From assembly GCF_026151205.1 (NCBI RefSeq), contig NC_087073.1, forward strand, positions 1,700,001 through 1,764,000: a stretch of 64,000 nucleotides of DNA, read 5' to 3'. Below, in pieces: positions 1 to 64,000 of the stretch (its first letter is position 1; each line of letters starts with the position of its first letter). Source of the stretch: Bolinopsis microptera. Lineage: Eukaryota > Ctenophora > Tentaculata > Lobata > Bolinopsidae. Position numbers and translations under genes: made by a program. The notes under the pieces are model-generated. The model saw only the letters and a program-made list of their open reading frames with translations, did not search any database and had not been told where the DNA came from.

Positions 1-108
1 TTTTCGTGGACTTACGTTTCAAGAATCAGCAGATTCTCATTTTTCGAGCAATATGTGATCGTTAACAAGTTGCTTTTATTTGTGAGACGTGTTTTCGACA
101 ATAAGTCG

Positions 109-219
109 ACTTATAAGCAGTGTCGTTACCACTTATAAGCAGTGTCGTTACCACTTATAAGCAGTGTCGTTACCACTTATAAGCAGTGTCGTTACCACTT
201 ATAAGCAGTGTCGTTACCA
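109..219. repeat. 22-bp minisatellite, about 5 copies
   Basis: Five near-perfect copies of a unit made of ACTTATAAGCAG followed by TGTCGTTACC. The array begins inside ATAAGTCGACTTATAAG and ends in ATTTTCTTATAAG. No gene is visible in 220-524; that stretch is ordinary AT-rich sequence. Confidence 0.95.
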
Positions 220-524
220 TTTTCTTATAAGTCTTGTTATTACAGATATTCATCATATCAAGTTTACTGCCTCTACACTTTAACACTAATCAAGGTTTGT
301 CAAGACATTGACCCAAACTGTAACCAGATATGTAATTTACAACAAGTTCCAATCCATGATTAATATTTGCCCGGTTTTATTGCTATGACGATTACTGACG
401 GTAAAATATTGGCCCCTAATTAATTGAAGATTGTTCACACTTTATTCGTGTGATTCACGACGTCTAACTCGAGAGTCGAGATATTATGAAATTACTGATG
501 GTAGAAAGAATTACCATTTTAGAG

Positions 525-2396
525 GAACATGCCCGATGGAGGGTTGCTTGCGGAGGAACATGCCTGAAGGAGGGTTGCTTGCGGAGGAACATGCCGAAGG
601 AGGGTTGCTTGCGGAGGAACATGCCTGAAGGAGGGTTGCTTGCGGAGGAACATGCCTGAAGGAGGGTTGCTTGCGGAGGAACATGCCTGAAGGAGGGTTG
701 CTTGCGGAGGAACATGCCTGAAGGAGGGTTGCTTGCGGAGGAACATGCCTGAAGGAGGGTTGCTTGCGGAGGAACATGCCTGAAGGAGGGTTGCTTGCGG
801 AGGAACATGCCGAAGGAGGGTTGCTTGCGGAGGAACATTCCTGAAGGAGGGTTGCTTGCGGAGGAACATGCCTGAAGGAGGGTTGCTTGCGGAGGAACAT
901 GCCTGAAGGAGGGTTGCTTGCGGAGGAACATGCCTGAAGGAGGGTTGCTTGCGGAGGAACATGCCTGAAGGAGGGTTGCTTGCGGAGGAACATGCCTGAA
1001 GGAGGGTTGCTTGCGGAGGAGCATGCCTGAAGGAGGGTTGCTTGCGGAGGAGCATACCTGAAGGAGGGTTGCTTGCGGAGGAACATGCCTGAAGGAGGGT
1101 TGCTTGCGGAGGAACATGCCTGAAGGAGGGTTGCTTGCGGAGGAACATGCCTGAAGGAGGGTTGCTTGCGGAGGAACATACCTGAAGGAGGGTTGCTTGC
1201 GGAGGAGCATGCCTGAAGGAGGGTTGCTTGCGGAGGAGCATGCCCGAAGGAGGGTTGCTTGCGGAGGAACATGCCCGAAGGAGGGTTGCTTGCGGAGGAA
1301 CATGCCTGAAGGAGGGTTGCTTGCGGAGGAACATGCCTGAAGGAGGGTTGCTTGCGGAGGAACATGCCTGAAGGAGGGTTGCTTGCGGAGGAACATGCCT
1401 GAAGGAGGGTTGCTTGCGGAGGAACATGCCGAAGGAGGGTTGCTTGCGGAGGAACATACCTGAAGGAGGGTTGCTTGCGGAGGAACATGCCTGAAGGAGG
1501 GTTGCTTGCGGAGGAACATGCCCGAAGGAGGGTTGCTTGCGGAGGAACATGCCTGAAGGAGGGTTGCTTGCGGAGGAGCATGCCTGAAGGAGGGTTGCTT
1601 GCGGAGGAACATGCCTGAAGGAGGGTTGCTTGCGGAGGAACATGCCTGAAGGAGGGTTGCTTGCGGAGGAACATGCCTGAAGGAGGGTTGCTTGCGGAGG
1701 AGCATGCCCGAAGGAGGGTTGCTTGCGGAGGAACATGCCCGAAGGAGGGTTGCTTGCGGAGGAACATGCCTGAAGGAGGGTTGCTTGCGGAGGAACATGC
1801 CTGAAGGAGGGTTGCTTGCGGAGGAACATGCCTGAAGGAGGGTTGCTTGCGGAGGAACATGCTGAAGGAGGGTTGCTTGCGGAGGAACATGCCTGAAGGA
1901 GGGTTGCTTGCGGAGGAACATGCCTGAAGGAGGGTTGCTTGCGGAGGAGCATGCCTGAAGGAGGGTTGCTTGCGGAGGAACATGCCTGAAGGAGGGTTGC
2001 TTGCGGAGGAACATACCTGAAGGAGGGTTGCTTGCGGAGGAACATACCTGAAGGAGGGTTGCTTGCGGAGGAACATGCCTGAAGGAGGGTTGCTTGCGGA
2101 GGAACATGCCTGAAGGAGGGTTGCTTGCGGAGGAACATACCTGAAGGAGGGTTGCTTGCGGAGGAACATGCCTGAAGGAGGGTTGCTTGCGGAGGAACAT
2201 GCCTGAAGGAGGGTTGCTTGCGGAGAAACATGCCCGATGGAGGGTTGCTTGCAGAGGAACATGCCTGAAGGAGGGTTGCTTGCGGAGGAACATTCCTGAA
2301 GGAGGGTTGCTTGCGGAGGAACATACCTGAAGGAGGGTTGCTTGCGGAGGAACATGCCTGAAGGAGGGTTGCTTGCGGAGGAACATGCCTGAAGGT
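525..2396. repeat. 31-bp minisatellite, about 60 copies
   Basis: The unit is GGAGGAACATGCCTGAAG followed by GAGGGTTGCTTGC. Variants are T/C in CCTGAAG/CCCGAAG, ACATACC, GCATGCC, and single-base deletions (ATGCCGAAG, ATGCTGAAG). The array starts and stops sharply. Because 31 is not a multiple of three and the unit has no stop in any minus-strand frame, all three minus frames stay open for about 1.9 kb and give 614-640 aa hypothetical proteins with the same 31-residue period. These are repeat artefacts: the three frames encode the same peptide cycle, and single-base deletions are tolerated. The AAGGAGG string looks like a Shine-Dalgarno site but has no such meaning in an animal genome. Confidence 0.97.
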
Positions 2397-3150
2397 TACA
2401 TAAAACCAGATCACACTATTTGTAGTAAGTCAGTGTGTACAGTGAGTATTGGGTGCTATAGTGCTAACTGTGTACAGTGTGTACTGAGTGCAAAGATCTT
2501 ACCTTTGGTCTTGGCCCCAAAGGTAAGATCTATGATATGGATTTGGAATGAGAGGTGAGTAATACTGTGAGTAATACTGTGTGATACACAGTGTGTAGTG
2601 TGTATGTGACCACAATGATACGGTAACAGGAGGAGACACTTTGAACAGGGGTGTAGGAAGCGGGGGTATGTTGTTTACTCCTTCAGTTACCTTGTTTTAC
2701 AGAACAGTATCAAATTGTGTATCAAATATCACATGCTATCTAGTCTTTGAACAAATGTCTCATGTCTTTTTATGTACACTCAGTTTGTTTTATAAAGACG
2801 CCCTTTATAAAGACGACACTGCAGGTCTCAAAATAGATCGGATGTAATTAAGTTATTATGTAATTAAGCACATTTCACACACTGAGTTTAATTCTACCAG
2901 CAAATTTAAAGATGAGTTGCGATGAATTAAAGACGCTGAAGCCTTCGCCAAAATGAGCTGTCTTTATATAACAAACTAAGTATACATCATGAAGAATGAG
3001 AATGTTTCATTTCTCATATGTTTTTAATTTAAATTATCACTCTAAATCATTGTAGAAGTAGATGCACGAAAAAAGAGATTCAACAGTTTTGACAGTAGGT
3101 GGCGATTTAAACCCTACTTTTTAACTTCTGTTTTCGGCGACATTTCTTTC
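2397..3150. other. Gene-free stretch with one strong hairpin
   Basis: AT-rich sequence with no supported coding exon. It contains a perfect inverted repeat at 2494-2508 / 2517-2531 (AGATCTTACCTTTGG and its complement, 8-base loop). Each arm contains AGGTAAGATCT, which reads like a splice donor on both strands. Short direct repeats (GTGAGTAATACT twice near 2556-2580; TGTAATTAAG near 2845-2865) are also present. Confidence 0.6.
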
Positions 3151-3377
3151 TCAGTCATATTAGTGGCAGAAAATTTGTGTAAATGAATTGGTAGAGTAAA
3201 ATATGTCTTGCGGAGGAGCTGTTATCTACAAGAAGATTCGTGTAGGAACTTCTCATTGATATCGTATGTTTCCCGAACAATCGAAAGTCTTTCTGTGACA
3301 GTGGAGGAAGTGTTCTAATTGTAAGCGAAATTGTAAGAATTTCGCCCGGTTTATTTCTCAGAATTGTAAGCAAATGT

Positions 3378-3440
3378 CTCCCCAGTGGCTTAAGATCGCC
3401 TCGCATGCTGAAGATCCGGGTTCGAATTAGGTCTCGAGCA
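3378..3440 (+). other. tRNA-like fragment, probably SINE-derived
   Basis: An A-box-like stretch (CCCAGTGGCTTAAG) is followed about 30 bases later by GGTTCGAATTA, close to a pol III B box. The acceptor and anticodon arms do not fold into a proper cloverleaf, so this is not a functional tRNA. The 177-aa minus-strand ORF over it (3155-3688) has no recognisable domain and I do not accept it as a gene. Confidence 0.35.
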
Positions 3441-4159
3441 CTATTTTTCATCCGAACTGTAAGAATGTATTGCAGAAATCTAATTACTCGTATTTGATCC
3501 ATGTCGGTAAATTGGTTGCCTGGACTATGAAAGTTTATTTGTTCAACACTTGGTTGTCGAAAATTTTTTATCAGCGCCAAAATCTTATTTAACTGCAGGT
3601 GAGAGGTGTTTTGGCGAGATCGCAACTGATGCGCCATCTTGTATCTGAACTGGGTCGACATTCGCTTACAATTCTTAGAAGATAACATCTATTGTGACAG
3701 TTTGCAACTGCCTCTGAAACGGAACGCGCGAAAGAAAAGTATCAACTAAACAACTATATTTTATATCGAGTGTGACCATTTGCGCGCGGCTCGGCTGCCT
3801 TTCACATGTGGATAGCTTGTAGACGATAAGCCGACAATCGTTCGAGACGAACACATGAATAAATGAGCTAATATTTCCGATTATTGATAATCGTTTGAAA
3901 ACGTCAATAACGAGGCATAAACTGTGCTTTGACCACTGATAATCCAGAGCGAGTGTAGTTATGAATATGATTGATCCATACATGAATGAAAAATCATAGT
4001 CTGGTATCAATTATCATGACTGGACCGTTTACACAATTCACGTCGAGACGACTGATAATGTTCGTATCTTTGTGTTTTGGTTGACTTTAAATCGACAAAT
4101 ATTTAATATTGAGTCATCTTTAATCCCGTCATGGACGCTTTTATGGTTTACTAGTGTAA

Positions 4160-4260
4160 CCCGTGCCGGTAACACGACTCCTGTCCGACAGCGACATCTG
4201 TCCGACAGCGACATCTGTCCGACTCAGGGTACCAGAAAAAAACGACATCTGTCCGAAATT
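4160..4260. repeat. Palindromic GTCGGACAGATGTCGC module, copy 1
   Basis: Repeated CGACAGCGACATCTGTCCGA units in direct orientation, starting after CGTGCCGGTAACACG. The same module, in both orientations, recurs at 5010-5118. It looks like part of a dispersed non-autonomous element. Between the two copies (4261-4880) I see no gene, only a small ATTCCTTGTATTC repeat near 4829-4872. Confidence 0.6.
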
Positions 4261-4828
4261 TTGATCTGATTTCAATACGTAACATTTCAAATTAGAGGCA
4301 TGATCCGAACTGTTACTTGCTAACTTTCCTATTTGAGATATGATCTGAGCCATAGTTTACTACCATAGTTTTTCTCTAGTTGTGTAATCAACTACAATTC
4401 TCTGAAGTTGTCGATTGTAAAATATTTAGTGTTCGCTCCCCACGTGTTGATTCCACATGTGGGGAGTGAAGTTAGGATTGGTGGTTGATGTCCCGATCCA
4501 AGTACGTTTTCGTAGTATGAAGCAAACTCTGTCCACCATTCTGTTGAGGGATGATAGCTGGCAACCAAACTTTAGCTTCGCTCTAGATTCGTAAGCTAAA
4601 CAACCAACTGCTTCAGATACGACGTATTTCGTCGGTTGATCTCCACCAGATTCCTTTCTTTTCAAGTTCTGTTTGCTGACGTGTAGTGGACGGTCGTTTC
4701 ACCACGGTAGGAAATCCGAACATTTCCAGTAGGTGGTGTCGTCTCTTCGTTTGTCGAAGACGCATCGGAAGCCATCCAGGACAGGGTTCTCCGAGCCTTG
4801 TTTGTGTCCAGGGATAAACTGATTGGTT

Positions 4829-4872
4829 GCCATTGTATTCCTTGTATTCCTTGTATTCCTTGTATTCCTTGT
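4829..4872. repeat. Short 10-bp tandem repeat (TTCCTTGTAT)
   Basis: About four tandem copies of TTCCTTGTAT, ending in TTCCTTGTCC. No coding link is seen. Confidence 0.85.
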
Positions 4873-5009
4873 CCTCAACTAGTCAATCTCGTATCGAATG
4901 ATCAGATCTCAATGGATCACATCAGCATTAGAACAATGGGAGCAACGTCACGAGATTACCCGTGAGCTTGTGAAATACAAATGTGAACCGGAATTACAAT
5001 ATGATCCGA

Positions 5010-5118
5010 AATTCGGACAGATGTCGCCAAAAACGACTCCTGTCCGACAGCGACATCTGTCCGAAATCCCTAATTCGGCTGTCGGACAGATGTCGCTGTC
5101 GGACAGATGTCGCCCAAT
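5010..5118. repeat. Palindromic GTCGGACAGATGTCGC module, copy 2
   Basis: The TTCGGACAGATGTCGC motif occurs forward near 5020, reversed near 5045-5070, and forward twice at 5085-5115, giving nested hairpins. It lies directly upstream of the telomere-like element. A short open stretch at 4898-5010 looks protein-like (LEQWEQRHEITRELVKY) but has no supporting splice sites or domain, so it is not called. Confidence 0.6.
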
Positions 5119-5133
5119 CACCCGTGCCTACGG

Positions 5134-5356
5134 CCGGGACTTCCGGGTCCGGGACTCTAGGGCGTAAGACTCTAGGGCGTGAGACTTTAGGGCGGCGCCC
5201 TAACCCTAACCATCACCCTAACCCTAACCCTAACCCTTATCCTAACCCTAACCCTAACCCTAACCCAAACCCAAACCCTAACCCTAACCCTAACCCTAAC
5301 CCTAACCCTAAGACCCTAGAGTCTTACGCCCTAGAGTCCGGACCCCGGGACTTCCC
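5134..5356. mobile_element. Interstitial telomere-like (CCCTAA)n block inside an inverted repeat
   Basis: A run of about 18 CCCTAA-type hexamers (5198-5310, with a few CCCAAA and CATCAC variants) is bounded by inverted arms. The left arm contains ACTCTAGGGCGTAAGACTCT, and the right arm (5313-5340) contains its complement. Outer GGGACTTCCGGGTCC / CCGGACCCCGGGACTTCC sequences extend the symmetry imperfectly. Ordinary sequence continues on both sides, so this is not a chromosome end. It is best read as a MITE-like or fold-back element carrying telomeric repeats. Confidence 0.75.
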
Positions 5357-5370
5357 TATCGCAGTTGAAT

Positions 5371-6503
5371 TGCAAAAGTACAAACAGTACAAAGGTTAAA
5401 ATTGTGCAAAAGTATAAACTCGCTCAGTTTAAACCGACCGCATTAGAGTAAATTTAATTCTGAGCGCCCATCACGTATTATACGTATCCAAAATTAATAT
5501 TTAATAGGCTCCTATGCCAAATTACCTAATTATGTACAAAGCAGTAATTAGGGGAGCAGTAAATATGGAGAGAGAGACTGAGAGAGTGTGTGAGAGAGGG
5601 ACAAAAAGTGAGTTACTTTGATATCACATTTGCAGTACAAAACCATCAATTAAACCACTTACCACCTACCGATTTTGAAAAATCTGGCTTGAGTTTTGTC
5701 GGCACTATACCGAAAAAAACCAGCCCCGTTACTATTACCGTTTTCTTGATTAAGCCGTTGGGAAATTACCCACAGACAGATAGACAGACAGACAGACACA
5801 CATTTGGGATTATTTGTATTGATTTTTCTCAAATAAAACAAAATATCAAATTATATCATCACGTAATTAAGAAGGTAAAATTCTACTTTTGACACAGTTT
5901 TCAGTAAGTCGAACTGTAACACAGTTAGTCGCACTTTCGTGGAACTTATCCTTTAAAAATCTTTTAAAGAAGTCAGCAGGTTATGATCTAGGTACCCTGG
6001 TTTTCGGATCGCCATGCCTTCACAAGCAAGCTGTCTAATCTTCGTTGCCAGAGGAATATTTTCGTCAAACTAGGATTTAAATGAGGTTCTTGTTTCTTCA
6101 TAACTCGTCACTGATAGGATCAGCATCGATGAAGTCCAATAATTCCTTCATAGCTCGTCACTGACAGGGTCACCGATCACTTTTAATAAAGTCTGATGAT
6201 TTCTTCGTGACTAACGAGGTCCAGTAATCTCTTACTGATACGTCAAGACAGCGTATATATTTGGTTTGCTAATATATTGAATACGACAGTTTATGTTTGA
6301 GAATAAAATAAAATCAATAACAAACAACATTTACACATAAAATCTAATAAAGCTTCTTTATCTTAAGATCTTCCTTTGTTTCTAGTCCGTTCCGGTTGGA
6401 GTTGAAGCTTCAAAATTTTTTAAATAGTTATTTGGCCTAAGGAACAACAGATAAGCCTATTACCGCAATTATTGGATAATATTTTTCTTTTATGAACCGG
6501 GCT
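5371..6503. other. Gene-free stretch, possible LINE/SINE tail
   Basis: Contains a GAGAGAGA-rich patch (5565-5600) and a (CAGA)n microsatellite at 5771-5800 preceded by AAGCCGTTGGGAAATTACC. Such a tail is typical of some retroelement 3' ends, but no ORF supports that. A single stray copy of the 20-bp repeat found downstream lies at 5917-5937. No gene is visible. Confidence 0.4.
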
Positions 6504-7902
6504 ATTACACAGTTAGTCGCACTGTTACACAGTTAGTCGCACTGTTACACAGTTAGTCGCACTGTTACACAGTTAGTCGCACTGTAACACAGTTAGTCGC
6601 ACTGTAACACAGTTAGTCGCACTGTTACACAGTTAGTCGCACTGTTACACAGTTAGTCGCACTGTTACACAGTTAGTCGCACTGTTACACAGTTAGTCGC
6701 ACTGTTACACAGTTAGTCGCACTGTTACACAGTTAGTCGCACTGTTACACAGTTAGTCGCACTGTTACACAGTTAGTCGCACTGTAACACAGTTAGTCGC
6801 ACTGTCACACAGTTAGTCGCACTGTCACACAGTTAGTCGCACTGTAACACAGTTAGTCGCACTGTAACACAGTTAGTCGCACTGTTACACAGTTAGTCGC
6901 ACTGTTACACAGTTAGTCGCACTGTTACACAGTTAGTCGCACTGTTACACAGTTAGTCGCACTGTTACACAGTTAGTCGCACTGTAACACAGTTAGTCGC
7001 ACTGTAACACAGTTAGTCGCACTGTTACACAGTTAGTCGCACTGTTACACAGTTAGTCGCACTGTTACACAGTTAGTCGCACTGTTACACAGTAAGTCGC
7101 ACTGTTACACAGTTAGTCGCACTGTTACACAGTTAGTCGCACTGTTACACAGTTAGTCGCACTGTTACACAGTTAGTCGCACTGTAACACAGTTAGTCGC
7201 ACTGTTACACAGTTAGTCGCACTGTTACACAGTTAGTCGCACTGTTACACAGTTAGTCGCACTGTTACACAGTTAGTCGCACTGTTACACAGTTAGTCGC
7301 ACTGTAACACAGTTAGTCGCACTGTTACACAGTTAGTCACACTGTTACACAGTTAGTCGCACTGTTACACAGTTAGTCGCACTGTAACACAGTTAGTCGC
7401 ACTGTTACACAGTTAGTCGCACTGTTACACAGTTAGTCGCACTGTTACACAGTTAGTCGCACTGTTACACAGTTAGTCGCACTGTTACACAGTTAGTCGC
7501 ACTGTTACACAGTTAGTCGCACTGTAACACAGTTAGTCGCACTGTTACACAGTTAGTCGCACTGTTACACAGTTAGTCGCACTGTTACACAGTTAGTCGC
7601 ACTGTAACACAGTTAGTCGCACTGTTACACAGTTAGTCGCAGTGTTACACAGTTAGTCGCAGTGTTACACAGTTAGTCGCACTGTTACACAGTTAGTCGC
7701 ACTGTTACACAGTTAGTCGCACTGTTACACAGTTAGTCGCACTGTTACACAGTTAGTCGCACTGTTACACAGTTAGTCGCACTGTAACACAGTTAGTCGC
7801 ACTGTTACACAGTTAGTCGCACTGTAACACAGTTAGTCGCACTGTAACACAGTTAGTCGCACTGTAACACAGTTAGTCGCACTGTTAGGTTACCGCACTG
7901 TT
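6504..7902. repeat. 20-bp minisatellite, about 69 copies
   Basis: Extremely regular array of TGTTACACAGTTAGTCGCAC; almost no length change occurs over 1.38 kb. The main polymorphism is the fourth base (TGTTACAC, TGTAACAC, rarely TGTCACAC), scattered along the array. The last units degrade into GGTTACCGCACTGTTAC. No flanking exon is seen. Confidence 0.97.
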
Positions 7903-7904
7903 AC

Positions 7905-8805
7905 AATTACATGTAGAACATAGCGAATCTGTTTTGAAACTGTTTGTTATAAATAACGGTTCGTGTGGCTAACATAAGGCCAACTAACAAAAAAGGTGTA
8001 TTGTTTTATCAACAGAAGACGATTGTATTTGTTGAATTTTAAACTTCTATAAATAAAACCACCCTGCATAATATGTAGCATGTACACCATTTTATTACAA
8101 TCAACGAGTATAAATGTCCAAGTTGAATCTGCTCATCATATTATGTCGGCCCCAATGTTAGATATGCAGCAACGGAAACCCAATCAAATTCAGTCTGCGA
8201 TAATTTTCGTTACTGAATACTATCATTGTTCGTGCAGTTAAACTGTTACTACTGCTACACTCTGTTAGGGTCTGCCCACACTACGCCTCTATTCCCCGAA
8301 TGTCTGCCCATACAACGCCATGTTTTTACGGGCCACATGGCGTGGGTTAAAAAAACCGGATTCACACAACGAGGCGCGTAGTGTGGGCAGAGCTCCCGCC
8401 AGTTGTCGTGGAAACTCTCGGGGAATAGAGGCTCGGATTTTTACTTAGGCTCTCATCTCTGCAGAAACCACTCGCAAATAGGGTGCTACATTCTACACAT
8501 ATACATTGTATATATATTTCATTGGCTGGACTTCTACACAATAAAAGAAAGCGGTTGTGATTAGATCTTCGTTAGTCTTTGCACCATTTATTTACATCAA
8601 TTGTCAAATTATTTGTTGTATAGTAGTGTTGAAAGTATTAGAACTATATATATATATAATTTATATATCTACAACACATCTCTCATTATATCTGATCACT
8701 TTGACTTCGAGTCGGAATCCAAACTGTTACTACTAGTACAAAGCGTGTACCACATACTGAGTATAGGTACTTGTTTTAAGTTGTAACTAAATAATCGTGC
8801 GACTT
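7905..8805. other. Gene-free stretch with a fold-back element at 8270-8432
   Basis: Left arm: TCTGCCCACACTACG and CCTCTATTCCCCGA. Right arm: CGTAGTGTGGGCAGA and TCGGGGAATAGAGG, the complements but in a shuffled order. An internal perfect 9-bp hairpin (ACGCCATGT / ACATGGCGT) lies near 8315-8344. This looks like a rearranged MITE. The rest is AT-rich, including a TATATATATA tract near 8647. Confidence 0.55.
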
Positions 8806-9897
8806 TACATGGTAGCATTACCATAGTTACATGGTAGCGTTACCATAGTTACATGGTAGGGTTACCATAGTTACATGGTAGCGTTACCATAGTTACATGG
8901 TAGCGTTACCATAGTTACATGGTAGCGTTACCATAGTTACATGGTAGCATTACCATAGTTACATGGTAGCGTTACCATAGTTACATGGTAGCGTTACCAT
9001 TGTTACATGTTAGCGTTACCATAGTTACATGGTAGCGTTACCATAGTTACATGGTAGCGTTACCATAGTTACATGGTAGCTTTACCATAGTTACATGGTA
9101 GCGTTACCGTAGTTACATGGTAGCGTTACGATAGTTACATGGTAGCGTTACCATAGTTACATGGTAGCGTTATCATAGTTGCATGGTAGCATTACGATAG
9201 TTACATGGTAGCGTTACCATAGTTACACTAGTAGCGTTACCATAGTTACATGGTAGCGTTACCATAGTTACATGGTAGCGTTACCATAGTTACATGGTAG
9301 CGTTACCATAGTTACATGGTAGCGTTATCATAGTTACCTGTTACATGGTAGCATTACGATAGTTACATGGTAGCGTTACCATAGTTACACTAGTAGCGTT
9401 ACGATAGTTACATGGTAGCGTTACCATAGTTACATGGTAGCGTTACCATAGTTACATGGTAGCGTTATCATAGTTACATGGTAGCATTACGATAGTTACA
9501 TGGTAGCGTTACCATAGTTACACTAGTAGCGTTACCATAGTTACATGGTAGCGTTACCATAGTTACATGGTAGCGTTACCATAGTTACATGGTAGCGTTA
9601 TCATAGTTACATGGTAGCATTACGATAGTTACATGGTAGCGTTACCATAGTTACACTAGTAGCGTTACCATAGTTACATGGTAGCGTTACCATAGTTACA
9701 TGGTAGCGTTACCATAGTTACATGGTAGCGTTACCATAGTTACATGGTAGCGTTACCATAGTTACATGGTAGCGTTACCATAGTTACATGGTAGCGTTAC
9801 CATAGTTACATGGTAGCGTTACCATAGTTACATGGTAGCGTTACCATAGTTACATGGTAGCGTTATCATAGTTACATGGTAGTGTTACCATAGTTAC
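8806..9897. repeat. 22-bp palindromic minisatellite, first array (about 49 copies)
   Basis: The unit is TTACATGGTAGCG + TTACCATAG. ATGGTA and TACCAT are complementary, so each unit can fold on itself. Variants include ACGATAG, ATCATAG, AGCATTAC and CACTAGTAGCG. The CACTAGTAG variant recurs with its neighbours at about 9225, 9388, 9520 and 9654, showing a higher-order unit of about six monomers. The same family forms a second array at 13.6-15.1 kb. Confidence 0.97.
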
Positions 9898-10003
9898 ATG
9901 TGACATCTCGAGCATTATCTACAATTATATAGAGACACACTACTCGAACATGTGACATCTCGAGCAGTATCTACAATTATATAGAGACACACTACTCGAA
10001 CTT
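9898..10003. repeat. Tandem duplication of a 52-bp unit
   Basis: Two adjacent copies starting ATGTGACATCTCGAGCA and ending CACACTACTCGAAC, differing by about one base. It directly abuts the 22-bp minisatellite. Confidence 0.95.
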
Positions 10004-11189
10004 CATCTATAACTAACAGGTTAATTCTAGAGTAACATTGGTAGTATGGGCTTGCAAATTAGGAAATTACCGCAGTAGTATGGGTACGGGGGTGCGGGTA
10101 CCTGACAGAGTGAGCTGACCGCACAGTTCAACGTATTTACAGTTGTTACTCTTGTATTACCTACTCTATTAATGGTTCTTACATATTAGAACAATGGTAG
10201 TGATCAGTATTCAGTATTGAGTAGTATTCAATGGTTCATCAGATAGTGTACTACATGTTGTACTGCGGGTTGTTAATATAGCTCACAGACAGTGTAGAGA
10301 TTGTACAGCGGAGGATATCACAGTGCTTTCTATGTGAAACATTTCTGTGAGTAGATAGAAACAGGGATACCGTCACCTGATTACGTTTGTGGGAGGAGGG
10401 GAGTCAGTAATATCATACCCGTGTAAGAAACAGGGATACAGTCACCTGATGCTAATGTTCACGTTTACAGTGCGTTTAGAATGAAGAAAATTTATAACGA
10501 GATTCCAGAAGAGAACTCATTTTCAAGTTACTCTTTTTACTACCTACAAACCTTTGGTTTAATTCAGTTTGCCAGTTGTACTCGTTTCAGATGTTTTTAA
10601 GTAGATTTTGATTGTTTCCAATGACTACCATTGTAGGTTTATAACCTACCACTACCAGGACGCGCGCCGAGTTGGACTCAAATATTTTACGAATATCACC
10701 CGTTAATGACTACCACAGTGGTTACAGGTTTATAAATCAAGAGGCTTGCATATAATGAACATATTGACATGGGTGCAGAGTTGAGTCTGTACGGAACCTA
10801 GTAGTTTCAGTTCCTTGTTTAACTTGCCGTACAGCAAGGACATCCACTACTTTAGCCCGGCGAGGCACATAACTCACCCTACAACTCCATGTCAAATGTT
10901 TCATATATACTAGCCAAGTTCACAAGATATATCCTTGTGTTTGAGAAGCGCTCGTTAGAACTGCTTCCTTTCCCTTCAGCCGAGCGCTTATTTAGTTGTA
11001 ATATTATGATAGATACACGCTCTCTCGCACAATATTTAATTAGGGGTATCGTCCAGTTGAGTGGCTCACCGAGAAACTTTTACTGATCACCCACATTTAC
11101 TGCGTGGTATTCATTTTTATTTTAGAATGTCAGTAGTGATGGCATTGGTTGATCCTTAGTTGAATATATTAACCATCAGCAGGTGTTTA
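10004..11189. other. Gene-free stretch
   Basis: No supported exon. Two copies of AGAAACAGGGATAC followed by GTCACCTGAT lie about 85 bases apart (near 10360 and 10427). A 65-aa ORF at 10889-11086 has no recognisable feature. Confidence 0.5.
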
Positions 11190-11292
11190 CTGCTGCTGCT
11201 GCTGTAGTTGCTGCTGCTGCTGTAGTTGCTGCTGCTGCTGCAGTTGCTGCTACTGCTGCTGCTGCTGCTGCAGTTGCTGCTGCTGCAGCTGC
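11190..11292. repeat. Interrupted CTG/CAG trinucleotide repeat
   Basis: About 30 CTG-type triplets with TAGTTG and CAGTTG interruptions. No flanking ORF indicates a poly-amino-acid tract. Confidence 0.93.
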
Positions 11293-11529
11293 AATCTGCA
11301 TGAAACGAATACCACGCTAACACTGTACAATGCAGGCAATCTTTACATTACACAAAAGTGTTCATTATTCTTTCTACAAAACTGATTCCAACTACTATAC
11401 CAGCCATACCAAATAGTTTATATTTCCTGTTCAGACTTTCGAGGAAGTGGAAATTAAATGAGGTTACCAAGGTTACCAAGGAAATGAGGTTAAGGATCAG
11501 CCTGTCTCTGTCTATTACTAGCTTCATTT

Positions 11530-11765
11530 AACAGAAGTGTAACTAGAACATTCTCTCTGAACATTCTCTCTGAGTTACTATGGTAACAGAAGTGTAACTA
11601 AAACATTCTCTCTGAGTTACTATGGTAACAGAAGTGTAACTAGAACATTCTCTCTGAGTTACTATGGTAACAGAAGTGTAACTAGAACATTCTCTCTAAA
11701 CATTCTCTCTGAGTTACTATGGTAACAGAAGTGTAACTAGAAGTGTGCCGAACATTCTCTCTGAG
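11530..11765. repeat. 42-bp minisatellite carrying GTTACTATGGTAAC
   Basis: Four to five copies of GTTACTATGGTAACAGAAG + TGTAACTAGAACATTCTCTCTGA-type units, some with a doubled AACATTCTCTCTGA segment. Its palindromic core relates it to the 22-bp and 29-bp arrays elsewhere in the window. Confidence 0.9.
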
Positions 11766-12990
11766 CTTTGAAATATACACCATTGTCAACAAATTAGTTT
11801 TAGGGGTTTTACCGACTTTTTGACTATATTAAATGTAGAGAACCCCCCCCCCATATTACTGAACAAAGCGTCGGATAATCTTCATGATCTAAAAGAGTAC
11901 GGAATTCAGAATAGTGTAATGAAAGGTGATATAGAAAAGTTTGATATAGAATAGTGTGATATAGAGTAGTGTGATATAACTTTTCGTTTCACTTATATGT
12001 TTTAAATAATCCCTCTCCAGGCTAGTGTGATACCATTGTTTCATCAACTTCTACTTTTAGACCCATCTGGAACACGGCTAGTTTTAACCACTTTTCTTTA
12101 AATAATACAACGTTACGCCACCCGTAATGGTTTATATTTCACATCATCGTGTTATGTGTTATCCATAATGAGATGTTGTCATTGTTCATCTCCACTATAA
12201 TATTACCAAGGCACACTTTTCATCTGGTACATTTAAATAAAACTGAGTACTTTTGTATATGGGGTTTTGCTTTTGATTTAAACTTAAAACGGATCGTTAT
12301 GTGATAATTATTCACTGGGAACTTTTGACACTATCGAAATATTTGTATAAAGTTACTACAACTAACGCTATGTTATCAGACATATGTATTTCATTCATTA
12401 ACAACATTCTAATGTTAGTTACTAGATAACAACATTCTAATGTTGACCAAAAAGTCCACTTAGAGTTTGTAGATGACACCAGTAGGTATATATTTGTTTT
12501 TACAGGCTCTAATGATGTAGTTTTATGAAGCTACGTTGTGTGTTTCCCTTCGTGTCCAAAAGCATTATATAAGTATATATTTGTGATGATTGTTCTAGAT
12601 TGATATATACTAGCTTTATTTGTACTATACCATTACTAGCGTTTGTGCACCCAGATCAACAATAAAATTGTCTTGGAATACCTCAGGAACTAAATAATCA
12701 TATTTCTAAGGTAGATCTAGATTGCTCGTCCTTGTTGTACTTGTAGGTACGTATAAATTTACTGGACGGCGCCTGGTGGAGTTTGTGCATTGATAACCTT
12801 TAATTTGTAGCGTAACTATGGTAACACTACCATATAAGGTAATTTTTGTCAATTGTCTTTTCCAGTGTTTGCACTGCCAATCACCCGGTAGGACTAACAG
12901 TATTGGTCCGCAAGGCTTGATGATGGATGACCCTGTTGGTGGTGATGTGTATACTACTACTACTACTATGTAGGATGAACATATTGGTGG
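11766..12990. other. Gene-free stretch
   Basis: AT-rich, with a (C)10 tract at about 11843 and tandem AGAATAGTGTGATAT-like repeats at 11935-11985. A GTAACTATGGTAACACTACC segment at 12817 is repeated at about 15878. No coding exon is supported. Confidence 0.45.
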
Positions 12991-13000
12991 TGATGATGGA

Positions 13001-13496
13001 TTTTTTTATTTTTATTTTTTTTAAGAGAGGCTGGGCCAAGATAGCCCACGAGAGGATAGCATTGAGATGATCTGCCTACCTCTGGGGTGTGGCAACCCTG
13101 GGGAAGGTTGCAGGTGAAATCAGAGTGAATAGTGGAGGATGGTGTAAGAAGTGATATGAGTCAAAATGATACGCATAAATGTCAGCTGGGTTTGGAAGTA
13201 AAACGAGACGAGACAGCATATGAGATAATACTTTAAGTCACCCCGGTCTGATCCAGCTCTTCCGGCACAATTAAGCGTTTGGTGCGGTTTGCGAAATTGA
13301 CAATCGTGGTGATGTGTCGGTTGTCGAATATGTCATTGACAGAGAGGTAGTAGTCCTGGAAATATTGACCTCTAATTTGGGCAATAGCCGGACACTGTCC
13401 AAGGAAGTGTGAGACAGTTTCCTCTCCGTCGCCGCACATAGGACAAGCACTGGTGTTTGATTTGCAAATGGTGTGAAGGTGTTTGTTTAAGCCAAT
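13001..13496 (-). mobile_element. 5'-truncated non-LTR retrotransposon with poly(A) tail and 11-bp target duplication
   Basis: On the minus strand the element opens directly into coding sequence: GLNKHLHTICKSN, then the zinc-knuckle region CPMCGDGEETVSHFLGQCPA (C-x2-C-x8-H-x4-C), ending in LDQTGVT and a stop at about 13233. This is the extreme C-terminus of a Jockey/L2-type RT protein. A 230-base 3' UTR follows, then an A-rich tail (T-rich on the + strand, 13001-13023). GTGATGATGGA flanks both ends (12990-13000 and 13497-13507), a target-site duplication that fixes the element's limits. It is a dead-on-arrival copy with no RT domain. Confidence 0.9.
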
Positions 13497-13624
13497 GTGA
13501 TGATGGATGAACAGATGTGTTGTCCAAATATCGCCGATCTAGAGGTCTGAAGCAATATTCGTGGTTTTTGCTCCTCAGTGGTTTGTTCCACTATGTTCCT
13601 CTCGGTAGAGTTGATTGGGTGTGA

Positions 13625-15092
13625 CTTTACATGGTAGCGTTACCATAGTTACATGGTAGCGTTACGATAGTTACATGGTAGCGTTACCATAGTTACATGG
13701 TAGCGTTACGATAGTTACATGGTAGCGTTACGATAGTTACATGGTAGCGTTACCATAGTTACATGGTAGCGTTACCATAGTTACATGGTAGCGTTACCAT
13801 AGTTAAATGGTAGCATTACGATAGTTACATGGTAGCATTACCATAGTTACATGGTAATTGGTAGCGTTACGAAAGTTACATGGTAGCGTTACCATAGTTA
13901 CATGGTAGCGTTACCATAGTTACATGGTAGCGTTACCATAGTTACATGGTAGCGTTACCATAGTTACATGGTAGCGTTACCATAGTTACATGGTAGCGTT
14001 ACCATAGTTACATGGTAATTGGTAGCGTTACGATAGTTACATGGTAGCGTTACCATAGTTACATGGTAGCGTTACGATAGTTACATGGTAGCGTTACCAT
14101 AGTTACATGGTAGCGTTACGATAGTTACATGGTAGCGTTACCATAGTTACATGGTAGCGTTACGATAGTTACATGGTAGCGTTACCATAGTTACATGGTA
14201 GCGTTACGATAGTTACATGGTAGCGTTACCATAGTTACATGGTAGCGTTACCATAGTTACATGGTAGCGTTACCATAGTTACATGGTAGCGTTACCATAG
14301 TTACATGGTAGCGTTACCATAGTTACATGGTAGCGTTACCATAGTTACATGGTAGCGTTACCATAGTTACATGGTAGCGTTACCATAGTTACATGGTAGC
14401 GTTACCATAGTTACATGGTAGCGTTACCATAGTTAAATGGTAGCATTACGATAGTTACATGGTAATTGGTAGCGTTACGATAATTACATGGTAGCGTTAC
14501 GATAGTTACATGGTAGCGTTACCATAGTTAAATGGTAGCGTTACCATAGTTACATGGTAATTGGTAGCGTTACGATAATTACATGGTAGCGTTACCATAG
14601 TTACATGGTAGCGTTACCATAGTTACATGGTAGCGTTACCATAGTTACATGGTAGCATTACGATAGTTACATGGTAGCGTTACCATAGTTACATGGTAAT
14701 TGGTAGCGTTACGATAGTTACATGGTAGCGTTACCATAGTTACATGGTAATTGGTAGCGTTACGATAGTTACATGGTAGCGTTACGATAGTTACATGGTA
14801 GCGTTACGATATTTACATGGTAGCGTTACCATAGTTACATGGTAGCATTACGATAGTTACATGGTAGCGTTACGATAGTTACATGGTAGCGTTACGATAG
14901 TTACATGGTAGCGTTACCATAGTTACATGGTAGCGTTACGATAGTTACATGGTAGCGTTACCATAGTTACATGGTAGCGTTACGATAGTTACATGGTAGC
15001 GTTACCATAGTTACATGGTAGCGTTACCATAGTTACATGGTAGCGTTACCATAGTTACATGGTAGCGCTACCATAGTTACATGGTAACGCTA
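13625..15092. repeat. 22-bp palindromic minisatellite, second array (about 66 copies)
   Basis: Same family as 8806-9897 (TTACATGGTAGCG + TTACCATAG). Here ACGATAG alternates with ACCATAG, and an ATGGTAATTGGTAGCG insertion recurs several times (for example near 13855, 14018, 14462, 14555, 14697, 14748). That again indicates duplication in blocks of several monomers. Confidence 0.97.
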
Positions 15093-15720
15093 CCAAAATT
15101 GTGTGAATTACGTAAGAATAACCACAGTAGAAAATAAGCTGTATAGAGGAGTAAAGCTTTACTTCCATTCATTCGATAAAAAATATTTTCCTTTTAATAT
15201 AAATAAAGTTCAAGTTTCTAAAATCTACCATTTCTTAAATCATTCATATCCTGAAATTTGCAGTTACAAATGACACTTATTTTACATATTCTTCGGTTAT
15301 TTCTCGTATCAGCTCAAAGCTATTCTATTCTATATCGCGTTATGTTGCGGTTTAACACACGCTTAATATTGTTGCAAATCTATCTCAGGCCATATCTACT
15401 ATATATAATACTCTATTATCATTGGCTGATTGATCAGCACATGACTGAGTGTCGACTGAATAGAAGGAGAACGTAATATAACCTTATATGGTAATGTTAC
15501 CATGTTTACACTGACTGAAGGAGCACAGTCACGTGGTGTGTCATTATCTGCGTTACAATGTCATAGTCTTATTACTCCTCCCTGTTACTAGAGTATTCAG
15601 TATGATATTGTTCAGATTATTTGAAGCAGTTGACTCATTGTTTGTTGTAGTACTAGTACAGTATCCAGTAGTACTAGTACAGTGTCCACTTACTAACTAC
15701 TTACTAGAATCCAACAGAGT
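15093..15720. other. Gene-free stretch
   Basis: AT-rich. Two short ORFs (72 and 63 aa) are leucine- and isoleucine-rich with no recognisable domain or splice support. GTACTAGTACAGT is repeated twice near 15650-15690. Confidence 0.4.
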
Positions 15721-15898
15721 ATAGTGTAACTATGGTAACATTACTAGTGTAACTATGGTAACACTAATAGTGTAACTATGGTAACACTACTAGTGAGTAA
15801 CTATGGTAACATTACTAGTGAGTAACTATGATAACACTAATAGTGTAACTATGGTAACACTACTAGTGAGTAACTATGGTAACACTACCATATAAGGT
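15721..15898. repeat. Minisatellite of GTAACTATGGTAACACTA units
   Basis: Seven or so copies of a 22-25 bp unit containing GTAACTATGGTAAC, with CTAGTGA or AATAGT linkers. It lies about 25 bases upstream of a candidate start codon at 15925. Confidence 0.93.
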
Positions 15899-15924
15899 AA
15901 TGTCAACACACAACCTAGAGCCCA

Positions 15925-17128
15925 ATGTCGCTGAATCATATTGAAGCACTGTCGGATGCCTTGGCTTCAGCTAAGGAGGGTGAACTGTCCGCTGCTGAGT
16001 TCCAGGTCATTGTTCTGCAGAGTCTTATCTCACTTAAGGTTAGATTTAAATTTAAAGTTTATTTTCTGTTTCTTATCTCACTCAAGGTTAGATTTAAATT
16101 TAATGTTTATTTTCTGTTTCTTATCTCACTCAGGGTAAGATTTAAATTTAATGTTTATTTTCTGTTTCTTATTTCACTCAAGGTTAGATTTAAATTTAAT
16201 GTTTATTTTCTGTTTCTTATCTCACTCAAGGTTAGATTTAAATTTAAAGTTTATTTTCTGTTTCTTATTTCACTCAAGGTTAGATTTAAATTTAAAGTTT
16301 ATTTTCTGTTTCTTATCTCACTCAAGGTTAGATTTAAATTTAAAGTTTATTTTCTGTTTCTTATCTCACTCAAGGTTAGATTTAAATTTAATGTTTATTT
16401 TCTGTTTCTTATCTCACTCAAGGTTAGATTTAAATTTAAAGTTTATTTTCTGTTTCTTATCTCACTCAAGGTTAGATTTAAATTTAAAGTTTATTTTCTG
16501 TTTCTTATCTCACTCAAGGTTAGATTTAAATTTAAAGTTTATTTTCTGTTTCTTATCTCCCTCAAGGTTAGATTTAAATTTAAAGTTTATTTTCTGTTTC
16601 TTATCTCACTCAAGGTAAGATTTAAATTTAAAGTTTATTTTTCTTATCTCACTCAAGGTTAGATTTAAATTTAAAGTTTATTTTCTGTTTATTATCTCAC
16701 TCAAGGTTAGATTTAAATTTAAAGTTTATTTTCTGTTTCTTATCTCAATCAAGGTTAGATTTAAATTTAAAGTTTATTTTCTGTTTCTTATCTCACTCAA
16801 GGTTAGATTTAAATTTAAAGTTTATTTTCTGTTTAGCTAAAAAAGTTATATTGTTTAATTCCACTTTCTAAATGTTTCAACAATTTCAATATTGAGAAAA
16901 CAAATGAGACGACCGTATGCAGATAAAATCATCAAACTATATGACCATAGTTACTGATTCAAGTCTCAAACAATATGCTGTGTTTAATTCCTTTTTAGTT
17001 TCTGTTTAATTCCTGTTTAATCCTAGTTTTCTCTTCAGGAGAGTCACGTGTCACTCAGATCCAGATTGTTTAACCTAGAGGGGAGGGGTTTTTTCAACGC
17101 CGGGGACGACGTTCCCTCTGTTTTAAAG
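15925..17128 (+). CDS. 5' part of an unrecognised gene; exons 15925-16038 and 17039-17128
   Basis: Exon 1 encodes MSLNHIEALSDALASAKEGE and ends FQVIVLQSLISLK, in phase 0, at AAG|GTTAGA. Exon 2 begins after a good acceptor (TTTTCTCTTCAG), reads ESHVSLRSRLFNLEGRGFFN and ends DDVPSVLK at AAAG|GTCAGT, again in phase 0. Matching phase and two ordinary splice sites support a real gene; no domain is recognised. The intron is filled by a 48-bp minisatellite whose unit copies the exon-1 end. Reading straight through that repeat gives a 245-aa ORF with a 16-residue period (VRFKFKVYFLFLISLK), which I regard as intronic. Downstream exons were not found; a MITE follows at 17212. Confidence 0.5.
16023..16835 (+). 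repeat. 48-bp minisatellite seeded at the exon-1 splice donor (about 17 copies)
   Basis: The unit starts GTTAGATTTAAATTTAAAG, passes through TTTATTTTCTGTTTC and ends TTATCTCACTCAAG. The last 16 bases match the end of exon 1 (TCTTATCTCACTTAAG) with one change, so exon end plus splice donor are copied together. Each unit begins GT and ends in a pyrimidine-rich tract plus AG. Because 48 is a multiple of three, the reading frame never closes until an ATTTTTCTT deletion near 16640. Confidence 0.93.
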
Positions 17129-17211
17129 GTCAGTAACATTTTTATACATACATGTTACCATAGTAACACTACCATATTACATGTTACATTTTTACAAAAC
17201 ATTTTTACAAC

Positions 17212-17384
17212 ACACATAACCCCGGCATGCGCAGGGATTATATTTCAATTTTTCCCGCGACGCGCGGGAAAAATTTATAATAATTTCGAGTGCGAAGCAC
17301 GAGGGATTATTATGAAAATAACCCCGACGTGCTTTAGCACGAGGGGTTATTTTAATATAACTTAAGCGTGCCGGTGTTATGTGT
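17212..17384. mobile_element. Small MITE with imperfect terminal inverted repeats
   Basis: Left end ACACATAACCCCGGCATGC; right end is the complement of ACACATAACACCGGCACGC. Internal inverted blocks (CCCGCG/CGCGGG; ATAACCCC/GGGGTTAT) make it highly foldable. The adjacent TTATAAACCCCTCCGGGTTAG (17384-17404) recurs in reverse at about 50350, suggesting a wider repeat family. Confidence 0.6.
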
Positions 17385-17787
17385 TATAAACCCCTCCGGG
17401 TTAGTGCTAGGACCAACAAATTTCATAATTCTAGCTATATGAGATCAGTATGGAAATATGAAATGGAATTGGGGAGTATATTATACTACCAAATAAATAC
17501 AACTAAGGTACTATGACATTTGAAATTGGCGTTATATCTAAACATTATTCCTCAGTCAGAACGTTGAATGAATATCGATAAGGGGCGTCGAGTTAAGCCT
17601 CGCCAGCGATAAAAGGTGGAGCTTATAATGATATCGTGTCATGGACATGAAGTTCATCAAAGTAGACGACTATAATATTTTCAATCATTTTTACTTTACA
17701 TTACGCATCAACATTTTTGCTCTCTAATCTTTTCACAAGTGCACTGACTTGCTGATAAGAAACTGCTTGATTTTATCATGTCCGGCC

Positions 17788-18528
17788 GATAACAAACTGA
17801 ACTGGTCGCAACATATTTCTGCCATGAAAATGAAAATGGCCAGATACATTGGAGTCATGTACAAACTTAAAAAATATTTGCCTCTGGAAGCACGTTTACA
17901 AATATATCACAGCTTTGTGCAGTCTCACCTTAATTACTGCTCCCTCGTCTGGGGTTTTGCTGCCAAATCCCATATAGAAACACTATTTGTTAAACAGAAA
18001 ATGGGTCTTAGAGCAATACTACCAGGTTTTGTTAATTACTGGTACAAAGATGGTACACCACCAGCAAGTACCAAGTCTGGTTTCTATGTACACAAAATAT
18101 TGACAGTTCAAAGTATCATCGTGAAGAACGCATTAGTTTTTATACATAAGCTAAAAAACTTCCCAAGTCTAGTGCCTCCCTCTATAAAGAAAACAATACC
18201 TAACAGTGCACCAATATTTAACGTCGCCGATCCGGATTCGAGTCATACAACTTTATGGTCAGATGAATACGGTAAACACCCTTACAATAATTCAGTATTC
18301 TACAAAGGTCCACTATTAGCAATAAACAGATATAGTGACGCAGCAACTTCCTTGCCAAGTCTATTCAACCTTAACATCTACAAAAGGTGCATAAAAAACA
18401 TGCTCATTGATCAACAAAACGAGGGCATTGCAGACGAATGGCCTAACTTTATGTTATACAATATAACGGGACTAAGGAAATCAGAGCGCAACATCAACCG
18501 TAATGCTAATAATAACTCTGTCCCATAA
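17788..18528 (+). mobile_element. Truncated non-LTR reverse transcriptase, C-terminal part
   Basis: An open frame starts abruptly at DNKLNWSQHISAMKMKMA and continues YIGVMYKLKKYLPLEARLQI, then YHSFVQSHLNYCSLVWG. These are the thumb and connection motifs shared by CR1/L2/Rex-type elements (known family pattern: initial N-W..H, then L..Y.S...S.LNYC..VWG). The RT catalytic YADD region is missing, so this is a 5'-truncated copy. The frame stays open to a stop at 18526-18528, which suggests fairly recent insertion. No clear poly(A) tail or target duplication was found. Confidence 0.82.
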
Positions 18529-20699
18529 GCACGCCATCACAGAATCAATTTCACTGCATACCATCTCAGTTACACTGCCATCAATTCGCCAGCAAAAACG
18601 GCATGACGCTATGCGACTGATAACAGTCGTTAAATTTTAAAAATTTTGGAATAGCTAGCTAGCAGTAGCTATGCGCCTGTTTCCACTCTAACAACTCTAA
18701 AAGCATATTAATATGATAATTTCAACTAAAGGCAACTTTATATGTGCTCAGCTATGTTTTGTTTCGACAAGCTCTATTATATACATTTTAATCGTTTTAA
18801 TGACCCACTGCGAGCTCTTCACTTGTGACGTCACATGCGCGTCTACTAAAACATTCTCGCGCGATACATTTTGATGACGAGTTATTTCCTTCTGTTTGTC
18901 ACAATTTCGGCCGCGCGCTGCACAACATTACCCGAAACCGCGCATCAAGTTATGAATTAATTCATATCGTTTAATAAATTAAAGATAACAGCTAATGAAT
19001 AAAATAGTCTAAACGCTTTTCAGGTTCAAATTATACTAAAATTCGAGTAAAATGTTGATTGTTTTGTGTCCCATTGAAAATACTATTTTGAAATTTAAAA
19101 TTATTGTAACTTTCTCACTGCTGAGCGGTGTTTAGCCTTTTGTTCCGCCATACCTCTATTTTTAATGTTGAATGTGTTTATAATTTTTGACAACTAAAGG
19201 CTTACTACCGAGGTCTTTAGGTAATAATTAACAAATACTGAATATCGAAGAGTTTATTTTTTATATTACTTTTCGACCCGCCAATAATCGTTTAAAAAAT
19301 AAAAACTGTTTATATATTATAAGGAATTTTGACCATTATATATTAACGTGGGTCATCGCCATTTTAAAAGTGTTTTAAATTGTAAATTAAAGTTACCTGG
19401 TTTAAAATTTTTTTGACATTCAAATGGTTCGATGGATCTCAATTTTAAATGCTTATTTTTCTTTCACATTTCAAGGTTTCAGGCAATTTCGGCAAGTAAA
19501 TATGAAGAAAAGCCTCACATATAATGCATTTTAATACATTACAATTTGTAAAACTTTTTATAATCAAAATCTTTTTATAATAATATCATAAGAAATCACT
19601 AACCATTTCTAAAAATTTTCTCAGTATACATTTAAAAAATTTACAAACAATAGATTTTCGCGCGCAAACATTTAAAGGTATTTTATGGTCGCATTTGGAA
19701 ATATTTTTACCCAAAAATACTGTTCGATAAAATTTATTAGCATTTTCAGTGAGAAGAAAGTTTTGAATTTAACAAGAGTAGCACATTTTGGTGGTGAAAA
19801 ACACTCTGACAATTGTCGTGTGCAGTGCGCGCGGTTAAAGGCATAACAGATCGAGCGCTACCATTAGCATAGCATTTCATTACACAAATGTGAGAGACCA
19901 TGTTCCGATAACCTTTCTGTTTTGTTCGTAATTTACTTTTGTCTCCCGTAATGTTATTTAAAGTAGCTATCTAACCATGTAATTTAACAGGTCTCATCAA
20001 TGTTTAATTTGATACAGCAGTTTTTTCATGGGATCTTGTTATCCTAACTATTTTGTTTTCCTACTCGTTTTTTACTTTCAGTATTGGTTTTCCGATTTGG
20101 AACTGCACAACTGACCACTTAACTCATCATCCAATGGAAGTGTAAACACATTTACCCACTACGGATAATTAATTTATGGTTCAAACATATTTATGGTTTA
20201 TGCACTATTTAACGTGTCCTAAGGGTACTCATTTTAGATAACAGTCATTTCAGTACCTCCGCCAAAAAAAAGTTGTGTTTAATATCTTGCTTGATATATA
20301 CATGCCTTTTTATCGCTCTACCCTTTATTATTTTCCTGAACTATTAATTCCGAACTATATATTTCAGCTTGTAAAGAGGATGTTATTGCCCACGTTAAGG
20401 GGCCTGTTAATAATTAACTAAATTATTAGATATTTTAGATTAGACAATAATAATAATATTATAACTTTACTATCACCACAAGAAGCTGACATGTTTATAG
20501 ATCCAGACTATGCTTAGAAAGAGTTGCCAAGATCACCCCAAAGATCTTCTAATCAAAGATGCTCTCACAGGATGCAGATGGTTTGTCTAGCGAGACTTAA
20601 TTTTGGATTATAACATATACAAGCTTTTCACATGATTTTGATTGGTACAATTATAGATAAGCGTAAATATAATGACAATCAAATTCAGCCTGAAACGAA
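18529..20699. other. AT-rich gene-free stretch
   Basis: No supported exon. GC-rich islets occur near 18780-18960 (CGCGCG motifs and one GTGACGTCACA, a CRE-like octamer, at 18826). The remainder is AT-rich with no terminal repeats that I could pair. Confidence 0.45.
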
Positions 20700-21188
20700 A
20701 TGAATGAGAAAGAACGCCCTGTTCACCGAAACAACATTAATGAACTTGTCAACTATGCAGGTAACTGTGCTATTTTTACTATTTATTGACAATCTCTCAA
20801 TCGAACAAAAAATTCAATTTAACAATTATTTAAATGTCAATTGGGAGTCCTATGACTTAATGCACCTATTTAGAAGGTGAATAAATTATTGTTTGTGGTT
20901 TTTGATACAGCCTACTAAGGACATGTTTTTTAAATGACACTAAAATGACGTGTCCTGACACTTGACAGTGAAAGTGAAATGACTAGTAAGTAGAAAGTTT
21001 TGCACAGCAATGTTAACTGCTTTTGTTAGGAAAATCCTCTGCGCTTAGGAAAAACGCTTATCTTTGTCATCAGAACGGTCAGAATCATTGAAGGCAGGAC
21101 CTTTGCCAGATTCTCGAGTATTAACTAAGCCCTCTAAGATTTATATCTGCAACAGGAACAACTCGGTGGTTAGAATCTTAGATGATTG
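20700..21188 (+). CDS. Candidate two-exon gene start (20700-20760, 21074-21188)
   Basis: Exon 1: ATG with MNEKERPVHRNNINELVNYA, phase 1, donor GCAG|GTAACT. Exon 2: acceptor CTTTGTCATCAG, then ERSESLKAGPLPDSRVLTKP and SKIYICNRNNSVVRILDD, phase 2, donor GATTG|GTAATG. Phases fit and both exons are open. If joined to the acceptor CTTAACCGCAG at 21515, the frame continues WVLKETRRRNLSSEDQLC and stops at about 21568-21570, giving a protein of about 76 aa. No family is recognised; this may be a chance model. Confidence 0.35.
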
Positions 21189-21570
21189 GTAATGCTGATA
21201 TTGACATAAAAAAGTTAGTAGCTCTTATGTTGGGTGCGGTGTGGCAGTCACAACAGCTCCATTAGTAGCACTCCAATATTATTATTTGTTTTGACCCTTA
21301 TATGAACGTAAATAAATGCTTAAACTAAGGCTAACATTCCCATGGATAAAGAAATAGACGCTTAAATTGCTCACAACCATTTAAATTGCTTAAAATTTAA
21401 ATGGTTGTTAACTTGGATATTTTGTGCAGTTGAGAAGTTATCCCGAAGTTAATTTCGTAAGCTTTTAAATTCTCCAATTAACTAAACCTTTAATTTAAAT
21501 TATCTTAACCGCAGGGTTTTAAAAGAAACAAGACGTAGAAATCTTTCAAGCGAAGATCAACTATGCTAAA

Positions 21571-24500
21571 ATGAAGCACAAATCCAGTGTGGTGGAATTG
21601 GATCGTTTGAAGGAAAAATATCTTATGCCTGGTAATTATTATAATTGATAGCCAATTAAATCGATTTTTAATTCATATATGCACCTTCTTCGCTTTATCT
21701 GAATCTAGATCACTACATCTGGTCTCAGTGGTAAATTACCCTAATGTATTGTCTCAATAACGTTTATAATTTCGGACGAGAAATTTGGGGCAGTTTTTTG
21801 CTTGTACTGATTTTATCGAATTGTAACCACCAGACTTTACATCATGCCGTATGTACCTTGAAGAACTTATAGAAATCACGTATCTAAAAGAGAATGATGT
21901 AGAGGGGGATGATTAGTAGTTAGAAATCGGATCGCTGTAGCGGAAAAAAGCTAACCCTAGCAAAGAGTGATTTTATAACCAAATTCAGACAATTGTCTCG
22001 CCCATCTCCTGACATTTTAGGGTTCTTAACCCCTATCACCCATGAACCGGGTGCTTCCGGATTTATACCGAAACCCATATTGGAAGAAAACACCCGATCT
22101 ACAACTGCAAAGCACATTTTAATAACTTGAGCACAAAACTTGTTAAAAAAGACCAACAATTGTTCCCCAATTTGGTATTTTTCCTCACGCGTGCAACCAA
22201 AATGACCGATTTTTGTCAATATCTTAACGAATAAGCATTAAAAGGCTTATATTGCTTTATAAGTTGTATATAAATATGATGTTTGCGGTCATTTTAAGCT
22301 AGAATTCAAGTCTCTACGACCTTCCTAGTTCAAGTTACCAAAATTCAGTGCCATTTTTGGTTCGCTGAGCCAAAAAATAGTTTTTTGCCAATGTCTATAA
22401 AATGAAGCACTGGAGACCTTATGTTGCTTTATAACTTGTGTCCATTAGTACAAATGACCCTCTACCATACCAGATCGATTTCAAGTCAGTCAAGGCAATA
22501 GGCATAAATACGGCTACAAGGGCATGTTTCCAAATCGGACACAAATGTTTCCACGAGCTCAACTACTCTGACACCAAAATGGAAACATTGCCCAGAGCCC
22601 TTTCTGAACATGCTAGACCCACCAAACTTCTCAGGGACACTCGTGGTATCAATATAAATCGATCCCAATCGGTTTCAGTCCATTTTAGGCGATTCTAGGA
22701 GAATGTTCATTTTTTGTTCATTTCGTTCATTCTATGAACCATAGAAATATTTCACAGGAAGCTTAAAATGTTAGTGGGGGGGAGCCAAGTGGATATTTGT
22801 AGATATTTGGATAATGTCATCCACTTTTTTCGTGAATTATCCATAATATCCATTGACAATAATCTACAAATATCTACATTTATCTACAAAAAATGTATAT
22901 CTCAAATATGTGCCCAGAAATTCTACTGAATTTTTGGAGATAGATGTATAAATTTGTAGAATTTGTAGAATTTTCGTGAATTATCCATTGACAATAATCT
23001 ACAAATATCTATATTTATCTACAAAAAATGTAATCTCAAATATGTGCCCAGAAATTCTACTGAATTTTTGGAGATAAATGTATAAATTTGTAGAATGTCA
23101 TCCACTTTTTTCGTGGATTATCCATTCTACATTAATCTACAAATATCTACAAATATCCACTTGGCTCCCCCCCTGTTAGTACTCAAGCCACTGTATCATA
23201 CCAGGGCAAATCCAACTCTGTTTACGGACATATACGGGTAAACCCCCCCCCCCACCCCTAAAATGTCACCCACCCCTTAGACGCCACTCTTGATTGATTG
23301 GATCCCATCTTCTTAGAAAGTATCTTACCTAATCATTTGTAACTCCTAAACATAAAAAAATATCATTCAGACCCTGCCACATCCTGAAATTGAATCTAAA
23401 TGATGCCATAAGGGCATTTTTTTCACTTTGTACGAATTTTTTACTTTTGAAAAAAAGCGCACAATTTTATAACTCTGGAATTCATTAATATTAACTCAGT
23501 TTTGGTCTAGGATAGTGATATTTACATATTTTAGCAACTTTGTACATATGACTGGAGATATGGAAAGTTATACATTACTCAATATTACTACCCTCCCCTA
23601 AAATGTCAACTGGCCGCCCCCTAAAATGTCATTTTATCAGATTCTGGCTTTGAGACTACAAGCACCATAAAATGGAGGTACCAGCCTATTAAACATCATA
23701 TTTAGCATCTAATATAATGGTAATATTGGAAAGCTTTGGCAGCTCAATGAATTAGTTTTATTTTATTAATCGCAATAAAAATCCCCTTATAAAATGTCTA
23801 ATTATCCCCCCCTAAAATGTCATTTTAACCTGATCAAATTACTCAGGCTTTTCCTAAGATGCAATGCATACTCACATTTCGTTAATAGTTGATGTTAATA
23901 ATTAACAAGTGCCAAAACAAGAGCTATTATCGCACACCATGCGAACAAAATATAAATTTGACATTTTAGGGGAGAAAAAAAAGACATTTTAGGGGGCATA
24001 TCATAGGTTTACCATAAACTAGTAAGTACCAAAAACCAGGAGGTGACCGGGAATCCCGGTACCGGGATTGGCAATTTTGAGCTATCCCGGTCCCGGTCAA
24101 CAGGGTCAAGTCACATTTTTCATCCCGTTCGCGGTCCCGGTCCCGGTCAAATGCTGATTTATGATCCCGGTCCCGGTTAATTCAGGATTCTTGGTCCCGG
24201 TCCCAGTCCCGGTCCCGGTCAATCACTCAAATTTGCCGGGATTTTGACCGGGATCTTTTACATAATTTCATTCACTGTGATTTTAAGTTTTTACTTGATT
24301 CATTGTGAATTTCATCTTTAAACAACCTCTGAGCCAAATAAAACAATGTTTAAAATTGCTAAACAAGTTTAGGTAACTAATATCGTTACATAACTCATAA
24401 GTGCAAACTAACATCAAGTTTTCAACTCGGGCTACGCCCAATTGTCAATTGGAATTGGAGAATGAAACTGTTGAATAATTTGAGGGATCATTGATTGAGG

Positions 24501-27020
24501 AATGAGGAATGAGGGTGAACTTGAGTAATCAGTACATGAACATTATTGGTGTAGTACATTAGGCCCATGCCCCATATTGACGGTTTTTTATAGTTTTTTC
24601 TAATTTAATATTCTAGTTATTACTTATTCAAATTGTTCAATTATAATGTAAATGAAATTTGCAGCTCTCAATATGAGAAAACCAGTTTTGGTCCCGGTCA
24701 TCCCGGTAAAATTGAATTGTTGGTCCCGGTCCCGGTCCCGGTAAGATAGAAATCCCAGAAATTATTGGTCCCGGTCCCGGTCACGGTAAATTGATAATCC
24801 CGGTCCCGGTCAAGTCACATTTTGTATCCCGGTCCCGGTCCCGGTCAGGCCTAAAATCATGTCCCGGTCACCTCCTGCCAAAAACCGTAGTTTTTGACAT
24901 TCAATTTTGCTAAAAGCAGTCAAATCTAGTCTATAGAGGTCAGATCGATTACTGGGTTGGCTTAGTTAACTACAGGTCACTAAAATTGCCAAAATGCAGG
25001 ATGATGTTAAAAATCCCAAAAAATGCAATTAAAACCTGCAATTTGCACAAGGTTAAAATCACATTGAATCCATTTCTTTTGTGCCAATTGTTAGTTTATA
25101 ACTAGATAATCTAACTCTAGATATCTACAGGTGTTAATTTTGTTGACTGAGTTACTGTTTTGCCGAAAGTTCTGGGTATTCAAAAAAAAGTCCCCAAAAT
25201 GTCACAAAAAGTAAATTGACTAAATTCCACCATTTTTTTCAACAGAGAGAAATTCTAGTCTACACAACCTGTTTTACCTGACGTTTTAGGGGTGGTGCAC
25301 GTGACATTTTAGGGGGTGATTACGGTTTTGAGGTACTTCCTTTAGTGAGTGAATGTTTTCAAGTAGCTTAATGTTTTAATAAGACAAAACAAATAGTTCT
25401 AGTGACAAAAGATAAATCAGGCCTCCTGTACATTTTGTAATTATCACACATATAGAAATGACATTTTAGGGGTGGTGTTTTAAAACGAACTCCATTTCAA
25501 CGTCAAAAAAATTGTACCTTATTCTATTTTCAAATTTCCAAATCTTGGCAGGCTAGAAAAAGGTTTAAATATTATTCCTAGACACTTCAGAACCCTGTAA
25601 ATTTAGCCCTAACTAGGCAATCTGGGCCCCAAAAACATGTTTCCAAATCGGACACAAATGTTTCCACGAACACGGATTAATCTTCTGCGGCGAGCGCGAT
25701 CTGTTTATACTGATAAAACCCCTAAGTGTCAACAACTTTGAAAGATTTTTAGCGCCGCGCGGTAATACACGCATTTACAAATTTTTACCCCCCTTCCGTA
25801 ATCAACCGTTATCAAGACCCAACCCCCCCTCCTGACAGCAAAAGTACGTAATCATGGCCTGACCCCCCCCCCCCCCCCCCCCCCCCCCCTTGACTATTTT
25901 CCTAGAAAACACTTTATCTACGTTTCATGCTACCCTGATCATGCTATGATGATGAGCCGAAATCATTGTTATGATATCCGGCCAAGCAACTTCTAAACTA
26001 CTTACTACTGCAGGGTGTCAGAATTATTGGCGTGTTTGAAATTTTATGTGTATTTTATGATGAAATCAATACTTTTTCGCCGGGTCATAACTTTACTTCT
26101 GAATATCTAAATTACCAAATTCAAAAACTGTTCTGTAGATAATCGTCTGAACTTTTTCTTAATTTCAGAATTTTGTGTTGATGTACCTCAAAACCCATAA
26201 TTTAGGCCGTTATTTAAAGGGTCGATTCCATACTTGGTTAGATTTACGAAAGAGTAAGAGATTTTGTGTAATTTTTTTTCGGTGAATTTTTTCTGAAATT
26301 ATTCTTTAGGCTAAAGTGCACAGCTCTTCAGGCGATAGCGAAACATATAGAAAACTATAGATTTTATAAAAGCTTTCTTTCTCCTCTAACTGACGCAATA
26401 AAATATAGTCAGGCGGACTCATCCTGGAATTTAGGGTAAGCAGCCGAAGGCTTTAAGTCCAGTAATCCAAATTTTTCTCTTTCGTCGTGATTATCGACAA
26501 AATTTAACTTCTTTCGGACTTCATTTTTAGACTAAACTGTAGTATGAAGGATTATTTCTTGAATGATCAAGACTCCATAGGAAACTGACACTCAGAAGTC
26601 AAGTAATGATCGTTTCTAAAAGCTTGGGTGGGCTAAAATTTTACGCAAAATTGTCTACACGCCAATAATTATGACACCCTGCTGTATTATAGCCGGATAT
26701 TCGATCAATTTCTAAATTTTATCACTATCAGAGTGAAATTGAGTGGAATTTGAATTAAAATATTGTCAAATTGTTATTATTCTAGAGGGTAAAAAAGAAA
26801 ATGTTGATAACGTAATCAACGACCAAACCCCCCTCTATGTGTTATGATTCATGTTTGACTATTAATAATAATTATTTTCCTCAGGAGACGTACGTGCGAA
26901 AGACAAAATTTGCCTAGCTAAAGAAATTCTAGCTAAGAAAGCAGAGTTCAGAGCAGAATTGAAGCAGAAAGCTGCCGACCAACATAAACACCTCTCAGCG
27001 CAGCAACACAAAACAAAAAA
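21571..27020 (+). CDS. Candidate coding exons 21571-21631 and 26885-27020 flanking transposon-filled intron
   Basis: The first exon, in a different frame from the preceding model, gives MKHKSSVVELDRLKEKYLMP with donor CCTG|GTAATT (phase 1). After 5.2 kb of nested mobile elements, the acceptor TTATTTTCCTCAG at 26884 leads into GDVRAKDKICLAKEILAKKA and EFRAELKQKAADQHKH, charged and probably helical, in matching phase. The frame then runs into the MULE transposase fragment one base out of register. It could be a host gene disrupted by a MULE, or the N-terminal part of the MULE gene itself with a frameshift. Confidence 0.35.
21632..22775. other. Gene-free stretch
   Basis: No exon supported. CATGTTTCCAAATCGGACAC + AAATGTTTCCACGA at about 22523 is repeated at about 25636, marking a dispersed repeat. 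Short ORFs at 21920-22219 (minus) and 22438-22698 (plus) lack recognisable content. Confidence 0.4.
22776..23173. mobile_element. 398-bp MITE with 34-bp perfect terminal inverted repeats and TGTTAGT duplication
   Basis: Both ends read GGGGGGGAGCCAAGTGGATA inward, then TTTGTAGATATTTG, with no mismatch over 34 bases. TGTTAGT flanks both sides (22769-22775 and 23174-23180). The core is a tandem duplication of roughly 130 bp (AATATGTGCCCAGAAATTCT twice). It has no coding capacity. The 7-bp duplication does not settle the superfamily. Confidence 0.93.
23240..25481. mobile_element. Larger composite element with CCCCTAAAATGTCA motifs at both ends
   Basis: CCACCCCTAAAATGTCA near 23250 is mirrored by TGACATTTTAGGGGTGG near 25460. 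The motif CCCCTAAAATGTCA or close variants occurs about ten times: forward in the left part (23250, 23590, 23620, 23812) and mostly reversed further right (23957, 23982, 25275, 25300, 25460). This layout is typical of subterminal repeats in a non-autonomous DNA transposon or fold-back element. The exact ends and target duplication were not resolved. A younger element at 24037-24877 is nested inside. Confidence 0.6.
24037..24877. mobile_element. hAT-like MITE, 841 bp, with (CCCGGT)n arms and 8-bp target duplication
   Basis: Terminal inverted repeats CAGGAGGTGACCGGGA at both ends, flanked by CCAAAAAC (24029-24036 and 24878-24885). An 8-bp duplication and a CAGG-start terminus fit the hAT superfamily. 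About 200 bp at each end is made of CCCGGT-type repeats, so the two arms are long, self-complementary and GC-rich; the middle (24240-24670) is AT-rich and unique. No transposase is present. Confidence 0.88.
25785..26835. mobile_element. Decayed Harbinger-type MITE, split by a nested element
   Basis: CCGTAATCAACCGTTATCAA with C-rich runs (including a 28-base C tract at 25863-25890) and, on the far side, ACGTAATCAACGACCAAACC match the left and right subterminal parts of the intact element at 51150-51575. Its terminal repeats are no longer recognisable. The Tc1-like MITE at 26008-26684 accounts for most of the gap. Confidence 0.5.
26008..26684. mobile_element. Tc1/mariner-like MITE, 677 bp
   Basis: Left end CTGCAGGGTGTCAGAATTAT, right end the complement of CAGCAGGGTGTCATAATTAT, then TGGCGTG in both. 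TA dinucleotides flank each end, consistent with Tc1/mariner target choice. The interior is AT-rich, non-coding and not repetitive. Confidence 0.8.
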
Positions 27021-27022
27021 AG

Positions 27023-27817
27023 GTGGCACCCAATCTATTCACCCAACTCCTGACAGTACATGGAATCACCCCAGACAATTACAGACTTCCTCTGGCGTTT
27101 GGTCTTCTCCCTGGAAAGCGGCAAGAACACTACATAAACCTACTAGAAGAACTGGATCGCTTTGGACCTTTCCATCCAGACACCGCCCTTTGCGATTATG
27201 AAGCTGGGCTACGGAACAGTGTCACTGCTGTCTGGCCCGGGACTACTCTACGTGGCTGCTACTTCCACTTCAAACAGGCTCTATGGAGGAACTTCGCTCG
27301 CTCCGACCTTGTTCCGGAGTATCAGGTGGTTGGATCCTTCCAACGGATCGGAGCTCTACCTTTCATCCCTCCTGGTGACGTCCACTACGCATGGCAGACC
27401 CTTAGAGTTAGACCTATCCTCTCCGCAGATATGGATGTCTTTACATTATACTTTAAGTCCACGTGGATGGGAACACCAAACAGACCTGCTCGCTTCGATC
27501 ACCTGTCCTGGAACCAGTACGATTGCTGTCTAACTGGTCTCCCACGCTCTTTGAACCTTGCAGAAGGATGACATAATGGTTTCCGCAGCCTCGTCCAGTG
27601 TTCAAATCCTACCATCTGGAAATTCCTTGAAGCCCTCAAACTAGAGCAAGGACTAACAGACCAGAAGATCACGGATAGGCTGATGAGAAGACCTCCACCC
27701 CAGAGAGCTGCCAAGTGGATAAGGTACGACTCCCTTCTGGAATCCTTCATGCAAGCCTACAATAACCAGGAGTACGAAGTCATTGATTATCTCTCTGCTG
27801 TTTTTGCTGCACTATGA
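27023..27817 (+). pseudogene. MULE transposase fragment with an in-frame stop
   Basis: The frame reads VAPNLFTQLLTVHGITPDNY, then LPLAFGLLPGKRQEHYINLL, a DYEAGLRNS motif and GCYFHFKQALWR. This is the core of the MULE domain (known pattern: P-LALLP-K---Y--L, D-E, GC-FHF-QA-WR). After NLAEG the expected Trp codon is TGA (27569-27571). The frame continues HNGFRSLVQCSNPTIWKFLE and ends SAVFAAL before TGA at 27815-27817. One nonsense change and an absent N-terminus make it non-functional. No terminal inverted repeats were paired. Confidence 0.85.
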
Positions 27818-28777
27818 ATTCGACATTTGATTATTGATATTAACGGTTTTATGATATTGGTATTTAGTTATACTTTCGATTGTACTATATTTCAACCTTA
27901 CTGCTAGGTTATTTGATCATTGTTGAACTGTGTTTCAACGATCAATGCTTAAATTATTAGAATCTTCAATTATGTTAGGCTTGAACTACTGTGAACACAA
28001 TAGAGAATTAGATAGTCAGCCAGGTCTGTAATGATTCCATTTTATCTGCATCATCCGAAAGTATTTTGTACCTTTTATTTGTGATCTTCATTGACACAAT
28101 ATTTGTATATCCATAACCCTGTAACACGAACAGTTTTAATATCAAAACCGAGTCTTAACTGTTAGGTTATTTAAAATAGCTGACATCGCTTTCGTAATTG
28201 GTGAATCGTGTGACCACCCAGACCACGGAGAGGAGATCTCTGTCATTCCTCTAGCAAAGCAGCCAGTTTAAATTGAGAAGAGTAGCCCCTGATGGGTGGT
28301 TACAGGTTATCAGGAAGAGAGAGCATTGCATGAACTGGACGAGTTTTGATTTAAGATGGTGTAATTCAGATATTATAGGCTAGGGCATTGCATTCAACAA
28401 TTTTGGGCCTGCACTTGCAGATGAATCTCCGTACAGCGACGGATTCGCTGCCAAGCTGTGTCTGCAGATCGAATGACTGCAAGGTTTCTAAAACATGGCC
28501 AGGAGACGAACTGCAATGTTGACAACCGTTTACTTAAAGATTTTAGAGTAAGCATTTCATGGAATGTTTCGACTGTAATCTTGAATATGACTGAAATGAA
28601 TTATTGATAGAATAAAATGTGTTTGAATTCTTGTCTTGCTGTAACAAGGAACCCACTCAATTTGACCGAGATTATTCAATAAATCTAAAGAACTTTATCA
28701 ATCTAACTATTAATTAATAGACATTTTGTAGAACTGATAATCGCATGTCATACTCATAGTAACCTTTGAGCAGTACT
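27818..28777. other. Gene-free stretch
   Basis: AT-rich with no clear exon. On the minus strand an acceptor-like TTTTAG near 28490 precedes an open run (KPCSHSICRHSLAANPSLYG) that could be a terminal exon of the 30-34 kb gene in phase 0, but nothing independent supports it. An AATAAA signal lies at about 28611 on the plus strand. Confidence 0.35.
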
Positions 28778-28780
28778 CTA

Positions 28781-30204
28781 ACACTGGTGTGCCCACCTAC
28801 GAGTGAAATTGAAACGTAGCGCGCCTGAAACGTCGCGCGCCTGAAACGTCGCGCGCCTGAAAGCATGACAATGTCAGCCGCGCCGAAAGCTTTCATAAGG
28901 TTTCAGTAATCGCGTCTGCGGCAAATTAGAAAATTTTTAAAAATTTGCCAGTATTTGTCACAATTTGGCGGGACTGGAATATGATGCATTGGTTCGGTTA
29001 AAAAACCACCAGATATAATGATAACAAGATTAACGGTGACTGAAATATGGCGAAAACTTGTTTAGCCCACAGCTATTGAAAATGTCGAGTTTACGAAGCT
29101 TGATGACTTAATGATAACACAATTCTTTTAGGCAGATAAAGATATTAAATCAAATACGTGAAAACATAGCACAGTATGATAAATAAATGAACATTATTCT
29201 TAGTTTATTCCTTTTGTGTGAATAAGATCACCGTAGCAGACAGCAGTTCACGCAACATTGGCCGTGTGGACTGCTTGTCACTTGCGGAGGACATTTAAAA
29301 AACACGTTCTAGAAAAGTACACGTGTTAGTCAAAACAATACATGCACGTATTACAAAAATAATTACAAGTGTTAAATTACCAATTCTTAAAAATACACGT
29401 GTTACAAATACAAATACACGTGTAACAAAATACTGAGCACATATCAGGCCATATATTTGCTTAAATTTGAAGTGAGTTAAGTTTTAGAACCCTTTAAAAG
29501 CAACTCTAAAACTCAAATTCTTACCATTCTGAAAGGATTGGATGCTAAAACGATGAGTATCGTTGATCAGGAGCTCTATTTATCAGGTTTTATAAAAACG
29601 CCAATAGAAAAATGCGAAGATTTTTTATAGGGTCTCCCAGGAGATTCTATGTACTTCCAAAAGTATACATCCATTTTTTTTCCAGGTGTATTCGAGGAAA
29701 TGTCTAAGCTTGTTATGTATGCAGTTTCATTGACCTAATACAAATGATGGAATTTAAGTGAATTTAATCTGGCGGGTGGTGTTTCTTTTATGCAGATAAA
29801 GAGCTGAGTTGTGGTCTAAGATGGGAAGCCATAACTTATCTCTGGATCTCAATCGGGTTGACATAATTAAAATAATAATGCAATCTTGTCCTTGTCCTCT
29901 CCCCAGAATCCACAAGATGGTTAGGAGAATCGTCGAGGGACAAGCTGCGTCCGAAGAGCTCCGAAGGAGGCTTTTCAATCAGTTCCAGCCTGAAATGAAC
30001 AGTTTTCACAGACTCTGCATAATATACAATTAATAATAAAGCTGGACCTGTTCTTATGATAAAATTAATTAAAAATAAACCATGTTCCCCACTTGGAAAC
30101 GATGTCACAGACAACACAGCCACACAATTTAACGGTAAAAATTTTTCATTAAATAACTGACCCAACAAATTCGAGTAATGAGGAGGAGACTGAATCTTAC
30201 TTAC
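28781..30204 (-). mobile_element. 3' segment of a PIF/Harbinger transposon, inverted copy of 47258-48690
   Basis: Almost base-for-base the reverse complement of 47258-48690, including the last transposase exon (LELIEKPPSELFGRSLSLDD, near 29990-29835) and three GAAACGTCGCGCGCCT-type subterminal repeats. The terminal sequence CACTGGTGTGCCCACC follows TAA (28778-28780); the other copy ends CAGTGGTGTGCCCACC next to TTA when read outward. TWA flanks suit PIF/Harbinger. The high similarity points to recent movement. It lies in the sense orientation inside or at the end of the 30-34 kb gene, and homology starts at GTAAGTAAGATTC, right at that gene's splice donor. Confidence 0.88.
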
Positions 30205-33200
30205 TGTCTTCGCGTCTGCCGCGATCTTGAGTAGGATCTTTCCTGCGTGCTCCATGAGCTCCAGTTCGTCTGAAAGAGTTCTAAACATTAGTGGGGGGGG
30301 GGGGGTCAATTTCATTTTACCTCATTCGGGCAGCCAAAATTGGGATGAGGTAAAATGAGGTAAAGTGAGGTAAATGAATCTAGTTTTCTGAGCCTTTTTA
30401 GAGACAAATGTTTTTGCCGAAATTTACTTTATTTTACCTCATTCGGGCAGCCAAAAAAGGGAAAAATGAGGCAAAATGAGTCAAAATAGGGTTTACCCCC
30501 CCCCCCCCACATTAGTCGCCAAAGATTCAATGATCCTACATTTCTTGTTGTTGTACGGATAGTATTATATGGAGACAGGTTGCTTTGACCACACATCATA
30601 TCAACAAAACGAATTCAGTTTTTTTCCTGTGCAAACTTATTGGATTGGAAAGCAGATTGTGGCAGATTGTTTTGTCTAGGTAGTTAAATCTCGCGGCTTT
30701 CGACCGGTGCAAGATTTTGTTGGGGAGACCCTAGTATTTGGACGTGATCAAGGATTTTTTGTTGCAAAAAAAGAGTAGCAAATATTTTGGCTGGGCCGCG
30801 CCGGTGAGCCAATTTTTTCCGGGACTGTTTGATCGAATACCTATAAATAAGTTACCTTGATATGCGACAGCCGACAGCTGGGCAATACTCTTGCCGAACA
30901 CATCCCATCTATCCTCCTGGAGGATCTGTCTCGCCTGTTCGGCCACGGCTCCTGATAAAAGACTGAGGTTCAAACAGACATGAAATTTGCTAAAAGTAAA
31001 GAGATGGATTTCTGAGATAACCTGCAGAAGTGGGTTAGTTTTAACTTTAGAACTGAGTTATATACACATACCAAGTGAAACGTGACTTATAGTGACCTAA
31101 AACTGTAGTGGTTTCGATTGCATATCTACTAACCCCCATTTCGACCGTGAATGGGTATTATATCGCTTAAAATAGACTTGATGTGCGTCAAACCAGCTAC
31201 CTTTGTGTGGAAACGGCGATGCAATCTTCGACTTGAAGAAAAATTAATGTCCGAAAGTTTAAAAACGATATGTTGCACTTGAATTATTACCTATCACCGG
31301 ATTGATCTTCAAAGCCTCCTCAACCATTGTCGCCGAAGTATCTCGGAGGCCCTTGGGGTGAAGATGTCGTCTCTCTGAAATGATAAAGGCGTGACTAAGT
31401 TATTTTCGACGTTGCACAGAGGGAAACCTTACGCCTTAAGGTTAGGGAGTTTTGTATTATGGCGAACGCGTCAGTTATCACACAAAAGTCTGATTAAATA
31501 ATGCGGTTTCCAATTTTTACTCGTCACAAAGATCGTACAAAAAAATGGTCAAAGATGAAAGTATCAACTTTAATTGACCAAAGATGAATTCTTCCTGCGC
31601 CTGGTGAGTGGTGACCCATCCATATTACAGGCGATAATTCTAAATGATGTTTAGAAATAGCTGTAACTCACTCAGGCGACTCTCGGACTCTTTCTGAAGT
31701 CTGGATATGTGGTCTTTTCGGACCTTGCCGGTTGGAGGCGCAGGCCCGGCTGCTGGTGTGGTGTCCGGTTGAACGGGGGGTTTTGCGACGGGGGCCCGGG
31801 GCTCGCTCCGGATGGCCAAAGCTATTCTCTGAACAGCACCTGGAAACGTCACAGCGGATTAGTGTATGAAAACGAAGTTTATTGCAGGATGTTCCTACTT
31901 GAAGAATCGTATTGTAAACCCATAAAATTTCAAACTGGGAGTCCGCTCTGACGATGACACAAAACTGTTTCTACGATCAGTAGATAGTACAAAAAATGAC
32001 TAAACAAATATTAGCATATTCAGCACAGGTAGCGCCTAGTGACCCATCCGGATGACTTTTAAAATAGCTATAACTCACTCTGTTCACTCTCGGGGGCTGT
32101 CAATGATCCAGGTTTCGTGACGGGAACCGGGGGCATCTTCTTTATCACTCTCTGAATAGCACCTGGGAATCGCCTACGATTAACCATAATGCAGCAATTC
32201 ATTTTAAAGCCCAAGATAGGCTATACTGATACAGACGATCAGAGAAGGTAGGGCAAATTTATCGTCGGTCATGAGTTACAGCGAAATTCTCATACAGTGA
32301 TATGAGTGAGCTTCACTATGGTATAATTATAATGTAACAATATGTATACCTATGTCGCATCTCTCGAAAATATTAGAGACCCTGATCGGAGCCTCGTTAA
32401 CAGTTGTTGCCAATTGTTCTCCTCCATCAACACTGTCTTCTCCGGGTTGCTAAAGGTCAATGGTAGGTAAAATTAATAGCTAATGTAATATCTAATACAC
32501 CACGTGAAAGCGATTCATAATCAATACCTATCAGGACTCAGGGGGGAATGATCAATTTATGTTCAATCAGTGAGAATATTAACTGTTAAGTTGAAGAACT
32601 ATATTCAAACCTTGTCGTCTTTAGCTGTAAAGAAGTTCCAAAAAACTTTCTTGATGTCTTCGTCTAACTTTGTCAGACTTCCACTCTGTCCATCACCACT
32701 CCTACCTCCCTGTTCAGGAAATTGTTTATACTGTATGCCACAGCATGTTTTTGAAGCATAGGCAATTATAAACACTGCAAACATTCCACCCGACTGAACT
32801 AAGGTGATGTTGCAGTCGGTAATTATCAACTGGAACCTAGTAAAGTAAAAAACGGGAAACTTGTTTAAACTTGTACAAAGCAAAATGCCTGCTTATCATG
32901 TACAGCTCAATCTGATTACGGATGTTCTAATTGATCCCACTGCCAGGACCTTATTTCGGAAGATCTGTGACATCAAGTATAATTACTTACCTTTATCTTT
33001 TTGAGGGCGGTGATCAGCTCACAGATTGTAGATATTAGCAACTTCCTATTTGCCGAAGTCTTGTCTTTTTTCTCATCAATGTGCACTGTAATTACAGCCG
33101 AATGAGTAAGTGGAGTAGATACCTGATCAGTGATCACATAGTACCTTACCCATACGTGACTTCATTGGTCGATAAAAGAGTGGTCGAAAGGAAGCATAGT

Positions 33201-34009
33201 TCATCAATAAGATGCGGATTTTCTCTCCTGGTATATTAATGACTTAAAACGTATCTACATATATCTACACGTCTTAGAGGAGAATCATTAACTTTCAACG
33301 ATCAAGTACGGTCTTTTAAATCGTCCTTTCGACCACTTTTTTAAACAATCCATCACATGGAATTAAACGGGTTTTCACCCCTCGACATTTCACCTCACGA
33401 TCGTTGGCCCCCTGGTTTTAAATCTCAAACGTTGTCTTACACCTAAACCTGGCCTAGCTCCGAGCTATGATAGCTCGATCCCCGACTCTAACCCTTACCG
33501 TTACACAACATTAACCCAGACCACAACCCAAGCCCTTTAAACTACCGTTTTGCGCAACCACTTGTTCAAAGAATCCATGACAATGCTTCCAATTTATGAA
33601 CAAATAAAAAGAAGTGTGGAGGAGAGGCTAACAGAGGATACTTACAATCTAGATCGCACTGCAGGCTTTTTACCAACTTGTCAATGTTCGTAGGTGTGAA
33701 CGTCTTTCTGAAAATATGAACAGTTGAAATATCTTCTAATCATTGTAGGCTATTATTCTTATTCTGCAAGGCTGATAGTGTAGTTTCAGCTCATCATATA
33801 ATTTATGTATCAGTAAAAATTGTCTTGGCAGCTGCGCTATGGTTGTTAGCTCTCAAAACGTGATCGTTACACATCTACTAACATGTGGAGAAAGTCCAGC
33901 TTATCCTTCACTTCGGTTAGCAAAAAAATATTAAGGTACTTCAACATGTTCCTCTTCTTGTCATCATTTTGAATCTTGGTAACCGACGTTTCCCTTTCGA
34001 ACATGTTTC
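30205..34009 (-). CDS. Unrecognised multi-exon gene, at least ten phase-consistent exons
   Basis: Exons in transcript order: 34009-33871, 33707-33646, 33085-32991, 32829-32611, 32449-32350, 32162-32079, 31839-31672, 31374-31291, 30951-30856, 30269-30205. Every junction is GT-AG and all phases agree. Peptide landmarks: NMFERETSVTKIQNDDKKRN, KTFTPTNIDKLVKSLQCDLD, HIDEKKDKTSANRKLLIST, LIITDCNITLVQSGGMFAVF, QPGEDSVDGGEQLATTVNEA, AIQRVIKKMPPVPVTKPG, AVQRIALAIRSEPRAPVAKP, RRHLHPKGLRDTSATMVEEA, AVAEQARQILQEDRWDVFGK, DELELMEHAGKILLKIAADA. It holds a hydrophobic segment (GGMFAVFIIAYA), a Pro/Ala-rich linker and helical C-terminal pieces. Exons 6 and 7 are a duplicated pair. I recognise no family. The 5' end (above 34.0 kb) and terminal exon are unresolved; after ADAKT the transcript enters Harbinger-derived sequence. 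Confidence 0.75.
30293..30508. mobile_element. 216-bp poly-G-capped MITE with ACATTAGT target duplication
   Basis: It begins with a run of 13-14 G and ends with a run of C. ACATTAGT flanks both sides (30285-30292 and 30509-30516). Two direct copies of TTTACCTCATTCGGGCAGCC lie inside, along with GAGGTAAAATGAGGTAAA repeats. It sits in the intron just upstream of the 30269 exon acceptor of the minus-strand gene. Confidence 0.85.
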
Positions 34010-34189
34010 CTACAAATAAGTAAGTCGAGATAACAGAATTATTTGCAGTTAGCAGTAGATACATTATGCAGTACATTATACGAAAAGGAAAATCAACCAA
34101 AATATTGACCTACAATGCTATATATCTACTTGATGAAGGTTTCAAAAAAAAACAATGCAAAACCCAGTATGACAACGCAGTGAAACACA

Positions 34190-34692
34190 CCATATTACTG
34201 TGGCTGTTAGGTAATAAAAGCTGTTTCTGAAATAGAAAGAAACCTTTACAGAACGGATTCCATTCCAGCATAAAATTATTAGTTTGGTGAAGAATTCCTT
34301 CGTGAAAATACAAAGTAAACCCGGCATATCAAAATCTGCACACAGAACCATATTAGTTATTACTACTATAATAAACAATTTATTAACAATTTTTATATCA
34401 ATATGATGAGAAGAGTAATACCAGCAACAAAATCAGGGTTTGATACTCTTGATAATAAACTTTCCTAACAATCTCGATCAAATATGATGTAATTAAAATA
34501 TCAAGGCTGAAGGCTGGGACGGAAGCAGTGGCTGTTAGGAAATAAAAGCTGTTTCTGAAATATAAAGAAACCTTTACACTTTTACAGAACGGATTCCATT
34601 CCAGCATAAAATTATTAGTTTGGTGAAGAATTCCTTCGTGAAAATACAAAGTAAACCCGGCATATCAAAATCTGCACACAGAACCATATTAG
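34190..34692 (-). repeat. Local duplication of a 160-bp segment (34198-34353 and 34528-34690)
   Basis: Two direct copies about 335 bases apart, sharing AGCTGTTTCTGAAATA, GAACGGATTCCATTCCAGCA and GTAAACCCGGCATATCAAAA. The second has a small ACACTTTT insertion. On the minus strand each carries an open run (FDMPGLLCIFTKEFFTKLII) after GTGTGCAG, so it could be a duplicated 5' exon of the 30-34 kb gene. No junction with the 34009 exon fits in phase, so this is not included in the CDS. Confidence 0.75.
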
Positions 34693-34917
34693 ACAGTTCA
34701 TCTAAATTTGTATGTACAATTGATACAATTGCTTTGTAGTGGTTATTGGCTGATCAAATCTCCAGATAAAATTTAAATAAGATCATGATATTATTGCTGT
34801 ACACAACAAACATGAGACCATTTTTTAAAAACCTCAGCTCTACCCTCATCAACGGAATGAAATGCAGACCGGCAGTTGAACTCATCACAGGTCAAATACT
34901 GCATCTACGAACATATG

Positions 34918-35200
34918 TCTGTCAATGACGCTCATCTCAGGGATGTTGGTGTATCATTAGTCCCTGAGGGATTATTATGTAATCTGCACCAAACGCTTCA
35001 TTGAACCCAAACACCTGGATGACTTAGGAGTCACCTAACTCCTCCTGCTGGTGCATCATTAGTCCCTGAGGTGAGCGTCATTGACGCTCAGCTAAGGACT
35101 CCGTCGGGTCTATGCAGCCTCCTTAGTGTATGAGAAACCACATGCAAGGGTTAAATGAGTGACCCTATTAAAGATCTAGAATCTTGTAAGGGTCCCCTTT
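34918..35200 (+). mobile_element. SINE copy, core and tail, with a rearranged inverted fragment
   Basis: 35047-35200 carries GCATCATTAGTCCCTGAGG, then TGAGCGTCATTGACGCTCAG + CTAAGGACT, TCTATGCAGCC and GGGTTAAATGAGTGACCCT, ending AAGGGTCCCCTTT. The tRNA-like head is missing. 34918-34975 holds a reversed AATGACGCTCATCTCAGGGA and a forward CATTAGTCCCTGAGG piece, evidence of rearrangement. Same family as 41600-41810 and 41990-42235. Confidence 0.8.
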
Positions 35201-35286
35201 AAAAGACAAAGAGAAAGAGAGAACTCCTGGCTTCTGTACAGTCTATTTTCCATCCCAGGGCTCAAGTCACCTCCACCCTCCTTTAT

Positions 35287-37060
35287 TGGGGGGGTGTCAT
35301 GTCCGTCTATGTCCGCCTATGTCCTGTCCTTTTTGGATTCTATGAGACAACGGACGTGTTTTTTGGGACATAGGCGGACACGGACGGACATTGGCGGACT
35401 CGGACGGACATTGGCGGACTCGGACGGACATTGGCGGACTCGGACGGACATTGGCGGACCCGGACGGACATTGGCGGACTTGGATGGACATTGGTGGACA
35501 TTAGCGGACATTGGTGGACATTAGCGGACAAACATTTTTAGGACTGAAGAGTACTGAAGAGTACTGAGGAGGATGGCTGAGAAGGATGGCTGAGGAGGAT
35601 GGCTGAGGAGGATGACTGAGGAGGATGACTGAGAGGGAGGAGAAGGATCAGGAAGACCCAGGAGGAGGAGGAGGAGGAGGACCCAGAAGGATGACTCAGG
35701 AGGAGGAGGACTCAGGAGGAGGACTGAGAAGGAGGAGGACTGAGGAGGATGGCTGAAGAGGATGGCTGAGGAGGATGACTGAGAGGGAGGAGGAGGAGGA
35801 AGAGGAGGAAGAGGACTGAGGAGGAGGAGGAGAAGGACTGAGGAGGAGAAGGAGGACCCAGGAGGAGGAGGACCCAGGAGGAGGAGGACCCAGGAGGAGG
35901 ACCCAGGAAAAGGCCCCAGAAGGGGGAGGAGGACTAGGGAGGAGGAGAACTGTTGAGGACTGATGAGGAGGACTGAGGACGAGGAGGAAGAGTAGGAGGA
36001 GGACTGAGGAGGGGAGGAGGAAGAGGACTGGGGAGGATCAGGAAGACCCAGGAGGACCCAGGAGGAGGAGGAGGAGGACCCAGGAGGAGGAGGACTGAGG
36101 AGGACTGAGGTGGAGGACTGACGATGACTGAGAAGGAGGAGGACTGAGGAGTACTGAGGAGGATGGCTGAGGAGGATGGCTGGGGAGGATGGCTGAGGAG
36201 GATGACTGAGGAGGATGACTGAGAGGGAGGAGGAGGAGGACTCAGGAGGAGGACTCAGAAGGAAGAGGAGGAGGACTCAGGAGGAGGACTCAGGAGGAGG
36301 ACTTAGAAGAAATGAGAAGGAGGACTGAGGAGAACTGAGGAGGAGGAGGAGGAGGAGGACTGGGGAGGAGGAGAACTGTTGAGGACTGATGAGGACTGAA
36401 GACGAGGAGGAAGAGTATGAGGAGGACTGAAGAGGGGAGGAGGAGGAGGACTGAGGAGGACTGAGGAGGAGGACTGACGATGACTGAGAAGGAGGTGGAC
36501 TGAGGAGGACTGAGAAGGAGGAGGAGGAGGAGGACTGAATAGGAGGAGGAGGAGGGGGACTGGGGGAGGACTGAGGAGGAGGATGGAGGACTGAGAAGAA
36601 GGATGAGGAGGAGGACTGATGAGGAGGACTGAGGACGAGGAGGAGGAGTAGGAGGAGGACTGAGGAGGGGAGGAGGAAGAGGACTGAGGAAGATCAGGAA
36701 GACCCAGGGGGAGGAGGAGGAAGAGTAGGAGGAGGAAGCATCTAAATGTTATTTCCATTTTTGTCCGTTTTTGTCCATTTTTGTCCGTTTTTGTCCGCTC
36801 TATTTTTGAAAATATAGGGTACCGAACGGACAAAAAACATGATCCCCTATAACAGCAAAAATTGAACATTATATTTAGCAATTTAGGTGTCCATTAATGT
36901 CCGCCTATGTCCGCCTATGTCCGTCTATGTCCGCCTATGTCCGCCTATGTCCGCCTATGTCCGCCTATGTCCGTCTATGTCCGCCTATGTCCACCTATGT
37001 CCTGTCCTTTTTGGATTCTATGAGACAAGCGGACATAGACGGACGTGACACCCCCCCCCC
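35287..37060. mobile_element. 1.77 kb poly-G-capped fold-back element with purine-rich core
   Basis: Left end GGGGGGGTGTCATGTCCGTC + TATGTCCGCC; right end is the complement of GGGGTGTCACGTCCGTCTAT + GTCCGC, followed by a C run. TCCTTTTTGGATTCTATGAG occurs near both ends. Subterminal tandem CTATGTCCGC (about 10 copies, 36897-37000) and GGACATTGGCGGACTC (35375-35525) repeats flank the core. A decayed relative (GGGGGTGTCCTGTCC) is at about 43595. ORFs here are repeat-born and rejected. Confidence 0.75.
35530..36740. repeat. Purine-rich (GAGGAGGACTGAG)n array, 1.2 kb
   Basis: Almost every base on the plus strand is A or G apart from scattered CTGAG, GACCCAGG and GATGGCTG units. Larger blocks (for example GAGGATGGCTGAGGAGGAT near 35570, 35755 and 36160) recur, indicating higher-order duplication. 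It lies wholly inside the fold-back element. Confidence 0.95.
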
Positions 37061-37164
37061 TTCATTTTACCCCTTTCATCCCTTATCCCTAGGGCAACTG
37101 TCTCCTTTCATTGTCCACCCCTCCCCCATTTCCATTTCGATATCACCAGCCATATATATTCGAA

Positions 37165-37463
37165 ATATTCATATTTACCCTTCTGTACTGACTGAAGGGG
37201 ACCCTTACAAGATTCTAGATCTTTTAGCAGGGTCGCTTGCAGTGGCGTAACGTTGCCTGTTGGCGCCCCAGCCGAAAAAAGCGCCCCCCTATTGGCGCCC
37301 CCTCCCCTTTTGGTGCCCCTCCTTAAAATTGAACAAGGCGATTTAAGAGGATACACCGGTAAAATCTCTAAAAAAGTGTGTGTATCTAGAGCAAAACGCG
37401 CAGTTTTGCTAGTACTTAAGTTAAGTTTTCAAAATTGTCCCACATTCAAACGACGATTTGGAA
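37165..37463 (-). mobile_element. SINE tail fragment (37165-37236) next to a hAT-like MITE fragment (from 37240)
   Basis: Minus-strand AAGATCTAGAATCTTGTAAG then GGGTCCCCTTCAGT and ACAGAAGGGTAAATATGAAT match the SINE 3' end. CAGTGGCGTAACG at 37240 then starts a copy related to the intact MITE at 42337, sharing TTGGCGCCCC, TTTTGGTGCCCCTCC and CACATTCAAACGACGATTTG (near 37441-37461). The right terminal repeat is missing. Confidence 0.7.
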
Positions 37464-37842
37464 ACTCAAATCCTGCCCATACACCACCAAGCCTAAAATA
37501 AGTGTGTATTTATTTCAGCATATATGTGTTTTGTCAAAAAAGGAGTGTTTAAGCATGAAAATTACTGAACCAAATGTCCCCAGGCCAATCCATTTAGCCA
37601 ATGTGCAGCAGCATCACATCTGATAAAGTAAAAGTAAAGTAAAAAGTCGGTTGAGCTGAGGGCAAACCAGTTAATAACCCATTTTAAAATCTGCCCAAAC
37701 AGTAGTCAGGAATGACTTGCTGGGGAAAACATTTTATAATTTTTTTATAAAATTATTCAAACAATATACACATAATATAGCAATGACCCTATATAAAAAC
37801 AAACCTTTAAGAGTATAAAAAATTCCCTAAACACTCAAAAAA

Positions 37843-39495
37843 TTACCCTTGGCCTTGTGGCTCCAAGTTAAGATCTAGACTGTTTATATTAACAATGTTT
37901 TTTCTCGCACCTCTGTCTCCACGAAGAGAAATCACTGTTGTTCTTAGGATTTCAAAGCGAAGGCGCTTTCTGATGTAACCTACAGCATCCGAGTACCTCT
38001 GGCCAGTGTGGTACTCCATCTTACTGGCCAGCTTTTTTACCAGTCTTTCAGCCTCACTACCCATTCCACCAGAAGTCGAGAACACTAAAGGTGTGAAGCT
38101 TCCTTTCTCCACTTCAAGAACCCTTGCGTTGTAACATCGCTTTTTCTCATTTTCATGGGACTGGTACATTGCTGGGATCGATTTGCTTGCATTGGAGGGG
38201 GCTGGGGCATGAAATACCCTTACATCAAAATATGCCCTCTCTGAAGCATTCCAAATCGATCTTGCAGAAATGTCCAGCCTAGCTTGGTCTCCAAGTACTG
38301 TTCCCTTAGGCAACTTCAGACCATCAACTGGAAGAAGAACTGGCTCAGTCTGCACATCCTTGCATTTCACAGTTCTCATTAGTTCAGCAAAGGTGTCTCT
38401 CAGCGAGTTGTGCCGCAGTGACACATATCCACCGAGTTTGCAGATGAGCGCATGGTTTGCTGAGTACTTTTGGCCACACGTACATGTCTTAGGGCTGTCC
38501 TTTAAGTTTAGGTTATATCTGAGTGCTATTGCGTCTGAGAACTGTTGTTTGTTCATCAGATATCCATACTCTTTCAAAGGTAGTGCTGTTAACCAAGCAC
38601 TTGCCCCTTTCTCAGCAGCTAGTTGGAACATCAACTTTGCCAGTGGTGTTGACTTGAGCTCCTGGCGTATTTCCGCTTGTTTTTGTCGATAGAAGAGATT
38701 TCGTTCAGTTGTTATCTCAGTTTTCACTCCTTTGCTTACTCTCCAGTCCTCTGTGTAGTTGTCTACCTGCTTGAGAATAGCTTCTTTAAGGGGTTTTGTG
38801 GCTCTACATGAGAATTTGTACTCTCGGTCTGCCATGTCCATCATAACTGGTATACCCAATCCTCCATATCTTGGTGGTAGAGCCATTATGTTCCTTAGTT
38901 CATCAGTGCAGCTAAACAGCCTGTTGATGATAGCTGGGATAAACTCATCGCGTGTTACTTGTTCCAGAGGAGTGAGCCTATCTGCAACTCCTGGGGTAGT
39001 TCTGCACACATAGTTCCATCTTTTACTAAGCCCATACATGTATGCACTGTATGCTATTTGAGGTTCTCTTGATGCTATATCACTTAATTGTTTAAGATCA
39101 CGACACCATTCTTGAACTTTTTCCTCGATGAAAGCCCCTTTTCCTTCATCAGTTCCGATAAAGCTGCCCATATATCGTCGACCAATACTTGTCACATTGA
39201 CATCTGGGAACAAGTTTCTTGCCTTCTCTTCGTGCTCAGGCTTGACTATCACCCATGTCTTGGAAGATTTAGGGTTGTAACCAAAAAGTGGTCCTTTAAT
39301 GCAGAGGTTATCCCACCACTTCCTCATTTCTTCCAGTTTTCCCCCAGCAGCAGAGTCATCAGCATACCAGATCTGAGTCACTTTTCTCTCAATGTTTCCT
39401 GCATCAATCAATGGTATTGTACCACATGCATAAAATCCCATAGCAGGTGGATCACCTTGTGTTGTCCCTTCTTCACTAAAACATTTTATAATTCT
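37843..39495 (-). mobile_element. Reverse transcriptase / restriction-like endonuclease ORF of a non-LTR element (5' truncated)
   Basis: The frame is open from about 39519 but has RT similarity from CFSEEGTTQGDPPAMGFYA (RT block 4), through IWYADDSAAGGKLEEM (catalytic YADD), GYNPKSSKTWVIV and the thumb region. A CTCGQKYSANHALIC knuckle (C-x-C-x7-H-x4-C) and a region with LDISARSIWNASERAYFDV + RV follow, plausibly a PD-(D/E)xK-like endonuclease. RT first, then zinc knuckle and endonuclease, is the R2/NeSL/Hero-type order; the clade is inference. The 532-aa ORF from its first Met has no internal stop or frameshift, so it is probably young. The N-terminal RT fingers are missing. Confidence 0.85.
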
Positions 39496-39519
39496 GCAAA
39501 TACATGTGAAGAGAAGGAC

Positions 39520-41595
39520 TCAGCATCGCATGTCATATTTTTTCTGGCGCTGGTAAAGTAATGTACAAAATTATGACATAACATCATCACAAATATCTCC
39601 AAAATGTCAAAAACTCTATATAATAGAAAAAATAATAATACTGGTGGTTACAAGACGAACAATTTTGTACATATATAAATGACCGGAAACCCTACTAAAC
39701 ATATGCATAGAAACACTAGTGCATGGTTTCAGGACATAACATTGTTGTGCCTGATATAGGAGAAACACATTTTTGTTGAGTGTAGAAAGTCAGGAAACAG
39801 CGATTAATTGATATATAATATCAAAAAACATATTATATATGTTCAAAACCATACGTGCTATTTTGTAGCCAAAGGAGCTAATTTCCTTATGAGAACCGCA
39901 TTCCAAGCTTGTGCAATTTCATTTAGCTACACACAATTTATAGTCTTACTTCAAAGCTGTAGCTGTTTGGCCGACGTCCGTCATCCAACCAAACATCATC
40001 CACCAATACATATGAAAGTAAGAAATTAGTCCAAATACATGCAAACGTCGCTCAAGGGGCATTGAACAACAAAGCACCACTTTTTATATTAGCAAATGGT
40101 GTTTTTTCACCATGAAGTAAAGTAATAAATCTGCTAAGTCAATTTTGAAGAAATTCGACAAATGTTGTCAAAGCGTTCGATTTTTATAGTTCGAGGTAAA
40201 ACGTCTTTAAATGCGCGGCTCAATTTTTTTTCTTCCTTAATTTTGTTCAGTACCAGTTTTTGATGTAACAAATCTACATGAATTTTTGAAAGATTGAAAT
40301 ACATATTTAAACACATGTTTTTTGTTTTAAGTTTATGTATTTGGTGTAAACATTTTTTCCTTTATATTTTTCAATTTAAACAATTTTTAATAATGCATTT
40401 TTTACATTTTGAACATTAGATATATTTTTAAAATCTTTTATAATCAAAATTCAATATTAGATTAAAGTTCATTTTGTAGCGCGATGCACTACTGGGTCGC
40501 GCCGCGCATCAAATAATTCTTCTCGCAACCTTAGGTAGATCGGCAAACTGCACCTTTGTGCCTCACCAAGCGGCGAAGGTTTGACATCGAGATAAGAATC
40601 AAAGTTCATTTAAAGTTTTTAATTCAAGTTTTCAACCGAAGTTTTCAATTAAAGTTTTCAATTAAAGTTTTCAATTAAAGTTTCATTTAAATATAATAAA
40701 CTTAACAGCCACGCTGAAAATACATAAAAGCGAAAATCAGAGGCGCGCCGCGCACATTCGCTCCATCATATATCCTAATTCAAAAATCGAGCGCTTACTC
40801 AAAATTTCTCAGATTTGCACATTAGTGAGTTAGTAGCTTACTGAAGTTACTGCATGACGACAAACGATTCTACGGTGTCGTTTTCTTGATAAATGCAAAT
40901 CAAACAATATTTGCACAAATTTCAAGTATCGCTGCTCAATCTGCCATCTATTGCTGTTTCCTGAGGTTTTGATATATTTTTCATAATAGCATAAATAAAA
41001 CTCAAGAAAACAACAATTTTTTCAAGAAAACAACAATTTTATTTAGTATCAGTTAAAGCAGACAAAAACATATTTTATGAATATAACTAGCGCAAACTTT
41101 AGACCATATATCTTCTAAAGGGGACTTGGAGTAGCAAGAGAGTGACCAGAAAGTATATATACTTTTACCAAAAATACGTCGAAATGAATCCAGGGTGATA
41201 CAGGATCTGAGAGTGCAGACCATAAAGTTTACGCACCCACCCTTGCCTCCTGAATTCTTGGTTAGATAGACAATTATGCAAAATTGGTCGTTTATACTCC
41301 AAGTCCCTTTGTTAATAGAAGTAGTATTATTTATGTCTGGAGTTAGCTTCATTCAATAATAAAAATATCAATATAATCAATATTAATATCAATATCAGAC
41401 TAAACTATCAAATAAATAAATTATCAAATATCAATTATTAATTCACTCTGATTAAAAGTTATAAATTAGGATATCTAATATTTAAGAATTTCAACTACAA
41501 GTGGTCGAAAACGCCCAAAATCGATCTGAGATATTTTCAGCGAAAGACTCTGTTGGGTATGTGCACCCAACGGAATTTTGAAAGATTAAATTGCA
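39520..41595. other. AT-rich gene-free stretch
   Basis: No supported exon. AAGTTTTCAATTA is tandemly repeated about five times at 40610-40690. TCAAGAAAACAACAATTTT is doubled at 41008-41041. Two GC-rich spots (GGTCGCGCCGCGC at about 40496; AGGCGCGCCGCGC at about 40740) resemble each other. Confidence 0.45.
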
Positions 41596-41599
41596 GGTC

Positions 41600-41810
41600 T
41601 TTGGTGGTGTAGGGGCGGGAGTTAGATTTCACGATCGAAAGGCTATTGGTTCGGTTCCCCGCTGGTGCATCATTAGTCCCTGAGGTGAGCGTCATTGACG
41701 CTCAGCTAAGGACTCTATCGGGTCTATGCAGCTTCCCGGTCTGATCAGCCGAATGGAAACCATGTGTGAGGGTTAAATGAGTGTAAAAGGGTCCCCTTCA
41801 GTATACGACG
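41600..41810 (+). mobile_element. tRNA-derived SINE, full head and core
   Basis: The head has an A-box-like GGTGTAGGGGCGGGAG and, about 35 bases on, GGTTCGGTTCC (B box with one change). Then comes the core GCATCATTAGTCCCTGAGG, TGAGCGTCATTGACGCTCAG + CTAAGGACTC, GGTCTATGCAGC, CTGATCAGCCGAATG, GTGAGGGTTAAATGAGTG and the tail GGGTCCCCTTCAGT. Confidence 0.82.
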
Positions 41811-41989
41811 GAGTCCGTAGTTTCGTATCCCCCCAGGCTGCTGACATCATGTGTGAACGATCCCTTAGGGCAGGTTTTTAGGTGAAACATTGGTAAAAAC
41901 ACACATGTTGCATCAGTTGTGGTGCTGCAGTGGCTAAAAAATTGGCCTGGGGATATTCGGTTCAGTCATTTTCATGCATTAACATTCCT

Positions 41990-42235
41990 TTGGTGTAGGG
42001 GCGGTATTCAGATTTCACTATCGAAAGATTAGTGGTTAGACTCCCCGCTGGTGCATGATTAGTCCCTGAGGTGAGCGACAGTGACACTCAGCTAAGGACT
42101 CTGTCGGGCCTATGCAGCCTCTCGGTCTGCTCAGCCGAATGTTTGGAAACCATATGCGAGGGTTAAATGAGTGACCCTGCCAAGGGTCCCCTTCAGTACA
42201 GAAGGGTAAATATGAATATTTTTGAATATTTCCTT
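41990..42235 (+). mobile_element. tRNA-derived SINE, second full copy
   Basis: Same architecture as the copy at 41600: TTTGGTGTAGGGGCGG head, GTGGTTAGACTCCCC at the B-box position (decayed), TAGTCCCTGAGGTGAGCG core, GTCTGCTCAGCCGAATG, and a 3' end AAGGGTCCCCTTCAGTACAG + AAGGGTAAATATGAATATT. About 180 bases separate it from the first copy. Confidence 0.82.
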
Positions 42236-42336
42236 GTAAATAATTTAGTAGTACAAATAAGTGAATTGTTGGGACTGAGTGGGGCCGAGATAACTTAAAG
42301 CATCCAAGCGTTCATTGGGAGATTGTGGATTCAAGT

Positions 42337-42585
42337 CAGTGGCGTAACGTCGCCTGTTGGCGCCCCCTTGCCGAAAAGGTGCCCCCTGTTGGCGCCCCCT
42401 CTCCTTTTGGTGCCCCTCCCTAAAATTGAACAAATTAGGCAATATAAGAGGATACGCCGGTAATTCAAAATTTTTTCAAAATTGTCCCACATTCAAACGA
42501 CGATTTGGCCCCCCCCCCCCCCCCCCCCCATAAGACAGCGCCCCCCTGCACAGCAGGGTCAGCAGGGCCCTTCGTTACGCCACTG
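42337..42585. mobile_element. hAT-like MITE, 249 bp, with 8-bp target duplication
   Basis: Perfect terminal repeats CAGTGGCGTAACG / CGTTACGCCACTG. Flanks are ATTCAAGT (42329-42336) and GTTCAAGT (42586-42593), an 8-bp duplication with one change. CAGTGGCGTAAC ends plus an 8-bp duplication are typical of hAT elements. Internally it is rich in GGCGCCCC and C runs. A longer relative lacking its right end is at 37240. Confidence 0.9.
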
Positions 42586-42884
42586 GTTCAAGTCCTGTTC
42601 TCAGCAACTAACTTTTCATGGAATGTACTACGGTTACTGCTGTTAATTCAGTGCAGCTGCAGGATTCTTACTTCGAAACGACCACCTACCTTATTTTGAT
42701 ATTCATAACTCAGTCATAATGATTTAAAATTTAACTTGATGCTAGGCATCTTTTTACCTCAGTTTCAATTTATGTTGGAACAGCTTCGGACTACTAAAAT
42801 GCTTTTTGTAGCCAGTATGTTTAAAAGATTTTCATCATAATCTAATCTAATTATCATGTTCTATGTATTCACATCGAAAATTTT

Positions 42885-42990
42885 GACTTTAGGATGTTGA
42901 TGGCGAAAAGGAGATTTTGACTTTAGGATGGTAATGACAAAAAGGAGATTTTGACGTTAGGATGGTGATGACGAAAAGGAGATGTGGGCT
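42885..42990 (+). repeat. Three tandem copies of a 34-bp unit spanning an acceptor-like site
   Basis: The unit GATTTTGACTTTAG + GATGGTGATGACGAAAAG + GA is present three times with small changes. In the last copy the AG|GATGGTG junction is a candidate 3' splice site leading into an open frame (DGDDEKEMWAAAWEADSSSS). Confidence 0.8.
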
Positions 42991-45900
42991 GCTGCTTGGG
43001 AAGCTGATTCATCTAGCTCGGTTAATATCAAGAAAAGCAGTTTACAGTACAATAAGTTATCGCTGTGCAAAAAGGCGAGTATTGTGATTTACAAACTTTT
43101 TATTTTGAATTGTCTGACTTTTCCATAATTTAAAGGGCCAAGGTTCGCTTGATCGTGTTTCCTTGTGACAATTTTTAAAAAAAGCTGTTGACATTCTATA
43201 TTGTATTATAGAGCACCTGTAAAGTACTACTACCAAGGACGTAAGGAATTCGGAGCCTATAATACTCAGATCAACCGTCTCTTAAAATATGGGACAACAG
43301 AAATGTACAAGTAAGTAAATTCTGGCAATATATATTATATTCAATTCAATTTAATTCAATATTTTGTTTAAAGGGTTTAAATAACTAAATAATTAAATTA
43401 AGTCCAATTTTACACAGCAGACTTACACAATATTTAGGCAACATAACCGGTAACCTACATGATTAGCAACGCTCTCATGCTTAAGAAATGAGTTGTGTAT
43501 TTGCGGATTAATTTACCATCTTACAATACGAAATGCCTAGTCGAAATGAGTTTATGCCACATCATGTTTTCATCGCTCAACCTAGTATGATTGGGGGTGT
43601 CCTGTCCATTTTCGAATCCATGAGCTATTGGAATATTAGTGGACATAGTTTTTGGAAAATTAGTGGCAAGGAGAAGACATGCCTTATTATATATATATAT
43701 CTATGATATTAGCGAGCCTTAATATTTACATAATTCTTGGAGATATCTAGAGAAATACAAATTGTGGAATAATGATTGTGCCACCACGTCATAGTTAGGG
43801 TAAAATATTATTCTTAAAAATTTTAAAATTAAGAAGATTGCTCTATGACTTAAAATTTAAAATTAAGCTAAAGATAACTAATTTTTAATAGTTGGTTACA
43901 GTTTATGACAGTACTGGCATGACCAATGTTATTGTGGCTGGTAAAAGGACCCAGGTCCCAGTTGCCTGTTACCGAACCCCTGGGGACTACAATGTGATAG
44001 GATCAGGCCAGAATAACCAGATGTTTCTATGTAGAGCAATTTATTTCTTTCGGAGCTATGGTTACGTGGTATAGCTGGTGGTCATGTTTATCCTTGTGTG
44101 CTAATAATCCATCCAGATGCTTAGTGATGTGAGTAAATCATGCCCTTCTACGATATATAACGTTTAACTATAAATTTGTTTTTACCACAGAAACTGTGGC
44201 ACTAAGGTCAAGAATTAAAAATGTTTACTCTCATTGATCATAGTTAAAGCGTGTTTTTTCCCCAGCACTACTACACAACAAAAACCTGTCGGCCCACCAA
44301 GGAAACACGGTCGCAGAACAAAGAGCCCAATTGTGCTCCTCTATTCTGCGATCGTGTGTATTTACTATAAACTAGCTAAATGCAGTTAGTAAAATTTATA
44401 CTATGTATAATGTAGTATAATGATATTATACAAGGATCAGTGATCTCATAACTTGATTAAATAGTAATATCCGCTAATTTCCTTGTCCATTTTTAAATCG
44501 ATAAGCCAGAGATTTTGATCCATCGATAGATTTTAATGATGATGCCCGGCAGGAGTCAATTTGGTATGACGAGATCAGAGTATCATTCACTTTTCATGAA
44601 AGTTCGACCGCTTCTAGAACCAAAGAAGTTCAACCGGAAAAGTACGTCAATCTCAGCTAGAGAGCAGCTCATTTTAACCCTAAGGTTGGACAGGACAATA
44701 TAGGGTAGAATCTTGGATGAATATTTATAAATGACGGAATTATCTCTGTCGTCAATCGTTATGAGAAATTTCTCAACTTTTCAGTTGTTTGAACTTTAAA
44801 TTTCTGTAGAGAGATGAAAAGTCGAATTATTTCTTATCTACATTCAATACTACATTATATATATATATATATATATATAAGAGTTATAATGTAAATGTGG
44901 AATATCACTTTTTACATCACTAATTGAAGTTAACACCACAGCTACCTGAAGTCTGGGTGTGCGCAAGGGTATCTGGCGAACCAGTTTGTACTATCCCGGT
45001 GCAGAGTGTGTAGGATAATAAAGAAGGTTGGTGCGCTTAGTTGCTTATTCTATAGATTCATTGAGCCACTGACACTTTGAGTTTACTTATCATCAGGTAT
45101 ACCTCAGGAACAGAAGTCTATTATATCAAGTAAAAATTGTATTTCAGGTGACAACGGCCATCTCTGTCTGCCTGGCTGAACACGCAGATTTTCGTCCACG
45201 GTCGACTGAATGTTGGAAAAAAATTGCTCAGAGATTCCATGAAAGATGGCAGCTGCCGCACTGCATTGGTAATGAAAAAGTCTGACTGAACGGTGGGGAG
45301 GCATCTTGGGATGGGGAGGGGGGAGGCGATCTATTGACGTTGATATATATATATATAATTATCTTTGATTGGACGCCGGGAGCTGAGGGTCTCGAGTTGG
45401 TGAATCATGGAAATTGATGCTATAGCGTTTCCTTAAAGAAGAGAGGAATAGAGTGAGATCAAACGATATTTGTTGCAGTTTGAAGATCATTGCTCATATT
45501 ATGCAATTCTACAGTAACTATGGGAAGTTTTCAATCTTGACTTCCCGAAACGACCATTTTTCAAACTTCAAATGCTCTCCTCGTACAGTTTTTATTGGAT
45601 CATTCTGAAAGCAGGCAAAAACTATACGCCACAGGGTGGCATTTCACACACAGAAATCCGAAACTTAGCCTAGTTAAGGTTCGCCACAGTTTCAAAAATT
45701 CACGAATTAAATTTCGATGTTTTTGAGTAGCATAAATTTTAGGAGTATGATTTAAACATTCAGAGCCGACCAATTTTATTATCCTCGTCTGTCCTGAGAC
45801 AGAAGAGGCATTTACACATGTCATTTCAGGGGCAGTGGACGGCAAGCATTGCTTCATTACAAAATTTGGGAAAACTGGAAGTTACACGATTAATTATCAC

Positions 45901-47637
45901 GGATGGCCGTCTGTTATTCTCCTCGCAGTGTGTGACGCTGATTATATGTAAGTGCTATTTTCACATGTCATCTTTAAAAAAATGGTTCAACTTAAATGCT
46001 AGTGTAGTGAAGAACATTGTCACTTCTCCTCTTCAACCAAGATTATGTAGCCAGATTCCTACTAACTTATTGAAATGAGATATGTAATCTTAAAACAATA
46101 TCATATGTACCGCTCATGAATATCGTTTTTTGCATGCTTTCAATAAAAATTGCTGCATTCTGCAAAAAACAGGAATGGGTAGATTGGAGTTAAAACTTGC
46201 GAGGATTGCGGGCGATCTATGAGAGATGTAAGTTAAATGCTAACATCATTCTCTAACTTCTTTACTACAATTACTTATTCAGAATCCGTCATTTTAACGT
46301 TGGAAGCTTTGGCGGTCGATCAGACGGAGGAATCTGGTCAGAGGACAGACTGGGACGAGGACTGGCCTCCGGAGAATTCCTAGAACGGGGTTTTATACCT
46401 GCTGCTGAGATTCTGCCGAATGATGATCAGGTAAGAACTGATGATAATATGCGAACACTCGTGAATACCAAATGCTCGAGGCTTCATTAACTCAGTAAAT
46501 ACTTTACCCGGAATCCCAGCCCTTGAACATGATTACCGTTTTAACAATGGAACAGGGTGTGTTCATAGAAAGATTTAATTTAACCCCGCTTTCGGACTTT
46601 GATGGGGGGCCTTGATTGGAGAGTGGTTCTGGGCGCTAAAAACAGCGCCATTGGTCTGCATCCTTTAGGACATAAAAATATGAGCTTATATGTTATCTAG
46701 GCTGTAAGATACTTAATTAATATAATGTTTACGTCTTCTTTTCAGGAGCGACTTGGTAGAGTCAATTACTACATTGTCGGTGACGATGCCTTTCCCCTTC
46801 ATGCTCATTGTATGAAGCCGTACAGGGGGAAGGTGTCAAAATCTCAGCGGATGACAAACTATAGGTTATCCAGGTACTGGAACGTCACGAATTAAATAAA
46901 TAAATAAATTGTAGCCTCGACAATTCAGAAAACTACATCTAATTAGATTAGACAGTCATGATTGTTTTTGTATGAATTGATCAAGAATTACCGTTTGTGC
47001 TCTTTGAGCTGTTTTCCTGTATTTTCCTGTAAAGTGATCATCGCAAAACTGAAAACTTTTGTAGAACCTTATGTAGATTGAATTGTACACTGTTTCAGAG
47101 GCAGGATGGTCATAGAGTGCGTCTTCGGACACCTATCAAGGAAATGGAAGATCCTGAGTCACCTGACCACAAATGAGGAGGTGACTAGGCTGATTCTGAA
47201 AAGCTGTGTGCATCTGCACAATTTCTTGCGGATATCACGCTTGGACGACGCAGACGAGTAAGTAAGATTCAGTCTCCTCCTCATGACTCGAATTTGTTAA
47301 AACTGGGTCAGTTATTTAGTGAAGAATGTTTACCGTTAAATTGTGGCTGTTGTCTGTGACATCGTTTCCAAGTGGGGAACATGGTTTATTTTTAATTAAT
47401 TTTATCATAAGAACAGGTCCAGCTAGTCCAGCTTTATTATTAATTGTATATGATGCAGAGTCTGTGAAAACTGTTCATTTCAGGCTGGAACTGATTGAAA
47501 ACCCTCCTTCGGAGCTCTTCGGACGCAGCTTGTCCCTCGACGATTCTCCTAACCATCTTGTGGATTCTGGGGAGAGGACAAGGACAAGATTGCACTATTA
47601 TTTTAATTATGTCAACCCGATTGAGATCCAGAGATAA
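42961..47637 (+). CDS. PIF/Harbinger transposase (HARBI1-like), multi-exon
   Basis: Phase-consistent exons: 43212-43310, 44553-44684, 44942-45026, 45148-45268, 45830-45947, 46283-46430, 46746-46873, 47099-47257, 47484-47637. A candidate 5' exon (42961-43080) does not join in phase. Landmarks: YYYQGRKEFGAYNTQINRLL; SEYHSLFMKVRPLLEPKKF; YLKSGCAQGYLANQFVLSRC; FHERWQLPHCIGAVDGKHCF (first Asp); VILLAVCDADYI; NVGSFGGRSDGGIWSEDRLG; YYIVGDDAFPLHAHCMKPY (second Asp); LSRGRMVIECVFGHLSRKWK (Glu, about 34 residues on, DD35E-like); LKSCVHLHNFLR. The last exon ends HYYFNYVNPIEIQR-stop. The DDE_4 fold is clear and all three acidic residues are present. It acts in the nucleus, cutting and joining transposon DNA; Harbingers usually need a Myb-like partner, not seen here. 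Unclear: the N-terminal exon and a 60-aa ORF (43892-44074) in an intron. Confidence 0.85.
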
Positions 47638-48690
47638 GTTATGGCTTCCCATCTTAGACCACAACTCAGCTCTTTATCTGCATAAAAGAAACACCACCCG
47701 CCAGATTAAATTCACTTAAATTCCATCATTTGTATTAGGTCAATGAAACTGCATACATAACAAGCTTAGACATTTCCTCGAATACACCTGGAAAAAAAAT
47801 GGATGTATACTTTTGGAAGTACATAGAATCTCCTGGGAGACCCTATAAAAAATCTTCGCATTTTTCTATTGGCGTTTTTATAAAACCTGATAAATAGAGC
47901 TCCTGATCAACGATACTCATCGTTTTAGCATCCAATCCTCTCAGAATGGTAAGAATTTGAATTTTAGAGTTGCTTTTAAAGGGTTCTAAAACTTAACTCA
48001 CTTCAAATTTAAGCAAATATATGGCCTGATATGTGCTCAGTATTTTGTTACACGTGTAATTGTATTTGTAACACGTGTATTTTTAAAGATTGGTAATTTT
48101 ACACTTGTAATTATTTTTGTAATACGTGCATGTATTGTTTTGACTAACACGTGTACTTTTCTAGAACGTGTTTTTTAAATGTCCTCCGCAAGTGACAAGC
48201 AGTCCACACGGCCAATGTTGCGTGAACTGCTGTCTGCTACGGTGATCTTATTCACACAAAAGGAATAAACTAAGAATAATGTTCATTTATTTATCATACT
48301 GTGCTATGTTTTCACGTATTTGGTTTAATATCTTTATCTGCCTAAAAGAATTGTGTTATCATTAAGTCATCAAGCTTCGTAAACTCTACATTTTCAATAG
48401 CTGTGGGTTAAACAAGTTTCGCCATATTTCAGTCACCGTTAATCTTGTTATCATTATATCTGGTGTTTTTTTAACCGAACCAATGCATCATATTCCAGTC
48501 CCGCCAAATTGTGGCAAATACTGGCAAATTTTTAAAAATTTTCTAATTTGCCGCAGACGCGATTACTGAAACCTTATGAAAGCTTTCGGCGCGGCTGACA
48601 TTGTCATGCTTTCAGGCGCGCGACGTTTCAGGCGCGCGACGTTTCAGGCGCGCTACGTTTCAATTTCACTCGTAGGTGGGCACACCACTG
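47258..48690 (+). mobile_element. 3' end of the Harbinger element: last intron, last exon, 3' UTR, terminus
   Basis: It carries the transposase donor CGA|GTAAGTAAG, the last exon, AT-rich UTR with ACACGTGTA repeats, three GGCGCGCGACGTTTC subterminal repeats, and the end GGTGGGCACACCACTG followed by TAA (48691-48693), a TWA-type flank. An inverted near-identical copy is at 28781-30204. I could not find the matching 5' terminal repeat upstream of 43 kb. Confidence 0.8.
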
Positions 48691-48693
48691 TAA

Positions 48694-49267
48694 TTATAGT
48701 CTAAAACAATTTATTGCGCTGGTCTGTGAATTGTACTGGTTGGTAAAATAGCCAAGAGCTTGCTGAAACCATGCAAACGCCCCCGTAGGTATAGTGGTTG
48801 TATGTGAAGACATGTACCACGAGATCAAGTTCAACAATAATCTCACGAAAAGAGAGATAAAACATACCAATACCATTATCAATGACACTGGCTGAATCAA
48901 ATTATTATATGGCCATTTGTATGTCAAACAATACGAAAAAATAAAAGTTTGGCAAGGAATAAGTTTTGGGCCAGCAAGTTGCAAGTGCGAATTGGTAATC
49001 AGAACTAATGGTGCAAATAATCATACGATAATTGATATGGTATAGTCGGTTAAATTGATCGACTACAGTATATATGATATAGTACATGACAGTAATTTTG
49101 TATCAAGACACTTATACATATTACTTCGAAGTATTCCAACAGCTACATTGTTACACACGTGCAACCAGCCAATTGCAGGAAGCCGAAGGATTTATTTTGG
49201 CCAGTGACTGTTAAACTTAAAGTAGTGTGTACCATACTTACTTCGCCCGAGACTGCTGCAATGTGCA
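48694..49267. other. Gene-free stretch
   Basis: AT-rich; a 96-aa minus-strand ORF is hydrophobic and unsupported. No terminal repeats or tandem arrays were seen. Confidence 0.4.
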
Positions 49268-49465
49268 GCTCCTCATTTAACCCTCACACCCGATTTCCCG
49301 AGTATTCGGCTGAGTATACCGGGGGGCTGCATAGACCACTCAGGATCCTTAGCTGAACGTCAACGACGCTTACCCCACAACCAGGCAGACAGTGGGATTC
49401 GAACTCGCAACCTCGCGGTTGCAAAGCTGGTGTTCTAACCAACTGCGCTACCTCTCCGTTGCGAG
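49268..49465 (-). mobile_element. tRNA-derived SINE with a different head but the same core
   Basis: Minus-strand head: GAGGTAGCGCAGTTGGTTAG (A box), CTTTGCAACCGCGAGGTTGC, then GAGTTCGAATCCCAC (B box). It is a good tRNA likeness but with an unpaired T stem, so not a gene. It continues into GTAAGCGTCGTTGACGTTCA + GCTAAGGATCC, GGTCTATGCAGCC, ACTCAGCCGAATACTCGG and GGTGTGAGGGTTAAATGAGG, the same core order as the 41.6 and 42.0 kb SINEs. Confidence 0.8.
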
Positions 49466-51149
49466 AAAGGAGCCTTCCCCTCATTTCCAAATATAGTCAT
49501 TTGTGACGTCATAACCATAGTAACGCCATAACCATAGTAACGCCTAGCGATACATAATAGCGACGCGCATGTTATTTTGATATTCGTTTGTTTTATTTGC
49601 TGCGCGGTGTAAATATTTATTTTGACCAGTTATTTAGTCATAACTTTTTATAGGAACCTGCGCTAGGTTTCGCTTTTCTTGCGACATCCGATTTGGCGTT
49701 TTTCCTATCGGATGGTATATAATTTGGCCACAGCGCAAATATCGCACGATAATCTTATTCCTATGAACAGCTTGAGCCGGGGAGATCTAATCTTGTATGA
49801 GTTTTGAGTTTGAATTGATAACACTTATTATATATATTATTTTTTGAGTAAACATTGGCTGGTACTTCGGGCCGGTCCCCAACAAAAAAAAAAAAAAAAA
49901 TACATGGCTTATATCAAACAGGGCAATTGCTACGACAAAATTAACCGGACAAATGTAACCGTCGAGACAATTTCTGGAACTGGTCCAAGTAATGTAAGAG
50001 TTTAAGTAATGTAAGCAGTGTGCTGGAGTTTTGCCAGCGCCTGCAGTAAGACCGATACGTAGATCAAGTGTATTTACAGTTCTTACGTTAAGCCATAGGT
50101 CACGTGACATTTTTTACCAATGCGCGTCGTAGTAGTTAGTCACGTGATACACGTCATCAAAACACGTGACAGTGCGCGGTTGAAATTCTCATGGAATATC
50201 AAAACAAAACAAATCTTGTTGAGCCAAATTAGCGGGGCGGGATTATAGAAGCTGTGCCGGGGTTATCTATTCAGCGGGAAAAAACTAACAGCGGGAGCCG
50301 GGATTATCAGAATCTATCTAGCGGGAGCCGGGATTATCAGAATCTTATTCTAACCCGGAGGGGTTTATAAAACAGCTTTTAGTCTTACTAATACTATACT
50401 TTGAGTGTTTTGTTTTCACATTTAATGTGCAGCTGTGACTTGCTTTCAGTTGATTCGCATTGTACTCAAAAGCCAATTTCATCAAACAACATTGGCGACA
50501 TACATTTTGTGCTTCAACTTCAAGTTTGACATAAACAGAAATATTTGTTGTTTGAATTCTGAATGTCTCGCATAGTCGCATTGTCTATTTGTTATCAGCG
50601 GTGAGGAACGTTGTTTGCAGTCGAGCAGTCGTGTGGTGTCTGGACATGCTGCTGGTGTCACTGTCACCCTCCAACACGTGCCACTATAACCACTCACTAC
50701 TGAATCAACCACCGGCTTTACGCAAAAATACTTTTTAAAAGATTTTAAATATAAACGTGCTGCATGTTGTCACTAGTGACATGACAACCACTGTCATCTG
50801 TCATCATTACCACAACTAAGAACATTTTATGGTGGACACTAAAACTCAAATAACTAACAGGATGTTGAAACGAGAATCAAAATAATAAGAAGTCTAAAAA
50901 AGTGAGAAAGACTTCAGTAGTGAGTGGTTACTACGGCTTAAAGTCGTAATAACCACTCACTACTGAAGTAGCTATGCAAAATGGTGTTAATGTTATTATT
51001 TGAGCGATCAAAAGGCCAAAGAGAGGCCGCCAAAAGGCCACCTAAAGCTATTTCGTTTGCAAAACATATTTTGTTTTAGAAAGGTAGTGATAAATGTCAA
51101 CGAACGTCAGTCCTACCCAGACTCTTAGTACACGCTTCAGTCCTACTAA
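49466..51149. other. Gene-free stretch with repeats and motifs
   Basis: CATAACCATAGTAACGC is repeated twice at 49510-49547 (X-box-like). 50098-50190 has a GTCACGTGAC palindrome plus two more CACGTG sites, an E-box/CLEAR-like cluster. 50298-50345 has two copies of AGCGGGAGCCGGGATTATCA. No exon is supported; short ORFs lack content. Confidence 0.45.
50911..50969. other. 25-bp near-perfect hairpin with 9-base loop
   Basis: Arms ACTTCAGTAGTGAGTGGTTA + CTACG (50911-50935) and the complement (50945-50969) with a single mismatch that still pairs as G:U in RNA. Loop GCTTAAAGT. The arm sequence AACCACTCACTACTGAA also occurs once upstream at about 50689, so it belongs to a small repeat family. Too short for a typical animal pri-miRNA. 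Confidence 0.85.
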
Positions 51150-51575
51150 GGGGTCGTTCACATATTACGTAATCAATATTTCGGCAATTTTTACCCCCCT
51201 CTCCGTAATCAACCTTTATCAAGACCGAACCCCCCCTATATTACGTAATCAAGGTTTGACCCCCCCCCCCCCGTAATCAAGACCCAACCCCCCTCCTATA
51301 TTACGTAATCAAGATTAGACACCCCCCCCCCCCATTTTTGAGTTAAACTTTGATGTATAGATACAAGAAATACACATTATTCATTGCTGTCTGAGACTTG
51401 AGAAAATTTTGATTACATAATTAACGAAAATTGTCCAATCGGTATTTCGAAAATCGGTAAAAAATTAAAATTTTGATTACGTAATCAACGACCAAAACCC
51501 CCCCCCCCCCCCCGTAATCAACCGTAAGCATTTGAAACCCCCCCTCGGCTGATTACGTATTATGTGAACGACCCC
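51150..51575. mobile_element. Harbinger-type MITE, 426 bp, TAA target duplication
   Basis: Ends GGGGTCGTTCACATATTACG + TAATCA with one mismatch between left and right. TAA flanks each side (51147-51149, 51576-51578). It interrupts a tandem AGACTCTTAGTACACGCTTC pair (51119 and 51580). Internal TTACGTAATCAA repeats alternate with C-runs. A TWA-type target and GGGG-start ends fit PIF/Harbinger. Confidence 0.88.
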
Positions 51576-51578
51576 TAA

Positions 51579-52718
51579 GACTCTTAGTACACGCTTCTTT
51601 TCTTCGTCATTCCTTTTACTGGGCAGTTTCTTTTGTTTGAAATTTATTTAAAAGTTAAACAATTCAAATGTCTGCGTATTGTATTAATATATCAAAACAC
51701 ATATTGAAGACGTAGGTCCACTAAAAACATCTCAGCAGATACACTCTCGCGATCTTGCGGCATTCTATCTATTTTTACACCCCCACTCCCAGGGCGTTGT
51801 CTAATATTCACAGTGTTCTGGTTGTGTTGTTTAGTTTAACACATGACTTTTCACCTCTAGTCTTAGTTTTTTGAAATTCACTCAGTTTTACCCAACACCT
51901 CATAATATTAATTAATACCTCATAATTGTTCCATTTAATTATTCCACAACACCTCATAATATGCCGACAGTTTATCCTCCCGGCGACCTCGTATCCTCGA
52001 TTTGATTAATGATCTTTTATTTATTTAATTAAGTATCAGCTGTTGTAGATTTTTGAGACAACTTGATTAATGACTAGGGACATTCTGAGATATTCACTAG
52101 AAATATACACATACTTTATGAGATATTTACTAGAAATATACACATACTTTATGAGATATTCACTAGAAATATACACATACTTTATGAGATATTAGCTAGG
52201 ACTGAATAATTAGCCTGCTTGTTCTATAACCGTGAGATAGATGGGCGTTGCTCGTCATTGTTACCATGGTTACCCATGTCATTGTTACAATTCTTAAGAT
52301 ATTTGGTAGCGATCTGTAAGGAGAAGATATCAAAGTATTAGTATCACCTCAGATCAGCTTAATTTAAATACTACTACTACTACTACTAGTAGTGGTAAAT
52401 AGTACTTATCACAAATATATACCAGTGGGTAGTTTGTTCCTTTGTAAAATCTCTTGTTTAACCATGGTAGCGGATTTTTTGTTTGCACACCTCCATTCTG
52501 CATTCGTTCGATTTCTTGAGCTTTCTAAGTAAGCTCGATATAGGAAGATATAATGTAAATAAGTGGCTCTCAGGCTCAACAAGTAGTAATAGCTCCGCGA
52601 CGTTTGATGAACATATTGGTGGTCAATGGTGATGTGAATTGGGGTGGAGGGGGGGGGGGGTCTGTATGACTAGGATTTGTAGTTAGAACCTCCGTCTGGT
52701 CACTGTAAAGATAATACC
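51579..52718. other. Gene-free stretch with small repeats
   Basis: 52086-52194 holds three copies of a 33-bp unit (GAGATATTCACTAGAAATAT + ACACATACTTTAT). ACCTCATAATAT-like repeats occur near 51896-51960. GATGAACATATTGGTGGT near 52608 also occurs near 12975. No exon seen. Confidence 0.6.
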
Positions 52719-52840
52719 ACTAGTAACTAGTAACTAGTAACTAGTAACTAGTAACTAGTAACTAGTAACTAGTAACTAGTAACTAGTAACTAGTAACTAG
52801 TAACTAGTAACTAGTAACTAGTAACTAGTAACAAGTAGCT
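52719..52840. repeat. 7-bp microsatellite (ACTAGTA)n, about 17 copies
   Basis: Perfect tandem ACTAGTA; the ACTAGT palindrome is repeated in every unit, so either strand reads nearly the same. It decays into CAAGTAGCTAGTAACTACTA at the right end. 52841-53454 shows no gene. Confidence 0.96.
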
Positions 52841-53454
52841 AGTAACTACTACTCTACCACTACTAATCAAGCACGGAATTTACTTTTATGAGCATTTCAA
52901 GCAGTCCATCACTAGATTAAAAGTTAACATGCAATGGTTGTGTTTGTCAGTGTTGAGACTTGAGTCTATGTAAGATATGGTATGAGTTTAGAATTCGTCC
53001 GTTCGAACACGCCAGTTTTACGATTCTTTATTCTATTATCAGACTATATATTATACTATCTTGTTTAATTCCATTGAATATTCATTATTAAATATAATAA
53101 ATAGCAAGCACACTTTTGATAACAAGACACAAGTACTTGTTAAGTAGAAGCTACTGTACTTTTAATGTAAACTAATGTCACAGCAGCACATGGCATTGAA
53201 TTATTGTGTTTGATTATTGGTTGCTAACGTACTGATCAGCAGAAATATAGCAGCTTTACACTATTTTACACAATACACATCCCAGGTCCTAGTCACACAA
53301 ACACCATTTATTTGGAAGTTGTAATCTAATGACACTCGTTATCGTATTATGAGTGACGTTAAATGCTAATAACCCTCGTCGCTAAATACACAGAGCTCTT
53401 ACTAGGGTCATTACAATTGCCATCAACATTTCTCGGATAAATAGCGAAAGCAGC

Positions 53455-54975
53455 TCCCCCTCCTCCTACTCTACCTCCTCCTTCTCCCCCCTCCTCCTAC
53501 TCCCCCTCCTCCTACTCCCCATCCTCCTACTCCCCTCCTCATACTCTACCTCCTCCAACTCCCCCTCCTCCTACTCCCCCTCCTCCTACTCCCCCTCCTC
53601 CTCCTCCTCCTCCTCCTTCTCCCATCTCCTCCTACTCCCCCTCCTCCTACTCCTCCTAATCCCACTCCACATCCTCCTACTCCCCCTCCTCCAACTCCCA
53701 TCTCATCCTAATTCCACCTCCTACTCCCCCTCCTCCTAATCCCCCCTCCTCCTACTCCCCCTCCTCCTACTCCCCCTCCTCCTACTCCCCTCTCCTACCC
53801 CACCTCCTCCTACTCCCCCCTCCTCCTACTCCCCTCTCCTACCCCCACCTCCTCCTACTCCCCCCTCCTCCTCCTCCTCCTCCTCCTCCTACTCCCCCTC
53901 CTCCTACTCCCCTCTCCTACCCCACCTCCTCCTACTCCCCCTCCTCCTCCTCCTCCTCCTCCTACTCCCCCTCCTCCTACTCCCCTCTCCTACCCCACCT
54001 CCTCCTACTCCCCCCTCCTCCTCCTCCTCCTACTCCCCCTCCTCTTACTCCCCTCTCCTACCCCCACCTCCTACTCCCCCCTCCTCCTCCTCCTCCTCCT
54101 CCTACTCCCCCTCCTCCTACTCCCCTCTCCTACTCCCACCTCCTCCTCCTCCTCCTCCTCCTACTCCCCCTCCTCCTACTCCCCTCTCCTACTCCCCCCT
54201 CCTCCTACTCCCCCCCCTCCTCCTACTCCCCCTCCTCCTACTCCCTCTCCTCCTACTCCCCTCTCCTACCCCACCTCCTCCTACTCCCCCCTCCTCCTAC
54301 TCCCCTCTCCTACCCCCACCTCCTCCTACTCCCCCCTCCTCCTCCTCCTCCTCCTCCTCCTACTCCCCCTCCTCCTACTCCCCTCTCCTACCCCACCTCC
54401 TCCTACTCCCCCTCCTCCTCCTCCTCCTCCTCCTACTCCCCCTCCTCCTACTCCCCTCTCCTACCCCACCTCCTCCTACTCCCCCCTCCTCCTCCTCCTC
54501 CTACTCCCCCTCCTCTTACTCCCCTCTCCTACCCCCACCTCCTACTCCCCCCTCCTCCTCCTCCTCCTCCTCCTACTCCCCCTCCTCCTACTCCCCTCTC
54601 CTACTCCCACCTCCTCCTCCTCCTCCTCCTCCTACTCCCCCTCCTCCTACTCCCCTCTCCTACTCCCCCCTCCTCCTACTCCCCCTCCTCCTCCTCCTCC
54701 TCCTCCTCCTACTCCCCCTCCTCCTACTCCCCTCTCCTACCCCCCATCCTCATACTCTCCCCTCCTCCTACTCCTCCTCCTCCTACTCCCCCTCCTTCTA
54801 CTCCCCTCTCCTACCCCCACCTTCTCCTACTCCCCCTCCTCCTACTCCCACCTCCTCCTACTCCCCCTCCTCCTCCTCCTCCTCCTCCTACTCCCCCTCC
54901 TCCTACTCCCCTCTCCTACCCCCCATCCTCATACTCTCCCTTCCTCCTACTCCCCCCTCCTCCTACTCCCACCTC
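53455..54975. repeat. 1.5 kb polypyrimidine array (CTCCTCCTACTCCCC)n
   Basis: The plus strand is nearly all C and T with TAC/TAA interruptions. A block of about 470 bases is duplicated: the series CTCTCCTACCCCACCTCC ... CTCTCCTACCCCCACCTCC at about 53790-54250 recurs from about 54258. It ends under 50 bases from the start codon of the EF-hand gene, occupying its promoter region. Confidence 0.95.
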
Positions 54976-55022
54976 CCCCACATGATATTATATTGTAATA
55001 CACCTCAATATCCCAGGAGAAT

Positions 55023-58000
55023 ATGACTCTACAGAAGAGTTCATCAAATAACGGGGTGGACGACAACAGCCGGGCTCTAGCTGCCGAGATCAGGTTTGTT
55101 CTGCCGAGATCAGATTTGTTTAAATTTCCAGAACAACTATAACCAAACTGCTGCAAATCTGCCTCAAGGGAATCGTTAAAGCTTATCTACCATTGAAACA
55201 AACTTCAAACGATCTCTATTCACAGGAAAGCACAGGACCCCTTCAATTTCGAGTCAGTGCGACTGTTCCAGCGAGTGTTCGACAGCGAGTGCCTGGACGA
55301 TGAGCGAGTGCTGACATTTAACGCTGCTGTTGCACTCCTCACCAAGCTGGACTTCAAGTTTTACGGAGACGCCAAGTACCCGCTGTCTCATTACCTCCGG
55401 GAAATTGTGGGATCATGTGCTACTGTTACCTTCCCTAACTTCGTTCAGGTAAACATGTGCTACTGTTACCTTCCCTAACTTTGTTCAGGTAAACATGTGC
55501 TACTGTTACCTTCCCTAACTTCGTTCAGGTAAACATGTGCTACTGTTACCTTCCCTAACTTCGTTCAGGTAAACATGTGCTACTGTTACCTTCCCTAACT
55601 TCGTTCAGGTAAACATATGTTAATGTTACCTTCCCTAACTTTGTTCAGGTAAACATGTGCTACTGTTACCTTCCCTAACTTCGTTCAGGTAAACATGTGC
55701 TACTGTTACCTTCCCTAACTTCGTTCAGGTAAACATGTGCTACTGTTACCTTCCCTAACTTCGTTCAGGTAAACATGTGCTACTGTTACCTTCCCTAACT
55801 TCGTTCAGGTAAACATGTGCTACTGTTACCTTCCCTAACTTCGTTCAGGTAAACATGTGCTACTGTTACCTTCCCTAACTTCGTTCAGGTAAACATATAC
55901 AACTGTTACCTTCCCTAACTTCGTTCAGGTAAACATGTGCTACTGTTACCTTCCCTAACTTCGTTCAGGTAAACATATACAACTGTTACCTTCCCTAACT
56001 TCGTTCAGGTAAACATGTACAACTGTTACCTTCCCTAACTTTGTTCAGGTAAACATGTGCTACTGTTACCTTCCCTAACTTTGTTCAGGTAAACATGTAC
56101 AACTGTTACCTTCCCTAACTTCGTTCAGGTAAACATGTACAACTGTTACCTTCCCTAACTTCGTTCAGGTAAACATGTGCTACTGTTACCTTCCCTAACT
56201 TTGTTCAGGTAAACATGTGCTACTGTTACCTTCCCTAACTTTGTTCAGGTAAACATGTACTACTGTTACCTTCCCTAACTTCGTTCAGGTAAACATGTGC
56301 TACTGTTACCTTCCCTAACTTCGTTCAGGTAAACATGTGCTACTGTTACCTTCCCTAACTTTGTTCAGGTAAACATGTACTACTGTTACCTTCCCTAACT
56401 TCGTTCAGGTAAACATATACAACTGTTACCTTCCCTAACTTCGTTCAGGTAAACATGTACTACTGTTACCTTCCCTAACTTCGTTCAGGTAAACATATAC
56501 AACTGTTACCTTCCCTAACTTTGTTCAGGTAAACATGTGCAACTGTTACCTTCCCTAACTTTGTTCAGGTAAACATGTATTACTGTTACCTTCCCTAACT
56601 TTGTTCAGGTAAACATGTACAACTGTTACCTTCCCTAACTTCGTTCAGGTAAACATATGCGCATGTGAACGTAAACATCATTGTGGTTGTACTGAGTAAT
56701 ATGACTCTGCTAAATAATAATATGACTATGCTAAATAATAATATGAGTATGACTATGCTAGATAATAATATGACTAATGACTATGCTAGATAATAATATG
56801 ACTAATGACTATGCTAGATAATAATATGACTATGCTAGATAATAATATGACTAATGACTATGCTAGATAATAATATGACTAATGACTATGCTAGATAATA
56901 ATATGACTATGCTAGATAATAATATGACTATGCTAGATAATAATATGACTAATGACTATGCTAGATAATAATATGACTATGCTAGATAATAATATGACTA
57001 ATGACTATGCTAGATAATAATATGACTATGCTAGATAATAATATGACTAATGACTATGCTAGATAATAATATGACTAATGACTATGCTAGATAATAATAT
57101 GACTAATGACTATGCTAGATAATAATATGACTATGCTAGATAATAATATGACTAATGACTATGCTAGATAATAATATGACTATGCTAGATAATAATATGA
57201 CTAATGACTATGCTAGCTAATAATATGACTAATGACTATGCTAGATAATAATATGACTAATGACTATGCTAGATAATAATATGACTAATGACTATGCAAG
57301 ATAATAATATGACTAATGACTATGCTAAATAATAATATGACTAATGACTATGCTAGATAATAATATGACTAATGACTATGCTAGATAATAATATGACTAA
57401 TGACTATGCTAGATAATAATATGATTAATGACTAGGCTAGATAATAATATGACTAATGACTATGCTAGATAATAATATGACTAATGACTATGCTAGATAA
57501 TAATATGACTAATGACTATGCTAGATAATAATATGACTGATGACTATGCTAGATAATAATATGACTAATGACTATGCTAGATAATAATATGACTAATGAC
57601 TATGCTAGATAATAATATGACTATGCTAGATAATAATATGACTAATGACTATGCTAGATAATAATATGACTGATGACTATGCTAGATAATAATATGACTA
57701 ATGACTATGCTAGATAATAATATGACTAATGACTATGCTAGATAATAATATGACTATGCTAGATAATAATATGACTAATGACTATGCTAAATAATAATAT
57801 GACTAATGACTATGCTAGATAATAATATGACTAATGACTATGCTAGATAACAATATGACTAATGACTATGCTAGATAATAATATGACTAATGACTATGCT
57901 AGTTAATAATATGACTAATGACCATGCAAGATAATAATATGACTAATGACTATGCTAGATAATAATATGACTAATGACTATGCTAGATAATAATATGGCT

Positions 58001-58569
58001 AATGACTATGCTAGATAATAATATGACTAAGTACCTTCCATCAGGCTGTATCAATTTCAATAAGTAAACCAATCCCTCTCGGTTACAAAGAAGGATTTGA
58101 AGACATGGATTTGGATCACAATGGAAAGCTTGATGCCAAAGAAGTCTTCAATATGATGAAAAAGGTAAGCAGGTCTTGGAAAGCAGATTTTATTGTGTTG
58201 TACGAAATTTGTCAAATGAAGCTTGTTGTTTTGGCAATATTATGAATATGCGTTTATCTAGAGATAATATTTATAATAATTATAATATTAAGATAATATT
58301 TATTATTGTTTAGTCCTGTGCCCTGACCAAGAAGTTAAATTGCCTGTTTCTCCGGGCCAGCTACTCATTATTAACGGCTTGGTGAACCCCGGTAGTTTCA
58401 CGTTTACGTAACCATGGTGACAAAACATATTTACCAGATATCGGACAGCTGTTACTCGTGGGCAGATGTGGAGGATTTCCTAGAGAGTACAGACATGGAC
58501 CACGATGGCAAGATGGACTACGCGGAAATGCTCAAAGCTTTCTACTTTTCCCAGACAATTTCTTTCTGA
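55023..58569 (+). CDS. EF-hand calcium-binding protein, complete, 4 exons, 181 aa
   Basis: Exons 55023-55093, 55226-55448, 58045-58164, 58438-58569; all GT-AG, phases 2, 0, 0. It starts MTLQKSSSNNGVDDNSRALA. Exon 2 encodes DPFNFESVRLFQRVFDSECL and a helical stretch ending CATVTFPNFVQ. Exon 3 has EF loop DLDHNGKLDAKE inside YKEGFEDMDLDHNGKLD. Exon 4 has DMDHDGKMDYAE and ends FYFSQTISF. The two canonical loops have Asp at 1, 3 and 5 and Glu at 12, so Ca2+ binding is likely; the N-terminal half may hold degenerate hands. It is probably a soluble, calmodulin-like sensor or buffer; the subfamily is unknown. Intron 2 (2.6 kb) is nearly all minisatellite, and the exon-1 donor is also duplicated. Confidence 0.92.
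55081..55120 (+). repeat. Two-copy duplication across the exon-1 splice donor
   Basis: CTGCCGAGATCAGGTTTGTT is followed at once by CTGCCGAGATCAGATTTGTT. The first 13 bases are the end of exon 1, the rest the start of the intron. In the second copy the donor GT has become AT, so only the upstream site is usable. Confidence 0.93.
55414..56661 (+). repeat. 40-bp minisatellite seeded at the exon-2 splice donor (about 31 copies)
   Basis: The unit is GTAAACATGTGCTACTG + TTACCTTCCCTAACTTCGTTCAG. The last 35 bases of exon 2 are identical to the unit apart from the GTAAA linker, so the array is exon end plus donor, copied about 30 times into the intron. Each junction is TTCGTTCAG|GTAAAC, with a CTAAC branch-point-like motif and pyrimidines just upstream. 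Variants: TTTGTTCAG, ACATATACAAC, ACATGTATTAC. Confidence 0.97.
56690..58030 (+). repeat. 28/21-bp minisatellite filling the rest of intron 2 (about 50 copies)
   Basis: Units ATAATATGACTAATGACTAT + GCTAGATA (28 bp) mixed with a shorter form lacking the second GACTAAT (21 bp). It ends 14 bases before the exon-3 acceptor CCTTCCATCAG. Many TGACTAAT/GCTAGAT strings resemble branch points. Confidence 0.97.
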
Positions 58570-59547
58570 GCCACGGACGAGCTAATGACAGTGTGATTTT
58601 AGCGTGTGAACAGTACAGTGCAGGTGACTTGGCAGATTGCCATGCCAGGTGACTTGTCCTACTTGACGTATAAGTACAGGGCACATTGCCAAGAGAATAG
58701 TTATTCAAAGACACGGTCAAAGGGGGCGCTGCAATTCAGTGAATTATACTTTTGGACAAAACTTGAAATTATTGACCTAAATATTTTTGGGAAGTGAAAC
58801 ATTTTTTAGAAGTATGGCTTGGAAAGCTGTAGAGATATCAACTTGCTGGTTGCTAAGAGTCGTTATGGTGGTTACTAAGGGTCGTTATGGCGATATTGAT
58901 TGAGTACAATATGCTCTTAAATATGTTACCTCCAAGTCTCTGCTGAATATACATTTATTTTCTTTTACATTTGAATTTTGTGTTTTGAAACGCTGAGTTC
59001 TATGGTCTCACTTTTATTAAATATAATGTAACTTATCAGTCTAATTTAGTAGGCACTAAAATCTCTTCTATGGTTGCAATGAAAATTCGAAGAAATTCCG
59101 GTTGCCCTTTTTCGAATATGAAAATGTGTGCTGACCTAAAGTTTTGCAGTTATTCGTTCTAACGCGGGGTCATTAATATTTTCAAATACTTTAGCCAGAT
59201 GAGTTCTATAATCTTGGTTGCCCCACTAAACGAACTTGGTCTATGAAAACAGAAAACTCATAAAGTACTGTTTGAACAATTTCAAATAAGTTCAGAATAA
59301 CAAAACAAAGATTTCTAGAAATATCAAGTCATTAGTCGTGTAGGAGCAACAGTAACATTTTAGTCATTTTACTTTCACTATTTCAGTAATGAAAGAATTT
59401 TCAGTCTTTGAAAAAATATCAGCTAAAATCTATTAATATAGAGAATTGGTACAATACTTTTGTAAAACTGTACAAGTTACAAGTAAAGTTATTTTAAAGC
59501 GCTTTTACGAAATTAACACCGTTTGTAAAACAGGGTTTGTTTACGTC
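58570..59547. other. 3' flank of the EF-hand gene, otherwise gene-free
   Basis: It probably contains the 3' UTR, but no single AATAAA was assigned. GGTCGTTATGG-type GTTATGG...TTACTAAGG repeats occur near 58858-58890. AT-rich thereafter. Confidence 0.45.
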
Positions 59548-59985
59548 TAAACAGTTATCATAGTAACCACTGCAGACCGGCTGTAACCATAGTTACCTCT
59601 GCAGACCGGCTGTAACCATAGTAACCACTGCAGGCCAGCTGTAACCATAGTAACCACTGCAGATCGGCTGTAACCATAGTAACCACTGCAGATCGGCTGT
59701 AACCATAGTAACCACTGCAGACCGGCTGTAACCATAGTAACCACTGCAGGCCAGCTGTAACCATAGTAACCACTGCAGATCGGCTGTAACCATAGTAACC
59801 ACTGCAGATCGGCTGTAACCATAGTTACCTCTGCAGACCGGCTGTAACCATAGTAACCACTGCAGACCGGCTGTTACCATAGTAACCACTGCAGGCCAGC
59901 TGTTACCATAGTAACCACTGCAGATCGGCTGTAACCATAGTAACCACTGCAGATCGGCTGTAACCATAGTTACCTCTGTGGGATC
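59548..59985. repeat. 29-bp minisatellite with X-box-like cores (about 15 copies)
   Basis: The unit is GTAACCATAGTAACCACTG + CAGACCGGCT, with CAGATCGGCT and CAGGCCAGCT variants and some TTACCTCTGCAG units. GTAACC-AT-AGTAAC fits the RFX X-box pattern (GTNRCC-N(0-3)-RGYAAC, known consensus). The array ends about 10 bases from the stop codon of the minus-strand coiled-coil gene. Single related copies sit in that gene's intron near 60385. The minus-strand ORFs over it are repeat artefacts. Confidence 0.93.
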
Positions 59986-59994
59986 TGGCCGCTA

Positions 59995-60569
59995 CTATTT
60001 CACAATCTTAGTAGTACTAAGATTGTGAAACATGGCCATGAGTTTTGAGTACTTCTCAATCTCCTCCTTTTGCTTGGTGACCTCGCTGTTCAGTGCTTCT
60101 ATGGCTTTCTCTTTTTCAACTACCTTACAACCCTGCATCTTCTCCTGAGAATTATCATGAAATTAGAAACTGCGGACAAATGGGTACACTGCAGACCGAC
60201 TGTTAGAGGACTATTGCTCCTAATTCATATTTATCGAAAATGCGTAAATGTTTTGATAAATTTGACATTTGACTTCAAGTTTTCAATTTCACATGAAATA
60301 TTGTCAAACACTAATACATAATAATAATTTAAGACAAGAAATAGATTGGGCTGAAAAGATTGAATCCAATAAATGTGGACCGGGTGTAACCATAGTAACC
60401 ACTGCAAACTGGCTGTGTGTAAACTGTACCTTCTCTACGAGCTCCTTGTACTTTGAGTCAATTTTGGAAAATTCTGATTTAGCTTTAGAAAGCTGAGAGT
60501 CCAAATCAATCTTCTCTTTATCTTTCTTCCTGTTTTTCTCCTCTGATTGTCGTAGCGATTGTTTTGTCT
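59995..60569 (-). CDS. Coiled-coil protein, last two exons
   Basis: Exon 60569-60430 (acceptor TGTGTTTCAG) gives TKQSLRQSEEKNRKKDKEKI and SQLSKAKSEFSKIDSKYKEL + VEK, donor AAG|GTACAG, phase 0. Exon 60144-59995 (acceptor AATTCTCAG) gives EKMQGCKVVEKEKAIEALNS, EVTKQKEEIEKYSKLMAMFH and NLSTTKIVK-stop. Heptad-like charge pattern throughout: a coiled-coil C-terminus. The family cannot be named from the tail alone. The last codons are encoded by a near-perfect palindrome (59998-60030). Upstream exons beyond 60.6 kb were not identified. Confidence 0.8.
59998..60030. other. Perfect 16-bp palindrome overlapping the gene's 3' end
   Basis: TTTCACAATCTTAGTA, one base, then TACTAAGATTGTGAAA. It lies within the last codons of the minus-strand coiled-coil gene. 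Confidence 0.95.
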
Positions 60570-61533
60570 CTGAAACACACATATTTAGATCGTCTTACTA
60601 CAGTAAAACATTTCATTTCCCCTAATAGGACTTAACATACATACGTTGAACAAACAAAACCCCGATTTACCGCAATCCCCGATTTACCCCCAAAACTCAG
60701 AGGTTATTCGGGGTTTTACTGTACCATAGCTGCTATCTTGCTGTGTTGTGTGGGCTCAAGTGTCTACAGCGAAGTTGGGGAGTAGTTATCTTTAATCATT
60801 AAGTTAGAACGAAAGTAATTTATCTTTCAGACAGGACCGAGATGGTAGCATCTTAATGTAAAATATAATTTCATCAGAGCTCAAAAAGGGGGAATCTAGT
60901 GGTTACTAGGTGGTAACTAGGTGGTAACTAGGTGGTAACTAGGTGGTAACTAGGTAGTTCCCCGTATATCAGAGCTCAAAAAGGAGGAATCTAGGAAATT
61001 AAAGAATGGCGGTCATTTCCAAATTTACCTTCAAGTGATAGTTAAGCCACCTGTAACAGTGTTACAGTGTTAACAAGGTAACTCTGCTCTGCAGACTAGT
61101 TTGCAGTGATTAGATTGCTGTGATTGCATCGCTTACAACGTAGTAGTAGTAGTTACAACTCGCAAGGAACAAATATAGTGATTCATATTTGAAAAACCAA
61201 CAACAGAAATACCAGAAACTGTGAGTCAATATTAGATGAATTCAAATATTAGAGAAGTATAGCCTGACAAAAGATCAATTTTTTTGGAAAGAGATACCGA
61301 TTGAAAATAACACGGGAATAGTTTTAATAAATATCAGAATCAATTCTGCAGTGATTATATCATTCAACTGTTGCAAGCCTGAACTAACGTTAAATGTTTT
61401 TTCGAAGAAACACAAACTGCCCGAATAACATTGAAACATCTATGATTGAGTTCAGAAAATGAATTAAATTTAAACTACGTTAAAAACTGCGACTAACAAA
61501 AGGGCTCGATGAAACGGCCAGATTATTTACAAG
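60570..61533. other. Gene-free stretch between divergent genes
   Basis: It should contain upstream exons of the minus gene and the promoter of the plus gene, but none is clear. 60899-60957 holds five copies of TAGGTGGTAAC (11 bp). ATCAGAGCTCAAAAAGG + GGAATCTAG occurs on both sides of that array (60872 and 60967). CCCCGATTTACCGCAATCCC near 60660 is a local repeat of CCCCGATTTACC. Confidence 0.5.
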
Positions 61534-64000
61534 ATGAGCTTTCTTTGGTTGATTGTTTGTTTGTCTCCCGTATTGTTTGCGGAGGGCCAATTGTACGGTA
61601 ACATTTACACGTGCGACCTACAATACGTTAAGCCTGGCTCCGACTTTCAGATACCTTGCAAATCAGATTATGCAGCAGCTACCAGGGTATGTAATAGTAA
61701 GTAGTGTCCACAGCTACCAGGGTATGTAATAGTAAGTAGTGTCCACAGCTACCAGGGTATGTAATAGTAAGTAGTGTCCACAGCTACCAGGGTATGTTAT
61801 AGTAAGTAGTGTCCACAGCTACCAGGGTATGTAATAGTAAGTAGTGTCCACAGCTACCAGGGTATGTAATAGTAAGTAGTGTCCACAGCTACCAGGGTAT
61901 GTAATAGTAAGTAGTGTCCACAGCTACCAGGGTATGTAATAGTAAGTAGTGTCCACAGCTACCAGGGTATGTAATAGTAAGTAGTGTCCTCAGCTACCAG
62001 GGTATGTAATAGTAAGTAGTGTACACAGCTACCAGGGTATGTAATAGTAAGTAGTGTCCACAGCTACCAGGGTATGTAATAGTAGTGTCCACAGCTACCA
62101 GGGTATGTAATAGTAAGTAGTGTCCACAGCTACCAGGGTATGTAATAGTAAGTAGTGTCCACAGCTACCAGGGTATGTAATAGTAAGTAGTGTCCACAGC
62201 TACCAGGGTATGTAATAGTAAGTAGTGTCCACAGCTACCAGGGTATGTAATAGTAAGTAGTGTACACAGCTACCAGGGTATGTAATAGTAAGTAGTGTCC
62301 ACAGCTACCAGGGTATGTAATAGTAAGTAGTGTCCACAGCTACCAGGGTATGTAATAGTAAGTAGTGTCCACAGCTACCAGGGTATGTAATAGTAAGTAG
62401 TGTCCACAGCTACCAGGGTATGTAATAGTAAGTAGTGTCCACAGCTACCAGGGTATGTAATAGTAAGTAGTGTCCTCAGCTACCAGGGTATGTAATAGTA
62501 AGTAGTGTCCACAGCTACCAGGGTATGTAATAGTAAGTAGTGTCCACAGCTACCAGGGTATGTAATAGTAAGTAGTGTCCACAGCTACCAGGGTATGTAA
62601 TAGTAAGTAGTGTCCACAGCTACCAGGGTATGTAATAGTAAGTAGTGTCCACAGCTACCAGGGTATGTAATAGTAAGTAGTGTCCACAGCTACCAGGGTA
62701 TGTAATAGTAAGTAGTGTCCACAGCTACCAGGGTATGTAATAGTAAGTAGTGTCCACAGCTACCAGGGTATGTAATAGTAAGTAGTGTCCACAGCTACCA
62801 GGGTATGTAATAGTTAGTAGTGTCCACAGCTACCAGGGTATGTAATAGTAAGTAGTGTCCACAGCTACCAGGGTATGTAATAGTAAGTAGTGTCCACAGC
62901 TACCAGGGTATGTAATAGTAAGTAGTGTCCACAGCTACCAGGGTATGTAATAGTAAGTAGTGTCCACACTCCACAGCTACCAGGGTATTTCCCGTGTTTC
63001 AAATTCATGAAGAATATTCCTGATTGTCATAAAGTGATAATTAGCAAGTGACTGATAATTAACAAGTGACTGATAACTAACAAGTGACTGATAATCAACA
63101 AGTGACTGATAATCAACAAGTGACTGGTAATCAACAAGTGACTGATAACTAACAATGTCTCAGATCTACCAGCCCGGCGAAGCAGTGCCCTCGGATGAAC
63201 AGCTAGCTGCTGATTCCTTGTTCAAATCACGTGCTGAAAGAACTACAACTATAAACGAGTATGAAGACGCAACTAAAGGGGTGGATGACGGTTTCTACAC
63301 GTGTGTTATCCAGCACGGTCCTCGCCATGAACTACTTTACTCTCTAGATACCTGTCAGGTGATCATAGTGGACCTGTGTGAGGACTCCGGGTGCGGAGAC
63401 AAGGAGATCTGTGAACCTGACTACAGTACAGGAACTGTGGAATGTACCTGTGATTATAAGTGCCCCTTTGCTTTTGATGCCCTCTGTACTGATACGTGTG
63501 AGGTGTTCTGGCATGAATGTGCTATGGAAGAGAGGGTGTGTGAGGATGGGAAGGATAGGCAGATCGCTCATCGGGGGTTCTGTGCAAATCGAGTGGAGCC
63601 AACAATCAGGGACATTGACCAGGAAATTGAAGCAGAGTTAGGCGAGTTTGTTACATTAGCGTCCGGACTGATAAAAGACGGAACACCCATGGCAACAGTT
63701 CACTGGGTATTCTACCCTGACAATGGAGAACCCTCTTACTTGTCTGTAAGGGAGAATTACAGGTTCCAAGTGACTGAGGACTCGGTGGGGACCTACAGAA
63801 TCACCCTGACTCACTGCATGAACACGGAGACCGCTGTTCGTAACGAGTATAGGTTTGGAATCAAGAGAGTGACAACCTCTCCTCCAGTGGACACCACCTC
63901 CCCCACACCTGCCTATGATCTGCCTGGACAACTGAAGGCAGGAGGACCACCTGGTTACACTTGTAGTGCTTTCTCCGGCGGAGTCCTGGAAGACTTCAAC
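61534..64000 (+). CDS. Secreted Ig/Kazal-type modular protein, 5' part (runs off window)
   Basis: Exon 1 (61534-61686) encodes a signal peptide, MSFLWLIVCLSPVLFAEGQ, then YGNIYTCDLQYVKPGSDFQI, phase 0, donor AGG|GTATGT. Exon 2 starts at 63164 (acceptor ACAATGTCTCAG) in phase 0 and stays open to the window end. It has an Ig-like FYTCVIQHGPRHELLYSLD end, a cysteine-rich follistatin/Kazal-like unit (CEDSGCGDKEICEPD, CTCDYKCPFAFDALCTDTCE, VFWHECAMEERVCEDG, GFC), a second Ig-like domain (VTLASGLIKDG...VHWVFYP...VGTYRITLTHC) and a Thr/Pro linker (TTSPPVDTTSPTPAYDL). The order signal, Ig, Kazal, Ig suggests an extracellular or cell-surface protein. Domain names are by pattern only. An in-frame ATG at 63155 is an alternative start lacking a signal peptide. 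Confidence 0.82.
61676..62990 (+). repeat. 35-bp minisatellite seeded at the exon-1 splice donor (about 37 copies)
   Basis: The unit is GTATGTAATAGTAAGTAG + TGTCCACAGCTACCAGG. CAGCTACCAGG is the end of exon 1, GTATGT the donor. Each unit holds, in order, an acceptor-like TCCACAG, the 8 bases CTACCAGG and a donor GTATGT. One unit lacks AGTA (near 62082), and the last has a doubled CCACACT. The array is otherwise nearly identical unit to unit. Confidence 0.97.
63040..63152 (+). repeat. 18-bp minisatellite next to the exon-2 acceptor (about 6 copies)
   Basis: Units of AACAAGTGACTGATAATC with A/C changes, ending 10 bases before the acceptor TGTCTCAG. TGATAAT/CTGATAAC strings resemble branch points. 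Confidence 0.93.

Follow-up and report, generated by a model that had tools for sequence, protein, structure and literature searches.

Tandem Arrays Spanning 5′ Splice Sites Recur in a Ctenophore Genome

Results

The window analysed here, 64 kb of contig C2 in a 264.65-Mb genome, holds an EF-hand gene and, at 61.7 kb, a second gene (Table 1). The six exons of the EF-hand gene (15.9–58.6 kb) join to an open frame of 251 aa, and a Mnemiopsis leidyi protein (P0002, 81%) is the only named relative of its product. The proteins of relatives run across the exon junctions: P0002 and P0003 read straight through ISLK|ESHV and the junction preceding exon 3, P0001 (181 aa, 98%) through EIR|KAQ, P0001–P0003 through NFVQ|AVS or NFVQ|AIS, and P0001 and P0002 through MMKK|ISDS; P0003 departs from the pattern after MMKK, continuing as if into intron 5. 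Where exon 4 meets exon 5, P0001 reads NFVQ-AVSISISK and Mnemiopsis P0002 reads NFVQ-AISMSISK, both with no insert. The contigs that carry P0001 (950 bp) and P0003 (907 bp) leave no room for introns, and we infer that both proteins therefore derive from spliced RNA. The TR|IYQPG junction of the second gene is likewise uninterrupted in P0005, a 572-aa protein whose contig measures 1779 bp. At the donor-array junctions of both genes, then, the proteins of relatives show no insert. Intron 2 of the EF-hand gene (17129–55016; 37,888 bp) has other open frames inside it; one near 38–39 kb looks RT-like by eye, and a 66-aa piece had no Pfam match.

Table 1. Coordinates of the genes and arrays in the window, and of array-bearing exon ends elsewhere (C1)
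Feature	Position	Strand	Remarks
Exon 1, EF-hand gene	15925-16038	+	Matches N-termini of P0002 and P0003; joined ORF
48-bp array, end of exon 1	16023-16834	+	16 exon bases per unit, 17 copies
Exon 2, EF-hand gene	17039-17128	+	Relatives' proteins; joined ORF
Exon 3, EF-hand gene	55017-55093	+	Relatives' proteins; joined ORF
20-bp tandem duplication over exon 3 donor	55081-55120	+	2 copies, 13 exon bases; GT lost in second copy
Exon 4, EF-hand gene	55226-55448	+	Joined ORF; junction uninterrupted in P0001 and P0002; the unit's exon part has its first copy in the final 35 bases
40-bp minisatellite	55414-56660	+	One copy in the exon, 30 in the intron; CAG|GTAAAC in each
Intron 4, EF-hand gene	55449-58044	+	2596 bp, 97% tandem array
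Second array of intron 4	56722-58030	+	28-bp unit, 49 copies, ends 14 bp before exon 5
Exon 5, EF-hand gene	58045-58164	+	EF-hand; relatives' proteins; joined ORF
Exon 6 and stop, EF-hand gene	58438-58569	+	Relatives' proteins; joined ORF
Exon 1, second gene	61534-61686	+	Weakly Ig-like: Pfam ig E 0.0023, below its cut-off
35-bp array, end of exon 1, second gene	61676-62968	+	11 exon bases per unit, 37 copies
18-bp array, second gene	63035-63155	+	Ends 8 bp before exon 2 (63164)
CDK-like kinase exon end	C1 214 kb		Pkinase E 2.9e-6, below Pfam cut-off
Sushi exon end	C1 428 kb		Sushi E 0.0026, below Pfam cut-off
Sushi exon end	C1 434 kb		Sushi E 1.6e-6
Dynein exon end	C1 849 kb		AAA_7 dynein E 2.2e-7
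Dynein exon end	C1 885 kb		No Pfam match; dynein heavy chains in PDB, 4.5e-7
ADAM-like protease exon end	C1 14.12 Mb		Reprolysin E 6e-4, below Pfam cut-off

Intron 4 begins within a minisatellite, in the usual sense of head-to-tail units of roughly 10–100 bp in several copies: TRF gives a period of 40 bp, 31.2 copies and 95% matches. The unit is composed of the 35 final bases of coding exon 4 followed by GTAAA, as the first-pass annotation had proposed, although the exon is the fourth of six and not the second. The same annotation had the unit copied about 30 times into the intron, and this is what we find: in donor register, one exon copy ending at 55448 is followed by 30 intronic units of exactly 40 bp each. 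Among these units six of the 40 positions vary (9, 11, 12, 13, 15, and 34), and the other 34, GTAAAC included, are invariant. The array is followed by a 61-bp spacer, a 28-bp array, 14 bp, and the acceptor. Since that acceptor (58044) lies outside the 40-bp array, the two splice sites do not both sit in repeat copies, as they would in an intron made by AGGT duplication or one with dual-specific sites. Nor is related sequence found at many loci, as it would be for an introner or a transposon-borne intron; when 187 bp of the array were compared with the whole genome, all of the matches listed (nine) were the array itself. What the junctions do resemble is human F7, where a functional exon-intron junction lies in the first repeat: they are contiguous in relatives, and those of a POLR3A orthologue described below are likewise contiguous against human RPC1.

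The four donor-side cases claimed for the 64 kb are all real, but they are not four independent loci, as those at 16.0, 55.1, and 55.4 kb belong to introns 1, 3, and 4 of the one EF-hand gene. The fourth, at 61.7 kb, opens intron 1 of the second gene, which is 95% tandem array: a donor-side array gives way, after a short spacer, to a second array and then the acceptor. Translation continued through the first donor of the 40-bp or the 35-bp array (55.4 and 61.7 kb) meets a stop inside the first unit. The 48-bp array is in frame and free of stops for about a dozen units past exon 1 (16023–16659), and its later donors, if used, would add blocks of 16 residues; no such blocks are present in P0002 or P0003.

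Arrays of this kind span donors in at least seven genes of the genome, with units of 20–79 bp and up to 44 donor words in a single array (C1:428.6–430.9 kb). Four 40-kb stretches outside the window were chosen by position, unseen; the fourth gave no tested intron. The first contains the orthologue of POLR3A (RNA polymerase III large subunit), in which three of the 11 introns tested have donor-spanning arrays, with units of 37, 50, and 54/78 bp, the 37-bp case amounting to two copies. The exons on either side of all three align across the junctions to human RPC1. The second stretch holds a VWD-type gene (Pfam VWD, C8, Ig, and VWC matches), where none of 18 tested introns, their single boundaries taken as predicted, has a donor-spanning array. 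In the third, beside an ABC-transporter exon, a 15-bp array begins 3 bp inside the intron and is counted as not donor-spanning.

We also inspected the flanks of 15 donor-carrying arrays, taken from the first rows of the word-triple matches described below, with groups at C1 475 kb, 1.10, 1.16–1.17, and 1.97 Mb left out. Six begin at an exon end with protein homology (Table 1); the labels "CDK-like" and "ADAM-like" draw in part on motifs. One gene may account for both dynein exons (36 kb apart), and one for both sushi exons (6 kb apart). For the arrays at 434 and 885 kb the first copy alone was read, and the spacing of later copies comes from word-triple matches. Seven others have no clear coding exon at the first copy (C1 36.6, 374, 761, and 890 kb, 1.68 and 3.11 Mb; C2 2.67 Mb), and for two (C1 4.18 Mb, C2 2.72 Mb) the stretch read stops short of the first copy. 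Upstream of its donor, the dynein exon at L062 (C1:884860–885220) is internally repetitive, in frame, at a period of about 171 bp.

For a genome-wide count, we defined a triple as three copies of a word with 10–40 bases between them, counted on both strands and compared with the word's total and with the word reversed; the triples are not independent, as one array yields many. The donor word AGGTAAGT gave 1347 triples per 10758 occurrences (12.5%) against 11 per 7965 (0.14%) for its reverse, and the donor word AGGTGAGT gave 1187 per 8474 (14.0%) against 183 per 7650 (2.4%). The GT-less donor word AGGAAAGT gave 166 per 10633 (1.56%), with 30 per 9534 (0.31%) reversed, and at least one of its arrays holds a donor as well. 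On the acceptor side, which is represented by the one word TTTTCAGA, there were 136 triples per 32126 (0.42%) against 78 per 15046 (0.52%) reversed, and 87 of 100 among the matches listed come from a single array on C10. Among the matches listed there are seven AGGTAAGT arrays in about 29 Mb and nine AGGTGAGT arrays in about 17.6 Mb, which extrapolate to roughly 64 and 135 per genome, respectively. CAGGTAA triples number 11080 against 210 reversed, a comparison that is less clean owing to 7–8-bp GGTAAC repeats. A further acceptor word, TTTTCAGG, has 21684 single occurrences. Two donor words are thus enriched in tandem triples, and the one acceptor word counted is not, although these counts do not separate the array density of introns from that of the genome background, and the two may differ. 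The enrichment, together with the 187-bp query that found only itself among the matches listed, bears out the earlier claim that the cases are too many for chance.

Individual introns give a similar picture. The tested set comprises 36 introns with flanking exons, from chains that were predicted and then hand-chosen (EF-hand 5, Ig-like 1, POLR3A 11, ABC 1, VWD-type 18); an automatic gene prediction (101 introns) called far too many exons and is left out of the conclusions. An exact duplication of at least 12 bases spans the donor in six of the 36 introns and the acceptor in none (Fisher p 0.025), a deficit of 0 against 6 in a small sample. In these tests, on introns and on words alike, donor-spanning arrays are far commoner in this genome than acceptor-spanning ones, which supports that part of the first-pass annotation.

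Whether arrays fall on donors more often than random placement would put them there is a separate matter. Our null placed the unit at random in the intron and barred it from touching the acceptor; the 38-kb intron 2 was left out and overlapping POLR3A arrays were merged, giving an outside set of 30 introns and 16 arrays and a window set of 5 introns and 7 arrays. Outside the window three of the 16 intronic arrays span the donor, with 2.8 expected (P 0.55). Within it four of the seven do so, against 1.4 expected (P 0.03), in a set that was chosen because of the pattern. When all arrays of at least four copies are taken, five of 11 span the donor, against 2.2 expected (P 0.04). Across 11 arrays the exon contributes between 6% and 93% of the unit, a spread compatible with uniformity (KS p 0.73), and therefore no fixed start point is apparent within the unit.

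The array and the exon it starts from may not be separate entities. In the 40-bp array, units that lie farther from the exon differ more from the exon copy (Spearman 0.51, one-sided permutation p 0.002); the 48-bp array has no such gradient, and the exon part of the 35-bp array is invariant, so that a gradient is not measurable there. The exon 4 copy reads GCT ACT (Ala-Thr), as do 16 of the 30 units, with eight units reading ACA ACT (Thr-Thr), and four relatives all have Thr where exon 4 codes Ala in its array-covered end. Relative to the closest relative, two of three residue differences fall in array-covered exon ends, which make up 17 of 181 residues (p 0.024); in another comparison two of 28 fall in array-covered ends making up four of 310 residues (p 0.042), both comparisons having been chosen after seeing the data. 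These observations suggest that exon and array exchange sequence.

Discussion

The feature is real, recurrent, and more than local, and its most fitting reading is as a genome-wide version of a situation known from a single human locus. Intron 7 of the human coagulation factor VII gene (F7) contains near-identical 37-bp tandem repeats; the first copy carries the genuine 5′ splice site, as it does here, and normally only this upstream-most site is used (PMC6627357). F7 is one locus, whereas in the ctenophore at least seven genes are involved, with units of 20–79 bp and an array that reaches 44 donor words. Human F7 intron 7 also has fewer repeat copies than the arrays here. Other systems share parts of the arrangement. 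Dual-specific splice sites in tandem repeats are described for UBC and VCX3A, where the units bear AG|GT, as ours do, and the authors argue that such expansions do less harm since they can be spliced out (PMC10809524); the repeat copies in those genes bound the intron at both ends, whereas our acceptor lies beyond the array. The gain of introns through tandemly duplicated AGGT segments, as outlined for ATP2A1, fission yeast, and potato, likewise leaves tandem copies with AGGT or an exon-intron boundary (PMC4974935), but it makes a new intron, and what we describe is an existing intron that grows from its 5′ end. Among ordinary intronic minisatellites, some of them linked to splicing, CeRep25B of C. 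elegans also consists of head-to-tail intronic units near splicing decisions (PMC4039745), although here the first copy is coding exon and every unit repeats the donor. In the Hormiphora genome TRF repeats make up 13%, and the repeat and intron passages of that paper do not mention splice sites (PMC8527503); the word "tandem" is absent from the main text of PMC12221973. The open literature, judged by titles apart from the cited papers, offered none on donor-spanning arrays genome-wide and nothing relevant on ctenophore minisatellites.

We suspect that these arrays are ordinary minisatellites of a repeat-rich ctenophore genome that have been filtered by splicing, an account that we hold to be probable, if not assured. 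Short tandem duplications would arise in many places and expand by slippage or unequal exchange. One that falls over an exon end and its 5′ splice site would place additional donors in the intron; if the upstream-most donor is the one used, a rule taken from the human F7 repeats, the mRNA would be unchanged and the array free to grow. Use of the first donor presumably holds in this animal as well. A duplication over a 3′ splice site, on the other hand, would set an acceptor and an exon start upstream of the real one and so add sequence to the mRNA. Acceptor-spanning duplications would then tend to be removed by selection, the donor-spanning ones being nearly silent. The exon copy would stay part of the array, and exchange of sequence between the two could follow. 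Because the upstream-most donor would win, whereas a copied acceptor would come first, the contrast between donors and acceptors most likely means that splicing tolerates extra donors and not extra acceptors. The rarity at acceptors is the firmer result and the part that needs explanation, and selection by splicing accounts for it.

The arrays might instead be born at donors. R-loops, U1-linked transcription stalling, or repair or template switching at 5′ splice sites could make the duplications, and the excess of the two donor words (12.5% and 14.0% in triples) over the GT-less neighbour (1.56%) means that donors might be hotspots; the window excess of four donor-spanning arrays against 1.4 expected and the two-copy cases over donors (EF-hand intron 3 and the 37 bp of POLR3A) point the same way. 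Yet outside the window the count of three against 2.8 expected is that of random placement, the junction falls anywhere in the unit, and the 18 introns of the VWD-type gene yield none. A mechanism starting arrays at exon ends, which the first-pass annotation had proposed, is therefore not required by the data, which leave room for a modest one; we regard donor-targeted birth as unlikely. Similarly doubtful, in our estimation, is a stronger coupling in which ctenophore donors are birthplaces of minisatellites that remain tied to the exon, grow from the exon side, and have unit variants converted into the coding end, rewriting the protein.

The remaining alternatives fare worse. The genome's minisatellites could have a donor-like core (GGTAAC or GTTACC) that seeds arrays independently of splicing, donors being affected through resemblance: seven of the 44 window arrays hold it in their unit (those at 109, 8805, 11529, 13627, 15726, 55414, and 60899), among them the 40-bp unit (GTTACC, in its exon part), and 7–8-bp GGTAAC repeats occur among the CAGGTAA triples. 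Since AGGTAAGT and AGGTGAGT are strongly enriched without containing this core, and it is absent from the 48- and 35-bp units, we find this very improbable. We would put still less weight on the idea that the array is the intron itself, born by tandem duplication of an AGGT-containing exon segment (the Rogers model, with dual-specific sites). Such introns have been described (PMC10809524, PMC4974935), and in every 40-bp unit CAG|GTAAAC is preceded by a pyrimidine-rich stretch containing CTAAC, so that by eye the unit could act as either site; but the true acceptor (58044) is found about 1.4 kb past the 40-bp array and is not a unit copy, and exon 5 directly follows exon 4 in the P0001–P0003 proteins. 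Just as hard to credit is a selected function, by which the spare donors in the arrays would attract U1, shield long introns, or compensate if the first donor were lost. The 34 of 40 positions, GTAAAC among them, that are invariant in 30 intronic units would fit it, but homogenisation accounts for the invariance equally well, and the second copy at 55.1 kb has lost its GT.

What in humans is a curiosity of one locus, F7 intron 7, turns up here as a recurrent condition of an entire genome. This condition provides many natural experiments on the choice of 5′ splice site among identical neighbours, and it offers a way for introns to lengthen from the 5′ end and a path along which coding ends could be altered by intronic repeats. 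It is also a caution for gene predictors, which will encounter runs of identical donors and repeated exon ends.

Other repeats were noted along the way. In three array-filled introns (at C1:3.032 Mb [L042], in EF-hand intron 4, and in the second gene's first intron), the second array stops 3–14 bp short of the acceptor and excludes it. A candidate acceptor-side array at 42880–42983 has a 34-bp unit in 3.1 copies that contains TTTAG|GATGG, and the stretch downstream has no Pfam match. An interstitial CCCTAA repeat lies at 5198–5311 (19 copies, 90% matches), and a search of the window with Rfam at gathering thresholds gave no match. Besides the window arrays with GGTAAC or GTTACC, stretches like CTATGGTAAC are present in L066. 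Finally, one 32-bp donor-bearing unit is arrayed at two distant places, L055 and L059 (C1 36.6 and 761 kb); the flanks are similar, and the unit was therefore copied as a block.
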